A stretch of DNA of 57,218 nt from NCBI GenBank assembly GCA_019240405.1, contig JAFAYL010000018.1, forward strand, positions 1-57,218, read 5' to 3'. The notes beneath the pieces are model-generated. The model was not told where the DNA came from, made no database searches, and saw only the letters and a list, made by a program, of their open reading frames with translations. This document shows, in pieces, positions 1 through 57,218 of the stretch; position 1 is the stretch's first letter; each line of letters starts with the position of its first letter. This DNA is from Acidobacteriaceae bacterium. Its GTDB lineage: Bacteria > Acidobacteriota > Terriglobia > Bryobacterales > Bryobacteraceae. A program made the position numbers and the translations under genes.

Positions 1-564
1 TCATATCGGAAGCTGCTTGTTGCGCCGCAAAGCTTGCGAAGCGGTTTGGAACGCTTAATCCGGCGCGAAATTGAGCGTCATCGGGAACACGGCGACGGGC
101 GGCTCATCTTTAAAATGAATGCTCTCGAGGATGCCGGGATGATTCGAGTCCTCTACGAGGCATCGCAAGCGGGCGTAGAGATCGACTTGATTGTTCGCGG
201 CGTGTGCTCGTTGCGGCCGGGCATTCCGGGAGTCAGCGAGACTATTCGCGTGAGAAGCATCCTCGGGCGGTTTCTCGAGCATAGCCGCATTTTCTATTTC
301 GGTAACGGCGGTGATGAAATCATTTATCTCGGAAGCGCCGATCTTATGCCGCGCAATCTGAACCGGAGAGTGGAGGTTCTGTTTCCGGTGCAAGATCACG
401 CTTTGGTTCGGCGGCTGCGGGACAGGATACTCGCAAAATATTTGGACGATGTTGTGGCCGCCCGCATCATGCAGCCCGATGGAAGCTACACGCGGCCAAA
501 ACGGCAAGCGGGCAGAAAGCCGGTTGCGAGTCAGATGTGGTTTCTCAAGCGTCACGAAGCCTGA
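1..564 (+). CDS. ppk1: Polyphosphate kinase 1, C-terminal part (5' end outside window)
   Basis: The reading frame is open from base 1, so the gene begins upstream; 187 residues are visible. Polyphosphate kinase reversibly moves the terminal phosphate of ATP onto inorganic polyphosphate. The visible part covers the C-terminal phospholipase-D-like domains: YRKLLVAP near the edge, KMNALEDAG, the stretch FLEHSRIFYF holding the second conserved His (His592 region in E. coli), and SADLMPRNLNRRVEV. The usual SADWM motif reads SADLM here. The gene ends 22 bases before the PhoR-type kinase on the same strand, a common ppk/pho neighbourhood, so co-transcription is likely. Identity is clear; only the 5' end is missing. 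Confidence 0.95.
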   Translation, partial: SYRKLLVAPQSLRSGLERLIRREIERHREHGDGRLIFKMNALEDAGMIRVLYEASQAGVEIDLIVRGVCSLRPGIPGVSETIRVRSILGRFLEHSRIFYFGNGGDEIIYLGSADLMPRNLNRRVEVLFPVQDHALVRRLRDRILAKYLDDVVAARIMQPDGSYTRPKRQAGRKPVASQMWFLKRHEA

Positions 565-586
565 GCTGTCTCTCCTCATCTGAAGG

Positions 587-1963
587 ATGACGACCATTAC
601 GGCACGAAGGATCGCTGCCGCCTGGCTCTCGCTTCTCCTGGTTTGCCTCGCACTCGGAAGTTTATGGCTTTGGCCTGATCTGATACCGGAGCGCGCTAAT
701 CCAGCGCTATTCAAGCTGGCCCTGTTGCTGGCGATGATGGGTGCGACGGGGCTGAGTGCAATCTATTTGCTCTTCCGGACGTGGTCAATACATGCAGGCA
801 AACTGCGAAGATTTGCCGATTCTCCGCTCGAGGCCGAAATTGACTTTCCCAACGACGGTCCTCAGGAGCTACGAGAGCTCTCACTGGCAATGAAGGGGAG
901 GGCGGAGCGCGTCCGGCAGGTGATCGGGCGAGCGAATCTCGAAGAATCGCGTCTCGAAACGATACTTGCTGCAATGACCGAAGGTGTGCTTGCGGTAGAT
1001 CCGGCATTGCGCGTTGTATTTTGCAACGACGCGTTTGCTCGCGCATTTAACATTCGTACGCCGCTTGGCGATAGCAGGAGCCTTTTTGAAATTGTCCGGG
1101 AGCCTGCTTTGCGAGACATTCTCGACCGGGTGTTACAGAAGGGCGCGGCAGAAAGAGATCGTTTCCAGCTTCCAGCCGCGGGCGGGCGTTGGTTTGAAGC
1201 TCATGCTTTGCCGCTAGGGAATGGGCGGGCAACTGGAGCGGTGGTCGTGCTTCATGACATCACGGACCTGCAGCGCCAAGAACAGGTTCGGAAGGATTTT
1301 GTGGCCGATGTTTCGCATGAGTTGAGAACTCCGCTTGCAGCAATACGCGGTTATACGGAGACGCTGCTTGACGGAGCGCTCGAAGACACCAATAATAACC
1401 GGAAGTTCATCGAGATCATATTGGCCCATACAATCCGCCTGAATAACATCGCGTCCGATCTGCTGATTTTGTCGGATCTCGACTCGGGTGCAGGGCCGGG
1501 AGCGCCCGAACGTGTTTCCCTGCGCGAAGTCATCGCGTCAGCTCTCCATACGGTTCAAAGCGAAGCAGCGCTGCGGAATGTGCAGTTAAAACAGGGTGAG
1601 ATGGACCAGTGCAGTGTTGCCGGTTACCGGTTCCGGCTCGAGCAGGCATTAGTGAATTTGCTAGATAATGCAGTGAAGTTTAACCGTCCGGGTGGAGAAG
1701 TTTCAGTCGAATGCCTTCACGCCGAGAATGGCTGGGTGCGTGTGACGGTCCGCGATACCGGAATCGGCATCGCGAGTGAAGATCTAAAGCGAGTTTTCGA
1801 GCGATTTTATCGGGTAGATAAAGCGCGGTCGCGCCCCACGGGAGGGACCGGGCTTGGATTGCCGATTGTGAAAGAAATCATCGAGCGAATGGGGGGTTCG
1901 GTTCAGGTGGAAAGTCAACTCGGTCAGGGGTCGACATTCACGATTATGCTGAAGGCGAATTAG
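587..1963 (+). CDS. phoR: PhoR-type phosphate regulon sensor histidine kinase
   Basis: A 458-residue membrane sensor kinase. Two hydrophobic segments (about 10-30 and 40-63) are followed by a HAMP-like linker, a PAS domain (about 120-230), a HisKA domain with His244 in DVSHELRTPLA, and a HATPase domain with N box LVNLLDNAVKFN (355-366), G1 DTGIG and G2 GGTGLGL. This layout is that of PhoR, which phosphorylates PhoB when phosphate is scarce. The position just after ppk and in the same region as pst-phoU supports the name. No phoB is visible and may lie upstream. The stop codon interlocks with that of the convergent S9 peptidase gene. A sequence-only call could also be a generic PAS kinase. Confidence 0.85.
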   Translation: MTTITARRIAAAWLSLLLVCLALGSLWLWPDLIPERANPALFKLALLLAMMGATGLSAIYLLFRTWSIHAGKLRRFADSPLEAEIDFPNDGPQELRELSLAMKGRAERVRQVIGRANLEESRLETILAAMTEGVLAVDPALRVVFCNDAFARAFNIRTPLGDSRSLFEIVREPALRDILDRVLQKGAAERDRFQLPAAGGRWFEAHALPLGNGRATGAVVVLHDITDLQRQEQVRKDFVADVSHELRTPLAAIRGYTETLLDGALEDTNNNRKFIEIILAHTIRLNNIASDLLILSDLDSGAGPGAPERVSLREVIASALHTVQSEAALRNVQLKQGEMDQCSVAGYRFRLEQALVNLLDNAVKFNRPGGEVSVECLHAENGWVRVTVRDTGIGIASEDLKRVFERFYRVDKARSRPTGGTGLGLPIVKEIIERMGGSVQVESQLGQGSTFTIMLKAN

Positions 1964-3957
1964 AGCGTTCCTGCGTCCGCTTTATCCTTCGCTGCCGGTG
2001 CGGCCTCGCCTTTCAGGTATTTGTCGAACCAGTCGATCGTACGCCGGGTCGAGTCAATCTGGTTCTCCCGTTTTGCGAATCCATGGCCCTCGTTCGAGTA
2101 GTAATGAACGTCCACGGTCCGCCCCTCCTTTTTGAGGATGTCGACGACTTGCTGCGCCTCTTCTTTCGGGACGCGGGGATCGTTGTCTCCCTGTAAAACG
2201 AGCAACGGTGCTGTTTCGTTGCGAATATAAGTGATCGGTGAATCCTCTTCGTAGATTTTTCGGTTCTCTTCCGGATTGCCGAGCAAGCCTTTGAGGTACT
2301 CATTCAGTGAGGGGTCAGAGTTCTTAAGCATAGTGCCCCAACTGATGATTCCGTACTCTTCAACGGCCGCGGCCCACACCTCGGGAGCCTTCCCGATGGC
2401 AATTAAGGTCATAAACCCGCCGTAAGATCCCCCAGTGATTCCGATTTTCTTGGGGTCTACGTAGCCAGTCGCCTTTAGGAAATCCACTGCTGCAAGCTCG
2501 TCTTTTAGGTCGCCTCCGCCGAGATCCTGAAAATTAGCTTTTTGAAAATCGAGACCATACCCAGTCGAACCGCGGGGATTCGGCGCAATGCAAATATAGC
2601 CGCGCGTAACCAAAGCTTGCACGCGGGAATTCCAATAATCGACCATCTGACCGGTAGGGCCGCCATGAGGAATGACGAGCGCCGGATTCGCAGCATCGCG
2701 CTTCAAATTGAAAGGAATCCACAGCAGTGCGCTGATGATTTTTCCATCGAAAGTCTTGTAATGAATAATCTGAGATGGCGGCAAAGGGATCGCCTGCAAA
2801 CTCGCGATTGTAGAGAAAGTCAGTTGGTTGGCGTGGTGCCGCGCCAAATCATACACCCAAAGATCTCCCGGTTGATTCGACGCCTCATGCGAAACGATCG
2901 CGCGATCGCTTTGGGGAGCGAACTCAGTTGGATTGCCAGAAAAATAATTGAGACCGTGCAGCAGATCGAGTTTTTCCGCGCGATTGGTTGAGCAATCTAC
3001 GAGGTATGCATTCGTGACGCCATCTTCATTTACGGTGTACGTGTAGTTCTTTCCGTCAGGTGAGAAGTTACCCGAAGACGCTTCCCACTTCAGATCCGTC
3101 ACCCAGGTCAGCTTTTTAGAGGCGAGGTCCAGCAAGGCAACATTCATATAGCCGCCCTTGGCATCTGAGCTCAACAGCAGCGTGCGGCCGTCCGGCGAGA
3201 GCGAGGAGGCAAGATAGCGAATTGTCCCTTGATGTGAAGTTAGGTTCTCGGCCTTTCCTGTCGCTACATCGATGCGATAAATGTCGGCATCGGTGAAAGG
3301 AGGATTCACACGGTTGGCGTAGATGGTTTTCGCGTTTTTACTCCAGGCGACCGTGCCCCAGGAATAGCCGGCCTGTTGCTCGTTAGTCAGTTTATGAACT
3401 TTGCGCGTTTTCCAATCGAGCAGTGAGATATCGTACGACGTGGCCTCCTTTGGTTTGTAAGACAGCGAAATGGTCTGCCCATCTGGGGACCAGATAGGAT
3501 TCAGCTCACGTATGTCCGGAGTATTTGTGAGATTGATCGGTTGGCCGCCGTCGCTGGGAATGGCATAAAGATCATAGAGCTCATTGCCTGCCTGGTCTTG
3601 CTGATAAACGATCCACTTGCCATCGGGGGACCACGCCGCGCCCGATTGAACGTCATCGGATTGCGTGAGCTGCACTGGCCATCCGCCTGAAGCACGCACT
3701 TTCCAAAGATTGAAGCGGCCCGATATATCGGCGGTGAATAAGATCTGCTTGCCGTCAGGCGACCAAGCAGCACCGAACACGCTGCGAGTGTAGTAAAGGT
3801 CATCAATGGGAGCAGGCCGCGCGCCGGCGTTCGATGCAGACGTTACAGAGCGAGGGTCAGTCAGAACACGGTCATCCGGTCCAGTAGCCGCATTTAAGAT
3901 TGAATAAAAACAGCATCCGATTCCGATCAGCCGCGACACGGCAACTTCGATTCGCAT
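1960..3957 (-). CDS. S9 family peptidase (acylaminoacyl-peptidase/dipeptidyl-peptidase type), secreted
   Basis: A serine peptidase of about 665 residues. I place the start at 3957 because AAGGAGG sits 4 bases upstream on the minus strand; an ATG 13 codons earlier has no such site. A signal peptide (MRIEVAVSRLIGIGCCFYS...) suggests export. The N-terminal half carries repeated WSPDG blades of a PD40-type propeller that gates the active site. The C-terminal half is an alpha/beta hydrolase with GGSYGG (Ser about 511), GDNDPRVP (Asp about 593) and EGHGF (His about 625). The family removes short peptides or blocked residues from peptide N termini. Substrate is unknown. The stop codon TAA (1962-1960) overlaps the PhoR stop, leaving no room for a terminator. 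Confidence 0.9.
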   Translation of the reverse strand: MRIEVAVSRLIGIGCCFYSILNAATGPDDRVLTDPRSVTSASNAGARPAPIDDLYYTRSVFGAAWSPDGKQILFTADISGRFNLWKVRASGGWPVQLTQSDDVQSGAAWSPDGKWIVYQQDQAGNELYDLYAIPSDGGQPINLTNTPDIRELNPIWSPDGQTISLSYKPKEATSYDISLLDWKTRKVHKLTNEQQAGYSWGTVAWSKNAKTIYANRVNPPFTDADIYRIDVATGKAENLTSHQGTIRYLASSLSPDGRTLLLSSDAKGGYMNVALLDLASKKLTWVTDLKWEASSGNFSPDGKNYTYTVNEDGVTNAYLVDCSTNRAEKLDLLHGLNYFSGNPTEFAPQSDRAIVSHEASNQPGDLWVYDLARHHANQLTFSTIASLQAIPLPPSQIIHYKTFDGKIISALLWIPFNLKRDAANPALVIPHGGPTGQMVDYWNSRVQALVTRGYICIAPNPRGSTGYGLDFQKANFQDLGGGDLKDELAAVDFLKATGYVDPKKIGITGGSYGGFMTLIAIGKAPEVWAAAVEEYGIISWGTMLKNSDPSLNEYLKGLLGNPEENRKIYEEDSPITYIRNETAPLLVLQGDNDPRVPKEEAQQVVDILKKEGRTVDVHYYSNEGHGFAKRENQIDSTRRTIDWFDKYLKGEAAPAAKDKADAGTL

Positions 3958-4002
3958 TTTGCCTCCTTGTCTGGATCGCGGGGTATACTTTATCAAATTT
4001 CC

Positions 4003-4776
4003 GTGCGAATTTCGAAAACCTGTGGCGCTGTACTGATCGTGATCGCATCGGTGTTATTGTGCGGAACCAGGACGCCGAAGCTGCGCTACGACATGCCTGG
4101 CATTGTTCTCTGGGCTTGGGAACGGCCTGAAGATTTGCGTTTCATCGACACGAGCCAGATCGGGATTGCCTTTCTTGCGGCTACGGCGTCAATCTCGCGA
4201 GAGGGAAGTGTTGCCTTCCGTCCCCGAACTCAGCGGCTCGAATTACCTGCGCGTGCGGCGGTACTGCCCGTGATTCGCATCGAATCATCACTTCAGTTTC
4301 GAAATAGTCGAATTGGGCCGGTGCAAGCCGAACCGTTAATCGCCGGAATAAGAGAAATTGCCGCACTTCCAGATGTGCGTGGAATTCAAATCGATTTCGA
4401 TGCGCGCAAGTCAGAGCGCGATTTTTATCGCGGCCTGCTCGAATCAATTCGAGCCAGTACTTCGAAGCCGATTGGGATCACGGCGCTGGCATCCTGGTGC
4501 GCTGGAGACCAGTGGCTGGGGCGTGAGCCCATCGTTGAGGCTGTTCCGATGTTCTTTAGAATGGGCCGGAACGAGTCTCGGGAGATGGCGGTTCAGAGCT
4601 CCGTGTGCCAGTCGTCGATCGGCTTATCAACGGACGAACCTTGGCCTGCGAAGCGCTCTGCGGCAGTTAAGCGGATCTATTTGTTTAATCCCCGAGCATG
4701 GTTGCGCGCGGATTACACGGCGGCACTCGCACGAATTAAGAGTTGGAATGAAATCTCGAAATCTAATTTTCGCTAG
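4003..4776 (+). CDS. DUF3142 domain protein, probably exported
   Basis: About 257 residues if it starts at GTG 4003, directly before a hydrophobic stretch (VLIVIASVLLCG) that looks like a signal or lipoprotein leader; upstream in-frame starts give an implausible N terminus. The pattern PGIVLWAWERPEDLRFID near the start and GIQIDFDARKSERDFYRGLL in the middle match my recollection of DUF3142, a family without a known function. There is no clear ribosome site, and a TATACT element at 3984-3989 lies so close that the message might be nearly leaderless. The last 29 bases overlap the start of the next gene, so the two are probably translated together. It is divergent from the S9 peptidase with only 45 bases between them. 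Confidence 0.7.
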   Translation: MRISKTCGAVLIVIASVLLCGTRTPKLRYDMPGIVLWAWERPEDLRFIDTSQIGIAFLAATASISREGSVAFRPRTQRLELPARAAVLPVIRIESSLQFRNSRIGPVQAEPLIAGIREIAALPDVRGIQIDFDARKSERDFYRGLLESIRASTSKPIGITALASWCAGDQWLGREPIVEAVPMFFRMGRNESREMAVQSSVCQSSIGLSTDEPWPAKRSAAVKRIYLFNPRAWLRADYTAALARIKSWNEISKSNFR

Positions 4777-6883
4777 CGTCTGCACGGCGGCAATCGTGTT
4801 TGCTTGTGGAATCGACGTGGGCCCTTTTTTTGAGCCAGATGATTTTCCAGAGGACGAAACTGCTTTTCGGCGAGGCAATCTCGGGCTCCTCACACCCGCC
4901 TTGAACAAAACTGACGAGCTCATCGCGTTCCGCTACCTGAGCGGGTTGACGTTTGAAAATCCCGACGCAATCACGGACCCACAACGCCCAAGCACGCCGG
5001 GCGGTGAAGAAAATGAACTGGGAATAAACGTATGGATGAAAGCGCGGAAGGAGGTATCCGATCTTCCTGCGCCCGGCTATATCAGCACATACCGAACGAA
5101 TCGACTATCCGGGGAGTATGTTTATTACGAAAACTGTCTTGATGATTCGTTCATCACGGCGGCTCGAACCTTGAGGGATCGCCGCCAAAAATACGCGTCA
5201 GCTCCCGCATTCCGGGATTGGGTCCAGGCACAAGATCAGGTGTTTCAAAACTGTGGCGGCGACAAGAATCCTCTCTATCCGGCAGATGCGGCTACCGGCG
5301 CTTCAGATCTTGTGCGCGCCGACCGGCGATATCAGATTGCCGCGGCGCATTTCTATGCTCAGGATCTTGAAACCGCAGCGCGGCTTTTCACCGAAATCGG
5401 CGAAGACGCAAAATCGCCCTGGCAAAATATCGGCCATTACATGGTGGGGCGAACGCTATTACGCGAAGTATCGCTTCAAAAGAATGCGGGTGCACGAGAT
5501 GCGGCGCGCCGGCAATTTCAGGAAATCGCCGATAATCCGGCAGCCGGTTCCCTCCGCGATTCCGCGCGAGGGCTGCTCGAGCATCTGGCTGCGATCGATC
5601 ATTCTTCGCAAACAGTAGTGGCGATATCGAAGCAGTTGACTGCCCCTCACGCTTCCGCATCATTCAATGACACACTTCGAGAAGCCCGTTACGTGTTACT
5701 GGCCGACAGTTTTCACCCCGCACTCTCGGGTCCCGATATTCCCGAACCGTTTGATTGGGTACAAACGCTGGAAAATGGGACCGCGCAGCACGCGCTTGAT
5801 CAGTGGCAAACGCGACATTCACTGCCGTGGCTAACATTAGCCTTGATTTACACAAACGGAAAAGATGAATTGACTCCGGAGTTGATTAAGGAAGCCGGCC
5901 GCCTGCCCTCGACATCACCTGCATTCGCGACAGCAACATACAACGCGATCCGGTTGCGCATCGAGCGTGGCGAGATTAATGAGCCCCGAGAACAGGTCGA
6001 ACGGCTTTTGAAAGAAGATACAAAACAACCTGCATCGGTTATCAACCCATGGCGCGCGGAGCGAATGCGGCTCGCAACCAGCTTCGACGATCTTTTGTCC
6101 TGGGCGACCCGCACTCCCCTCTATGCCAGCCTGTACACGAATGACGCAAATGCTGGATCGCCCGTACTAGCCGAAGACTCCACTTATCTTTTGAATTACC
6201 GCGTGCCTCTCGTGAAACTTGCGGAAGCCGCTCACAGCAAGCGCCTGCCTCCGTGGTCGGCCGCTGACGTGGCGTTAGCTGCCTGGACGCGCGCCTTTAT
6301 GCTCGAAAATCGCACGGTAATGAGAGACATGGCTCCGATCATCGCGAAACAGCATCCCGATTGGAGTCCCAAACTGATTCCTCCATCCGGAACGGGATTT
6401 GAAGCCTGGAAATTCCAGGCTGCGCTTCTCGTCGCGAGCAATTCCGCATTTCAACCGCTGGTGCCGGTCGATTACCGAAGGCATATCTCACAAGGTTCTT
6501 GGTGGTGCGCCATCTCTCGGCCAGTCTGGAACCAGCCCGGACCAGAGCCGCCGAGCATTGCATGGTGCTTGCCGGCAATTTTCGAGCCGGGTGAGCCCGT
6601 GATTTCAAAGACGGAGGGCAACCGGGCTGACGAAGAGATTGAGCGCCTTGAGCGGATGGGCTCGGCGCAGTCGGTCGTCGGGCCGATCATCCTGCGTTGG
6701 GCCAAATCACACCCGGAAGATCCGCTCGTGCCTTTCTCGCTGCATCGTGTCGTAAGAGTTGTGCGTTACGGATGTGGAGTCGACCCGGCGAACGGCGAAA
6801 TTTCGAAGTCGGCATTTGATCTGCTCCATAAGCGCTATCCGAAAAACGAGTGGACAGCGAAAACGCCGTACTGGTTTAAATAA
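4748..6883 (+). CDS. Large lipoprotein-like hypothetical protein with helical-repeat middle region
   Basis: About 711 residues starting at ATG 4748, inside the end of the DUF3142 gene. The frame is open further upstream, but that part merely reads the DUF3142 gene out of frame. The N terminus (MKSRNLIFASVCTAAIVFACG) looks like a lipoprotein signal with the lipid-modified Cys at residue 20. Residues of roughly 170-300 (YQIAAAHFYAQDLETAARLF, NIGHYMVGRTLL) look like TPR-type helical pairs. I do not recognise the family. The overlap with the DUF3142 gene suggests the two proteins act together, perhaps at the cell envelope. The gene is followed by a perfect hairpin shared with the convergent receptor gene. 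Confidence 0.75.
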   Translation: MKSRNLIFASVCTAAIVFACGIDVGPFFEPDDFPEDETAFRRGNLGLLTPALNKTDELIAFRYLSGLTFENPDAITDPQRPSTPGGEENELGINVWMKARKEVSDLPAPGYISTYRTNRLSGEYVYYENCLDDSFITAARTLRDRRQKYASAPAFRDWVQAQDQVFQNCGGDKNPLYPADAATGASDLVRADRRYQIAAAHFYAQDLETAARLFTEIGEDAKSPWQNIGHYMVGRTLLREVSLQKNAGARDAARRQFQEIADNPAAGSLRDSARGLLEHLAAIDHSSQTVVAISKQLTAPHASASFNDTLREARYVLLADSFHPALSGPDIPEPFDWVQTLENGTAQHALDQWQTRHSLPWLTLALIYTNGKDELTPELIKEAGRLPSTSPAFATATYNAIRLRIERGEINEPREQVERLLKEDTKQPASVINPWRAERMRLATSFDDLLSWATRTPLYASLYTNDANAGSPVLAEDSTYLLNYRVPLVKLAEAAHSKRLPPWSAADVALAAWTRAFMLENRTVMRDMAPIIAKQHPDWSPKLIPPSGTGFEAWKFQAALLVASNSAFQPLVPVDYRRHISQGSWWCAISRPVWNQPGPEPPSIAWCLPAIFEPGEPVISKTEGNRADEEIERLERMGSAQSVVGPIILRWAKSHPEDPLVPFSLHRVVRVVRYGCGVDPANGEISKSAFDLLHKRYPKNEWTAKTPYWFK

Positions 6884-6884
6884 A

Positions 6885-6898
6885 GGCTCCGCGGAGCC
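6885..6898 (-). terminator. Palindromic hairpin between convergent genes
   Basis: GGCTCCGCGGAGCC is a perfect 14-base palindrome lying between the stop codons of the lipoprotein gene and the TonB-type receptor. Read on the minus strand it is followed by TTTATTTAAA, so it fits a factor-independent terminator for the receptor gene. On the plus strand no T run follows, so it would work poorly in that direction. Confidence 0.55.
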
Positions 6899-6904
6899 CT
6901 CGCC

Positions 6905-9900
6905 CTAGAAAGTCAATCGCAGAGCAAATTCGATCTGCCGTTCAGAGCCCGGAACGGTATTGTTGATCACAGCAAATGTTGAATCGAAGAAACTGCCGTC
7001 CGGGTTTTGGAACCGGGGATGGTTGGCGATGTTGTAGAACTCCGAGCGAAACTCAAGCTTTGTGCGTTCGTAAATCGCGAACGCTTTGAAAACGGAGAGA
7101 TCTAACGTAACCCAGCCCGGTCCGCGCAACAGATCGCGTCCCGAAGTGCCTGGGCCAATATAGACGCCGCCCGGTGTTTGCGGAGGCGCAGAAAAGGCTG
7201 CCTTATTGAAGTACTCTTCTGTGGTGCCAAAGATCTGGACAGGCCCCACAACGTCCGCGCGTTCGCTCCCGTTGACGTACACGCTAAACGGAAGCCCGTC
7301 AAAGGCGGTAAGAATGCCGTTTAACTGCCATCCGCCGAAAATCAGATCCACGGGCTTCGACCATCCGTTCCCGAACTGTTTTCCTCTGCCGAACGGCAGC
7401 TCATAGAGGCTGCTGAAGACGAAAACGTAGGGTTGATCGTACACCGAACGGGCCCGCTCCAAGCTCAAATTGCGGCTATCTTGCGGCAACGAAGCATCGA
7501 AAGCGCCAGGGCTGTCGTCAATCGAGCTCGACCATGTAAACGAAGCGCGGAATTGAAATCCATTCGTAAGCCGCCTCTCGAATTCAGCCTGTAGCGAATT
7601 GTAAACAGAATTACCAATGTTTGCCTGCACAATCACGCTGCCCAAATTCGGATACAGCTTGGACCCGGAGGGCGCGTTGAAGAACTGCTGGTTGGCATCG
7701 TAATAAGTGGTGAGCTTGTGGCCTTCTGTGCCCACATAGCCGACGCGGAACACTGAATTGCCAGGTAGCTGGTGCTGGATTTGGAAGTTGTATTCGTTTA
7801 CATAAGAGTTGCGATTATTGAACAGTGCCGCGACAACGCCTATGTTTTTCGGATTGGTGAAGCTGAATCCAGGCGCGATTCCCGCCGGGGGCAGCGGACC
7901 CGTGGTAAGTGTTGGGTCATTAGTGCCAATCGGCGCTTCTCCGGAGAGAGAAAACCGATATCCCTGGGTGTAGCCGTAAACCTGTTCTCCGCTGTAGGGC
8001 TGGTTTTGCGCGAGCTGATTACTGATTCCGCCACGATCAATGAAGTAGAACGTACCAAAACCTCCGCGCATAACCGTGGTGCCCTTCCCGGTGAGATCGT
8101 AAGCGAAGCCGACCCGTGGCGCGACATTGTTCCAGTCTGTTTTGACGAGAGAAGGCGGCAATCCGAAACTTCCCGCCTGGGCTGGCGTTATAAGCGCGCC
8201 GGTTGCCAGATCGAAATTTGTCTGCCGCCCAAACTGCTCGCGGGGCCAGGTGAGGACGTCATAACGCAAGCCGAGATTTAAGGTCAGCCGGGGTGATACT
8301 CGCCAGTCATCTTGCCCATACACGCCGTTCTCCCAGCTTCGCGTGCCAAAGTAGCCGGTCTGCGCGCCGATCTGATACTGATCGAGAAAACCGGCCAGAA
8401 TGTCGGCGCTCTCAAAGCCTGTCGATCCAGCGGCGCAGCCATCGCCGCTATCGGTTCCGTTTCCGCATAAGAAAAAGTACCCTTTGCCCGCGATCGGCCG
8501 AAACAGATTCACCTGCCGCCAAATTAGGTTGGTCCCGAACTTGAGTGTGTGAGTTCCCTTGATCAAGCTCACGCTGTCCGCAAGCTGATAGCTATTCTGT
8601 GGAACCAAATACGCACCGTAGTCGCCCGTATAGCTAATCTGCGAGCCGTAACCGCCGATCAAGGCGCCGCCGCCCAGCTCTGGACTTGTGTTGGCGTTCG
8701 GGATACCTAGGTTCTTCGAGAGGGGGATGTTGCCGAAGGGCGGATTATAGCCGAAGAATTCTCGTGTGTAAGCAAGCCGCAGCTCGTTCACCACCGTGGC
8801 TGAGAACGTGTGTGTTTCGCCCACGACGATCCCGCGCGGCTGATTGAAATTGGAGCCCGAACCGAATCCCGCGGGCAGAGTTGGAAAGTCCGAAGTAGTG
8901 AGGGAGGAATCGTCGCCGTAGCTGAACCTGCCGAAGATCTGATTCTTTTCGTTCAACAGATAATCGACTCTGATATCCCAATCGCGGAAATCCTGAATCT
9001 GATTACGCGTAGTGATGTAGTTCTGCTCAACGCCGGGTAAGTTCGGCAGCGGAAACGCATTGAGATAGGTTTGACCAACCTTGTTGATTTGCCCGGGCGG
9101 GATAACGTTGCCGGAATAAGGCAATCCGGTCATGACATCGCGTATGACGATTGGCGCGCTCAGCCCCGAAACGGCAGGATTCAGCAACTCCGAAAAATTT
9201 CCGCTCCGCATGAGCATTGTGGGCACCGTGACATGATCCAAACTCACAGGAAAAAACTGCCGGAGACCTGAGAAGTCGCCAAAAACGAAAAGTTTGTTCT
9301 TGACAATGGGAAACCCTAGCGTGCCGCCGAACTGATGCCGTCGAAATTCGGTTTTCGTTGGCGCGAATGTCGGGCGCGCATCGAGAGCCGAATTTCGCAG
9401 AAACCAGAATGCTGAGCCATGGATGTCGTTTGTGCCTGAACGGATCACTGTGTTCACAATCGCGCCGCCGGCACGCCCGAACTCTGCGGGAGCAATGTTA
9501 GTCTGCACGGTAAATTCCTGTATCGCATCCGCGGGAGGGAAGAAGACGACTGTGTTCACTAAGCTTTCGTTGTTATCGGCTCCGTCCAGAATGAAATTAT
9601 TCGCTTGCGGTCGAAGCCCGTTCACCACCAGCGAAGACCCGCCCACATTGCCGTAGCGAAAGGTCTCGGCATTCCCTTGCGTGCCGGATTGAATGCCGTT
9701 CGGGTTTCCACGCGTCACACCAGGAACCAACGTGGCGAGCTGAGTGAAATTACGCCCGTTGATCGGCAGATCCGTGATCTGCTTGCCTTGTATGGTGGCG
9801 GCAATCGAGGACGAAGTTGCCTCGACGAGTCCCGCCTGCTCCGATACTTCGACCGTTTCTGTAACTGCGCCGGGCTCGAGGCCGATTGCGGCGCTCGCCA

Positions 9901-10216
9901 CTATGCCCGCATCCACGCGTACGTCCTGAGTGTAAGTTTTGAAACCTTGGGCCGTTGCTGTAATTGTGTATTCGCCAACCGGCAGCGCGGAGATCGCAAA
10001 CGTGCCATCGGCGCCGCTCGTAGCTTTAAACTCTTGTGCAGTAGCCTTCGATACGACTTGGACAGTCACATCCGGCACCACTGCGCCCGTGGGATCGGTC
10101 ACCTTGCCTTCCAGGCGAGAGGTGTCGTTTTGCGCGAGAGCGAGAGAAGCGAATAAGAGAAGAGTGATCCAAAGAACACAAGCTTGGCGGAAGTCCGAGC
10201 GGCTGTCGAATAACAT
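6905..10216 (-). CDS. TonB-dependent receptor with carboxypeptidase-regulatory domain (Oar-like)
   Basis: An outer-membrane protein of 1103 residues. A signal peptide (about 1-28, ending SLALAQ) precedes a carboxypeptidase-regulatory-like beta-sandwich (about 30-115; LEGKVTDPTGAVVPDVTVQV), a plug domain (about 120-260; ITDLPINGRNFTQLATLVPGV) and a long beta-barrel ending in the aromatic residue typical of outer-membrane proteins (RLTF). This architecture is greatly expanded in Acidobacteriota, where members are thought to take up or bind polymers or siderophore-like compounds; the ligand here cannot be told. No clear ribosome site precedes the ATG at 10216, so the start may differ by a few codons. 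It stands alone, convergent with the lipoprotein gene. Confidence 0.92.
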   Translation of the reverse strand: MLFDSRSDFRQACVLWITLLLFASLALAQNDTSRLEGKVTDPTGAVVPDVTVQVVSKATAQEFKATSGADGTFAISALPVGEYTITATAQGFKTYTQDVRVDAGIVASAAIGLEPGAVTETVEVSEQAGLVEATSSSIAATIQGKQITDLPINGRNFTQLATLVPGVTRGNPNGIQSGTQGNAETFRYGNVGGSSLVVNGLRPQANNFILDGADNNESLVNTVVFFPPADAIQEFTVQTNIAPAEFGRAGGAIVNTVIRSGTNDIHGSAFWFLRNSALDARPTFAPTKTEFRRHQFGGTLGFPIVKNKLFVFGDFSGLRQFFPVSLDHVTVPTMLMRSGNFSELLNPAVSGLSAPIVIRDVMTGLPYSGNVIPPGQINKVGQTYLNAFPLPNLPGVEQNYITTRNQIQDFRDWDIRVDYLLNEKNQIFGRFSYGDDSSLTTSDFPTLPAGFGSGSNFNQPRGIVVGETHTFSATVVNELRLAYTREFFGYNPPFGNIPLSKNLGIPNANTSPELGGGALIGGYGSQISYTGDYGAYLVPQNSYQLADSVSLIKGTHTLKFGTNLIWRQVNLFRPIAGKGYFFLCGNGTDSGDGCAAGSTGFESADILAGFLDQYQIGAQTGYFGTRSWENGVYGQDDWRVSPRLTLNLGLRYDVLTWPREQFGRQTNFDLATGALITPAQAGSFGLPPSLVKTDWNNVAPRVGFAYDLTGKGTTVMRGGFGTFYFIDRGGISNQLAQNQPYSGEQVYGYTQGYRFSLSGEAPIGTNDPTLTTGPLPPAGIAPGFSFTNPKNIGVVAALFNNRNSYVNEYNFQIQHQLPGNSVFRVGYVGTEGHKLTTYYDANQQFFNAPSGSKLYPNLGSVIVQANIGNSVYNSLQAEFERRLTNGFQFRASFTWSSSIDDSPGAFDASLPQDSRNLSLERARSVYDQPYVFVFSSLYELPFGRGKQFGNGWSKPVDLIFGGWQLNGILTAFDGLPFSVYVNGSERADVVGPVQIFGTTEEYFNKAAFSAPPQTPGGVYIGPGTSGRDLLRGPGWVTLDLSVFKAFAIYERTKLEFRSEFYNIANHPRFQNPDGSFFDSTFAVINNTVPGSERQIEFALRLTF

Positions 10217-10313
10217 ATATCTGCTGTATCAGCAATTCAAGGCGGAATCAAATCATTTTCCGGTTCTAAATTGCTAAGTTAGGCGGTGTACAAATCAAGG
10301 TAATTTCAACCTT

Positions 10314-10385
10314 ATGACACAGCACCGGCAAAACATTTCATCGGGTGCGAAATGGGAAGACGTTATCGGATACCCGAGCCGATAG
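10314..10385 (+). pseudogene. 5' remnant of a Rid-family (YjgF/YER057c) gene
   Basis: Translation from ATG 10314 gives 23 residues (beginning MTQHRQNISSGAKWEDVIGY) and then a stop. It matches the first 20 or so residues of the intact Rid-family protein encoded at 13654 (MAPHRQNISSGAKWEDIVGY). The bases just before the ATG are also alike (CAACCTTATG versus GAACCTTATG). Several differences are silent or conservative (GTTATCGGATAC versus ATAGTCGGCTAT), which suggests the fragment was once a working gene that diverged under selection before it was cut off. Similarity ends where the RHS fragment begins. Confidence 0.7.
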
Positions 10386-11095
10386 AATCATTCCGCTCCA
10401 AACGGTCGTAGAAATAATCGACGATTCCGCCGCCATTCGCCGCGCTCTCATTCGCCTGAATCAGGCGGTTCTCGGCGTCATACAAAAGCGTGTCGCCGAA
10501 CGAAGTTTGGTTGCCGGAGTAGTCGTACGAATTCCCCGTGATCTGATTCGCTCCGTTGAACACGCTTCCTGCCGTAGGCATCATGGGCAACGTGGGAAGG
10601 CCGGAATTCGCCGTGTTCCACATATTGCCGTATTGATCGTAGTTGAAATTCTGCGACCAGCCGCCTGAATCGGTCACGCTCGTCAGGCGGTTCACGCCAT
10701 CGTAGCCGAAGTTCTGCGTGAAATTTAAGAATCCGGGATAGTTCGGTCCGCCGTAGTTCAGCGACAGCGATTTCAGGTTCCCGTTCCCCGCCCAATTCCA
10801 TGTCGCCGTAAACAACTGGTCGTTCGGGCTGTTGCTCACCATATCCGAAGACCAGGAAGGCAGCAACAGAGAACCGTAGGTTGCCTGCCGCCACAAATTA
10901 TTGCCATAGCGATATTGCGTGAGTTGCCCGGAAGCTGCATAGGTGGGATTCGAAAAATAGTTCACCTGCGTGCCGTAGTTCCCGGTGATCTGCGATATCT
11001 GATTCGTCGAACCGTAATCCGTGGTCACGACGCGCCCGGAGGGATAGGTCTCCGAAGTCAGCGAGCCGGCCAGATTGTAGCCGTACAGAAAACTG
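10363..11095 (-). pseudogene. Orphan RHS/YD-repeat core fragment, truncated at both ends
   Basis: This stretch encodes YD-repeat residues that parallel residues 39-271 of the complete RHS protein at 11595-13601, with roughly nine in ten residues identical by eye and one single-residue gap. DNA similarity runs from about 10399 to 11095, matching about 12785 to 13486. It has no start of its own: the similarity begins 13 bases after the stop of the small membrane protein gene. At its other end the RHS frame runs into the antisense of the Rid remnant and stops. It lacks the RHS hyperconserved core end and any C-terminal domain. In RHS loci such orphan tips mark past swaps of C-terminal domains. 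Confidence 0.75.
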
Positions 11096-11108
11096 TGCGC
11101 CGCACTTG

Positions 11109-11567
11109 CTAAGCCCGGTCCGCAGCCTCCTTGGTCTTCGGTAATCTCAGGAGCGCGAGTTTCGCGGCGATAGAATATGCAATGGAGCCTAGAAAGGCAT
11201 CGGTGGGAATAGTGTAAACGCATTCCTGAGACGTGCATCCGGGGCCAAATAAACTCTCCCACACATACTGCATTCTCGGGCCCGGGTCCCCAGCTGCGTT
11301 CCACATTTTCGCCAAGGATATTGCAGTGCAAAGGAATAAAACGAGACCTGCTATCCAAACGAAAACGGCCGCAGTACGCTGCCGGAGTCGGGTAATCCAG
11401 TAACCTGCGATTCCAGCCGCAAGGATCGAGAACAGAGCAAGTTGCCGAAACGGCGCTCCGTAATAAAACCTATCCAGAACCATATCGCAGACGAAGCCGA
11501 TAACCATGGCAAGGGTCGCGAGCACAAGCTCAACAGCATAGTCTAAACTCCAGGTCTCTCGCGGCAT
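11109..11567 (-). CDS. Small multi-pass membrane protein, candidate RHS immunity protein
   Basis: 152 residues with three clear hydrophobic segments (about 9-31, 40-59 and 66-90) and a fourth weaker one (about 124-142). The start at 11567 has GAGGA about 8 bases upstream. It lies 27 bases downstream of the RHS gene on the same strand, exactly where RHS and CDI loci keep the gene for the protein that neutralises the toxic C-terminal domain. A partial RHS core follows within about 15 bases. I do not recognise the family; the immunity role is an inference from position, and a membrane location would suit a partner acting on the envelope. Confidence 0.6.
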   Translation of the reverse strand: MPRETWSLDYAVELVLATLAMVIGFVCDMVLDRFYYGAPFRQLALFSILAAGIAGYWITRLRQRTAAVFVWIAGLVLFLCTAISLAKMWNAAGDPGPRMQYVWESLFGPGCTSQECVYTIPTDAFLGSIAYSIAAKLALLRLPKTKEAADRA

Positions 11568-11594
11568 CGTGTGATCCTCAATCCCGCAGACCCG

Positions 11595-13601
11595 TCACAT
11601 TTCGACTGGCGGTGGTGGCGCAAGTAACAAGCGGAGCAGGTCAAAGATGTCACACCCGCCTGCTATCGGGCCGTAAGTGATCGTTGAACTGGCTCCCCCG
11701 CCGCCACCGCCGCGCCCACCCTTCGATCCGCTATTTGCTGGTGGCTGCTTTTGTGGGGTTGGAAGCACCCGAGGCGTTGAACAAGGCGACCCAGATCGTT
11801 GCTGTAACAAGGCCGCCTGCGTTCTGAGAATGCAATTGACGTCGTGGCCGCAAGATGTGGACCAAGCGGTATCATAAGGCTCCGAGGGCGCGCCCGAGGG
11901 GATCGCATAGCTCCCATTGGCGAAGATCATCATTGGATTAGTACTGCCCCGCGGTAAAGTCCCGCTGAAAGAAAATGCCCCAGTGAAGCTTCCGGGAATC
12001 GAATAGGTGATGCTCCCAATGCTGGATTGTTCGGTCGATGTAAGGCTCCCCCACGCTGAGGCGAGCGTCTGCGCGCCGCCGCTAAACGTAAATATATTTA
12101 CCGATTGGCCTGCCGAGGTTTGCGCAATTGCAGAACGGATTCCTTGAATAGCGGCGTTGACGTCGCCCCCTCCGCCGATCACTTGTGCCACTCCTGTGGC
12201 AACGTTTGTTCCTTCATACGGAAAAACGGCGATTTTGTTTGCCGAAAAATTCGTCACAGAGCTCGAATCACCGGGATTCATAGTGATGCCATAAATGGCC
12301 ACGTCGCAGGCCCCAGACGGGTCAACCGAGTTGAGCGGATTGTTTCTGACATAACTGTACGCATTCCACGTTTGTGGGTCGCTCAGGTCCGCTCCTGCAT
12401 TCATCGGGTCGGGACTGTTGAATCTGCCTTGCGCGTTCGCGAAATATCGCGCATTGAAGAAGTCCTGCCCGGTTTCGAAATCTCTGATTTGGCCGGTGAA
12501 TTTCTGACTGACTCCATCGTCAGAGCCCCATTCCGAAAGCCGTCCTGCCATTCCACCGGGAACTTCGCCGCCGAACGGCGTCCAGTCATGGCGCGCGACA
12601 ATGTTCGCGCTTCCATCGGTCACCAAGCGGGTGCTGCCCAGATGATCGAAACTCAAATAGCAGGTTGCGCAAATCGGTGTGCCGACTTCCGGGCTGCTCG
12701 AATATTCCGCGACCATTTGTCCAAAAGCGTCGTAGACGTACACGGTGGTGAAGTCGCCCATGATCAATTTCTCGACTCTCTGGCCCAAACCGTCATAGAA
12801 ATAATCCCCGATTCCGCCGCCGTTCGCGGCACTTTCGTTCGCCTGAATCAGGCGATTCTCGGCATCATACGAAAGCGTGTCGCCGCCAAAGGAAATTTGA
12901 TTCCCGGAGTAGTCGTACGAATTCCCGGTGATCTGATTCGCGTCGTTGAACACGCTGCCGGCGGTCAGCATCATGGGCAGTGTGGGCAGTCTCGAATTTC
13001 CTGTGTTCCACATATTGCCGTACTGATCGTAGCCGAAGCTCTGCGACCAGCCGCCTGAATCGGTCACGCTCGTCAGCCGGTTCACGCCGTCATAGGAAAA
13101 GTTTTGCGTGAAATTCAAAAGCCCCGTGTAGTTCGGACCGCCGAAGTTGAGCGACATCGATTTCAGGTTCCCGTTCCCCGCCCAGTTCCAGATCGCCGCA
13201 AACAACTGCTGATTCGTGCTGTTATTCACCATATCCGCAGACCAGGAAGGCAGCAACAGAGAGCCGTAGGTCGCCTGCCGCCACAAATTATTGCCGTAGC
13301 GATATTGCGTGAGTTGCCCGGAAGCTGCATACGTGGGATTCGAAAAATAATTCACCTGCGTGCCGTAATTCCCGGTGACCTGCGATACCTGATTCGTCGC
13401 GCCATAACTGGTGGTCACGACGCGTCCGGAAGGATAGGTCTCCGAAGTCAGCGAGCCGGCCAGATTGTAGCCATAAAGAAAACTGTACAATTGTCCGTCC
13501 GTCGTCTGATCTGACGCCGTGACCCGGCCTAGCGCATCGTAGGCCGTGTAGTCGAACCCCGACGCTGCGAGCTGATTGGCGTCGTTGAACACTTTGTGCA
13601 T
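11595..13601 (-). CDS. RHS/YD-repeat protein with variable C-terminal domain; N-terminally short
   Basis: 668 residues. YD repeats (about 1-300; YDALGRVT, YDAENRLIQANES, YDQYGNM) lead into the RHS-associated core (DHLGSTRLVTDG about 319-329; YFANAQGRFNSPDPMNAG; NAYSYVRNNPLNSVDPSG ending about 430). The remaining 238 residues form a different domain with FTFSGGAQ (Ser507), which resembles an alpha/beta-hydrolase nucleophile elbow, CGHDVNC (His586), a run of glycines (about 628-636) and a hydrophobic Pro-rich tail. A stop codon lies directly before the ATG, and there is no signal peptide or secretion domain, so this is probably the tail of a once larger RHS gene. It may still act as an effector if another protein delivers it. 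Confidence 0.8.
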   Translation of the reverse strand: MHKVFNDANQLAASGFDYTAYDALGRVTASDQTTDGQLYSFLYGYNLAGSLTSETYPSGRVVTTSYGATNQVSQVTGNYGTQVNYFSNPTYAASGQLTQYRYGNNLWRQATYGSLLLPSWSADMVNNSTNQQLFAAIWNWAGNGNLKSMSLNFGGPNYTGLLNFTQNFSYDGVNRLTSVTDSGGWSQSFGYDQYGNMWNTGNSRLPTLPMMLTAGSVFNDANQITGNSYDYSGNQISFGGDTLSYDAENRLIQANESAANGGGIGDYFYDGLGQRVEKLIMGDFTTVYVYDAFGQMVAEYSSSPEVGTPICATCYLSFDHLGSTRLVTDGSANIVARHDWTPFGGEVPGGMAGRLSEWGSDDGVSQKFTGQIRDFETGQDFFNARYFANAQGRFNSPDPMNAGADLSDPQTWNAYSYVRNNPLNSVDPSGACDVAIYGITMNPGDSSSVTNFSANKIAVFPYEGTNVATGVAQVIGGGGDVNAAIQGIRSAIAQTSAGQSVNIFTFSGGAQTLASAWGSLTSTEQSSIGSITYSIPGSFTGAFSFSGTLPRGSTNPMMIFANGSYAIPSGAPSEPYDTAWSTSCGHDVNCILRTQAALLQQRSGSPCSTPRVLPTPQKQPPANSGSKGGRGGGGGGASSTITYGPIAGGCDIFDLLRLLLAPPPPVEM

Positions 13602-13653
13602 TTATAGGGTAGCGTCGAAAACGAAATCGGACATTGCGGTACCCTCGAACCTT

Positions 13654-14043
13654 ATGGCACCGCACCGGCAAAACATTTCATCGGGAGCGAAATGGGAAGA
13701 CATAGTCGGCTATAGCCGCGCGGTTCGTGTCGGCTCTCGAATTTATCTCACTGGAACGACAGCGATCGACGAGAGCGGAAACATCGTTGGAGTAGATGAC
13801 GGCTACGCACAAACCGTGCAGGCGATTCGCAACATCGAACGCGCGCTCAAGCAAGCGGGCGCGACGCTGGAAGACGTAGTCCGGACACGCATGTTCGTCA
13901 CCGACATCAGCCGGTGGGAGGAATACGGGCGCGCGCATCGTGAGTTCTTCGGCGAGATCCGGCCTTGCGCCACTATGGTCGAGGTCCGGGCGCTGATCGA
14001 TCCCCAAATGCTGATTGAGATCGAGGTCGAGGCCGAGCTTTAA
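13654..14043 (+). CDS. Rid-family (YjgF/YER057c/UK114) protein, not classical RidA
   Basis: 129 residues starting at ATG 13654, with the fold markers GSRIYLTGTTAIDESGNIVG, AIRNIERALKQAGATLEDVV and MLIEIEVEAEL. RidA proteins hydrolyse reactive enamine/imine intermediates released by PLP enzymes. The Arg needed for that activity lies in ARSCVEVARL in E. coli RidA; here the matching stretch reads CATMVEVRAL, so the Arg is replaced by Ala. It therefore belongs to another Rid subgroup with unknown chemistry. It is divergent from the RHS gene and lies just upstream of pstS, from which a 95-base gap with a candidate Pho box separates it. A 5' remnant of a second copy lies at 10314. Confidence 0.85.
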   Translation: MAPHRQNISSGAKWEDIVGYSRAVRVGSRIYLTGTTAIDESGNIVGVDDGYAQTVQAIRNIERALKQAGATLEDVVRTRMFVTDISRWEEYGRAHREFFGEIRPCATMVEVRALIDPQMLIEIEVEAEL

Positions 14044-14066
14044 GGACAAACCTGGAATTCACCGAT

Positions 14067-14084
14067 CTGTAACACTCTCGTCAC
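14067..14084 (+). promoter_or_regulatory. Candidate Pho box upstream of pstS
   Basis: CTGTAACACTCTCGTCAC resembles the E. coli PhoB site (two CTGTCA-type repeats 11 bases apart): the first CTGT and the last GTCAC fit, about 11 of 18 positions in all. A T-rich TTTATT stretch about 7 bases downstream could be the -10 region. The site is 55 bases before the pstS start, in front of the operon expected to respond to PhoR/PhoB. Acidobacterial PhoB sites are not well known to me, so this is a candidate only. Confidence 0.4.
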
Positions 14085-14138
14085 ATAGCGTTTATTGCAG
14101 ACCATCAATACTGAGTACATGATCTGGGGAAAAGTGTC

Positions 14139-15170
14139 GTGAGAGCCTGGAAATCCCGCTTCTCAAGATGGACCGCCCTTTCGGTACTCTCGGCGGCGCT
14201 GCCTTTGAGCGCGCAAGTCTCATTAACCGGCGCGGGCGCGACGTTTCCGGCGCCCATCTATCAGAAATGGTTTAGCGAGTACCAAAGCATTGGAAACGTG
14301 CAGATCAATTACCAGCCGAACGGATCGGGCGGTGGTATTAAGGCAGTCACGGAAGGCACGGTCGATTTTGGCGCGAGCGACATGCCGCTAACAGATGAGC
14401 AACTCAAAGCTTATCGTGACAAGCACGGCTTCAATATTTTGCTTTTTCCGACGGTTCTTGGCGCCGCGGTGCCGTCCTATAACATTCCGGGTGTTTCGGC
14501 GCAACTGAACTTCACGCCACAGGCGCTGGCGGGCATTTTCCTGGGGACCATAAAAAAGTGGAGTGACCCGGCAATCACCTCGGCCAATCCAGGCGTGAAA
14601 TTGCCCGATGCGCAAATTGTGGTGGTACACCGGTCTGACGGTAGTGGAACGACCTTTTGTTGGACGGATTACCTATCGAAGGTTAGTCCGGAGTGGAAAT
14701 CCAAGATTGGCAAGAACACGTCCGTTGACTGGCCGACCGGAGTGGGTGGAAAGGGGAATGACGGGGTGGCTGGTTTCATAAAACAGCAAAGCGGCTCCAT
14801 CGGCTATGTCGAGTTGATTTACGCCGTCAGGAATCACTTGCCATATGGGAAAGTGCGAAATGAAGCGGGAGAGTTTATTAAAGCGGACCTTCCATCTGTA
14901 GCTGCGGCTGCCGCGGCATCGAAAGAGATGCCCGCGGATTTCCGAATATCGATTACGGACGAAAGCGGCAAGGGTGTTTATCCGATTTCGACATTCACCT
15001 GGCTCTTGATTCCCGAGAAAATTTCCGACCCGCAAAAACGGACGGCTCTGACCGGTTTCCTGAAGTGGGCGATTACGAAGGGTCAAGCTTCGGTCGAGGC
15101 GCTCGATTACGCGAGGCTGCCCCAGCAAGTTGCGGCGGCTGAGGAGAAAGCAATCTCTCTGATTAAATAA
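14139..15170 (+). CDS. pstS: Phosphate ABC transporter, periplasmic phosphate-binding protein
   Basis: 343 residues beginning at GTG 14139, with GGGGAAAA upstream as a ribosome site. The signal peptide ends near LPLSAQ. The mature part starts with LTGAGATFPAPIYQKW and contains YQPNGSGGGIKAVTEGTVDFGASD and VHRSDGSGTTF, the PstS segments that wrap the phosphate ion by hydrogen bonds. PstS captures phosphate in the periplasm for the PstCAB channel. It heads pstS-pstC-pstA-pstB-phoU, with 30 bases to pstC. Phosphate-starvation control is expected, and a candidate Pho box lies 55 bases upstream. Confidence 0.96.
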   Translation: MRAWKSRFSRWTALSVLSAALPLSAQVSLTGAGATFPAPIYQKWFSEYQSIGNVQINYQPNGSGGGIKAVTEGTVDFGASDMPLTDEQLKAYRDKHGFNILLFPTVLGAAVPSYNIPGVSAQLNFTPQALAGIFLGTIKKWSDPAITSANPGVKLPDAQIVVVHRSDGSGTTFCWTDYLSKVSPEWKSKIGKNTSVDWPTGVGGKGNDGVAGFIKQQSGSIGYVELIYAVRNHLPYGKVRNEAGEFIKADLPSVAAAAAASKEMPADFRISITDESGKGVYPISTFTWLLIPEKISDPQKRTALTGFLKWAITKGQASVEALDYARLPQQVAAAEEKAISLIK

Positions 15171-15200
15171 TCGGAGAGCTGTCACAAGCTCCGGTTGCCG

Positions 15201-16202
15201 ATGGCAAGCACAACTTATTTACCGCGACCGGCCCCGCGAGCACCGGGCCCCGCGGCGCGCCCGACTTTTCGCAGCTTTTACGAGCAGCTCAGGGGCGGAG
15301 ATGTTATTGCTTACCCTATTACGCTGCTCTGCGCCACGGCGATTCTCGCCATTGTCGGACTGCTGATCGTAGAGCTTTGGATACACTCGCAACCCACGGT
15401 CCAGAAATTCGGCTGGCATTTTCTGACGACCACCACGTGGGACCCGAACGGAGGCCAATTCGGCGCGCTTCCGTTCATTTACGGGACATGCGTCACCTCG
15501 TTCGTTGCGCTTCTAATTGCTGTTCCGCTCGGCGTGGCAGCTTCGATTTTCTTAGCCGAAATGGCGCCTCCGAAGCTATCCAATGTGTTGACATTCCTGA
15601 TTGAGCTGCTGGCGGCGGTGCCGAGCGTGATCTACGGCCTGATCGGAATTTTTGTCTTGGTTCCGCTGATCCGGGGTTACCTTGCGCCAGCCCTAAAAGG
15701 AGCTTTTGGTTTTCTACCAATTTTCCAAGGAGATTTTTTCGGCGTAAGTTTCCTCTCCGCAGGATTAGTGCTTTCGGTGATGGTCGTGCCGTTCATCATT
15801 TCGGTCTCGCGCGAAGTGCTTTTGGCGGTCCCGGTAGAGCAGCGCGAGGCGGCACTGGCACTCGGCGCGACGAAATGGGAAACCACGTGGCAAGTGGTGA
15901 TCCCGTACGCCAGTACGGGCATTATTGGCTCTATTTTTCTCGCTTTGGCCCGCGCCCTCGGTGAGACCATGGCTGTGACGATGGTGATCGGGAACACTCC
16001 CAAGATTGCTGCATCTTTGTTCTCGCCCGGTTACTCGATTGCGGCTGTCATAGCAAACGAATTCGCCGAAGCGAGCGGCCAGCTCTATACGTCGTCTCTC
16101 ATTTTCTTGGGATTGGTCTTATTCGGGCTGACCATCGTCATCAACGCAGTAGCGCGTCTTTTTATTCTGGCCACGTCGCGGAAGAGGAGCGTAAGCCCAT
16201 GA
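15201..16202 (+). CDS. pstC: Phosphate ABC transporter permease PstC
   Basis: 333 residues from ATG 15201; a TTG two codons earlier is the alternative. A Pro- and Ala-rich cytoplasmic lead precedes about six membrane segments. The EAA loop that docks the ATPase reads REAALALGATKWETTWQVVIP. With PstA it forms the inner-membrane channel for phosphate delivered by PstS. The TGA stop overlaps the pstA start as ATGA (16199-16202), typical of coupled subunits made in equal amounts. Confidence 0.95.
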   Translation: MASTTYLPRPAPRAPGPAARPTFRSFYEQLRGGDVIAYPITLLCATAILAIVGLLIVELWIHSQPTVQKFGWHFLTTTTWDPNGGQFGALPFIYGTCVTSFVALLIAVPLGVAASIFLAEMAPPKLSNVLTFLIELLAAVPSVIYGLIGIFVLVPLIRGYLAPALKGAFGFLPIFQGDFFGVSFLSAGLVLSVMVVPFIISVSREVLLAVPVEQREAALALGATKWETTWQVVIPYASTGIIGSIFLALARALGETMAVTMVIGNTPKIAASLFSPGYSIAAVIANEFAEASGQLYTSSLIFLGLVLFGLTIVINAVARLFILATSRKRSVSP

Positions 16203-17053
16203 TGATGGAAATCTCCAAAAAACGACGAGTTGTGAATGCGGTGATGTTATCGCTGTCGGGCGTATGCACCGTCTTGGTGATTGGTGTTCTGTTCTTCATC
16301 CTGGGCTATCTGTTATGGCACGGCGCGAGCTCGCTGAATTGGAACTTTTTTGCGAAACTGCCTAAACCGTCTGGCGAAACCGGCGGCGGCATGGCGAACG
16401 CGATCGTCGGGAGCGGAAAAGTGCTTTTGCTCGCATCGTGTATCGGCGTGCCGGTCGGGTTTTTGGCGGGCGTTTACCTCGCGGAGTATAGCGGCAAAGC
16501 ATTCGCGTTCGCAATTCGCTATACAGTGGATTTATTGAATGGTGTTCCTTCGATTGTGATTGGAATCGTAGCTTATACGCTTGTGGTTCTGCCAATGAAG
16601 CATTTCTCCGCGCTCGCAGGAGGAGTCGCGTTAGGCATTATGATGATTCCGATTGCGGTGCGCACAACCGAAGAGTTTTTACTCGGTGTGCCTAACTCGT
16701 TGCGCGAGGGCGCGATGGCTCTCGGCGCGACAAAGGCCAAAACCATCTTTACAGTCGTGGTTCCAGCCGCAATGTCGGGCTTGATATCGGGCATGATGTT
16801 GAATCTCGCCCGTGTAGCCGGCGAAACCGCGCCGCTGTTGTTCACGGCGCTCGGTAATATGTTCTGGAGCCGCGGCTGGTTTCAACCGATCGCGACTCTG
16901 CCGGTAATGATCTATAACTATGCGATTGCTCCGGAAGAAGATCTCCATCAGCAGGCATGGGCTGCCGGCTTTGTGCTGCTTACGCTAGTCCTGGTGATTA
17001 ATGTCACGGCGCGGATGATTATTGCCCGAGGAATGGCTTCGCTAAGGAGATAA
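16199..17053 (+). CDS. pstA: Phosphate ABC transporter permease PstA
   Basis: 284 residues with about six membrane segments and the EAA loop [21 protein letters not shown]. It pairs with PstC in the inner membrane. The start is the first ATG of a run of three at 16199-16207, overlapping the pstC stop by four bases. Phrases such as [17 protein letters not shown] and [17 protein letters not shown] are typical of PstA. Two bases separate its stop from the TTG start of pstB. Confidence 0.95.
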
Positions 17054-17055
17054 AG

Positions 17056-17886
17056 TTGGCAACTCCTCAACAACAGATACAGCAGCTTAGAGAGCCCGCG
17101 ATCACGCCTGGGGAAGGAGATGCGCAACGGGTGCAGCACGACGCGAAACTGAGCGCGCGGGATCTCAACTTTTTCTACGGCACCTTTCAGGCGCTGCACG
17201 ATATCAGCATCGATATCGCGACCCACAAAATCACGGCGTTCATAGGACCTTCCGGCTGCGGAAAATCAACCTTTCTCCGGACGATGAACCGGATGAACGA
17301 AGCGCTTCGAAACACTCGGGTGGAAGGCAATTTGGTCCTCGATGGCGAGAACCTCTTCTCAATGGATGTAACCGATGTCCGGAGAAGGGTAGGAATGGTG
17401 TTTCAGAAATCGAATCCATTCCCAAAAACAATTTTCGATAACGTCGCATATGGGTTGCGAGTTAATGGAATTCATCGAAGATCTCATCTCGAAGAGGCGG
17501 TTCAAAAGAGTCTCCAGCATGCGGCCCTGTGGACCGAAGTAAAAGATAAACTCAACAAGCCGGCGGCGGCGCTATCGGGAGGTCAGCAGCAGAGGCTGTG
17601 TATCGCTCGAGCGCTGGCCGTTGAACCGGAGGTGTTGCTGCTCGATGAGCCATGTTCCGCGCTTGACCCGATCGCGACGCTCAAAATCGAAGAGTTGCTG
17701 TTCGAGATCAAGAACATTACGACGCTTGTCATTGTTACTCACAACATGCAGCAGGCTGCGCGGGTGGCTGATTTTACCGGTTTCTTCTTACTCGGCAAAT
17801 TGATTGAGTTCAACGATACTAAAACTATTTTCCAGAATCCTAGTAAAAAAGAGACGGAGGATTACGTAACCGGCCGCTTCGGGTGA
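17056..17886 (+). CDS. pstB: Phosphate ABC transporter ATP-binding protein PstB
   Basis: 276 residues starting at TTG 17056, supported by AAGGAGA at 17044-17050. Walker [10 protein letters not shown], signature LSGGQQQR and Walker B VLLLDEP are intact, and [14 protein letters not shown] is the usual PstB opening. It powers phosphate import through PstCA. The first 30 or so residues (Gln-rich, QQQIQQL) form an extension compared with the usual length of about 250-260. phoU follows 27 bases downstream. Confidence 0.95.
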
Positions 17887-17913
17887 TGAGGCCGGAATGC
17901 GATGTAAAAAACC

Positions 17914-18591
17914 GTGCGTCATTTTGAACAAGAACTAGAAGTGCTCAAGGGAAAGCTGCTCGAGATGAGCGCCCTGGTGGAGAGCGCTGTTTACCGCAGC
18001 GTCCGGGGGGTCGTCGAAAGGAGCGAAGAACTGGCTCAACAGGTGCTCAAAACCGAGACGCGAGTTAACCAGCTCGAAATTGAGATTGACGATATGGCCA
18101 TCAGCCTGTTGGCGCTTCAGGCACCGCTGGCCGCAGACCTGCGTCTTATAACGGCCGCGATCAAGATCAACAACGACCTGGAGCGTATGGGTGATCTTTC
18201 GGTCAACATCGCTCAAAGCGCAATTTCACTGGTGAGAGAGCCGGTGATTCGCCCCCTGATCGATATCCCGCATATCGCAGGGTTGGCCCAAGGCATGGTT
18301 CGGAAAGCGCTCGATGCGTTTGTCAATCGAGACGCGGAACTGGCGCGCAGTGTGCTCGCTTCAGACGATGCCGTGGATAATATGCGCACCGCGAGCTATC
18401 ACGAACTGATCAGCTTCATGGAAAGCAATCCGCAGCAAATTCCGCAAGCGCTTCATTTACTTTCGGTGGTGCGGAATCTAGAGCGGATCGCGGATCACTC
18501 GACGAACATCGCCGAAGATGTGCTGTTTCTGGTGAAAGGTATTGACGTGCGCCACCATAACGAAGAGCGAACGGCTATGGTGCAGACCTAG
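17914..18591 (+). CDS. phoU: Phosphate signalling regulator PhoU
   Basis: 225 residues from GTG 17914, giving the usual beginning (V/M)RHFEQEL. Two similar three-helix halves carry the metal-binding E/DxxxD patterns NNDLERMGDLSVNIAQ and VRNLERIADHSTNIAED. PhoU links the Pst transporter to the PhoR kinase and shuts the Pho response off when phosphate is plentiful. It is the last gene of the pst operon, followed by a hairpin shared with the convergent gatB. Confidence 0.95.
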   Translation: MRHFEQELEVLKGKLLEMSALVESAVYRSVRGVVERSEELAQQVLKTETRVNQLEIEIDDMAISLLALQAPLAADLRLITAAIKINNDLERMGDLSVNIAQSAISLVREPVIRPLIDIPHIAGLAQGMVRKALDAFVNRDAELARSVLASDDAVDNMRTASYHELISFMESNPQQIPQALHLLSVVRNLERIADHSTNIAEDVLFLVKGIDVRHHNEERTAMVQT

Positions 18592-18600
18592 GCCACATAT

Positions 18601-18633
18601 GGGACCTCGCGTTTCGCGGCTGCGATCCCTTTT
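18601..18633 (+). terminator. Hairpin terminator after phoU
   Basis: GGGA-CC-TCGC pairs with GCGA-TCCC (18601-18629) around an 11-base loop with a CC bulge, followed by TTTT. It sits between the phoU stop and the end of the convergent gatB, the expected place for a terminator of the pst-phoU operon. Confidence 0.55.
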
Positions 18634-20098
18634 AGCCAAGCTTCTTTTTTAAAAGTTCACCCACGGCGGCTGGGTTTGCTTGGCCGCGGCTCGCCTTCAT
18701 AATCTGCCCAACGAGAAAACCCAGCACTGCCGTCTTACCATTCTTGAATTGTTCGACCTGTTTTGGATTCGCGGCGAGCACGTCGTCGACAATCTGTTCG
18801 AGGGCTCCGGCGTCCGAGATCTGGCGAAGGCCCTCCCGATCCATAACGGCTGCGGCCGGCTCACCCGTTTCAAACATCTTGGGCAGGAGTTCCTTCGCAA
18901 GCTTGCCGGAAAGATCGCCTCGAGTAATCAGGGACACCAATTGCCCCAAGTGCTCCGCGCGAACCGGTGAGGCAGAAATCTCTTTTCCGCTCGCTTTCAA
19001 AAGAGCGGAAAGATCGCCGGTGATCCAGTTGGCTGCAGATCGCGGGTCGGCTCCGGCTCTTACTGCCGCTTCGAAGTAATCGCCCACCTCGCGTGTCGAA
19101 GTTAGCACTTGCGCATCATACTCCCGCAAGCCGTACTGGCTCACAAATCTCTCTCGCCGCCCGGCCGGCAACTCCGGAAGCCGGGTTCGTACTTCGTTCA
19201 GCCAGTGTTCGCTGATGCGAAGGGGAACGAGATCAGGCTCAGGAAAATAGCGATAATCATGCGCGTGCTCTTTGCTACGCATCCCGACCGTGTTCCCGGT
19301 TTCGACGTTGAACAATCGGGTCTCCTGCATAACCTGTCCGCCTGATTCAATCAGTTCAACCTGGCGCTCGATTTCATGCTCGAGTGCCATTTTGAGGAAT
19401 CGGAATGAGTTCAGATTCTTGACCTCAGCCTTCGTGCCGAATTTATCGGCGCCTCTCGGCCGCACTGAAACGTTCGCATCGCAGCGCAGTTGTCCCTTTT
19501 CCATGTCACAATCGGAGACTCCGATATATTGCAGGACTTGCTTGAGCTCAGTGAGATACGCATATGCTTCATCTGGTGACCGCATGTCCGGATCGCTAAC
19601 GATTTCGATGAGCGGAGTGCCGCACCGGTTCAGGTCAACATATGTATAGCGATCGGAATCCAGGAATCCTTCGTGAAGGCTCTTGCCGGCATCGTCCTCC
19701 ATGTAAACGCGTGTCACCCCGATCCGCTTCTTGCCGGGCCCAGGCAAATCCACATACCCGTGCTCCGCAAGCGGCTGATCGTATTGAGAGATTTGATAGC
19801 CCTTCGGCAAATCGGGATAGAAATAGTTCTTTCGGGCGAATCGCGAGAACGAATTAACCCGGCAATGCAGCGCGATGGCGGCGCTCATCGCGAGCTCGAC
19901 CGCTTGCCGGCTGAGCACCGGCAATGCCCCGGGCAAGCCGAGGCAAACGGGACATACGTTCGTGTTAGGAGCCGCGCCAAATTCAACGGGACAGGTGCAG
20001 AAAATCTTGGTTTTCGTGCCTAGCTGGACGTGCACTTCGAGGCCAATCACAGGCTCGTATTTTGTGAGGACGTCGTCAGCAAGAGCAACGGAAGACAT
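18632..20098 (-). CDS. gatB: Aspartyl/glutamyl-tRNA(Asn/Gln) amidotransferase subunit B
   Basis: 488 residues. GatB, with GatA and GatC, converts misacylated Glu-tRNA(Gln) or Asp-tRNA(Asn) to the amide form. The start YEPVIGLEVHVQLGTKTKIFC, the zinc Cys set (FCTCPVEFGAAPNTNVCPVC), GYQISQYDQPLAEHGYVDL, and the C-terminal YqeY-like tail (LVGQIMKASRGQANPAAVGELL) are all characteristic. gatA and gatC are not in the window, so the subunit genes are dispersed. The presence of GatB implies the organism makes Gln-tRNA or Asn-tRNA by transamidation. Confidence 0.97.
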   Translation of the reverse strand: MSSVALADDVLTKYEPVIGLEVHVQLGTKTKIFCTCPVEFGAAPNTNVCPVCLGLPGALPVLSRQAVELAMSAAIALHCRVNSFSRFARKNYFYPDLPKGYQISQYDQPLAEHGYVDLPGPGKKRIGVTRVYMEDDAGKSLHEGFLDSDRYTYVDLNRCGTPLIEIVSDPDMRSPDEAYAYLTELKQVLQYIGVSDCDMEKGQLRCDANVSVRPRGADKFGTKAEVKNLNSFRFLKMALEHEIERQVELIESGGQVMQETRLFNVETGNTVGMRSKEHAHDYRYFPEPDLVPLRISEHWLNEVRTRLPELPAGRRERFVSQYGLREYDAQVLTSTREVGDYFEAAVRAGADPRSAANWITGDLSALLKASGKEISASPVRAEHLGQLVSLITRGDLSGKLAKELLPKMFETGEPAAAVMDREGLRQISDAGALEQIVDDVLAANPKQVEQFKNGKTAVLGFLVGQIMKASRGQANPAAVGELLKKKLG

Positions 20099-20275
20099 GA
20101 TCTGATTCTACGGCGCGTCACCCGGAAGCATTCCGGCGAGTGAGGCATAAGAGGCACGCACGCGGTAAGCCTTTTGCTTGCTTTCTAAATCTGATAGCCT
20201 ATTGATTCGGTGCTGCGGCTCGGGGAGAGCCGGAGTTCACGCTTTCTATCTATGCCCTTGCGCGAAAGCGGCCAC

Positions 20276-20686
20276 ATGGAGAAGACCCAGACAACACTCG
20301 AATCAAGTCTAGAGAGCGTGGATCAAGCAGAGGCGATCGCGGTAGATGAAGCGCGAAAGCTCGGGTTCGATGAGGACGGCCAAGCGCAGTTTGGGATGGC
20401 TGTGCGCGAGGTGATGGTGAACGCGGTGGTGCACGGGAACCGGTACAACCAGAAAAAGAAGGTTCATCTGGAGATTGAACGCTCCAAAGACAGCCTGGCG
20501 TTCACACTGGGTGATGAGGGTGAAGGATTCGACTTCAACTCGCTTCCGGATCCCCTCGCTCCGGAGAATCTGTTGCGCCAGTCGGGGCGCGGTTTGATGC
20601 TGGCACGTGCGTTTGTGGACGGCTTTGACCTCCATCCTCGTGCGGGCGGCGGCACGGAAGTTCGTCTGGTCAAGAATTTACACTAG
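20276..20686 (+). CDS. Anti-sigma-factor-type Ser/Thr kinase (RsbW/SpoIIAB-like ATPase)
   Basis: About 136 residues from ATG 20276; starts at 20252 and GTG 20210 are alternatives without better ribosome sites. It is a lone GHKL ATPase domain: N box VREVMVNAVVHGNRYN, G1 DEGEGFD, and SGRGLMLARAFVD near the end. Such proteins hold a sigma factor or its regulator and phosphorylate a STAS antagonist. The STAS gene follows 46 bases downstream, which supports a partner-switching pair. No sigma factor or PP2C phosphatase gene lies alongside, so the target is unknown. Confidence 0.88.
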   Translation: MEKTQTTLESSLESVDQAEAIAVDEARKLGFDEDGQAQFGMAVREVMVNAVVHGNRYNQKKKVHLEIERSKDSLAFTLGDEGEGFDFNSLPDPLAPENLLRQSGRGLMLARAFVDGFDLHPRAGGGTEVRLVKNLH

Positions 20687-20732
20687 GCCTTTATGGACCT
20701 TTTGAGTGGCTCATGCACATTAGGAGGGAGAA

Positions 20733-21077
20733 GTGAGTGTTAAATTGACGTCCCGCCAGGTTGGCGATGTGACCGTAATTGATGCGGCCGGGCGAATCAC
20801 GTTAGGTGAGGGCGCGAGTGCGTTCCGCGACATGATTCGCGATCTTGCGGCGAAGGGCAATAAGAAACTGTTGGTGAATTTGGCGGACGTGTCCTATATC
20901 GACAGCTCCGGCATCGGCGAAATGGTATCGGGATTTACGACGGTTACGAATCAGGGCGGAAAACTCAAATTAGTCGGGCTGTCTAAGCGCGTGAAAGACC
21001 TGCTTCAGATCACGAAGCTTTATACCGTATTCGAAGCGTTCGATGACGAAGCGGACGCAGTTCGCAGTTTCGCCTGA
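20733..21077 (+). CDS. STAS-domain anti-sigma factor antagonist (RsbV/SpoIIAA-like)
   Basis: 114 residues from GTG 20733 with a strong AGGAGGGAG site ending 3 bases upstream. The STAS fold is clear: VTVIDAAGRITLGEG, KLLVNLADVSYIDSSGIGEMV and a final helix. The Ser phosphorylated by the partner kinase lies in DSSGIGE. Unphosphorylated antagonist binds the RsbW-type kinase and releases its target. It forms a two-gene unit with the kinase upstream. Confidence 0.93.
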   Translation: MSVKLTSRQVGDVTVIDAAGRITLGEGASAFRDMIRDLAAKGNKKLLVNLADVSYIDSSGIGEMVSGFTTVTNQGGKLKLVGLSKRVKDLLQITKLYTVFEAFDDEADAVRSFA

Positions 21078-21140
21078 GCAGGCGCTTGCAGAAGATCACA
21101 CTCCGAGTACAGCTATAAAGAGAGTTAGCGCTAGCTGTCT

Positions 21141-22340
21141 CTAGAGTATCTGCCTCAAAAGCGGGGTTCGCCGGAAGACGGCGGCAGTCAAGACAAACGA
21201 AACGATTATCCCGAATCCCGTGAGCAAGCCGAACTTGAGCAGTGGGTTCCAGGAGAAACCGTGTAGTAAGCGGGCTCCAGCAATCACAATCGGCGGATGG
21301 AACACATAGACGCCAAAGGCATTGTCGGAGAGAAATTTGCCGAGCCTTCCCTGCGAGTTGAAGTGTTCGCGGAAGAGCGCGAGCAGGCCGAGGCTCATGG
21401 CGACGCAAGTAAACGATTCCCAGAGATCCAGGGCCGCGCTTTGCCAGTGCCAACCTCCAAAAAATGCGCTCGCGTGTCCAGTGAGCGCGCCGCCTTTCGA
21501 CAGCATGGTGAACCAGGCAGCGAAGCCCAGGGGAAGCACGATCACCAGCCATTTCATACCGGTGGCGAATGAGAGTTTCGGGAGCCATTCGCCGCGGGCC
21601 GCTAGAATGCCGGCGCTGAAGAGCAGAATGTATTGTGAGAAATCTCCGAGGTGCATATTCAGGAATGTCACGCCCGGGAGCATCAGCCGGATGAGAAATT
21701 CAAACGCGGCCATTCCGAATGCGAAGGCGATCAGCTTGAGACTGCCAGGAGGCGATTTTTCTTCTTGCTTATTCGAGAGCCGGGCACGGAACCGGCTCGG
21801 GGACCGCGTTACAGCATAAACGACAGAAAAGATCAGCAGTGCGAGACAGAACCACAAAGGGCCGTTTTCCTGCATGAACTGTCCGTTGCGGATGTGCTTG
21901 ATCCATTCGTTAGCGAATGAGGTGGGCTCGGTCGAGTTCCAGGAGTGAGAGAAGAAGTATTCGGTAACCGGCCCAAGTATGAACATGTAGAACAACACGG
22001 GCAGCCCTAGACGAAAGGCGCGGTCGCGCACAAATCGTGCGAATCCTTTGCGGTCGAAGGATGAGGGAACGAAGTATCCGGCGACAAAGAATAGCAATCC
22101 CATGAAGAAGGATTGCAGGTACATCTGCCAAGCAGCGAAGAACAGCAGGGTGGCAGGCGTTATCGGCCTACGGTCGGTGAAATACCAGTTGCCCAATGGG
22201 CTATAGGTATCCGCGGCGTGCATGCTGATGACCAGCAGGATCATGGTCCAGCGCAAGTTGTCCACATACGCCAGGCGCGCGCGGACTGCCTGCCCTGTAA
22301 TCAGGACTTCTTGTGTACGCGTTGGATAGCCATCGGCCAA
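21141..22340 (-). CDS. Acyltransferase family 3 membrane protein (OpgC/OafA-like)
   Basis: 399 residues with about ten membrane segments. The opening RARLAYVDNLRWTMILLVISMHAADTYS is typical of acyltransferase-3 proteins, which transfer acyl groups to sugars on the envelope or to exported glycans. RPITPATLLFFAAWQMYLQ and GPLWFCLALLIFSVVYA also fit. The apparent start is TTG 22340, just after the pgi stop codon; the true start could be the GTG at the VDNLRW position. It is co-directional with pgi and probably read through from it. The substrate cannot be deduced. Confidence 0.85.
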   Translation of the reverse strand: MADGYPTRTQEVLITGQAVRARLAYVDNLRWTMILLVISMHAADTYSPLGNWYFTDRRPITPATLLFFAAWQMYLQSFFMGLLFFVAGYFVPSSFDRKGFARFVRDRAFRLGLPVLFYMFILGPVTEYFFSHSWNSTEPTSFANEWIKHIRNGQFMQENGPLWFCLALLIFSVVYAVTRSPSRFRARLSNKQEEKSPPGSLKLIAFAFGMAAFEFLIRLMLPGVTFLNMHLGDFSQYILLFSAGILAARGEWLPKLSFATGMKWLVIVLPLGFAAWFTMLSKGGALTGHASAFFGGWHWQSAALDLWESFTCVAMSLGLLALFREHFNSQGRLGKFLSDNAFGVYVFHPPIVIAGARLLHGFSWNPLLKFGLLTGFGIIVSFVLTAAVFRRTPLLRQIL

Positions 22341-22341
22341 T

Positions 22342-23997
22342 TTAGCCGTGGCTCGCTTTCCTGTACCGGCGGATCAAGTTGTTTGTTGAGCTGTCGTGAT
22401 TGAGTGGGGGCTCCTCGGCGCTCTCCAGCTCAGGAATGATGCGCTGAGCGAGCACTTTGCCAAGCTCGACGCCCCATTGATCGAAAGAATCGATTTTCCA
22501 GATCGCACCTTGTGTGAAGACGCTGTGCTCGTAGAGTGCAACGAGTTTGCCGAGCGTTTCGGGCGTGAGGCGCTCGGCAAGAATCATGTTTGAGGGCCGG
22601 TTGCCTTCGAACACACGATGGGGCACAAGCCAGTCGGGGGTGCCTTCAGCCTTGACTTGCTCCGCGGTTTTTCCGAAGGCGAGCGCCTCAGCTTGTGCAA
22701 ACACGTTCGCGATAAGCATGTCATGATGCCGGCCGAGCGGATTGAGCGTTTCAGTGAACGCAATAAAGTCGCAAGGGATCAGTTTGGTCCCTTGATGGAT
22801 TAGCTGATAGAAGGAGTGCTGTCCATTTGTTCCCGGCTCGCCCCAATAGATGGGGCCGGTTTGATAGGTAACTTCCTTCCCATCGAGCGTGACGTGCTTG
22901 CCGTTGCTCTCCATCGTTAATTGCTGGAGGTAGGCCGGGAATCGTTTCAGGTACTGATCGTATGGCAACACCGCGACTGTTTCCGCCTCGAAAAAGTCGG
23001 CATACCAGACTCCCAGCAGGCCCATGAGCACGGGTAAATTGCGCTCAAAGGGCGCGGAACGAAAATGCTCGTCCATTTGGTGGAAGCCGTCCAGCATGGC
23101 GCGAAAGTTATCGGGTCCGATAGCGAGCATCGTCGACAGACCGATCGCCGAATCCATGGAATATCGGCCGCCGACCCAATCCCAGAACTCGAACATGTTA
23201 GCCGTATCGATGCCGAATTTGGCGACTTCCTTCGCGTTTGTCGAGACCGCGACGAAGTGCTTGCTGACTGAGTTCTCATCGCCGCCGAAGCCCTTGACTG
23301 ACCATTCGCGAGCGGTGTGGGCGTTCGCCATTGTTTCGAGCGTTGTAAATGTTTTCGAAGAGACGATGAAGAGGGTTTCCGCCGGATCCAGGTCGTGAAC
23401 CGCTTCAGCGAAGTCGGTAGCATCGACATTCGAAACAAATCGGAACGTCATGCTTCGTTCGCTGTAATGCCGGAGAGCTTCATAGGCCATAACGGGCCCG
23501 AGATCCGATCCCCCGATGCCGATGTTGATCACGTTGCGAATGCGTTTGCCGGTAAAGCCTTTCCATTCGCCGTTTCGGACGCGATTACAGAAATCGGCCA
23601 TTTTATCGAGCACGGCATGTACATCCGGTACAACATTGTGCCCGTCGACCAGGATCGACGCATCCCTCGGAGCGCGCAGGGCTATATGAAGAACAGCCCG
23701 GTTTTCGGTGACATTAATCTTGTCGCCTCGGAACGTCGCGTCGATGCGGTCGCGCAAGCCGGATTGTTCGGCAAGCTGGACAAGCAACTCGATGGTTTCA
23801 TCAGTAATGCGATTCTTCGAATAATCGAGAAAAAGGCCGGTGGCCTCGACGGTGAGGCGTTCGCCCCGCTGAGCATCGTCGGCAAACATGTGCCGCAGGT
23901 GCAGCTCGCGGACCTTTTTATAGTGCGCCTCAAGAGCTCGCCACGCCGGGCGTTTCCTGGGCCGGCGAGTTACTAGCGCCTTTGCAGCTTCTGCCAT
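22342..23997 (-). CDS. pgi: Glucose-6-phosphate isomerase
   Basis: 551 residues, the usual length of bacterial Pgi. It interconverts glucose-6-phosphate and fructose-6-phosphate in the cytoplasm. Diagnostic stretches include [55 protein letters not shown] and [23 protein letters not shown]. The start at 23997 has GGAGGGG upstream on the minus strand (24004-24010). The acyltransferase gene follows immediately. Confidence 0.97.
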
Positions 23998-24150
23998 ATC
24001 GAACCCCTCCTGTACCTATCCGGGCGTCTGGAACACCTCCCGTTGGAGCCGGTCCCATTCCACCATCCTTATTTAGTACAGCAGGTCAGGTGACGCATTC
24101 TGGGCTGTGAAAAAGCTCAACTGAGATAAGTACTTCGCAAACGGCACTAT

Positions 24151-24882
24151 ATGAGCACGACCGTGTCTACATCCCTAGGCGCTATGCCCGTATCGTCCCC
24201 CGAATCCTTGCGTTCGCCGCGGACGGAAACCGCTCCAGTGGAGATTCTGCTGGCCGATGAGTTGACACTTGTTCGGGAAGGCTTGGCCGCCCTTTGCAAC
24301 TCCATCCCCGGTTTTCGCGTAATTGCCCAGGCCGGGAGTGCCGCGAGCGCGCTGGCTGAGATCGAGCGCCTGGAGCCCGCTGTGGCCTTGCTGGACCTTG
24401 GGCTTTCCGACTTGGCAGCCACGGAACTGATTCGCCGCGTGCGAGAACAGGGCCTGCGTACTCGATGTGCCGTGTTGTCCACGCGCAAGGACCGTAAAAC
24501 TGTACTCGAGGTACTGCGCGCCGGGGCATGCGGCTTTCTACTCAAAAGTTCGAGTCCGCAGCAGATGGCCGAAGCTCTTGCCCAGTTCACGCAAGGCGGG
24601 ATCTACGTGTCGCCTCAAATTGAGGTGATGTCGCTTTTCGATGACGCGGGCGCGCGGAATCGGACATCAGACCCGATCGAGACGTTGAGTACCCGTGAAT
24701 TCCAAGTCTTTTCGCTGCTGGTCGAGGGCGTTCGCGCGAAGGAAATTGCGGCGCGTCTTTCTCTCAGCCCCAAAACGGTGGATACATACCGGTCGAGCTT
24801 GATGCGCAAGCTGGACATCCACGATGTGGCGGGCCTGGTAAAGTTCGCGATCAAGCGCGATCTGGCCGAGCTTCCGGGCTAG
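24151..24882 (+). CDS. NarL/LuxR-type response regulator
   Basis: 243 residues. After a 30-residue Ser/Pro-rich lead, a receiver domain begins (VEILLADELTLVREGLAAL). The phosphate-accepting Asp is in VALLDLGLSD, the Thr/Ser position in CAVLSTRKD, and the Lys in FLLKSSS. One acidic residue of the usual DD pair is Glu (ADE), which many regulators tolerate. A C-terminal LuxR helix-turn-helix follows (LSTREFQVFSLLVEGVRAKEIAARLSLSPKTVDTYRSSLMRKL). No kinase gene is adjacent, so its signal and targets are unknown. Confidence 0.92.
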   Translation: MSTTVSTSLGAMPVSSPESLRSPRTETAPVEILLADELTLVREGLAALCNSIPGFRVIAQAGSAASALAEIERLEPAVALLDLGLSDLAATELIRRVREQGLRTRCAVLSTRKDRKTVLEVLRAGACGFLLKSSSPQQMAEALAQFTQGGIYVSPQIEVMSLFDDAGARNRTSDPIETLSTREFQVFSLLVEGVRAKEIAARLSLSPKTVDTYRSSLMRKLDIHDVAGLVKFAIKRDLAELPG

Positions 24883-25059
24883 CACGGTCCATATCCGCTC
24901 ACAGAGCAGAAGAACAATCAAAACTCACCGTCCGGTCATTGCCTCGAGCGCCTCATGCGGATCTTGCCCTAGTTGTTCTGTTACGCTAAGTTCTTGACGT
25001 TTGTATCGGAGTCCGAATTTCTCCTTCCCAGCGACTAATCTGACTTCTCGCCTTCCAGC

Positions 25060-26067
25060 GTGCCTCACTGTTGCACTCTAATACCCGGAGACGGAATCGG
25101 TCCGGAAGTCGCGAATGCAGCGGTTCGCGCAATCGAGGCTGCAGGAGTCGACATCCAGTGGCGCCGCGCCGAGCTCAACCAAGCCATTATTCTCGAGTCG
25201 GGAAAAACACTCCCGAAATATCTCCTCGATTCGTTGCGCGAAACCCGAGTGGGTCTGAAAGGTCCCGTGACGACTCCTGTGGGTGAGGGCTTTCAAAGCG
25301 TAAATGTCGCGCTACGAAAAACGCTCGATCTGTTTGCTAACGTGCGCCCGGTGCGAACCTTGCCAGGCATCAAAACGCGCTTCGACGACCTACCTATCGA
25401 CATGGTCATTTTTCGGGAAAATACGGAAGATCTTTATTCGGGCCTGGAGCACGAGATCGTCAAAGACGTGGTTACCAGCTTAAAAGTCATTACGCGAACC
25501 GCATCCATCCGCATCGCGCAGTATGCCTTCAATTACGCCCGCGTGAATGGGCGCAAGCGTGTTACTGCGATTCATAAAGCGAACATTATGAAACTTGCCG
25601 ACGGTCTGTTTCTTCGCTGCTGCCGCGAGGTCTCGGGCGATTATCCCGAAATTCAATACAAGGAAATGATTGTGGACAATGCCTCAATGCAGCTCGTGCT
25701 TCGGCCGGAAACTTTCGACGTTCTGCTGCTCCCCAACTTGTATGGCGACATCGTCTCAGATCTGGCAGCCGGACTTGTAGGCGGACTAGGAATTGTTCCT
25801 GGCGCAAATATGGGCGAGAGTTATGCGGTGTTCGAGGCCGTGCATGGCAGCGCGCCCGATATCGCGGGTCAGGGAAAAGCGAATCCCACGGCTCTCATGA
25901 TGTCGTCGGTAATGCTGCTCATCCACATAGGTGAAACCCAAGCCGCGCACAAGCTTCAGGCGGCAGTGGAAGCTGTTTATCGCGAAGGTAAGCATCTTAC
26001 CGGCGACTTGGGGGGCACAGCGTCAACAGAAGAATTTACCGGCGCTGTGTTGAGGGCAATTCAGTAA
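25060..26067 (+). CDS. NAD-type isocitrate dehydrogenase (isocitrate/isopropylmalate dehydrogenase family)
   Basis: 335 residues from GTG 25060. The family oxidises and decarboxylates 2-hydroxy acids. Motifs: TLIPGDGIGPEV, substrate loop GFQSVNVALRKTLDLFANVRPV, FRENTEDLYSGLEHE, the catalytic Tyr and Lys regions, NLYGDIVSDLAAGLVGGLGIVPGAN and FEAVHGSAPDIAGQGKANP. SVNVALRK and the NTEDLYSG loop fit isocitrate rather than isopropylmalate, and the short length fits the NAD-linked type. It therefore probably belongs to the citrate cycle. It is convergent with gap. Confidence 0.88.
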   Translation: MPHCCTLIPGDGIGPEVANAAVRAIEAAGVDIQWRRAELNQAIILESGKTLPKYLLDSLRETRVGLKGPVTTPVGEGFQSVNVALRKTLDLFANVRPVRTLPGIKTRFDDLPIDMVIFRENTEDLYSGLEHEIVKDVVTSLKVITRTASIRIAQYAFNYARVNGRKRVTAIHKANIMKLADGLFLRCCREVSGDYPEIQYKEMIVDNASMQLVLRPETFDVLLLPNLYGDIVSDLAAGLVGGLGIVPGANMGESYAVFEAVHGSAPDIAGQGKANPTALMMSSVMLLIHIGETQAAHKLQAAVEAVYREGKHLTGDLGGTASTEEFTGAVLRAIQ

Positions 26068-26140
26068 CAAAATTAGCGCTCGTAATCCTAGTGCAATCCG
26101 GATACAACTTCCTCAATTCGAAGGTGTGCGAACTGGATCT

Positions 26141-27154
<1,014 letters not shown>

Positions 27155-27223
27155 CTATCTTACTGGCGGTAGCAAAATCGCTAGAACACCAATTGCAGAA
27201 GGTGAACCCTTATTGGCGCTGAT

Positions 27224-28012
27224 TCAGCGCGGCGGCGGCAGTGGGGGCGCAGTCGTCCCGCCGATGTTGGCGTACGATTCCTCGATTTTCACAACCTTGC
27301 CTTCGTTGAAAGTAATGAAAGTTACTTTTCCAGGCGGCTCGCCGTAAATCCAGTCTTCTATTTCATCGCCGTCTTTATTTGTTTCGCGGCTCTTGTTGCG
27401 AGGCTTTCCTAACGCAAGCAGCACTTGATCGCGGTCCATCCCTTCGATCGCTCGCTGCTCTTTAATCGCTTTCTTGACCGGCTCGGGGAGCTTCTCAACG
27501 TACTGTTCCGTTGCCGAGTGTTTCTCAAAATCGAGAATTGGCGATAGCATTTGCCGGATTTCCGCAGCTTTGAGCGGAGGAATGCTCCCGGGAAACACGA
27601 GCGCAATATTCGATCCGTTCGCCGCCTGAGCATTCTGATTTCGCGCTACCGGTGAAGTAGTCCCTCCCATGCCGACTTGGACGTGATCGTACCAGTGGCC
27701 TGATTTCGTGCCGCCGTTTATTTGAAGCAGAATTTTGTTCTCTTCAATTACCACTCGCGTGATCTGTATTTCATCGCCAAGCCGGGCCGCCACCCCACCT
27801 TCCCGCAATGCATCGTCCCAGGCGCCTTTATCGTAGGTTCCATCGCTGCGAAATACCAGAGCCTTTTTCGAACGCGGCAAGGAGATCTTTGAGGTTGCGA
27901 ACTCGGCTGTCAGACCGCGCTCGATCTCCATGCGTTCATCGAAGCTCAATTTGTCCGCTCGTGCAGTGGTGCAAAAGCCGATCAAGAGAGCCGGAACCAG
28001 AAATGAAGTCAG
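27224..28012 (-). CDS. Secreted protein with C-terminal SmpA/OmlA-like segment; probable CTG start
   Basis: About 262 residues. The frame is open to 28267, but its upstream part only reads the protease gene in another frame, and no ATG, GTG or TTG lies in a sensible place. A CTG at 28012-28010 overlaps the protease stop as CTGA and would give (M)TSFLVPALLIGFCTTARA, a good signal peptide ending before DKLSFDER. That resembles the common ATGA overlap. The C-terminal part (IEGMDRDQVLLALGKPRNKSRE, EDWIYGEPPGKVTFITFNEGKVV) recalls the SmpA/OmlA-type fold; the N-terminal half (to about residue 170) I do not recognise. It is probably translated after the protease. Confidence 0.65.
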   Translation of the reverse strand: MTSFLVPALLIGFCTTARADKLSFDERMEIERGLTAEFATSKISLPRSKKALVFRSDGTYDKGAWDDALREGGVAARLGDEIQITRVVIEENKILLQINGGTKSGHWYDHVQVGMGGTTSPVARNQNAQAANGSNIALVFPGSIPPLKAAEIRQMLSPILDFEKHSATEQYVEKLPEPVKKAIKEQRAIEGMDRDQVLLALGKPRNKSRETNKDGDEIEDWIYGEPPGKVTFITFNEGKVVKIEESYANIGGTTAPPLPPPR

Positions 28013-28890
28013 AGCGGCTCGTTCAAGCTCTGGGCGATAGCTGCGACCTGCGGCACGACAGGAGCGCGAGTCAACGCGTAAAACAGAGCCGCGCAGAAAA
28101 CCGTCGTGAGCAAACCGCCTTCTGGGCCATAATCTCCGCCACTCCAGAGAGGAGCCAGATCCCATCGGTAAGAGTACCTCGTTACCTCGATTGTAAGCCC
28201 GCTCAGGTTCACTCCGAATAACGGTAACACCGCGTTCCAGCCGTAATGCAATCCTATCGGAAGCCACAAATCATGACTCCGTAGAAAGGCATAACCCAGA
28301 AGAATGCCCCACAAAATTGTGTTTAAAACTCCCATTTTTGTTGCGTTGGGATTCGCGCTGTGGGCCAGCCCGAAGATTACGGCCACTGGCAGCACGGTGG
28401 CAAATGGGCCGATTTTTTCAACTAGCAATTGAAATCCGTAGCCGTGAAAAATCATCTCTTCGCCTGCCGACCCGAATAGTAAAGCCGCCAAGTAGAACGC
28501 TAGGCTGGACCACGCGAATGTCGAATTCTGTCTCGCGACCAGGTGACCCGTACCCGCGATCAAAGGTGCCGACAACATCAGGGCCGCCGCGCCGGCGCTA
28601 AGCAGTAAGCCGAGGATGAAATTGCGGCGAGAGCCGTGAGCGCTGCCCAGGCCAATATCTGTTAGAGGACGGCGATCGAAGATTCGCATAGTGAGGAAAT
28701 TGCCCAGAGCGCCCGTGATGAATAGCCCCACAGTCCCGGCTATCACCACGCCGAAGGTTGCGAGCAGAACATATGACAACAGGCGCAAGGCAACGAAAAC
28801 TGCGGCCACAAAAAATGCCACGCGAAGCACGACCCCCATCCGAGTCTCGGGAGTTGCTCGTGGATTAGAAATCTCAGGCGGTGAGTTCAT
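28009..28890 (-). CDS. CPBP (CAAX/Abi-type) intramembrane metalloprotease
   Basis: About 293 residues starting at ATG 28890; an ATG nine codons upstream is the alternative. Six to eight membrane segments carry the family's motifs: EEMIFHGYGF, FGLAHSANP and HYGWN. The first motif is normally EExxxR, but His replaces Arg here; the Glu pair and both His motifs that bind the metal remain. These proteins cleave prenylated or other membrane substrates, and some protect against bacteriocins. Its stop codon overlaps the CTG of the next gene. The function is not further specified by context. Confidence 0.85.
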   Translation of the reverse strand: MNSPPEISNPRATPETRMGVVLRVAFFVAAVFVALRLLSYVLLATFGVVIAGTVGLFITGALGNFLTMRIFDRRPLTDIGLGSAHGSRRNFILGLLLSAGAAALMLSAPLIAGTGHLVARQNSTFAWSSLAFYLAALLFGSAGEEMIFHGYGFQLLVEKIGPFATVLPVAVIFGLAHSANPNATKMGVLNTILWGILLGYAFLRSHDLWLPIGLHYGWNAVLPLFGVNLSGLTIEVTRYSYRWDLAPLWSGGDYGPEGGLLTTVFCAALFYALTRAPVVPQVAAIAQSLNEPL

Positions 28891-29041
28891 CGCGGCGCAT
28901 CTGGTGATGCGATCCAAAGTGATACGGGCCTGGTACTATGCGTCCTAATTCGACGTTCCAAAACCTAATCTAATGCTAAGGCCACGATTCACAATCACAA
29001 GATACTCATTGCGGCTTGCTGGCGTCCGATATGAGACATAT

Positions 29042-29488
29042 ATGCAGGAACGACGATTGGACCGAAGGCTTCTTTGCGCGGAATTGGTGGAAATGATTTG
29101 GCGCGATCAAACCGGACGCGAGTGCAGGCGGGTCGCCAATCTAGAAGACATCTCTCATTACGGAGCCTGCCTCCAGGTGGAAACGCCGATCCTGTGCGGT
29201 ACCCCGGTTTCCATGCGCTATGACGACAACCTTCTATCGGGAACCATTCGTTACTGCTTGTATCAGGACCTGGGCTATTTCCTGGGGCTTGAATTTGAAG
29301 AGAGTTCGCGCTGGTCGCCTCGACAGTTTCGCCCCAGCCATCTACTGGATGTCTGCAGACTCGTTGACAAAGCAGCAAACTGCGCACGCTCATCTCCTCA
29401 GCAGAACGGACCGCTGCCGCGCCCTCCGCTGATTATTTCGCATCGGACATCGTCAAAGAACAAGCCGCAACTCTCCCCCTCGAAGTAA
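29042..29488 (+). CDS. PilZ-domain protein
   Basis: About 148 residues from ATG 29042; upstream in-frame codons back to 28973 look non-coding. The PilZ signs are the Arg-rich ERRLDRR motif (RxxxR) near the start and LEDISHYGACL (D/NxSxxG), both of which bind cyclic-di-GMP in true members. A beta-barrel-like stretch follows (MRYDDNLLSGTIRYC, YFLGLEFEE). The last 50 residues are Ser/Pro-rich and probably disordered. Alone on its strand, it offers no hint of a partner. Confidence 0.72.
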   Translation: MQERRLDRRLLCAELVEMIWRDQTGRECRRVANLEDISHYGACLQVETPILCGTPVSMRYDDNLLSGTIRYCLYQDLGYFLGLEFEESSRWSPRQFRPSHLLDVCRLVDKAANCARSSPQQNGPLPRPPLIISHRTSSKNKPQLSPSK

Positions 29489-29560
29489 AATTCATAGACA
29501 AAGTGGCTGGCGCCCGAAGCCGCTAGCCTCGCCCCGGCGACCGCATCACATGGCGGATTC

Positions 29561-30496
29561 ATGGGAATCAGCAAGGCACCTTCTCCCGCGCGTGGCGTGT
29601 ATGCAGCCCTTGCCACGCCAAGAAGAGCGGATTCCACCGAGCCCGATGCGGCTGTTTTGCTTGATTACCTGGACGCGATTGCCGGTACAGGGGTAGATGG
29701 GGTCGTTCTATTCGGCGCGACGGGAGAATTTGCCCATTTTGAGATCCACGAGCGAATGCGGCTCCTCACTTTTGCCGTGCGTCGCAGTCCAGTACCGGTT
29801 TTAGTGAATGTTTCGCATTCCACGCTTGCCGGTTCGCTTGATCTTGCGACATACGCATTGGAGACGAGCGCCGCCGGCGCTTTACTACTGCCTCCGTATT
29901 TCGATAATTACAGCGACGCTCAGCTCAGGCGATTCTTTGAGGAATTTGTGAACCTTTTGGGCGGCCGTATCCCGATCTATCTATACAATCTGCCGTTTCT
30001 CACAAATCGGATTTCTCCAGAACTCGCTCGACGGTTACTCACCTCCGGTGCCTTCGCCGGAATCAAAGATTCTAGCGGCGAATGGGGAATGTTTGAAGCT
30101 TTAAAACGGCTACAACGCGAACGACAGTTTCAACTGCTGATCGGAAATGAGTCGCTTTACGTACGCGCACGAATTGCTGGAGCTGACGGTATTGTGTCGG
30201 GTGTCGCAGCGGCTTTGCCCGAACTGATCGTAGCCATCGATCACGCAATCACGAACCTTCATCTCGACCGCGCCCGCCAGCTCGATTTCAGGTTGCAAGA
30301 GTTTGTCGCGTGGCTGCCAAACTTTCCGACGGCTGTCGGAATCAAGCAAGCGGCTGCGGTGCGAGGATGGAAACACGACCAATTCGCCGTTCCGCTCGAT
30401 CCGGACACCAGCGCGGTTTTGGACAAGTTCAGGAGCTGGCTCAGTGACTGGATACCAATGGTGCTTTCAGAATGCAAACATGACATTAAGGCCTAA
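29561..30496 (+). CDS. Dihydrodipicolinate synthase/N-acetylneuraminate lyase family aldolase
   Basis: 311 residues, a (beta/alpha)8 class-I aldolase. The motif FGATGEFAHFEIHER is the family's GTTGE loop, IYLYNLPFLTN carries the Tyr, and FAGIKDSSGEW carries the Schiff-base Lys. The family includes DapA, NanA and several sugar-acid aldolases, so the substrate stays open; true DapA usually lies with other lysine genes. The stop TAA overlaps the ATG of the decarboxylase downstream (TAATG), so the two are coupled. Confidence 0.85.
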   Translation: MGISKAPSPARGVYAALATPRRADSTEPDAAVLLDYLDAIAGTGVDGVVLFGATGEFAHFEIHERMRLLTFAVRRSPVPVLVNVSHSTLAGSLDLATYALETSAAGALLLPPYFDNYSDAQLRRFFEEFVNLLGGRIPIYLYNLPFLTNRISPELARRLLTSGAFAGIKDSSGEWGMFEALKRLQRERQFQLLIGNESLYVRARIAGADGIVSGVAAALPELIVAIDHAITNLHLDRARQLDFRLQEFVAWLPNFPTAVGIKQAAAVRGWKHDQFAVPLDPDTSAVLDKFRSWLSDWIPMVLSECKHDIKA

Positions 30497-31977
30497 TGAA
30501 ACATGAAATGAACCCAAATGACGGCTCAGGCGATTCTTCAAGTGCTCCTTCGATGAGCCCTGACGAATTTCGCCGCGCCGCTTATCGGCACGCCGATTGG
30601 ATCGCCGATTATCTAAAAAACGTCCGCGAGTTCCCCGTTACAACTGCCGCGCAGCCCGGCGAACTGGCGGCGTCTCTTCCTCGAAAAGCGCCTGATCAAG
30701 GTGAGCCAATCGAAAAAATCTTCGCAGACTTCAATTCGTTGATATTTCCTGCACTCACGCTTTGGAATCACCCTCGATTTTTCGCATGGTTTTCAGTATC
30801 TTCGAGCCCTCCATCGATGCTCGCCGAATTCCTCACCGCGACCCTCAACGTAAACGCGATGCTGTGGAAATCTGCGCCCGCCGCGACTGAGCTCGAACAG
30901 GTCACGTTGAGCTGGCTCCGGGACTGGCTCGCGCTGAACGAGACTTTTTTTGGAATCATTTACGATACGGCGTCCATCGGCGTGATGCAAGCTATTGCCG
31001 CGGCTCGCGAATGGATCGATCCAAGATCGCGAATCAAAGGAATGCGCGGCGATCTAACCGTCTACATATCCGAACACACGCATTCATCATCTGAAAAGGC
31101 TGCCATCGTTCTCGGATTCGGCCAGGAGAACGTCCGAAAAATTCCCGTTGACGATCAATTCCGCATGCGGGCCGGCCTGCTTGAACAAGCAATCGAATTG
31201 GATATTGCCGCAGGCAAGCGCCCGTGCTGCATTGTCGCCTCGGTTGGTTCCACCTCAACAACCGCAATTGATCCTGTTCCAGCAATTGCGGACATCGCGG
31301 ACCGGCACGGCATCTGGCTGCACGTCGATGCCGCGTACGGCGGGTCTGCCGCCGTGATACCGGAGATGCGGCACATTCTAGACGGCGCCGAGCGCGCGCA
31401 TTCCCTGATCCTAAACCCGCATAAATGGCTGTATGTCTCAATCGACTGCAGCGTTCTCTACACACGCTTCCCGGAGATCTTGCGGCGCTCTGCTTCGCTC
31501 AGCGCCGAGTACCTCAAAACCACCGAAGACGATCGAGTCATCAACTACATGGATTACGGTGTTCAACTCGGACGCCGCTTCCGTGCTCTGAAGCTTTGGT
31601 ATGTTTTCCGCTATTACGGCCGGCAAGGAATCATCGCCATGCTGCGTGAGACGCTTCGACTCGCCCAGGTTTTGAAGAGCTTAGTCGAAGCCGATCCCGA
31701 TTTCGAGCTGTCGGCCCCTGTGCCTCTTTCGCTCATCTGTTTTCGGCACCGCAGCGGCGACATATTTAACCAGCATCTGCTTACAGAAATCAATTCAACA
31801 GGGAAAGCATTTCTCTCCCACACTGTGCTGAACAATCGTTTTGTGCTCCGTTTCGCGGTTGGAAATTTCCAAACGAATGAGCAAGACATTCGCGAATCGT
31901 GGGCCCTAATTCGCGAAACTGCTCAGCGGCTCCGTGTGCCTGAAGCCGCGATGACGCACTCTGAAGCGCGCACCTAA
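30496..31977 (+). CDS. PLP-dependent group II amino-acid decarboxylase (aromatic-amino-acid type)
   Basis: 493 residues. Group II decarboxylases remove the carboxyl group of amino acids such as Trp, Tyr, Dopa or Glu. HVDAAYGGSAAV and LNPHKWLYVSIDCS (PLP-binding Lys in NPHKW) are diagnostic; FADFNSLIFPALTLWNHPRFFAWF and YVSEHTHSS-like YISEHTHSSSEKAA point to the aromatic type. Substrate is not certain. The gene overlaps the aldolase upstream and is followed after 13 bases by pyrD. A RidA gene lies at the end of the same run, which fits the need to clear reactive imines made by PLP enzymes. Confidence 0.9.
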   Translation: MKHEMNPNDGSGDSSSAPSMSPDEFRRAAYRHADWIADYLKNVREFPVTTAAQPGELAASLPRKAPDQGEPIEKIFADFNSLIFPALTLWNHPRFFAWFSVSSSPPSMLAEFLTATLNVNAMLWKSAPAATELEQVTLSWLRDWLALNETFFGIIYDTASIGVMQAIAAAREWIDPRSRIKGMRGDLTVYISEHTHSSSEKAAIVLGFGQENVRKIPVDDQFRMRAGLLEQAIELDIAAGKRPCCIVASVGSTSTTAIDPVPAIADIADRHGIWLHVDAAYGGSAAVIPEMRHILDGAERAHSLILNPHKWLYVSIDCSVLYTRFPEILRRSASLSAEYLKTTEDDRVINYMDYGVQLGRRFRALKLWYVFRYYGRQGIIAMLRETLRLAQVLKSLVEADPDFELSAPVPLSLICFRHRSGDIFNQHLLTEINSTGKAFLSHTVLNNRFVLRFAVGNFQTNEQDIRESWALIRETAQRLRVPEAAMTHSEART

Positions 31978-31990
31978 AGCGCGGTCACTC

Positions 31991-32953
31991 ATGGCAGGCG
32001 AGCGGCTAACCGTAAATCTGTGCGGCATCAAGCTGCGTAATCCGGTTTTGGCTGCTTCAGGAACCTTCGGCTACGGCATCGAATTCGAGAAGATCGTCGA
32101 TCTGAACACGTTGGGTGGCATCGTGACCAAAGGCCTTTCGCGCGAGCCGATGCGAGGCAACCCATCGCCACGTCTCTGGCATACCGCGGCGGGAATGATC
32201 AACTCGGTCGGTCTGCAAAACATTGGAGCGCGCGCGTTCATCCGCGAGAAGCTCCCCAATTTGCGCCGTTATTCCATCCCGGTGTTTGCTAATGTTTTTG
32301 GCTATTCCTGCGATGACTATCTCGAAGTAATTCGCGCCCTCGAAGATGCAGACGGTATTGCCGGATACGAGCTCAATGTGTCGTGCCCGAACACGGAAAA
32401 AGGCGGGATGTTCTTCTCCGGTGATCCGATTCTGCTTTCGGATCTGATTTCTCGGGTTCGCCGTGCCGCCAGCCGCCCTCTAATCGTCAAACTTTCGCCA
32501 AACGTCGCCCGAATCGAAGTTTTCGCGACCGTTGCAGAGAATGCAGGGGCGGATGCTATCTCGCTCGTAAACACGTTCGTGTCGCTGGCGATCGATATAG
32601 CGACACGAAAGCCTCGCCTTGGGGGCGGATTCGGCGGCCTTTCTGGACCGGCGATCAAGCCCATTGCTCTGCGCATGGTCTACGAAGCCGCTCAGGCTGT
32701 GAAGATTCCGGTGATTGGATTGGGTGGGATCGCAAGCGGCGAAGATGCCGCGGAATTTCTGATCGTTGGAGCTACCGCTGTGCAAGTCGGGACAGCCAGC
32801 TTCATCGATCCCCGCGCCCCGCAGCGTATCGCTCGAGAGCTTGATCAGGTACTTCGGCGTCACCATATCAAACATGTGACGGATCTGGTGGGCTCGTTGC
32901 AGTTTCCGGACATGACCGTCAAGCGACCCGTTGAAACGAACAGTGCAAAATGA
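31991..32953 (+). CDS. pyrD: Dihydroorotate dehydrogenase, class 1B catalytic subunit
   Basis: 320 residues. Oxidises dihydroorotate to orotate in pyrimidine synthesis using FMN. GGIVTKGLSREPMRGNPSPRLWHTAAGMINSVGLQN and YELNVSCPNTEKGG (catalytic Cys) are class 1 features, and LKLSPN-like VKLSPNVA plus VIGLGGIASGEDAAEFLIVGATAVQVGTA bind FMN. Class 1B normally pairs with PyrK, an electron-transfer subunit; pyrK is not in this window. Its end overlaps the out-of-frame lead of the ridA gene. Confidence 0.93.
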   Translation: MAGERLTVNLCGIKLRNPVLAASGTFGYGIEFEKIVDLNTLGGIVTKGLSREPMRGNPSPRLWHTAAGMINSVGLQNIGARAFIREKLPNLRRYSIPVFANVFGYSCDDYLEVIRALEDADGIAGYELNVSCPNTEKGGMFFSGDPILLSDLISRVRRAASRPLIVKLSPNVARIEVFATVAENAGADAISLVNTFVSLAIDIATRKPRLGGGFGGLSGPAIKPIALRMVYEAAQAVKIPVIGLGGIASGEDAAEFLIVGATAVQVGTASFIDPRAPQRIARELDQVLRRHHIKHVTDLVGSLQFPDMTVKRPVETNSAK

Positions 32954-32957
32954 AGCC

Positions 32958-33341
32958 ATGAAAGAAATCGTTTCTACGCAGGATGCGCCGAAGCCCGTGG
33001 GCCCATACTCACAGGCGGTCCGGCTAAATGGAATGGTGTTTCTCAGCGGACAGATCCCGCTCGACCCGCGAACCGGCGAGCTCGTCACCGGCTCAATTCA
33101 AGCGCAGACCGAGCGTGTCCTCGAAAATCTCAGAGGCGTGCTTAAGGGTGCCGGTTTGACTTTCGAGGATGTCGTAAAAACGACGGTCTTCCTAAAGAAT
33201 ATTGACGATTTCTCACAGATGAATGAAGCCTATGGCAGGTACTTCACGATCAATCCCCCGGCACGCTCTACAGTCGAAGTCGCGCGCTTGCCCCGCGACG
33301 TGAAAGTCGAGATCGAAGCGATCGCAATTGAGCGGCGCTAA
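32958..33341 (+). CDS. ridA: RidA, enamine/imine deaminase
   Basis: 127 residues from ATG 32958, four bases after the pyrD stop. It keeps the full RidA pattern: KPVGPYSQAVRLNGMVFLSGQIPLDPRTGELV, ENLRGVLKGAGLTFEDVVKTTVFL, and ARSTVEVARLPRDVKVEIEAIAI with the catalytic Arg. RidA hydrolyses 2-aminoacrylate and similar reactive products of PLP enzymes. This copy, unlike the Rid protein at 13654, should be active. It ends a run with an aldolase, a PLP decarboxylase and pyrD. Confidence 0.95.
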   Translation: MKEIVSTQDAPKPVGPYSQAVRLNGMVFLSGQIPLDPRTGELVTGSIQAQTERVLENLRGVLKGAGLTFEDVVKTTVFLKNIDDFSQMNEAYGRYFTINPPARSTVEVARLPRDVKVEIEAIAIERR

Positions 33342-33359
33342 ATTTACTTCTGCGTTTAA

Positions 33360-33749
33360 CTACTGCTTGGGAGTCGGATTCGCTGTGTACTGCTCCTGCG
33401 GGGGGTTCAGCTTGATATCGATCATCTTCTCATCCGTGTCGATGTCGAATTTGTTCCCGAACGTCTGATGATTCTTCGCCACCACCTGAAGCTGTATCGT
33501 CCCTTGAGGAACGGGCGGAAAGTGCGCCAATCCCTCTTGATTCGTATGCACCTCCCAATGGACCGGCTTGCGCTTGCCGAGTTTCGTGACCTGATGATGC
33601 GACCCTAGAAAGTCGAGAATCACGGCAGCATTGTCTACCGGCTTGCCGTGCTCATCGGTGACCGTCACGCTGATCTTGGTTTGCGGCGCGGCGGCAACAA
33701 GCATTAGACACGCCGCCAGTACCGCCACAATCAATCGCAGAAGTCTCAT
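33360..33749 (-). CDS. Small secreted protein with carboxypeptidase-regulatory-like domain
   Basis: 129 residues from ATG 33749, ten bases after the end of the thioredoxin-like gene on the same strand. A signal peptide (about 1-21, MRLLRLIVAVLAACLMLVAAA) precedes one beta-sandwich (ISVTVTDEHGKPVDNAAVILDF ... GTIQLQVVAKNHQTFG) of the carboxypeptidase-regulatory type, also seen in the N terminus of the TonB-type receptor in this window. Such single-domain proteins are common in Acidobacteriota; their roles are unknown. Confidence 0.75.
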   Translation of the reverse strand: MRLLRLIVAVLAACLMLVAAAPQTKISVTVTDEHGKPVDNAAVILDFLGSHHQVTKLGKRKPVHWEVHTNQEGLAHFPPVPQGTIQLQVVAKNHQTFGNKFDIDTDEKMIDIKLNPPQEQYTANPTPKQ

Positions 33750-33759
33750 CTGACGAGAA

Positions 33760-34665
33760 TTATCGCTTACCTGAGGGCCGCACGTGCGCTGTTGATGTCT
33801 GAAGTAGCGGCTCAATTGCCGCACGCAGCGCACTTTCATCGAGTACGCCGGGATGATAAAGCCTCACGATACCTTGGCGGTCCGCTACAACGATTGTGGG
33901 GGTCGTGCTCGCTCCGTAGCGGTCGAAATTTTCGTCACTCACCGGAATCTGCAAATTCGGAATTTTCGAATAGAATCGCTCGTAGACTTTTTCGATGTAT
34001 GCTTTCTCCTGCGCTGGCGTGGGGTGGTCGTCCTCCGCTGTGTAGCCGTAAAGCTTGGTCGGCCCGATGATCTCGAGGCCCTTGCTCTCGAGTTCCGCTC
34101 CAAGCTCCGCGATTACCGGTGCTTCCGCCTTGCAGTCAGCGCACCAGTGAGCCCAAAAAAAGAGGAGAACCACTTTCCCGCGCAATGCACTCTGAGGAGC
34201 CGGCTTTGCGCCGATCCATTCAGATTCCCGAAGCGCCGGCATGGGCTTTCCTTCCAGCGTCAGAACGTTCAAGTTCTTCTGCAATCGCGCAACGATGGAC
34301 GTGCCGCGCCACTTGCGGAGCGCCGAGTTCAGTAGCTCAACAGCTTCGCTCCTGCGGTTCGTCTCCGCCAAAACCTGTGCTTCTACTTCGTACGCTGCGC
34401 CCAGAGCGAGCGGCAATTGAGGCTCCTGGTCCAGCTTCCTGCCTTTTAGAGCCGCCTCACACAAATTCTCTACGCGCTGAGCCTCCTGATAAGCTTCTTC
34501 GAGCTTGCGCGAGCTTAGGTCCTCGCGCGCCCTTTCGGAAAGCGCTTCGATTGCTTCGGGTGTATCTTCGCGATTTCGAAACTGAGCGGTAGCGGTCTGA
34601 ATCTCACAAACCGCGACCATCAGGCAGGCAGTGCCGATCCACACCCGTATGCTTACTGTTTGCAC
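33760..34665 (-). CDS. TlpA-like thioredoxin-fold protein with N-terminal helical region, exported
   Basis: 301 residues starting at GTG 34665, which lies inside the end of galU. A signal peptide (about 1-27) precedes a helical, TPR-like region (about 30-130: LEEAYQEAQRVENLCEAALKG, AVELLNSALRKW). A thioredoxin fold follows with the redox pair in AHWCADCKAEAP and the cis-Pro in ASTTPTIVVADRQG. It may handle disulphides in the periplasm. The order galU, this gene, then the small secreted protein suggests one transcript. Confidence 0.85.
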   Translation of the reverse strand: MQTVSIRVWIGTACLMVAVCEIQTATAQFRNREDTPEAIEALSERAREDLSSRKLEEAYQEAQRVENLCEAALKGRKLDQEPQLPLALGAAYEVEAQVLAETNRRSEAVELLNSALRKWRGTSIVARLQKNLNVLTLEGKPMPALRESEWIGAKPAPQSALRGKVVLLFFWAHWCADCKAEAPVIAELGAELESKGLEIIGPTKLYGYTAEDDHPTPAQEKAYIEKVYERFYSKIPNLQIPVSDENFDRYGASTTPTIVVADRQGIVRLYHPGVLDESALRAAIEPLLQTSTAHVRPSGKR

Positions 34666-35540
34666 AGATCGTTCAGATACTCGCGAAATGCCCGGCCGAG
34701 ATCGGGTCGCTCGAGGGCAAATTCGACAGTTGCCTTGAGAAAGCCGAGCTTGTCGCCCGCATCGTAGCGTTTTCCTTCAAATTTCAACCCATAAATCGGC
34801 CGCTCTCGCAGCATGTGTTTTAAGCCGTCTGTAAGCTGAATCTCTCCGCCGCTGCCGGGCTCGACGGCCTCAATCGATTCGAAAATCTGAGGTGTCAAGA
34901 TATATCGGCCGATAATCGCAAGATTCGATGGAGCGTCTCGGGGGCGCGGTTTCTCGACCATATTTCGAATCCGAAATAGCCGGTTGTCACTCCCGTTCAA
35001 GACCAGCTCCGCATCCACAACTCCGTAGGCTGAAATCTGGTCGCCGGGAACTTCCATCAAGGCCAAAACCGAAGTTCCGTAGAATTCGTAAACATCTAAA
35101 AGCTGTCGCAAACAAGGCGTCTGCGACGCGATAATGTCGTCGGAAAGAACAACGGCGAACGGCTCCGCGCCGACCAGCTCTTTGGATCTCAGCACCGCGT
35201 GTCCCAACCCAAGCGCCTCTTTTTGTCGCACGTACGCCACGTCGATCATGTCGGAGATCAACCGCACCATCGACAGCATTTCTGTTTTTTTCTTCGATTC
35301 GAGCAACTGTTCCAGCTCAAAGCTCACATCGAAATGGTCTTCAATCGAAGATTTCCCCCGGCCCGTGACAATGATGATCGTTTGTATGCCGGAACTGACC
35401 GCTTCTTCCACGCCATACTGGATCAACGGCTTGTCCACAAGCGGAAGCATTTCCTTGGGTTGGGCCTTCGTCGCCGGCAGAAATCGCGTTCCCAAGCCTG
35501 CTGCTGGAAACACCGCTTTGTGCACTCGTCCGATCACCAA
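34653..35540 (-). CDS. galU: UTP-glucose-1-phosphate uridylyltransferase
   Basis: 295 residues from GTG 35540. Makes UDP-glucose for envelope polysaccharides. The nucleotidyltransferase start KAVFPAAGLGTRFLPATKAQPKEMLPLVDKPLIQY, the loop ILVTGRGKSSIEDHFD-like IIVTGRGKSSIEDHFD, EALGLGHAVL and VEKPRPRDAPSNLAIIGRYIL are typical of GalU. Its last 13 bases overlap the thioredoxin-like gene. It is divergent from the ferredoxin gene. Confidence 0.96.
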   Translation of the reverse strand: MVIGRVHKAVFPAAGLGTRFLPATKAQPKEMLPLVDKPLIQYGVEEAVSSGIQTIIIVTGRGKSSIEDHFDVSFELEQLLESKKKTEMLSMVRLISDMIDVAYVRQKEALGLGHAVLRSKELVGAEPFAVVLSDDIIASQTPCLRQLLDVYEFYGTSVLALMEVPGDQISAYGVVDAELVLNGSDNRLFRIRNMVEKPRPRDAPSNLAIIGRYILTPQIFESIEAVEPGSGGEIQLTDGLKHMLRERPIYGLKFEGKRYDAGDKLGFLKATVEFALERPDLGRAFREYLNDLCKQ

Positions 35541-35664
35541 AGGCCATTGTACGCAGTTGAATGTTTATTAGCTCCCGCTCGCTGGAAGCGCTTTGTCGCG
35601 GAGTTTCGGTTGTGCCATCCTAAAGAGAACGAGGGCGCTCTTTTCGATTTGAGTTGAACTGAAA

Positions 35665-35925
35665 ATGGCTTACGTAATTGCCGAACCCTGTATTGGAATC
35701 AAAGATAGTGCGTGTGTTGACGCTTGCCCCGTAGACTGCATTCATCCCAAGAAAGATGAAGCAACTTTCGGCAAAGAAGAGATGCTGTACATCGATCCAG
35801 TCGAATGCATTGATTGCGGTGCCTGCGTTCCCGTTTGCCCGGTTTCTGCGATTTTTGCGGCTGACGATCTACCCGATAAATGGGCCGATTTCGCTCAGAA
35901 GAACGCCTCCTTCTTTGGGCGTTAG
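35665..35925 (+). CDS. fdxA: Seven-iron/8Fe ferredoxin (FdxA type)
   Basis: 86 residues. Cys positions follow the pattern CX7CX3CX3C near the start (CIGIKDSACVDACPVDC) and CX2CX2CX3CP in the second half (CIDCGACVPVCP), the arrangement of bacterial 7Fe ferredoxins with one 3Fe-4S and one 4Fe-4S cluster. It carries electrons in the cytoplasm. The C-terminal FAQKNASFFGR is short compared with Azotobacter-type ferredoxins. No obvious redox partner gene is adjacent. Confidence 0.93.
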   Translation: MAYVIAEPCIGIKDSACVDACPVDCIHPKKDEATFGKEEMLYIDPVECIDCGACVPVCPVSAIFAADDLPDKWADFAQKNASFFGR

Positions 35926-35956
35926 CTTCGTTTCAACTCTGAAAGGTTTGTGCGCC

Positions 35957-36319
35957 TTACGGCCGGTATATCGCGCAGGAAGTATCCGTTTCCCACACCT
36001 TTACATAAGCGATGGAAGCGCTTCTCAAATCCTTCTGTAGCTCTTCGCAAATAAACCTCGCGATGTTTTCTGCGGAAGGATTGATTCCGTCAAACGGCTT
36101 CACCTCGTTCAAAAAACGGTGATCCAGATACTCGCTCGTCGCACGCAAACGCCTCTTCAGCTCGGTGAAATCGTAGAGTAATCCGTTTTCATCGAGTTCG
36201 CGGCCTTCAATCCCCACCTGCACGCGGTAGTTATGCCCGTGAACGTTTTCACATTTTCCGTGATAGTTTCGCAGCGCGTGTGCGGCAGCGAATGTGTGTT
36301 CTACACAGATCTCAAACAT
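35957..36319 (-). CDS. queD: 6-carboxytetrahydropterin synthase QueD
   Basis: 120 residues. QueD converts dihydroneopterin triphosphate to 6-carboxytetrahydropterin on the way to queuosine. Zinc ligands are in FAAAHAL and CENVHGHNY (the Cys in this motif is catalytic); LLYDFTELKRRL, LDHRFLNE, PSAENIARFICEEL and VWETDTSCAIYRP complete the pattern. The family also includes pyruvoyl-tetrahydropterin synthase, but the Cys-xxx-HGH spacing fits QueD. It begins inside the end of the helicase gene (8-base overlap). Confidence 0.92.
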   Translation of the reverse strand: MFEICVEHTFAAAHALRNYHGKCENVHGHNYRVQVGIEGRELDENGLLYDFTELKRRLRATSEYLDHRFLNEVKPFDGINPSAENIARFICEELQKDLRSASIAYVKVWETDTSCAIYRP

Positions 36320-38264
36320 GGAAAAAGTCCCGAACGTCGTCGAATTTCGTTGTGAATCGATAAGCAGGCAGGCTGTCGAAAAAGACTCGTCCGTACTGCA
36401 GCTTCGTAATCCTATTATCCAGCAGAGCGAGTATGCCGCGGTCTGCGGTGGACCGGATCAGGCGGCCGAATCCCTGTTTCAGCGCGAGCACCGCCTGTGG
36501 AATCTGATATTCGTAAAAAGCATTTCCGCCGTGGTGTTGAATGGCCTCTATCCGCGCGGCAACTACGGGATCGCTCGGTACGGCGAATGGAAGCCGGTCG
36601 ATAATGACACAGCTTAGCTGCTCGCCTTGTACATCGACGCCCTGCCAGAAGCTGGATGTGCCGAACAATACTGCGCCTGGAGTTTCTCGGAAAGCTTCTA
36701 TCAAAGCGTTGCGAGGGGCATCTCCTTGCAGCAGGAGCGGATGGTCCAATCGCGGTTGCAACAGCTGATAGATTTGCCGCATCTGCTGGTAACTGGTGAA
36801 CAGGACAAACGCTCGGCCACGCGATGCGTGTAGTATCCGCTCAATTTCCGCTGCTGCGCTAGCGGTAAACTCCGGCTGCCGGGGATCGGGTAATCGCTGC
36901 GGAACATACAAAAGCGCTTGCTTGGCGTAATCGTACTGGCTTTCAACTCGCAACGTTCTAGCGGCCTGTAATCCAAGGCGTGTTTGCGCATAATCAAAGC
37001 TATCGGCCACCGTCAAAGTGGCCGATGTGAGAATCACCGAATCCACCCGGTCAATCAGGCGCGCGGTCAATGCTTGTGAAACGTCAATCGGCGTAGCCTG
37101 CAGATACAAACCTCGCCCGCGCCGTTCCGTCCAGTACACAAAAGAGGCGTCCCCGCTTTCCATCCAGAATCGCAGCCCTTCCTGGATTAACCTTGCCCGC
37201 CGAACCAGCGGCAGCGTGTCCTCCAGCACTCCTTCCGTCAATTCCAGCCGAGCGCACAACGCCTCTAGAGCCAACTGCAATTCGCCATACGATTCGCCGT
37301 GCTCCGCCAGAAAACTTTCCTGTTCTCGAAATCCCTGACGACCCTCTTGCGGGAACAGATGAAACAGTTGCTCCGTTTGATCTCCAAGCTGAATCAAAGT
37401 CCGATCCAGCTCTGGTGTTGCAAATAGCTTTCTGCGCGAAATGGCGGCAGTATCTTTGATCAGTTCCTGAATTTGCGTGTTACTCACGCTCATTCCGAAA
37501 TACTGTCCGGCAACGTCCTCGATCTCATGCGCTTCGTCGAAAATGACAGCAGAGTAGTCCGGCAAAATGCTGCCGAAAGCCTGATCGCGCATCGCCAGAT
37601 CCGCGAAGAAGAGATGATGATTAACGATGATGATGTCGCTCTCGGCTGCGCGCCGGTGCATAGCTGTAATAAAGCAGCGGTCAAACTGTTTGCACTTTTT
37701 ACCCGCGCATAAATCGGCTCGCGCATCAAGCTTTGCCCACCAGGTATTGTTTTCAGCCAGCCAGCGCAGCTCGCTCCGGTCGCCAGCCTCGGTTTTTTGC
37801 TCCCAATCATAGATGAGCTGGAAATCTCCGATTTCATCCAGCCCGGACAGCACCGGATCACGCTCGGCATCGTAAACTTTTTGCCGGCACAAATAGTTTG
37901 CTCGGCCTTTCATGTAGCAGACCGACAGAGGCTGTGCGAATAACGACTGCAAAAAAGGCAGATCTTTGAAATAGAGCTGCTCCTGAAGGTTCTTTGTACC
38001 CGTCGAGATCACAACGCGTTTGCCGGACAAGATCGATGGAACCAGATAGGCCAGCGTCTTGCCCGTGCCAGTCCCTGCTTCGACCAGCAGATGCTTGTGC
38101 TCCGCAATTGCCGATTCGACAGCGCGGGCCATTTCGAGCTGCCCGTGACGGTATTCGTAATTTGGATGAGCGCGCGAGAGTGTTCCACCTCGCGCAAAGA
38201 ATGCCTGAACCGTGATTTTTCGCGGCTTGTCCGGTTTGGTGTTGACTTGAGGAAGCGTACTCAC
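36312..38264 (-). CDS. dinG: DinG-type ATP-dependent DNA helicase (XPD/Rad3 family)
   Basis: 650 residues. Walker A in LLVEAGTGTGKTLAYLVP, the four Cys of an iron-sulfur cluster (CYMKGRANYLCRQKVYD; LCAGKKCKQFDRCF), DEAH box FDEAHEIEDVAGQ, and late motifs FGTSSFWQGVDVQGEQL and GFGRLIRSTADRGILALLDNR. These helicases unwind 5' to 3' and deal with R-loops and repair intermediates. It could equally be YoaA. There is no exonuclease domain. queD overlaps its end. Confidence 0.92.
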   Translation of the reverse strand: MSTLPQVNTKPDKPRKITVQAFFARGGTLSRAHPNYEYRHGQLEMARAVESAIAEHKHLLVEAGTGTGKTLAYLVPSILSGKRVVISTGTKNLQEQLYFKDLPFLQSLFAQPLSVCYMKGRANYLCRQKVYDAERDPVLSGLDEIGDFQLIYDWEQKTEAGDRSELRWLAENNTWWAKLDARADLCAGKKCKQFDRCFITAMHRRAAESDIIIVNHHLFFADLAMRDQAFGSILPDYSAVIFDEAHEIEDVAGQYFGMSVSNTQIQELIKDTAAISRRKLFATPELDRTLIQLGDQTEQLFHLFPQEGRQGFREQESFLAEHGESYGELQLALEALCARLELTEGVLEDTLPLVRRARLIQEGLRFWMESGDASFVYWTERRGRGLYLQATPIDVSQALTARLIDRVDSVILTSATLTVADSFDYAQTRLGLQAARTLRVESQYDYAKQALLYVPQRLPDPRQPEFTASAAAEIERILHASRGRAFVLFTSYQQMRQIYQLLQPRLDHPLLLQGDAPRNALIEAFRETPGAVLFGTSSFWQGVDVQGEQLSCVIIDRLPFAVPSDPVVAARIEAIQHHGGNAFYEYQIPQAVLALKQGFGRLIRSTADRGILALLDNRITKLQYGRVFFDSLPAYRFTTKFDDVRDFFHV

Positions 38265-38397
38265 CGCTGCTGAAGAGGAGAAAACACGAGTTTAGTACGG
38301 ATTCGCGCCGGTTATTCTCCGAGCAAGCGCATCGTGGCTGCGCAGGTTAAAGTGATCGACAGGGGAACCCGCACTGCGCCGGCTCCTCTCGTACGTC

Positions 38398-39639
38398 ATG
38401 GCGGAAGAAGTTGTCTATTTAACCGAGCTGCTCGGCACGAAAGTATATGACCTCAAGGGCCGAAAAATCGGTGTTTTTCGGGATGCCGCTATCATTCCGC
38501 TGATCGATCCCGTTCGCATCGATCGCTACCTCGTGGGCGCCGGGCCGGGATGGCTCAGCATCCGCTATGACCAGATCCGGACCATCAACCCGGATGGCAT
38601 TCATCTCATCGATGAGCGCCTGATCCCCTACCACTCGGACGAGTACATGCTCCGTATGGTTCGCGATTTGCTCGATCAGCAAATCATCGATGCGCAAGGC
38701 CGCAAAGTTGTCCGGGTGAATGACGTCACGCTGCTCAAGGAAACGGAAAATGGTCACAATATTCTTCACGTTCTTGAGGTCGATATCGGCATTCGTTCCA
38801 TGTTGCGCCGCGTGCTTCGGGGATTGGTTTCTCCGGCGGTGATTCGCGCGATTCAAGAGCGCATACCGGCCCATTCCATTCGATGGGAATTCTGCAATAT
38901 TCTCGAACCGGATCCGCAGCGCCGCGTTCGTCTGAACATCTCGAACAAGTTGCTCGAAGAGATGCATCCGGCAGATCTCGCGGACATTGTCGAAAATCTC
39001 AGCCACGAAGATCGCGATGCAATATTCAACACCATGGATAACGAAGCCGCCGCTGACGTGCTCAGCGAAGTCGAGCCGGGTCTGCAAACTCGTATCATTG
39101 GATCTCTAAAGGCCGACAAAGCCGCCGACATTCTCGAAGAGATGGAGCCTTCCGAAGCTGCCGACCTGCTGAACGAGCTCGAGGAAGAACGTTCCGAGCA
39201 GATCTTAGAAAAGATGGAGCCGGAGGAAAAAGAGGAAGTCGAGGAGCTGCTCGAATTTCGCGAGGACACGGCAGGCGGCCTGATGGATCCGGGATTCTTG
39301 GCTTTGCCTGAAAATGTGACAGTGGCCGAAGCCATACAGTCGCTCAAAACCAATCAAGGCATTGCCGAGGAAGTGCACAGCCTGTTTTTGCTCGATGCGG
39401 CTGGCCGTCTTCAATACACAGTTCCGATCAATAAGCTTTTCTTTGCTTCGGGCGAGATACCATTGAAGGATCTCGCTTCAGAACCGCTGCTCTACGTCCA
39501 CGCCCATGAAAAGCAAGATCGCATCGCGGAACTTTTCGATAAATACAATCTGCTGACTTTGCCCGTCGTCGACGGCAAGCAAAGGTTGCTCGGTGTGATT
39601 ACCGTCGACGACGTTGTGGCGCTGCTGCGGCAAGCTTGA
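38398..39639 (+). CDS. PRC-barrel, MgtE N-domain and CBS protein without membrane part
   Basis: 413 residues, no hydrophobic segment. Residues about 5-60 and 85-140 look like PRC-barrel units (LLGTKVYDLKGRKIGVFRDAAIIP; LDQQIIDAQGRKVVRVNDV). About 180-285 match the MgtE N-domain of acidic helical repeats (EEMHPADLADIVENLSHEDRDAIFNTMD, KAADILEEMEPSEAADLLNELE). A CBS pair follows (ALPENVTVAEAIQSL; FDKYNLLTLPVVDGKQRLLGVITVDDVV). In MgtE these parts sense Mg2+ and gate a channel, but the channel is absent. It may regulate an ion transporter encoded elsewhere. Confidence 0.85.
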   Translation: MAEEVVYLTELLGTKVYDLKGRKIGVFRDAAIIPLIDPVRIDRYLVGAGPGWLSIRYDQIRTINPDGIHLIDERLIPYHSDEYMLRMVRDLLDQQIIDAQGRKVVRVNDVTLLKETENGHNILHVLEVDIGIRSMLRRVLRGLVSPAVIRAIQERIPAHSIRWEFCNILEPDPQRRVRLNISNKLLEEMHPADLADIVENLSHEDRDAIFNTMDNEAAADVLSEVEPGLQTRIIGSLKADKAADILEEMEPSEAADLLNELEEERSEQILEKMEPEEKEEVEELLEFREDTAGGLMDPGFLALPENVTVAEAIQSLKTNQGIAEEVHSLFLLDAAGRLQYTVPINKLFFASGEIPLKDLASEPLLYVHAHEKQDRIAELFDKYNLLTLPVVDGKQRLLGVITVDDVVALLRQA

Positions 39640-39651
39640 GCGTTGACAGAC

Positions 39652-40992
39652 CTAACGAGATCCGGCAACATGATGCCCGCGCCACAGTAGCTCTTTGAGG
39701 TGCTGGCGGGTAGTTTCTGACAGAACGAAATCCGCCCGGCCGCTCGTCTCGCCTTTAGCTGCCGGGAGGTACTGATTACAGCATTCGCGGTCATCCCCAC
39801 TGCAGGGAATTGCCAGAAAACCGTGAACGTCGCCCGTGCTTTTCTGTACCGCGATGCCAACGATTTCCTCGCGCGAATTGATGATCTCGGCGACAACCGG
39901 GAACAAGGGAGAATCAGAGGCAATGAGATCGGCGAGCGCGGTCATCTTAGCGTTCTTACGTAAGAACGCGCGGGAATTTCCGCTCGCATCCATCGACGAA
40001 CCAACCACATCGCCCGCGTCGTTGATGCCCAACGCAACGCTCGCAATGTCCCCATCAAGTGTTCCGAGGTCGTGCATCTTGCCTGACTGCCAGAAAAAAG
40101 CGTGAATCGTTGTCTCGTCGGACAGCGCCGAAGCGCCCACTACTTGGCCCTCGTTGTTGATATCGAGAGGTATATTTCCAGACGGGCCCACCACAGGGTT
40201 TATACAGAAATGCAAGCATTTCCCGCCGAGATTTCCAAGGTCATGGACTGAGCCGTCGGGTTCCCAAAGTACGGCATGTGGGCCAACTGCAATCGGAGGA
40301 GGTATGGTGTTTCCGCATGTACCTGAATTCCCGATCGCCTGACCCTTATCGTTAATCCAAAGGCCAATGCCGACGGTGTCGCCGGGAAGCAGTCGGAGTT
40401 CGCGAATTTCTCCCTGCTTTGGTCCCCATAGCACCGCGTCATAGCGGAAAATTTGCGAAGGCCTTGCCTGGGCACAGCTCTTATCCGCCGTGCTGTTCTC
40501 CGCAACTCCGGCTATCTCACCAAGTTTGTTGATGGAAATGGCCTGACCGTTGTTGCCTCCGAGAGTCCGAAGGGGAGTCATCAAGCCGTCTTGCCATGAG
40601 AAAGCTAGACATTCCATATCAGTGCCGAAGCCGCAGAAGTTTTCATGCTTTGGATCTTTGGTGGTCGTCTCAGCGGCACCCACCGCGCGGCCTTTTTCGT
40701 TGACGGTCTGTGCTGTACTATTCGGGCCACCGAGGCCTGGCGCGCCTATGTCAATAGTTCCCCTTCTTTCAAGGACGGCATGACTGGTGCCATCGGGCAA
40801 CGTGGCGCTTCCCGATATCAAACCAGTATTAGTTATATCGAGTCCCAGGCCGGATATCCCGCCCAAAGTGCCAAGGTCAGTGATTTTATAACGCGGAAAG
40901 CCCTGCGCTGTCGCTGATTGATCTTGCGCGATGAGCACTGTCGAGAGTGAGAGCGCGCTTGCCGTAATCCGAATCAATGTTGTGGGTTTCAT
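39652..40992 (-). CDS. HAF-repeat exported protein
   Basis: 446 residues with a signal peptide (about 1-28). At least five HAF-type repeats of about 45-60 residues, each with a Leu-Gly-Thr-Leu-Gly core and 'GIND/INN..G.VVG' ending (TDLGTLGGISGLGLDITNTGLISGSA; LRTLGGNNGQAISINKLGEIAGVA; HDLGTLDGDIASVALGINDAGDVVGSS). A Cys-rich end follows (CSGDDRECCNQYLP). The repeats probably form a propeller outside the cell; their role is unknown. Divergent from the ECF sigma factor. Confidence 0.85.
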   Translation of the reverse strand: MKPTTLIRITASALSLSTVLIAQDQSATAQGFPRYKITDLGTLGGISGLGLDITNTGLISGSATLPDGTSHAVLERRGTIDIGAPGLGGPNSTAQTVNEKGRAVGAAETTTKDPKHENFCGFGTDMECLAFSWQDGLMTPLRTLGGNNGQAISINKLGEIAGVAENSTADKSCAQARPSQIFRYDAVLWGPKQGEIRELRLLPGDTVGIGLWINDKGQAIGNSGTCGNTIPPPIAVGPHAVLWEPDGSVHDLGNLGGKCLHFCINPVVGPSGNIPLDINNEGQVVGASALSDETTIHAFFWQSGKMHDLGTLDGDIASVALGINDAGDVVGSSMDASGNSRAFLRKNAKMTALADLIASDSPLFPVVAEIINSREEIVGIAVQKSTGDVHGFLAIPCSGDDRECCNQYLPAAKGETSGRADFVLSETTRQHLKELLWRGHHVAGSR

Positions 40993-41059
40993 ATCGTCTC
41001 CTCAGTTGAGAAGGCGCAAACGGCTTCCGCGAGCTATCATTCAGGCCGACTTTTGGCGC

Positions 41060-41065
41060 TATAAT
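41060..41065 (+). promoter_or_regulatory. -10-like TATAAT before the ECF sigma gene
   Basis: TATAAT lies 17 bases before the ATG at 41083 in the space between the divergent HAF-repeat gene and the ECF sigma factor. I see no convincing -35 at 16-18 bases upstream, so it may need an activator or act with an extended -10. Confidence 0.3.
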
Positions 41066-41082
41066 GTTTGCCCGATTACGCA

Positions 41083-41685
41083 ATGCGCGGAGAAGCAAAA
41101 GGGCGAAATAGTACCGCTTCCGCGGAAGTAACGCAGCTGCTTCGGGCCTGGAGCGAAGGGGACAAATCTGCTCTCGACAGACTTACTCCCATCGTTTACC
41201 AGGAATTGCGCCGCCTTGCGCGACATTATCTCCGCGGCGAACGCGCCGGCCACAGTTTGCAGACCACCGCATTAGTAAACGAAGCCTATATGCGGCTCGT
41301 TGATTACAAACGCATGCAGTGGCAGGACCGAACGCACTTTTTCGCAGTCTCGGCACAATTAATGCGGCGCATTCTTGTGGAGCATGCGCGCCGGCGCAAT
41401 CTCAAGCGCGGAGCCGCCGTTGAGCATGTCTCGTTGGAGCAGGTAGCCGTAGTGGGAGGCGGCCGGGCCGAGGACTTGGTTGCATTGGATGCAGCGATGA
41501 ATGAGCTGGCGCGCATGGATCCCCGCAAGGCGCACGTGGTGGAACTGCGGTTTTTCGGCGGGCTCAGTGTTGAGGAAACAGCGGCCGCGCTGAACATCTC
41601 GCCCGTCACTGTGATGCGCGACTGGAGCACCGCCAAGGCCTGGCTTTATCGAGAAATGACAACCGGGAGTGCCAGTGAACCGTGA
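41083..41685 (+). CDS. ECF-type RNA polymerase sigma factor (ECF sigma, X6/TIGR02999-like)
   Basis: About 200 residues from ATG 41083. Region 2 reads [57 protein letters not shown], and region 4 has [40 protein letters not shown]. These are the markers of the ECF group that accompanies PD40-kinases in Acidobacteriota and Planctomycetota. The kinase gene starts inside its end with a 17-base overlap, so the two are translated together. The kinase may modulate the sigma factor or share a signal with it. Confidence 0.93.
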
Positions 41686-44517
41686 GCGGTGGAAACAAGT
41701 GGATGAGATCCTGCAATCCGCGTTGCAGCAGCCACCACCCGAGCGCCGTACGTTCGTGCACCAAGCCTGCAATTGCGATCCAGCGCTCGAAGAAGAAGTG
41801 CTGTCGTTGCTCGCTTCTCACGAACAGGCGCGAAGCTTTCTCGAAAGTCCGGCGATTCATGTAGCTGCTCGCGCCACGCTTGACAACCGCGCAGCCGAGC
41901 CCGGTGCCGCACTGACCGGAAGCACGCTATCGCATTACCGCATTCTCGAAAAGCTTGGAGGCGGCGGCATGGGTGTCGTTTACAAGGCTGAAGACACTCG
42001 GCTAAATCGCTTCTCGGCTCTGAAATTCCTGCCCGATGAAGTTGCTGCGGAACCTGAAGCTCTCGCTCGTTTTGAGCGCGAGGCTCGGGCTGCTTCCTCT
42101 CTCAATCATCCGAACATCTGCACAGTTCACGACATCGATGAACAGAACGGCCGTGTGTTCATCATCATGGAGTATCTCGAAGGCGCTACGCTAAAGCACC
42201 TTATTGGGGGCCAGCCGGTAGACGCCGGAAGGCTCATTGGCCTGGCAATCGACATTCTGGAGGGTCTCGAGGCGGCCCACGCCCAAGGCATCGTGCATCG
42301 CGACATCAAGCCTGCAAACATCTTCGTCACGAGTCAAGGTCGCGCCAAAATCCTCGATTTTGGACTTGCCAAGGTTGCAAGCGTCGAATCTTTTCAGCCG
42401 CATATCTTTGCGCGCACTCCCACGGCGCCATCTCTGAACCAGCTCACCCAAACAGGCGCGGCGTTGGGAACTGCCGATTACATGTCTCCGGAACAGGTTC
42501 TCGGCCACCCCTTGGATGCGTGTACCGATTTGTTCTCGTTCGGCGCAGTGCTGTATGAAATGGCTACGGGCGTTCCTCCTTTCTCAGGAAAAACGTCCGC
42601 CGAAATCTTCGAGGCGATTCTTACTAAAATTCCGACCAGCCCAAGACACCTGAACCGTGCTTTGCCCCAGGAGCTGGAACGCATCATTCAGAGATGTCTC
42701 CAGAAGGACCGCAGCCTACGCTACCAGCATGCCTCGGAGATCGGAGCTGATCTTGAACAGTTGAAGCGCAAACAGGAATTGCTCGACCGTCTTCGGCGAG
42801 CACGTCCTTTCGTTTTCGCGGCGGCTGCGTTGATCTCTGTTGTCATTGCGAGTTATCTGCTCACGCGGCCACTATCGCCGCCGCAGGTTTCAGGTTATGT
42901 CCGAATCAGCAACGATGGGCAGGCCAAAGGTGGAATGCTAGGCGCGATGGTTACCGATGGCACGCGTCTCTACCTTGCGGAAGGTTCGGGCAGCGCACCC
43001 CTAATCGCTCATATCTCGACACGCGGCGGGGAAACGTCATTTTTTTCCACTCCCCTCGGCCTCCCTGAAGTACAGAGCATATTGCCCAACCGCTCCGAAC
43101 TGTTAGTCACTGACTTTGCCCATGGCCTGGCTTGGCCGTTGTGGACTTTGCCCCTGCCGAACGGAACGCCCCGTCGCGTCGGAAATGTGTTGGCAACCGC
43201 CGCAACGTGGTCCCCGGACGGCAGGGAGATCGCCTATATAAGGGATCGGGAGTTGTATCGCGCTAACCTCGACGGAACCGGGGCGAGAAGGATAGCCGCT
43301 CTCCCGGACAGCGCATTCTGGCTGCGGTGGTCACCCGACGGAAATCGCCTGCGCTTCACCGTCGGCAACGTGATCGATCGCATCGGCGCTCTTTCACTCT
43401 GGGAGATTATGTCCGATGGAACTGGTCTCCACTCATTGCTTCCCGGTTGGAGCCGGCCGCCTGCCGAATGCTGCGGGAATTGGAGCCCGGACGGCAAGTA
43501 TTCGTTTTTCAATCCACACGGAATGGCAAGACGGAAATCTGGGCGATTCGCGAACGTACTGGCCTGCTCGGATCGTACGATGCTCGAGGGCTCAAGCCAG
43601 TACAACTCACCAGTGGCCAGTTGAACTCCCTCGCGCCCGTATTTAGCCCTGATGGCAAAAAGCTCTACGTCATCGGTCAGCAGCAGCGTGGCGAACTGCA
43701 GCGGTATGATTCAAAATCTGGCGAATGGGTGCCCTACTTATCAGGCATTTCGGCGGAGTATGTCGAATTCTCACGCGATAAACAATGGGTCGCGTACATT
43801 ACGTTTCCTGAACAGGTTCTGTGGCGCAGCCGGATCGACGGCAGCGAGCGCCTGCAACTCACCCGACCGCCGATCCAGGCTGTGCATCCATCCTGGTCCC
43901 CCGACGGCAAGCAGATCGCGTTTACGGGCATTTCGCCCGGCATGGCTAATAAGGTCTACACTGTGTCCGCAGCGGGCGGCACAGCTCAGCCCGTCTTCGA
44001 GGAGCAACACAACCAGGAGCAACCAAGTTGGTCGCCGGATGCCACCACCATGCTCATCAGTTACATTTACTTTCTCGAAACCAAGCCGCCCGGACTCACA
44101 CTCGTGCATCTCCCCACTCACCGAGTGCAGCGGCTGCGTGGAACGGAAAAACTTTGGGAAGCCCTATGGTCACCCGACGGCCGCTACATCGCTGCCCGGA
44201 CGTTGGATTCTCATGCCATCATGCTCTTCGATCGCAGTACCGGGAAATCGTCGGAACTAGCCAAGAGTGATGTCGGCTTTCTGCGGTGGTCGCCAGACGG
44301 GCAATATGTGTATTTCAAACGCCTCGGCAGCCAGATGGCGTTCATGCGCGTGCGCGTGGCCGACCACAAAGTCGAAGAAGTTGTCAGTCTGGCAGGGATC
44401 AAGAACACCGGAATCTCGGGCGGCCTCTGGGTTGGCCTTACTCCAGACGGTTCGCCTCTTTTCTTGCGCGACACCGGGACTCAGGAGATTTATGGCCTAA
44501 ACTGGCAGGCACGGTAG
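41669..44517 (+). pseudogene. Ser/Thr protein kinase with PD40 propeller, one-base frameshift
   Basis: The kinase frame runs from GTG 41669 to 43624, and the rest is in the next frame from 43510 to 44517. Residues about 90-360 are a Hanks-type kinase: [15 protein letters not shown], Lys119, HRDIKPANI (210-218), DFG (230-232). One membrane segment follows near residue 385, then PD40 beta-propeller blades (WSPDG, about 400 on). At 43501-43509 one base is missing: adding a T in TTC or in the T5 run joins NWSPDGKY to [17 protein letters not shown] or to FFQSTRNG. Intact it would be about 949 residues. The shift may be a real mutation or a sequencing error; if real, a shortened kinase without most of the propeller is made. 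Confidence 0.85.
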
Positions 44518-44566
44518 ATGCGGGCATAACACCGGCGCTGCGAGTATACTCGTTCGGGAGGTGGTT

Positions 44567-44752
44567 ATGGCGGAGTGGCAATATCAGATTCATCGCGTCG
44601 AGCTTGCGTCGGGCAATGACTTCGATCAAGAGCTCGCAAACATGCTTGAACAGTACGGAACAAAGGGTTGGGAACTGGTTGAGGTGCTTCCGCAACAGGA
44701 CAGCCCGAAAGTGTACCGCCTGATCTTCAAAGCCCCGAAGCCGCTGGATTAA
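44567..44752 (+). CDS. DUF4177 small protein
   Basis: 61 residues from ATG 44567, preceded by GGGAGGTGG. WQYQIHRVELASGNDFDQELANMLEQYGTKGWELVEVLPQQDSPKVYRLIFKAP fits DUF4177 (QYGxxGWELV). The function is unknown. It follows the kinase pseudogene by 49 bases on the same strand and is closed by a hairpin with a T run, so it may belong to the same transcript. Confidence 0.8.
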   Translation: MAEWQYQIHRVELASGNDFDQELANMLEQYGTKGWELVEVLPQQDSPKVYRLIFKAPKPLD

Positions 44753-44759
44753 GCGACTC

Positions 44760-44775
44760 AAGGCGGCGCCTTTTT
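44760..44775 (+). terminator. Hairpin terminator after the DUF4177 gene
   Basis: AAGGC pairs with GCCTT around GGC (44760-44772) and runs into TTTTT (44771-44775). The stem is short but GC-rich and lies 8 bases after the DUF4177 stop codon, a good place to end that transcript. Confidence 0.5.
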
Positions 44776-44791
44776 GAAGAATTGAATCCGA

Positions 44792-44828
44792 TATAATCCA
44801 CCGAGCGCGCACCCGGCGCGCAGAAAGG
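44792..44828 (+). promoter_or_regulatory. aqpZ leader: -10 TATAAT, GC hairpin and ribosome site
   Basis: TATAAT at 44792-44797 is a good -10, although no -35 stands at the normal distance. A GC-only stem follows (GCGCGC at 44805-44810 with GCGCGC at 44816-44821, loop ACCCG), then AAAGGAG (44822-44828) ahead of the aqpZ ATG at 44839. The stem directly beside the ribosome site could affect translation. Confidence 0.45.
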
Positions 44829-44838
44829 AGCTGTTCAT

Positions 44839-45567
44839 ATGCCCCTCAGTAAGAAAGTAACGGCGGAGTTTCTTGGAACGTTCTGGCTGGTTTTTGGCGG
44901 ATGTGGAAGCGCTGTTCTGGCGGCTGCTTTTCCCGGTTTGGGAATCGCATTCGTAGGCGTCGCCCTCGCGTTTGGGTTAACCGTTCTGACCATGGCGTAT
45001 GCCATCGGGCACATCTCAGGCTGCCATTTGAATCCCGCAGTGTCGATTGGGCTGCTTACAGGAAAGCGATTTCCCGTGTCCGATCTGCTTCCGTATGTCA
45101 TCGCGCAGGTTGCAGGCGCGATCGGGGCTGCCGCTGTTCTGTTTGTAATTGCAAACGGCAAGGCTGGTTTTGATCTTAGTGGCGGCTTCGCCTCCAATGG
45201 ATACGGCGCGCATTCGCCGGGGGGCTATTCGCTAGTGGCTTGCCTTGTTACAGAGGTCGTGCTCACATTCATGTTCTTAATCATCATCCTCGGCGCAACG
45301 GACCGCCGCGCGCCTCAAGGATTTGCTCCCGTCGCCATCGGTCTCGGTCTCACGCTGATTCATTTGATCGGAATCCCGGTGACGAACTTGTCTGTGAATC
45401 CCGCGCGGAGCACAGGACCGGCGCTGTTTGTCGGCGGCTGGGCGCTCCAGCAGCTATGGCTCTTCTGGCTCGCTCCGATTGTCGGCGCGGCGCTAGCGGG
45501 AGCTACCTACAACGCCGTTTGGGCTGAACAGGGTACGCAAGCGGTTGCCGCTGCTGCTCCCCGCTAG
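44839..45567 (+). CDS. aqpZ: Aquaporin Z
   Basis: 242 residues with six membrane segments and two NPA boxes: [18 protein letters not shown] (first, Asn65) and [19 protein letters not shown] (second). The second box continues with Arg, and the narrow-pore His region and lack of the glycerol-type Asp fit a water channel rather than GlpF. It lets water cross the inner membrane. Preceded by its own promoter-like element, followed by a dehydrogenase pair. Confidence 0.95.
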
Positions 45568-45606
45568 GTGAGAGCTCGTCAGCCTGTTTAGAAGATGTAT
45601 CAAACC

Positions 45607-46155
45607 ATGAACTCGACACGACGGCAGTGGCTTTCAACCTGTGTTGCAATGGCAGCATCGCCTGAAGTCGTAGCCGCCCTGAAGCATTCGCGCAGTGTCA
45701 CAGAATCGCCAACCCCACATCTGGAAACCCTCGACGCGCATACAGCGGCAGAGATCGAAGCAATCGCGGCTCAGATTATTCCATCGATCGATGGTCCGGG
45801 CGCGCGAGAAGCAGGAGTCATCTACTTCATAGACCGCGCGCTGTCGACATTTGCCGCCGCCGATCGCGAGGCCTATCGCACGGGGATGGCCGAAGTGCAG
45901 GAGAAACGTAAGGATCTGTTCCCGAATTCGACTACAATTGCCGCGCTGACATGCGAGCAACAACTAATTCTTGTGCGCAACATTGAGACGACCAGCTTCT
46001 TCGAATTGCTCCGAACGCATACGGTTCTGGGCTTTCTGGGGAACCCCAGCTATGGCGGCAATCGCGAGAAAGTGGGATGGCGCGCAATTGGGTTAGAGGA
46101 CCAGATGGGCTATCAGCCGCCGTTCGGCTACTACGACGCACAGATCGAGACTTGA
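45607..46155 (+). CDS. Gluconate 2-dehydrogenase subunit 3-like protein with Tat signal
   Basis: About 182 residues from ATG 45607; an ATG four codons earlier (45595) is possible. TRRQWLS followed by a hydrophobic patch is a twin-arginine export signal. The body (LDAHTAAEIEAIAAQIIPSIDGPGAREAGVIYFIDRAL, LRTHTVLGFLGNPSYGGNREKVGW) is typical of the gamma subunit of membrane-bound gluconate/2-keto-gluconate or glucose-type dehydrogenases. It carries the GMC partner out folded. The large GMC subunit follows after 4 bases. Confidence 0.88.
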   Translation: MNSTRRQWLSTCVAMAASPEVVAALKHSRSVTESPTPHLETLDAHTAAEIEAIAAQIIPSIDGPGAREAGVIYFIDRALSTFAAADREAYRTGMAEVQEKRKDLFPNSTTIAALTCEQQLILVRNIETTSFFELLRTHTVLGFLGNPSYGGNREKVGWRAIGLEDQMGYQPPFGYYDAQIET

Positions 46156-46159
46156 AAAA

Positions 46160-47818
46160 ATGGCGGGCGTAACATTTCCGGCGTCCAACGCGGTGGACTT
46201 CCTCGTCATTGGCGCGGGCGCAGCGGGCGGCGTCATAGCCAAGGAGGTGGCAGTCGCGGGATTTCGGGTCGTTGTTTTGGAACAGGGTCCGTACCTGCGC
46301 GACGCCGACTTTTCCCATGATGAAATTAAGTACGCCTTCCTGCCAGGCCTAACGAACGACCCGAGGTTGCAGCCGATCACTTATCGGAAGTCCGAGGCAG
46401 ACCGCGCCCGGCCGGTGAAAGCAATCGAGTACGGACGCCAGGTGGGCGGCGGCACTGTCCATTTCACAGGCAACTATTGGCGCTTTCATGAGAGTGACTT
46501 TCGCGAGCGAAGCCTCTTCGGGGCGGTGAGCGGCGCCGATCTTGCGGATTGGCCCATCGCATATAGCGATCTGGAGCCGTACTACACGAAAGCTGAATAC
46601 GACCTGGGCATCTCGGAGCTTGCAGGAGCAAATCCGTTTGAGGCTCCGAGGTCGAAGCCCTACCCGGTTCCTCCCATGCCCGTCAAAGGATCTGGAGTCC
46701 TGTTCGATCGAGCCGCGAAGAAGCTCGGATTGCACCCCTTTCCCGCTCCAGTCGCAATTCTTTCGCGGCCCTACCAAGGTCGGGCGGCCTGTGCCAATTG
46801 CGGCTTTTGCGAATCGTTCGGCTGTGAGATGCGCGCTAAATCAAGTACCTTGGTCAGCGTCATTCCTGTGGCTGAAAAGACAGGCCGGTGCGAAATACGG
46901 CCGCACTGCTACGTACGTAAGATTCAAACGGACGACGCGGGCCGGGCGACAGGCGCGATTTACTTCGATCGAGACCGGCGCGAGATTTTTCAACACGCCA
47001 AGGTTGTCTTCGTCTGCGCCAACGGCGCGGAGACTCCGAAACTGTTGTTAATGTCTAAGTCGAAACGGTTCCCGGATGGCCTGGCTAACTCCAGCGGTTT
47101 GGTTGGAAAGTATCTGATGTGGGACAACGGCGCCCCCGCACAAGGATTATTCGAACATCCTTTGAACGAGTACAAAGGAATTCAAGTAACCCGGCTCATC
47201 CACGACTACTATGCGGCCGATCCCAAGCGGGGTTTTTATGGTGGCGGCGGCATCGACGCCCGCTTCGACTTCTATCCAGCCGGTTTCGCGCTGCATGGCT
47301 TGCCGCCCGATGCGCCAAGGTGGGGCAGCGAGTACAAGAAGATGTTTGAGACGTACTTCACCCGGACCATGATGCTGCTGTCGCATACCACTTCGCTCGC
47401 TCAAGCAAAGAACACGATCACGCTCGATCCTGAGGTAAAGGACGATTGGGGACTACCGGCTGTCCGCGTTACCTGTGATTACCACCCCGACGATGTGGCT
47501 ACGATGAAATGGCTGATGGCGAAGCAGATCGAGATCCTGCAGGCCGCCGGCGCTCAGAAAACTTGGAGCCAGCCATACGATATTGCCGATAACATGCCGA
47601 GCCGTCATCTCATGGGCACTTGTCGAATGGGCCACGATCCACGCTCCTCTGTTGTGAATGTCTACAGCCGAACGCACGACGTTCCCAATTTGTTCCTAGT
47701 GGATGGCAGCAACTTCGTCACCTCCGGCAGACAGCAACCAACGGCGACCATCCAGGCGCTGGCGTACCGCGCCGCAGATTATGCCATCCAGGCCACAAAA
47801 CGCGGTGATCTAGGCTAG
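46160..47818 (+). CDS. GMC-family FAD dehydrogenase, large subunit
   Basis: 552 residues. FAD-binding start DFLVIGAGAAGGVIAKEVAVAGFRVVVLEQG, four Cys in CANCGFCESFGCEMRAKSS (seen in gluconate-type dehydrogenases), and the GMC C-terminal part HLMGTCRMGHDPRSSVVNVYSRTHDVPNLFLVDGSNFVTSGRQQPTATIQAL with the catalytic His. It oxidises a sugar acid or polyol; the substrate is unclear. It has no signal of its own and would ride on the Tat signal of the small subunit. The usual third, cytochrome c subunit is missing here, so electrons may pass to a carrier encoded elsewhere. Confidence 0.92.
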   Translation: MAGVTFPASNAVDFLVIGAGAAGGVIAKEVAVAGFRVVVLEQGPYLRDADFSHDEIKYAFLPGLTNDPRLQPITYRKSEADRARPVKAIEYGRQVGGGTVHFTGNYWRFHESDFRERSLFGAVSGADLADWPIAYSDLEPYYTKAEYDLGISELAGANPFEAPRSKPYPVPPMPVKGSGVLFDRAAKKLGLHPFPAPVAILSRPYQGRAACANCGFCESFGCEMRAKSSTLVSVIPVAEKTGRCEIRPHCYVRKIQTDDAGRATGAIYFDRDRREIFQHAKVVFVCANGAETPKLLLMSKSKRFPDGLANSSGLVGKYLMWDNGAPAQGLFEHPLNEYKGIQVTRLIHDYYAADPKRGFYGGGGIDARFDFYPAGFALHGLPPDAPRWGSEYKKMFETYFTRTMMLLSHTTSLAQAKNTITLDPEVKDDWGLPAVRVTCDYHPDDVATMKWLMAKQIEILQAAGAQKTWSQPYDIADNMPSRHLMGTCRMGHDPRSSVVNVYSRTHDVPNLFLVDGSNFVTSGRQQPTATIQALAYRAADYAIQATKRGDLG

Positions 47819-48098
47819 AGCAAAGGGTGCGGACCCGCGCCGAGACACAAGAAAGGAACTCCGCTGTCCTTGGATCGGCGCGCTTGACCCCGCGCCCGTT
47901 TGGCGATCCTAGAAACTCCGAGCGATTTCTCAATCCCTGCCCATCGCTTGCTCGTCAACGCGCATCCTGTTTACCGGCCGTAAATCCGGCCAAAAGCCGT
48001 TGTGGCCGTACTGGTACGCCTTTCCAGGGGTAGGGTACGTGTTAACCGTGTATACTTAAACCCGCCCTGCTAAAAATTCGGGCTTTGGAAGGAGCATT
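47819..48098 (+). promoter_or_regulatory. 280-base spacer with a -10-like element and GC hairpin
   Basis: No gene is supported here. A small GC hairpin (GGCCG 47976-47980 with CGGCC 47987-47991, loop TAAATC) is followed by AAAA, so it is weak as a terminator. TATACT at 48051-48056 could be the -10 of the cupin gene, and GGAAGGAG (48087-48094) is its ribosome site. A -35 is not apparent. Confidence 0.4.
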
Positions 48099-48767
48099 AT
48101 GCGTCTGATGTTTCCTGTCGCAGTGGCCCTCACCGCACTCGCCGCTTTCGCCCAGGACGTGGTTCAGTTAGCGCCCGACCGAGTGAAAGTGGTCTTTGAA
48201 AACGATCGCGTGCGCGTCCTTCGCTTCACTGAGCCGCCACATAGTAAGCTTCCCATGCATTCCCATCCCGCGTATGTCACGGTGGGATTTACGAATGATT
48301 ATTCCAGGTACACGTTCCCCGATGGGAAAACGAGCGAGGAACGTACCAAAGCGGGCGAAGTGACGTACTCCAAACCCGTGACCCACGCCTCCGAGGAACT
48401 GGCCGGCGCGACGTCGAAAGCGATCATGGTGGAGTTGAAGGAGACGGGCGCGGGCACTCCGGCGAATGTAACTTTAGATCCAGTCAAATTGGATCCGAAG
48501 CATTACAAAGTAGTCATCGATAATGACCGGGTTCGCGTGCTGCGAGTTACTTACGGGCCGCATGAAAAATCGGTGATGCACGAGCATCCAGCCTCGGTGG
48601 CCGTGTTCATGACCGACGGCCACACGAAGTTCACATTGACGGACGGCACTTCACAGACTGTCGATGGCAAGGCCGAAGACGCGATCTGGGGCAATGCCGG
48701 AAAGCACCTGCCGGAGAACGTCGGCAGCCAACCCTTCGAAGCAGTAGTGATTGAACTCAAGAAATAG
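48099..48767 (+). CDS. Exported double-cupin protein
   Basis: 222 residues with a signal peptide (about 1-19). Two similar cupin-like halves follow: VKVVFENDRVRVLRFTEPPHSKLPMHSHPAYVTVG (about 28-62) and YKVVIDNDRVRVLRVTYGPHEKSVMHEHPASVAVF (about 132-166). Each keeps the two His of a metal-binding cupin (HSHP, HEHP). The halves suggest an internal duplication. Function is unknown; an exported sensor or small-ligand binder is possible. The NTF2-like gene follows 20 bases later. Confidence 0.82.
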   Translation: MRLMFPVAVALTALAAFAQDVVQLAPDRVKVVFENDRVRVLRFTEPPHSKLPMHSHPAYVTVGFTNDYSRYTFPDGKTSEERTKAGEVTYSKPVTHASEELAGATSKAIMVELKETGAGTPANVTLDPVKLDPKHYKVVIDNDRVRVLRVTYGPHEKSVMHEHPASVAVFMTDGHTKFTLTDGTSQTVDGKAEDAIWGNAGKHLPENVGSQPFEAVVIELKK

Positions 48768-48787
48768 AAGAGAGGAGAGGAAATGAG

Positions 48788-49246
48788 ATGAATAGCAAAC
48801 GCACGGTCCCATTAATGGTGGCGTGCTGTTTCGCATTGGGAGTCACGCTGATCGCGCAGGAGAGTGGAGACGCGTCTTCTAAAATCCAGCAACTGGAAAA
48901 AGAGATGAAGCAAGCGCAGATGAATAGCGATGGCACTTGGTATGAGCAGCACCTGGCGGACGGCTACGTCGAGGGCCACAGTTGGGGCGACTGGACGAAC
49001 AGAGCAGAAACGATCAAGCAGATGCAAGATAAGGCGATCAAGTTCAAGAAAGGCGAGATCAGCGACATGAAGGTGGCGACCTTCGAACCCAACGTCGCGA
49101 TTGCACACTACAAATTCACGTACGACGCAACCTTTAATGGCACGCATCGCGCGCGTGCGGTGATTTGCAGCGACACATGGATCAGCCAGTCAGGCGAGTG
49201 GAAGCTCGCTTCCGACCATTGCTCCCACGTGGAAGGCGCTCGCTAG
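48788..49246 (+). CDS. Exported NTF2-like protein (DUF4440/SnoaL-like)
   Basis: 152 residues with a signal peptide (about 1-24). The rest, with DSGDASSKIQQLEKEMKQAQMNSDGTWYEQHLADGYVEGHSWGDWTNRAETIKQM, the strand VATFEPNVAIAHYKFTYDATFNGTHRARAVICSDTWISQSGEWKLASDHCS, is the alpha-plus-beta barrel of NTF2-like small proteins. Function is unknown. It shares a transcript with the cupin gene, so the two exported proteins may work together. Confidence 0.85.
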   Translation: MNSKRTVPLMVACCFALGVTLIAQESGDASSKIQQLEKEMKQAQMNSDGTWYEQHLADGYVEGHSWGDWTNRAETIKQMQDKAIKFKKGEISDMKVATFEPNVAIAHYKFTYDATFNGTHRARAVICSDTWISQSGEWKLASDHCSHVEGAR

Positions 49247-49292
49247 GACAGCCGCAGTAGCGGCCACAAATGCAGGCGAACCGCTGGCGCGT

Positions 49293-49985
49293 TCAGCGGT
49301 GCGCTGCCCGGTGAAGCGCCGCGCGAGCCAGTAACCGAGTTGTATCAAGCGTTGGCAGCGGAGAATTCGAATCGTTCATGATGAGCGGGATTTCGGTGCA
49401 GCCGAGTATAACGGAGTCGCAGCCCTCTCTTTGCATCCGCCCAATGACCTGTTGAAAATAAGAGATCGCCTCCGGCTTGAAAACGCCATAAACCAACTCG
49501 TCCATGATGATGCGATCGATTTCTTCGCGTTCAGCGGCGTTCGGTCGCATGCACTCCAGCCCGCGCAGTTTGAGCTTCTCTGGATAAATGTTGCTCTCGA
49601 CGAGATACCGCGTTCCAGTGAGGCCTGCACGCCTGAAGCCGCGCGCCGCAGCAGTTTGAGCAACCACGTCCGCGATGTGCAGCCACGGCAGCGGCGATCG
49701 GGGCTCGATCTCAGCCAGAGCTTGATGAATAGTGTTATCGGGGCAGATCAGGAAATCGGCGCCGAGTTGCGCGAGTTTGTTTGCGGAAGATAGCATCAAG
49801 CTGCCGACGCCCTGCCAGTCGCCGCGATATATACGGTTCATGTACTCACCGAGCGGGTGATTATGCATCGAAACCTCAGGATGGCGATGTGGCCCGAAAA
49901 GCTCGGCGCCTTCAATACAAATGGTGCGGTAACAAAGCGCTGCTCCTTCAGCGGAGCAGGCGACAATTCCGATGTGCTGGGCCAT
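49293..49985 (-). CDS. Aspartate/glutamate racemase family protein
   Basis: About 230 residues from ATG 49985; an ATG nine codons upstream is the alternative. HIGIVACSAEGAALCYRTI starts the fold. The two Cys that remove and return the alpha proton lie in FLICPDNTIHQAL and VILGCTEIPLIMND. The family racemises aspartate, glutamate or related acids, and includes hydantoin racemases. The first motif, CPDNT, is longer than the usual CNT pattern, so the substrate is open. Alone on the minus strand. Confidence 0.85.
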   Translation of the reverse strand: MAQHIGIVACSAEGAALCYRTICIEGAELFGPHRHPEVSMHNHPLGEYMNRIYRGDWQGVGSLMLSSANKLAQLGADFLICPDNTIHQALAEIEPRSPLPWLHIADVVAQTAAARGFRRAGLTGTRYLVESNIYPEKLKLRGLECMRPNAAEREEIDRIIMDELVYGVFKPEAISYFQQVIGRMQREGCDSVILGCTEIPLIMNDSNSPLPTLDTTRLLARAALHRAAHR

Positions 49986-50156
49986 TTGTATCGGCTCGTT
50001 ACAGCCTCTCATTTCAAAACGAACTCTCGGTTTTCAAAGTGAAACGCCCAAGCGATTCAGTTTGGGAATGAAGCCACTTGGTTAGCCAAAGGAGTCTTTC
50101 TTTTCAGCAGTTTACATCGTTCGGAGGCACGGTCACGCACATGCGAAAGCATAGGC

Positions 50157-50273
50157 ATGAACCTCACCCTGATCCTCCTCGCCATCCAGATGCTTGTCAC
50201 CGTTTTCGCCCTGATTCACGACCGCGGTGAAGACGAGCGTTTCGCAGGCGAGAAGCTGGCCTACCGAAGCTAG
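50157..50273 (+). CDS. Possible 38-residue membrane peptide
   Basis: ATG 50157 opens a 38-residue frame: a hydrophobic stretch of about 19 residues (NLTLILLAIQMLVTVFALI) followed by a charged tail (HDRGEDERFAGEKLAYRS). It sits in the 349-base space between two minus-strand genes. There is no good ribosome site, so the frame is a candidate only. Confidence 0.3.
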   Translation: MNLTLILLAIQMLVTVFALIHDRGEDERFAGEKLAYRS

Positions 50274-50334
50274 CGACGGCTACCGCACGGCTTAGGTACG
50301 CTCGGAACACCTGAGCTCGTTACAGTATGCACTT

Positions 50335-51432
50335 CTAGCTTCCATACAGAAACACGCACGGTTCATGGCGGCTCTCGCCCCCATCGTTCACGGAATACAC
50401 CTTGTAGCTTCGGTGGCTCCCCCAGAGTGACCCGGCGGCGTGTTCGCCGTCTTTGCGCAGCGCATAAAACTCTATGTCGAGCTTATCGAGCCTAGTCTTG
50501 TTGTCGTTATAATTCCGCGACACGCGTTTCAGAGCTTCGAGTACAGCATCCCGAGGCGGCATTCCTCGGCGCATCGCCTCGACGATCGTGTGCCCTCCCG
50601 CAACTCGGATATTTTCTTCTCCTACTCCCGTTGAACCAGCGCCTCCTACGTCTTGATCCACATACAATCCGGCTCCGATGATCGGTGAATCGCCCACACG
50701 ACCCGCTATTTTCCAAGCAAGGCCGCTTGTGGTGGTTACGCCAGACATTTCTCCCTTCTCGTTTACCGCCAGGCAATTGATCGTTCCATAAGGAGGATGA
50801 GTTGCCATCTGCCAAGCCCATGCGAGCGTTTCTTCGTTTATTTCCGGAAACGCCCGCTTTAACCGGTTCATCGGCGCGGCATCTGCCGCTAGATTTTCAT
50901 CCATGGAGCGCCAGTTATTGAATGCCTGTTCGGTTTTTAGCGATTCCTTCCATACCAGCCACGCTGTTCTCGCTTTCTCGGTGATCAAATCTTCCCGTTT
51001 ATAGCCATACGCCTCCGCGAACTTCAACGCCCCTTCACCGACCAGCATCACGTGCGACGTGTGCTCCATGACGAGCTTTGCGATTTTCGAGGGCGTCTTG
51101 ATGCCTTGGATCGCTGCAACTGACCCGCAGCGTCTCGATGGTCCGTGCATGACGCTCGCATCGAGTTCCACGACACCCTCTTCATTGGGCAATCCACCGT
51201 ATCCGACAGACGTATCGTTCGGATCGAGTTCAACGATATTCACTCCGGCAATCACTGCATCCAAGGTGTCAGCGCCGCTTCTTAACATCTCCATGGCCTT
51301 TGCGCACGCCGCAAGGCCGTTGGCGCTCGAAATGACCACAGGCTTCTTAGTGCTGCTTTGATTTGCAAATGCCGCGGGCGCCCCGGCGGCGAGACTCGCT
51401 GATCCTAGAAACCACTCCCGGCGATTCATCAT
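50335..51432 (-). CDS. N4-(beta-N-acetylglucosaminyl)-asparaginase family enzyme, Tat-exported
   Basis: 365 residues. NRREWFLGSASLAAG is a Tat signal. The precursor is an Ntn-hydrolase: the nucleophile Thr probably heads the beta part at GTINCLAVNEKGEMSGVTTTSGLAWKIAGRVGDSPIIGAGLYVDQDVGGAGSTGVGEE, after self-cleavage. The family cleaves N-glycan-Asn links or acts as isoaspartyl peptidase/asparaginase. GDSPIIGAGLY and GSTGVGEENIRVAGGHTIVEAM are characteristic. In bacteria it might release Asn from peptides or glycopeptides in the periplasm. Divergent from aroA. Confidence 0.9.
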   Translation of the reverse strand: MMNRREWFLGSASLAAGAPAAFANQSSTKKPVVISSANGLAACAKAMEMLRSGADTLDAVIAGVNIVELDPNDTSVGYGGLPNEEGVVELDASVMHGPSRRCGSVAAIQGIKTPSKIAKLVMEHTSHVMLVGEGALKFAEAYGYKREDLITEKARTAWLVWKESLKTEQAFNNWRSMDENLAADAAPMNRLKRAFPEINEETLAWAWQMATHPPYGTINCLAVNEKGEMSGVTTTSGLAWKIAGRVGDSPIIGAGLYVDQDVGGAGSTGVGEENIRVAGGHTIVEAMRRGMPPRDAVLEALKRVSRNYNDNKTRLDKLDIEFYALRKDGEHAAGSLWGSHRSYKVYSVNDGGESRHEPCVFLYGS

Positions 51433-51504
51433 GATGCTGCGTTTTTACCACAAAAGGCCTGTGAAAACTCGTCTATAGATTTTCGAGGTTACAATACGGT
51501 TGCA

Positions 51505-52800
51505 ATGACCGAGCAAATCTCACCCGCTCGCGCCATTCATGGTGTGATCCGTGTTCCAGGCGACAAATCCATCTCGCATCGGTACGCCATGCTCGCCGCC
51601 ATCGCACAAGGCGAATCGGAAATCTATAATTACTCGACTGGCGCGGATTGCGCATCCACTCTTTCCTGCCTGGAAGCACTCGGCGCGCGACACGGATTCA
51701 GCAATCTCAACGGCCACTCGGTGCTCAAGATGCACGGCAAGGGTCTTGCAGGCCTTGCGGCCCCTCATGAAGTTCTCGACGCAGGTAACTCCGGTTCAAC
51801 TATTCGCATGTTGTCCGGCATTCTGGCCGCTCAACCATTCACTTCCGAGATCGGCGGCGATGAGTCGCTCTCGAAACGTCCCATGGGCCGCATCATGTCC
51901 CCTCTCGCAGAGATGGGCGCGCGCATTGATGCGAGCGATCGCCAGTGCCCTCCGTTGCGAATTCACGGTTCGGCGCTCCATGGCATCGATTACAGTCTTC
52001 CGATTCCAAGCGCTCAGGTGAAGAGCTGTGTGTTATTGGCAGGTCTCCATGCCAACGGCGAAACCACGGTTCGCGAGCGCATTACCACCCGCGATCACAC
52101 CGAAATCGCGCTCCGTGAGCTTGGCGCAGATATTACCCTCGAGCCGCGATTCGCTCGGATTCGTGGAGGCATCCAGCTTTCTGCGAAGCGTTTATTTGTG
52201 CCTGGCGATATCTCATCTGCGGCTTTCTTTATCGTTGCCGCTCTCGTTGCTCGCGAAGCAGACTTGATCGTCACTAGCGTGGGTCTCAACCCAACTCGTA
52301 CAGTCATCCTTGACGTCTTGCGCAGCATGGGCGCTATGATCAAGCTGCTCCATGTCGAGGAAGCGAACGGCGAGCTCATCGGCAACTTGCAAATCCGAAC
52401 TTCCCGAATACGTGGCGGAGTGATCGAAGGCCCGACTACGGCCGCTTTAATCGACGAAATCCCGATCCTATCAGTGCTGGGCGCGCTCAGCGAGGAAGGC
52501 TTGATTGTCCGAAACGCCGCAGAGCTGCGCGTCAAAGAAACCGATCGAATTGACGCGCTCGCGCGTAACTTCCGAGCCATGGGGATTACCGCCGCCACCA
52601 CAGCGGATGGCATCGAGATTCCAGGCAAACAGAAGTTTCGCGCAGCGACCGTGCAATCATACGGTGATCATCGCATCGCAATGGCATTTTCGATCGCCGG
52701 GCTTGCCGCCGACGGGCCATGCTTCATTGAAGGCGCGGAGGCCGCTTCAATTTCTTTTCCCGAGTTCTACGCCACGCTCCAGGAGATTGCAATAGTCTAA
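51505..52800 (+). CDS. aroA: 3-phosphoshikimate 1-carboxyvinyltransferase (EPSP synthase)
   Basis: 431 residues. Joins shikimate-3-phosphate with phosphoenolpyruvate in aromatic synthesis. VPGDKSISHRYAMLAAIAQGES, GNSGSTIRMLSGILA, LSKRPMGRIMSPLAEMGA, QVKSCVLLAGLHA, KETDRIDALARN and YGDHRIAMAFSIAGL are conserved. The GNSGSTIR loop and overall pattern look closer to the Bacillus-type sequence than to the E. coli type. A compact histidine kinase follows 6 bases after the stop. Confidence 0.97.
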   Translation: MTEQISPARAIHGVIRVPGDKSISHRYAMLAAIAQGESEIYNYSTGADCASTLSCLEALGARHGFSNLNGHSVLKMHGKGLAGLAAPHEVLDAGNSGSTIRMLSGILAAQPFTSEIGGDESLSKRPMGRIMSPLAEMGARIDASDRQCPPLRIHGSALHGIDYSLPIPSAQVKSCVLLAGLHANGETTVRERITTRDHTEIALRELGADITLEPRFARIRGGIQLSAKRLFVPGDISSAAFFIVAALVAREADLIVTSVGLNPTRTVILDVLRSMGAMIKLLHVEEANGELIGNLQIRTSRIRGGVIEGPTTAALIDEIPILSVLGALSEEGLIVRNAAELRVKETDRIDALARNFRAMGITAATTADGIEIPGKQKFRAATVQSYGDHRIAMAFSIAGLAADGPCFIEGAEAASISFPEFYATLQEIAIV

Positions 52801-52806
52801 CGTTCT

Positions 52807-53445
52807 ATGGAAGATTCTTTCGATTCAGATCTCACTCACGAAACCCTGATTCACGATCTGAATAACGTGTTCGAAACCATTACCGAATCTGCTGAACTTT
52901 TGAGCGCCGATCGCCATTGGAAGCCATTGGCGGCTACTCTCTGCCGCTGCGTCGAGCGTGGAAAACGTCTGTTGGGCGCGATCCCGGATAGTACGCCAAA
53001 TCTTGCTGACGTAATCGATCACGCGGTCCAGTCGGTAACGGACTACTCAGTTGCCACACGCAAGCCTCGCATCCGGTTTGTGCGCCAGTTTCCGGCTGAC
53101 CTTCGCCTGCCTGGATCGGCAAAGGATTGGGAGCGCGTGTTTGTGAATCTTTTCATGAACGCTGCTCAGATTATGAGTAAGCCCGGAAGAATCGAAATCG
53201 CTGCCGAGCGAGTGGGGGATTCGCTCGCGCTAACTGTCTCCGACAATGGCCCGGGTATTCCAGTTGACATTCTTCCGCGCGTTTTTCGGCCGAATGTTTC
53301 GACAAAAGCGAACCGCTCAGGAAGATCAGGCCTGGGACTTCATATCGTTGCGTCTATTGTCAAAAAATACTCGGGTCGCGTTTCCGCGGCGAATCGTGAG
53401 CCCGCTGCCGGCGCAGTTTTCACGATTCTGCTTCCCGGAACCTGA
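52807..53445 (+). CDS. Compact histidine kinase without sensor or membrane domains
   Basis: 212 residues. A short dimerisation region with the probable phospho-accepting His in LIHDLNNVFETITESAELL (His-Asp-Leu-Asn-Asn, like NtrB-type HisKA variants) is followed by a HATPase domain: N box VFVNLFMNAAQIM, G1 SDNGPGIPVDILP, and SGRSGLGLHIVASIVKKYSG. No membrane segment or input domain is visible. It is transcribed with aroA (6-base gap), and no response regulator is adjacent. Confidence 0.85.
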   Translation: MEDSFDSDLTHETLIHDLNNVFETITESAELLSADRHWKPLAATLCRCVERGKRLLGAIPDSTPNLADVIDHAVQSVTDYSVATRKPRIRFVRQFPADLRLPGSAKDWERVFVNLFMNAAQIMSKPGRIEIAAERVGDSLALTVSDNGPGIPVDILPRVFRPNVSTKANRSGRSGLGLHIVASIVKKYSGRVSAANREPAAGAVFTILLPGT

Positions 53446-53529
53446 TCGAATTTCCATTGTTTCAGCAAGCTTGAATTTTGCGTCTACTGTTTCGCGTGGC
53501 ATTTTGCTTAGCAAATCGACTCATTACGG

Positions 53530-55950
53530 ATGAAATATCTCTGCGTTCACTGTCACTTCTATCAACCGCCCCGCGAGAACCCCTGGCTCGAAGAGATTGA
53601 ACTTCAGGATTCGGCCTATCCGTACCATGACTGGAACGACCGTGTAACCGCGGAGTGCTACGCTCCCAATCTCGCTGCCCGTATTCTTGATGACAAGCAA
53701 CACATCACAAAAATCCTGAACAACTATCGAAACATCAGTTTCGATTTCGGCCCAACCCTTCTCTCTTGGGCCATCGTGCACGCGCCCGAACTATATCGGG
53801 GTCTCATTGACGCTGACAAGCAGAGCCAAAGACAGTTCTCAGGCCATGGCTCGGCGATGGCCCAAGGTTATAACCACATGATCTTGCCGCTTGCCAACAC
53901 CCGCGACAAGCGCACGCAGGTTCTGTGGGGATTCGAAGATTTTGTAAACCGTTTTGGGCGATTGCCAGAAGGCATGTGGCTTCCGGAAACTGCGGTTGAT
54001 CTTGAATCTCTCGATGTTATAGCGCAGGCCGGGTTCACCTTCGCGATTCTCGCCCCTCATCAAGCGAAAGCGATTCGCCCTGTTACTGGCGGCGAGTGGC
54101 AGGACGTTACGGGATCGAAAATTGATACCACTCGCGCTTATCTCCTCACAACGCCGAGCGGGAAATCAATTAATTTGTTTTTCTACAACGGACCTGTTTC
54201 TCAGGCCGTTGCGTTCGAAAAGCTACTAAACAACGGCGAGAAGTTTGCGTCACGTCTGATTGGTTCGGTCGCCGATGGCCGGAGCGCGCCTGAATTGATT
54301 CACATCGCGACGGACGGCGAAACGTATGGCCATCATCATAGGCACGGCGAAATGGCGCTAGCCTATGCGCTTGATTACATCGAATCGAAGAAGCTGGCAA
54401 AAATCACGAATTACGGGGAATTTCTAGAGCGCAATCCGCCAGCTTGGGAAGTGCAAATTGTCGAGAACACCTCCTGGAGCTGCGTGCACGGGATCGAGCG
54501 CTGGCGAAATAACTGCGGCTGCAACTCAGGACGCATCGGCTGGCAGCAGGAATGGCGAAAGCCTTTACGCGAGGCTCTCGACTGGTTGCGAGACTCTATC
54601 ACTCCGAGGTTCGAGTGTCTCGGATCAAGCTTGTTAAAGGACCCCTGGGCTGCTCGGGACGCTTACATCAGTGTGGTTCTAGATCGCTCGCCCGAGGTAA
54701 GACTGCGATTCGGCGAAGAGCAGTTCGCGCATGGACTTAGCGCTGATGATCAGGTGCGCGTGTGGAAGCTCATGGAGCTGCAGCGCCATGCAATGTTGAT
54801 GTACACGAGTTGCGGCTGGTTCTTCGATGACCTTTCCGGAATCGAAACGGTGCAGGTCATCCAATATGCCGGTCGAGTCGTGCAGCTCGCTGAACAGCTC
54901 TTCGGCGTGCCCGTCGAGACGCAGTTTCTCGAAAAGCTCTCGCTCGCCAAAAGTAACTTGGCCGAGTACGGCGACGGCGCGAACATCTACCGCAAATACG
55001 TGAAGCCGTCCATGGTCGATCTCGAGAAGGTGGGCGCTCATTACTCCATCAGTTCACTCTTTGAGCCCTACGGCGAGCGGACCGACATCTATGCATACAC
55101 GGTGAAGCGGCTCGATTACCATACCCGCGATGCAGGTAAATTGCGCATGGCTCTTGGCAAAGCGAGTTTCACTTCGAAAGTCACTCAGGAATGCGAGGTC
55201 CTGACGTTCTGGGTGGTTCATTTCGGCGATCACAATGTGGCCGGTGGTGTTCAACCGGTAAACGAAGCTGGCAGCTATGAAGACATGTTGGAAGCCATCA
55301 GTAGCTCCTTTGCTCGGGTCGACATTCCCGAGGTCGTTCGTTTGCTCGACAAGCGCTTTGGCGAGAAGACCTATTCGCTGCGATCGCTTTTCCGCGATGA
55401 ACAACGCAGAATTCTCAAGGTGATCCTCTCCTCGACTATTGCAGAAGCCGAAACTGCATACCTGCAGCTTTACGAGCATCACGCTGCGCTGATGCGTTTC
55501 ATTACTAGCCTCGGAACACCCATGCCGCGCGAGTTTATCGCTGCTGTCGAATACGCTATCAACACGCTTCTCCGGCGCGCGGTTTCCACTGATGAGCTGG
55601 ATGCGGACCGCATTCAAAATCTATTAAGCGAGGCGCAGGCCAGTAACGTGATGCTGGACAAGACCACCCTGGAATTCTCGCTCAGGAAAAAATTAGAGGG
55701 ATTGGCAGTGCGCTTCGCCGCGGATCCATCGAAGCTCGAAAAGCTTGCGGAGTTGCGATCTGCTCTGAAAATTGTGAAGCAGATGCCGTTCACCGTCAAT
55801 TTGTGGGTGCCCCAAAATCACGTCTATGCCATTCAAGCCGGACTCTATCAGCGCATCCGCCGTAAAGCGCAGCGGGGCGATAGCAAAGCTCAAGAATGGG
55901 TCGAAGCCTACCTTGAGCTCTGCGAGCTGCTTTCTATACGCGTGAACTGA
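53530..55950 (+). CDS. GH57-family protein with DUF3536 C-terminal part
   Basis: 806 residues. The N-terminal barrel has KYLCVHCHFYQPPRENPW, FGPTLLSWAIVHAPELYRGLI, GHGSAMAQGYNHMILPLANTRDKRTQVLWG, WLPETAVDLESLDVIAQAG (a conserved Glu of family 57) and HIATDGETYGHHHRHGEMALAY with a likely catalytic acid/base Asp. The C-terminal half matches my memory of DUF3536. Family 57 includes amylopullulanase, 4-alpha-glucanotransferase and branching enzymes, so an alpha-glucan role is likely. No signal peptide is seen, so it acts in the cytoplasm. Its stop lies 3 bases from the convergent repeat-protein gene. Confidence 0.85.
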   Translation: MKYLCVHCHFYQPPRENPWLEEIELQDSAYPYHDWNDRVTAECYAPNLAARILDDKQHITKILNNYRNISFDFGPTLLSWAIVHAPELYRGLIDADKQSQRQFSGHGSAMAQGYNHMILPLANTRDKRTQVLWGFEDFVNRFGRLPEGMWLPETAVDLESLDVIAQAGFTFAILAPHQAKAIRPVTGGEWQDVTGSKIDTTRAYLLTTPSGKSINLFFYNGPVSQAVAFEKLLNNGEKFASRLIGSVADGRSAPELIHIATDGETYGHHHRHGEMALAYALDYIESKKLAKITNYGEFLERNPPAWEVQIVENTSWSCVHGIERWRNNCGCNSGRIGWQQEWRKPLREALDWLRDSITPRFECLGSSLLKDPWAARDAYISVVLDRSPEVRLRFGEEQFAHGLSADDQVRVWKLMELQRHAMLMYTSCGWFFDDLSGIETVQVIQYAGRVVQLAEQLFGVPVETQFLEKLSLAKSNLAEYGDGANIYRKYVKPSMVDLEKVGAHYSISSLFEPYGERTDIYAYTVKRLDYHTRDAGKLRMALGKASFTSKVTQECEVLTFWVVHFGDHNVAGGVQPVNEAGSYEDMLEAISSSFARVDIPEVVRLLDKRFGEKTYSLRSLFRDEQRRILKVILSSTIAEAETAYLQLYEHHAALMRFITSLGTPMPREFIAAVEYAINTLLRRAVSTDELDADRIQNLLSEAQASNVMLDKTTLEFSLRKKLEGLAVRFAADPSKLEKLAELRSALKIVKQMPFTVNLWVPQNHVYAIQAGLYQRIRRKAQRGDSKAQEWVEAYLELCELLSIRVN

Positions 55951-55953
55951 AAA

Positions 55954-57218
55954 CTAACGCCGGCGAGACTCGCGCGTGACCCGGAAATCCGGACCGATAA
56001 ACGTCGTAATCGGCGGCTGATTGTAAATTTCGATGTTGCTGTCGATGCCTAGCTGAGTCGTAACAAGATTGTATCCCTGCGTGCTCTCCAGAATATACCA
56101 GCTCTGTGTAGGAGGGTCCCAGATACCAAAGTCCGCAAACCCATCCCCATCAAAATCGCCGCCGAGCGGAACATCTCCAGGCAAGCCAAATGCCCCTTCT
56201 ATAACATTTGAGTTATTGCTGGGAAGGATGAACCAAAAGCTGTTAGAGGTTCGCCACACTGCGAGGTCCGTTATTTTGTCGCCATCGAAATCGCTCGCGA
56301 CCGGCACATCCCCTGGCGCGCCCCATTGCTGAACTTCCTGTGTTCCATCGCTGCTTCGCAGGATGTACCAGTTCCCCTCTGAAGGCCGCCAGACTGCGAT
56401 ATCGGCGAATCCGTCTCCATCGTAATCGCCAATCACCGGAATGTCCCCGGGCGCGCCCCATTGCACAATCACTTGTTGATTGTTGCTGCTTTGCAAGATG
56501 TACCAGTTGCCCTCAGATGGCCGCCATACAACAAAATCTGTCTTCCCGTCGCGGTCGTAATCGAACGGGACGGGGATATCTCCAGGTGCACCCCATTGCT
56601 GCGTGTACGGCGTCGTTGGCGCGCTACTCGGGGTGACTAGCCAGTTGCCAGTTCTCGGGCTCCATACAACAGAGTCGAGCTGCCCGTCACCGTCGAAGTC
56701 CCCGAAGACGTTGAAGTAAACCAAGCCCCCCGGAATGTCTTCAGACAGGCTTGTCGGAGGCGGCGATTGTTGGAGGTAAGGAGCCGAGGGATTGCTGCTC
56801 GGAACAATATAAAGGTTCCCGTTCGATGGGCGCCAAACGGCGAGATCCGTGGTTCCATCATCGTCGTAATCGCCGGCCGCAGGTACGTCTCCCGGCGCGC
56901 CCCATTGCTCTACGTCTTCCGTTCCATCGGTGCTCCGCAAGATGTACCAGTTCCCTTCGGCTGGCCGCCATACCGTTATATCCGGCAGCCCGTCGCCGTC
57001 AAAATCGCCAACAACCGGAACATCGCCTGGCGCGCCCCATTGTTGCGTGACCTGAGTGCCGTTGCTGCTTTGGATGATGTACCACGTGCCATTCGAAGGA
57101 CGAAACACGGCAATGTCCTGTAATCCGTCGCCATCGTAATCCATTCCGACGGGGATGTCTCCCGGAATCCCAAACGGCTGAACGTTCTTAGTGCCGTTGC
57201 TGCTTTGGAGAATGTACC
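55954..57218 (-). CDS. FG-GAP/VCBS repeat protein, C-terminal part (5' end outside window)
   Basis: The frame is open through the right edge: reading from 57218, YILQSSNG runs on into the ATG at 57144, which is internal. About nine repeats of 45-46 residues are visible, each with DYDGDG-type calcium loops (D-x-D-G-D-G-x-x-D), then VWRPS-GNWYILQSS and QWGAPGDVPV. These FG-GAP repeats build a beta-propeller outside the cell, often for adhesion or polymer binding. One unit (about 56,700) has a PPPTSLSEDIPG variation. The final 30 residues (IGPDFRVTRESRRR) are different. Convergent with the GH57 gene. Confidence 0.85.
   Translation of the reverse strand, partial: YILQSSNGTKNVQPFGIPGDIPVGMDYDGDGLQDIAVFRPSNGTWYIIQSSNGTQVTQQWGAPGDVPVVGDFDGDGLPDITVWRPAEGNWYILRSTDGTEDVEQWGAPGDVPAAGDYDDDGTTDLAVWRPSNGNLYIVPSSNPSAPYLQQSPPPTSLSEDIPGGLVYFNVFGDFDGDGQLDSVVWSPRTGNWLVTPSSAPTTPYTQQWGAPGDIPVPFDYDRDGKTDFVVWRPSEGNWYILQSSNNQQVIVQWGAPGDIPVIGDYDGDGFADIAVWRPSEGNWYILRSSDGTQEVQQWGAPGDVPVASDFDGDKITDLAVWRTSNSFWFILPSNNSNVIEGAFGLPGDVPLGGDFDGDGFADFGIWDPPTQSWYILESTQGYNLVTTQLGIDSNIEIYNQPPITTFIGPDFRVTRESRRR
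56300..57218 (-). repeat. Tandem 135-138-base repeats within the FG-GAP gene
   Basis: The FG-GAP units are alike at the DNA level too: GGCGCGCCCCATTG (or GGTGCACCCCATTG) recurs at roughly 56,316, 56,450, 56,597, 56,896 and 57,031. The period matches the 45-46-residue protein repeat. These long, diverged units could recombine but are protein repeats, not a CRISPR array. Confidence 0.7.

Follow-up and report, generated by a model that had tools for sequence, protein, structure and literature searches.

Why does the end of an RHS core occur twice, in the same direction, on either side of a putative toxin domain and a small membrane gene, and why does this unit separate two copies of the start of ridA within a cluster of phosphate genes? 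The locus lies in the window, the stretch of 57,218 nucleotides analyzed here, which belongs to contig C15 (JAFAYL010000018.1) of an incomplete Bryobacteraceae assembly (GCA_019240405.1, here G000) of 4.45 Mb in 63 contigs. As argued below, positions 10373-13647 are probably a fragment of an RHS tip array, now stranded and in decay, whose arrival in ridA duplicated the start of that gene but left the gene intact. The parts of the locus are collected in Table 1.

Table 1. Features at and around the RHS unit, in window coordinates
Feature	Position	Strand	Basis or remark
Polyphosphate kinase (ppk), C-terminal part	34..564	+	Pfam PP_kinase_C E 4.4e-64; host context
phoR-like histidine kinase	587..1963	+	Pfam HATPase_c/HisKA/PAS; last host gene before insertion
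Apparent 11.7-kb accessory insertion between phoR and ridA	1964..13647	.	phoR-ridA adjacency in relatives
Oar/TonB-type outer-membrane protein, within insertion	6905..10216	-	Pfam OMP_b-brl_4 E 8.4e-224
Dead ridA 5' fragment, ~20 codons, left arm of outer direct repeat	10308..10372	+	89% to 13648-13712; reads into stop
Orphan RHS core fragment, no hinge or tip	10398..11096	-	Corresponds to residues ~38-273 of 668-aa ORF
152-aa membrane protein, probable immunity protein	11109..11567	-	Partner-protein profile match E 4.6e-4
RHS C-terminal domain (tip) after DPSG, 238 aa + stop, alpha/beta-hydrolase-like family	11595..12311	-	Family fold from relative L097
RHS ORF, N-terminally truncated, 668 aa	11595..13601	-	TIGR03696 E 5e-16, RHS_repeat E 1.3e-13
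RHS core copy inside 668-aa ORF	12785..13486	-	Repeats 10398-11096
Right arm of outer direct repeat, start of intact ridA	13648..13712	+	Self-comparison of window
Intact ridA (RidA/YjgF/L-PSP)	13654..14043	+	Pfam Ribonuc_L-PSP E 1.2e-29

The core repeat is real. Comparison of the window with itself by blastn pairs 12785-13486 with 10398-11096 in the same direction at 87.46% identity over 702 columns with three gap positions (E 0), and a second self-comparison recovers the repeat as two ungapped pieces. One reading frame stays open through the two blocks, with a single 3-nt gap in their alignment, and 207 of 233 aligned codons specify an identical residue (88.8%), in agreement with the initial annotation, which had put the figure at about nine in ten. 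That annotation placed the RHS C-terminal domain and the membrane gene between the copies, and both are found there; the interval also includes core residues 274-430 with the DPSG hinge (~12312-12784), which it had overlooked. Its description of the second copy as an orphan core without a toxin is likewise correct but incomplete, as this copy lacks the last part of the core and the hinge too. A second direct repeat had escaped it altogether: 10308-10372 matches 13648-13712 at 89% (58/65), and both arms are the start of ridA.

The 668-aa reading frame contains RHS/YD repeats and an associated core domain ending in DPxG, which define RHS repeat-associated core proteins; the TIGR03696 match ends at residue 430, at the DPSG hinge, with the 238-residue tip beyond it. 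The N-terminal half is absent: an in-frame stop lies just before the ATG, 430 residues ahead of the hinge end, and the frame has no signal peptide and no hydrophobic N terminus by hydropathy, unlike the RHS protein of relative L093, which retains a full-length delivery shell and an N-terminal export signal. The unit fits an orphan Rhs-CT/RhsI module, with a core remnant, a hinge, a lineage-mobile tip and a small gene directly behind it, the delivery part being missing. This incomplete assembly yielded no full-length RHS gene whose core matches; the contig of the window has no RHS matches beyond the two core copies, and the other RHS genes of the assembly are 31-66% identical to that of the window. 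Because two contigs begin inside RHS genes (C46, 10-324, the N-terminal part of a 1199-aa frame; C21, 2-187, a core end), RHS genes seem to have been broken by assembly, and the full-length partner of the window core may be missing. Remnants of the same core are present on contig C20 at 3931-4462 (L006/L095), one of 97 nt at 93% identity to the main copy and one of ~61 nt at 77%. The two other RHS modules fetched from this genome (L056 and L057) have no direct repeat around them, for which reason we rejected a general rule of host-gene pieces flanking RHS modules.

The surroundings of the unit are informative about its arrival. It is flanked on the left by the dead ridA start, which stops after ~20 codons, and on the right by a complete ridA; farther out, the end of ppk and phoR lie to the left of the insertion, and ridA and the phosphate-transport (pst) genes with phoU to the right. 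A ridA match at E 1e-20 or better is found in 10 of 17 genomes of the genus, including the source genome, and we read the ridA loci of eight relatives, leaving out G009 (48% identity) and a second match in G006 (42%). In these eight, intact ridA is 68-91% identical and neither the RHS protein nor the membrane protein has a match at the ridA locus; phoR directly precedes ridA, within ~25 nt, in seven, no phoR match being found at the ridA locus of the eighth (G007), and the ppk part is 73-83% identical in six. Because phoR and ridA are adjacent in seven of the eight relatives, and the RHS and membrane genes have no match at any of the eight loci, the stretch 1964-13647 is apparently an accessory insertion of this genome. 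It contains an S9 peptidase, an 841-aa protein, the Oar-type protein and the RHS unit, with no transposase or integrase among the six ORFs scanned. The 841-aa protein occurs in 24 of 150 genomes of the family, the source genome included, and none of the others belongs to the same genus, some members of which may lie outside the sample. The position beside the phosphate genes looks like the landing place of the fragment.

The two repeats appear to have different histories. Over 233 codons, the core copies show a dS of 0.47 and a dN of 0.060 (Nei-Gojobori), a ratio of 0.127, and the dS marks them as old. When the 26 residue differences are compared with 12 outgroup cores, eleven favour the main copy, eleven the orphan, and four are tied. 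Identity ranges from 37 to 48 positions per full 50-nt block, and recent gene conversion between the cores was rejected for lack of a long near-identical tract, the longest identical run being 41 nt. The 19 codons of the ridA repeat have four amino-acid differences and two silent ones, a small sample, and the pattern of this short repeat as a whole comes down to seven base differences. The inner repeat has been constrained and the outer ridA repeat apparently has not. On the simplest reading, divergence of the cores as coding sequence came first and the arrival of the unit at ridA second. That both cores are still open could mean some remaining use.

The course of events proposed here can be divided into three stages. 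First, the piece would have comprised an N-terminally cut RHS module (core end, DPSG hinge and lipase-like toxin tip), a gene for a membrane immunity protein, and the beginning of another module that breaks off ahead of its hinge, the core copies having presumably diverged while both were coding and under selection. Second, this piece would have entered ridA near codon 21, with duplication of at least 65 nt, so that one flank would keep a dead ridA start and the other a complete ridA. Third, what remains today would be at most a silent donor cassette and a possibly expressed immunity gene; a role as tip donor is possible only if a matching full-length RHS exists. We found neither a genome with the RHS unit and a single ridA nor a donor array, and insertion with duplication therefore rests on one locus. 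An in-place origin is unlikely, although it accounts for part of the arrangement: an RHS gene lying divergently beside ridA would have undergone tandem duplication of the stretch from the core to the ridA start, followed by partial deletion. Such a duplication would bring the ridA start up against the next core on its hinge side, which is the order seen at 10372/10398, and the outer and inner repeats are similarly diverged (10.8% and 12.5%). However, the spacer and core that it would place to the left of the ridA fragment are absent, and the constraint on the inner repeat is apparently not shared by the outer one.

Relatives carry RHS tip arrays with which the window fragment can be compared. 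The window RHS protein has matches in 31 of 60 genomes, its own included, and many of the core matches end at residue 430-440, that is, at the hinge. We read 34 hinges, that of the window included, across 21 loci that were chosen for RHS or tip matches, and so are not a random sample, and several of which are cut by contig ends; an open frame of more than 1000 residues precedes the hinge in three of the 34. RHS modules with core repeats of 86-100% identity ahead of different tips are found at L099 (86-89%; two of three tips begin alike), L100 (95% over 167 nt), L101 (93%) and L083 (90-100%; two of three tips are one family). At L104 (100% over 250 nt) and L106 (89%), the contig ends and no second tip was read, and L060 (88-92%) has a core-start remnant behind the tip. 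The initial annotation had read the unit as a cassette of RHS core, tip and immunity gene bounded by core repeats, and this holds in general: relatives carry such arrays, and in L083, L099, L100 and L101 the tip changes after DPSG behind near-identical cores, which is the comparison it had suggested as a check.

The further proposal that the module is working or recently active is not supported. An exchange module that replaces its tip-immunity cassette by recombination in the core, an orphan core being left over, would match the direct core repeats around a tip-immunity pair and the different tips of the arrays in relatives, but at this locus it is quite improbable: the ORF is truncated and has no N-terminal half, the assembly has yielded no matching full-length RHS, the orphan is without a hinge, the tip lacks the aligned Asp described below, and both the longest identical run and dS speak against recent exchange. 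That unrelated RHS repeats were joined in error, by assembly or binning, is hardly credible even though such repeats seem to break the assembly elsewhere (C46, C21): the copies are 12.5% divergent at base level, with most changes in third codon positions (57/87 codon differences), and at its two ends the insertion continues into phoR and ridA, genes of a single host cluster. Given this divergence, the recent assembly duplication of the core that the initial annotation had allowed for is very unlikely.

Other sequences border RHS modules in the relatives. Non-RHS direct repeats around the modules of L101, L103, L105 and L106 are box-like or interspersed sequences, not gene starts, and the one at L103 has 16 matches in its genome. 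Two relatives have a short GGGGACG-type box at the borders of their modules. In one of the two it stands next to a Y1 transposase gene, the product of which is a candidate mover of RHS modules in that relative. On contig C1 of G024, the 25-nt box GGGGACGGAGCACTCATTCTACTGA has five copies in 6.7 Mb (<=2 mismatches), at 987241, 2692889, 4803665, 4807714 and 4809642 (loci L099, L101 and L103); all are within 2.4 kb of RHS matches, three directly precede an RHS module, and one lies ~41 nt before the Y1 transposase gene (L099 10979-11674, Pfam Y1_Tnp E 5.6e-11). The related box of G009, GGGGACGTCTCACCCGTTTACTGAGTTT, has 12 copies (<=3 mismatches) at L082, L105 and L106 and on contigs C10, C170 and C115, ten of them within ~2.3 kb of RHS matches and the two on C115 not; it was not found in 11 other genomes searched. 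The border box was rejected as an explanation of the window locus because it has no match in the window or in G000. At L082 4501-6119, a reverse transcriptase/maturase-like ORF, presumably of a group II intron, lies between two RHS modules with different tips.

The tip has no match in Pfam or NCBIfam, and its family is lipase/cutinase-like. The alpha/beta hydrolase fold is clear in the predicted structure of relative L097; the model of the window tip itself is poor (pLDDT 50), with only weak structure matches, cutinases first (E 0.056), and no PDB match at E 0.001 or better. A search of PDB sequences with the tip profile gave two matches, both at E > 0.5, and the same profile over 396 genomes of the phylum added one further genome, G590. 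The nucleophile-elbow Ser and the His are present in all eight aligned tips, including that of the window. The acid of the triad is Asp in six of the eight (6/7 relatives), with Asn in L080 and a gap in the window tip. In relatives, this tip type sits behind cores only 29-65% identical to the window core. PADLOC gave no match for the RHS or membrane proteins. On a full-length RHS, an active tip of this type would most likely hydrolyse a neighbour's lipids or esters, to judge from the modelled fold, and the membrane protein would protect the producer from such a tip.

The membrane protein is the candidate immunity partner. A membrane ORF of one kind lies directly behind the tip in six of the seven modules read with that tip type; the seventh, L080, has only an 88-aa ORF there and was left out of the partner profile. 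A profile of the six partner proteins, each with 2-4 strong hydrophobic segments by hydropathy, finds the window membrane protein with 14.8 bits (E 4.6e-4) when run against a small set composed of the window reading frames and 200 shuffles of this protein, the best shuffle scoring 7.2 bits (E 0.1). The six Pfam matches of the membrane protein (E 0.015-0.58) all fall below their cut-offs. Used as a query, it has matches in 6 of 250 genomes of the order, its own included; the strongest outside its own genome, L086, shows no RHS match across the 9 kb examined. Because a similar small membrane gene stands behind the tip in 6/7 modules, the tip and the membrane protein are most likely a toxin and immunity pair, and the membrane gene may be expressed and protective alone, by analogy with the expression of orphan CdiI.

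How does this unit compare with known systems? Jackson 2009 (PMC2935791), in its account of tip-displacement arrays in Enterobacteriaceae, describes core fragments that form large direct repeats with dissimilar tips, most without a suitable start, and a Serratia case with core fragments of 91.6% amino-acid identity. The RHS unit of the window has this layout, with core repeats around a tip-immunity cassette. Unlike the arrays described there, it has no intact rhs gene of the same kind and clade found upstream in this incomplete assembly, its second core is tip-less, and the ppk-phoR-ridA-pst cluster in which it lies is split and has the ridA start in duplicate. The detached tip, downstream immunity gene and missing delivery part are shared with the orphan CdiA-CT/CdiI and Rhs-CT/RhsI modules described by Poole 2011 (PMC3150448); in contrast to those modules, the window unit does not stand behind a full-length gene in this assembly and is followed by a tip-less core fragment. 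Zhang 2012 (PMC3482391), a general treatment of polymorphic toxins that names acidobacteria, describes Tox-ABhydrolase-1/2/3 as alpha/beta-hydrolase toxins, two of them lipase-like; by description, the family of the window tip, as seen in L097, is alpha/beta-hydrolase-like as well. The same source gives immunity proteins as cytoplasmic save a few, the exceptions being two-helix, secreted or TM, and lipoprotein forms, whereas the partners here score 2-4 hydrophobic segments. Compared with minimal lipases and cutinases (B. subtilis LipA, fungal cutinases), the tip is 15-16% identical, is fused to an RHS core and, in the window copy, is without the aligned Asp.

The architecture is thus ordinary for RHS tip arrays; neither the tip nor its probable immunity partner is covered by a model in the family libraries searched, and the landing site with a duplicated ridA start is unusual. 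Titles and abstract openings in the open-licence literature gave no RHS toxin repeats of this kind from Acidobacteria or Bryobacter. The loci document that RHS tip arrays, with exchange of tips, occur in a soil lineage of Acidobacteriota (Bryobacterales, Bryobacteraceae, Terriglobia MAGs), offer a candidate new lipase-like toxin/immunity pair with a membrane protector, and provide one clear case of an array fragment that sits within a cluster of host genes and has a copy of the start of one such gene on either side. It is a tentative and rather doubtful extension that fragments of these arrays travel as units to unrelated genes of the chromosome, duplicating and regenerating a long target stretch, and that orphan cassettes spread independently of full-length RHS. 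At the right end of the window, 55954-57144 encodes an FG-GAP repeat protein of 396 aa, and its DNA is internally repeated (56311-56463 against 56891-57042, 79%).
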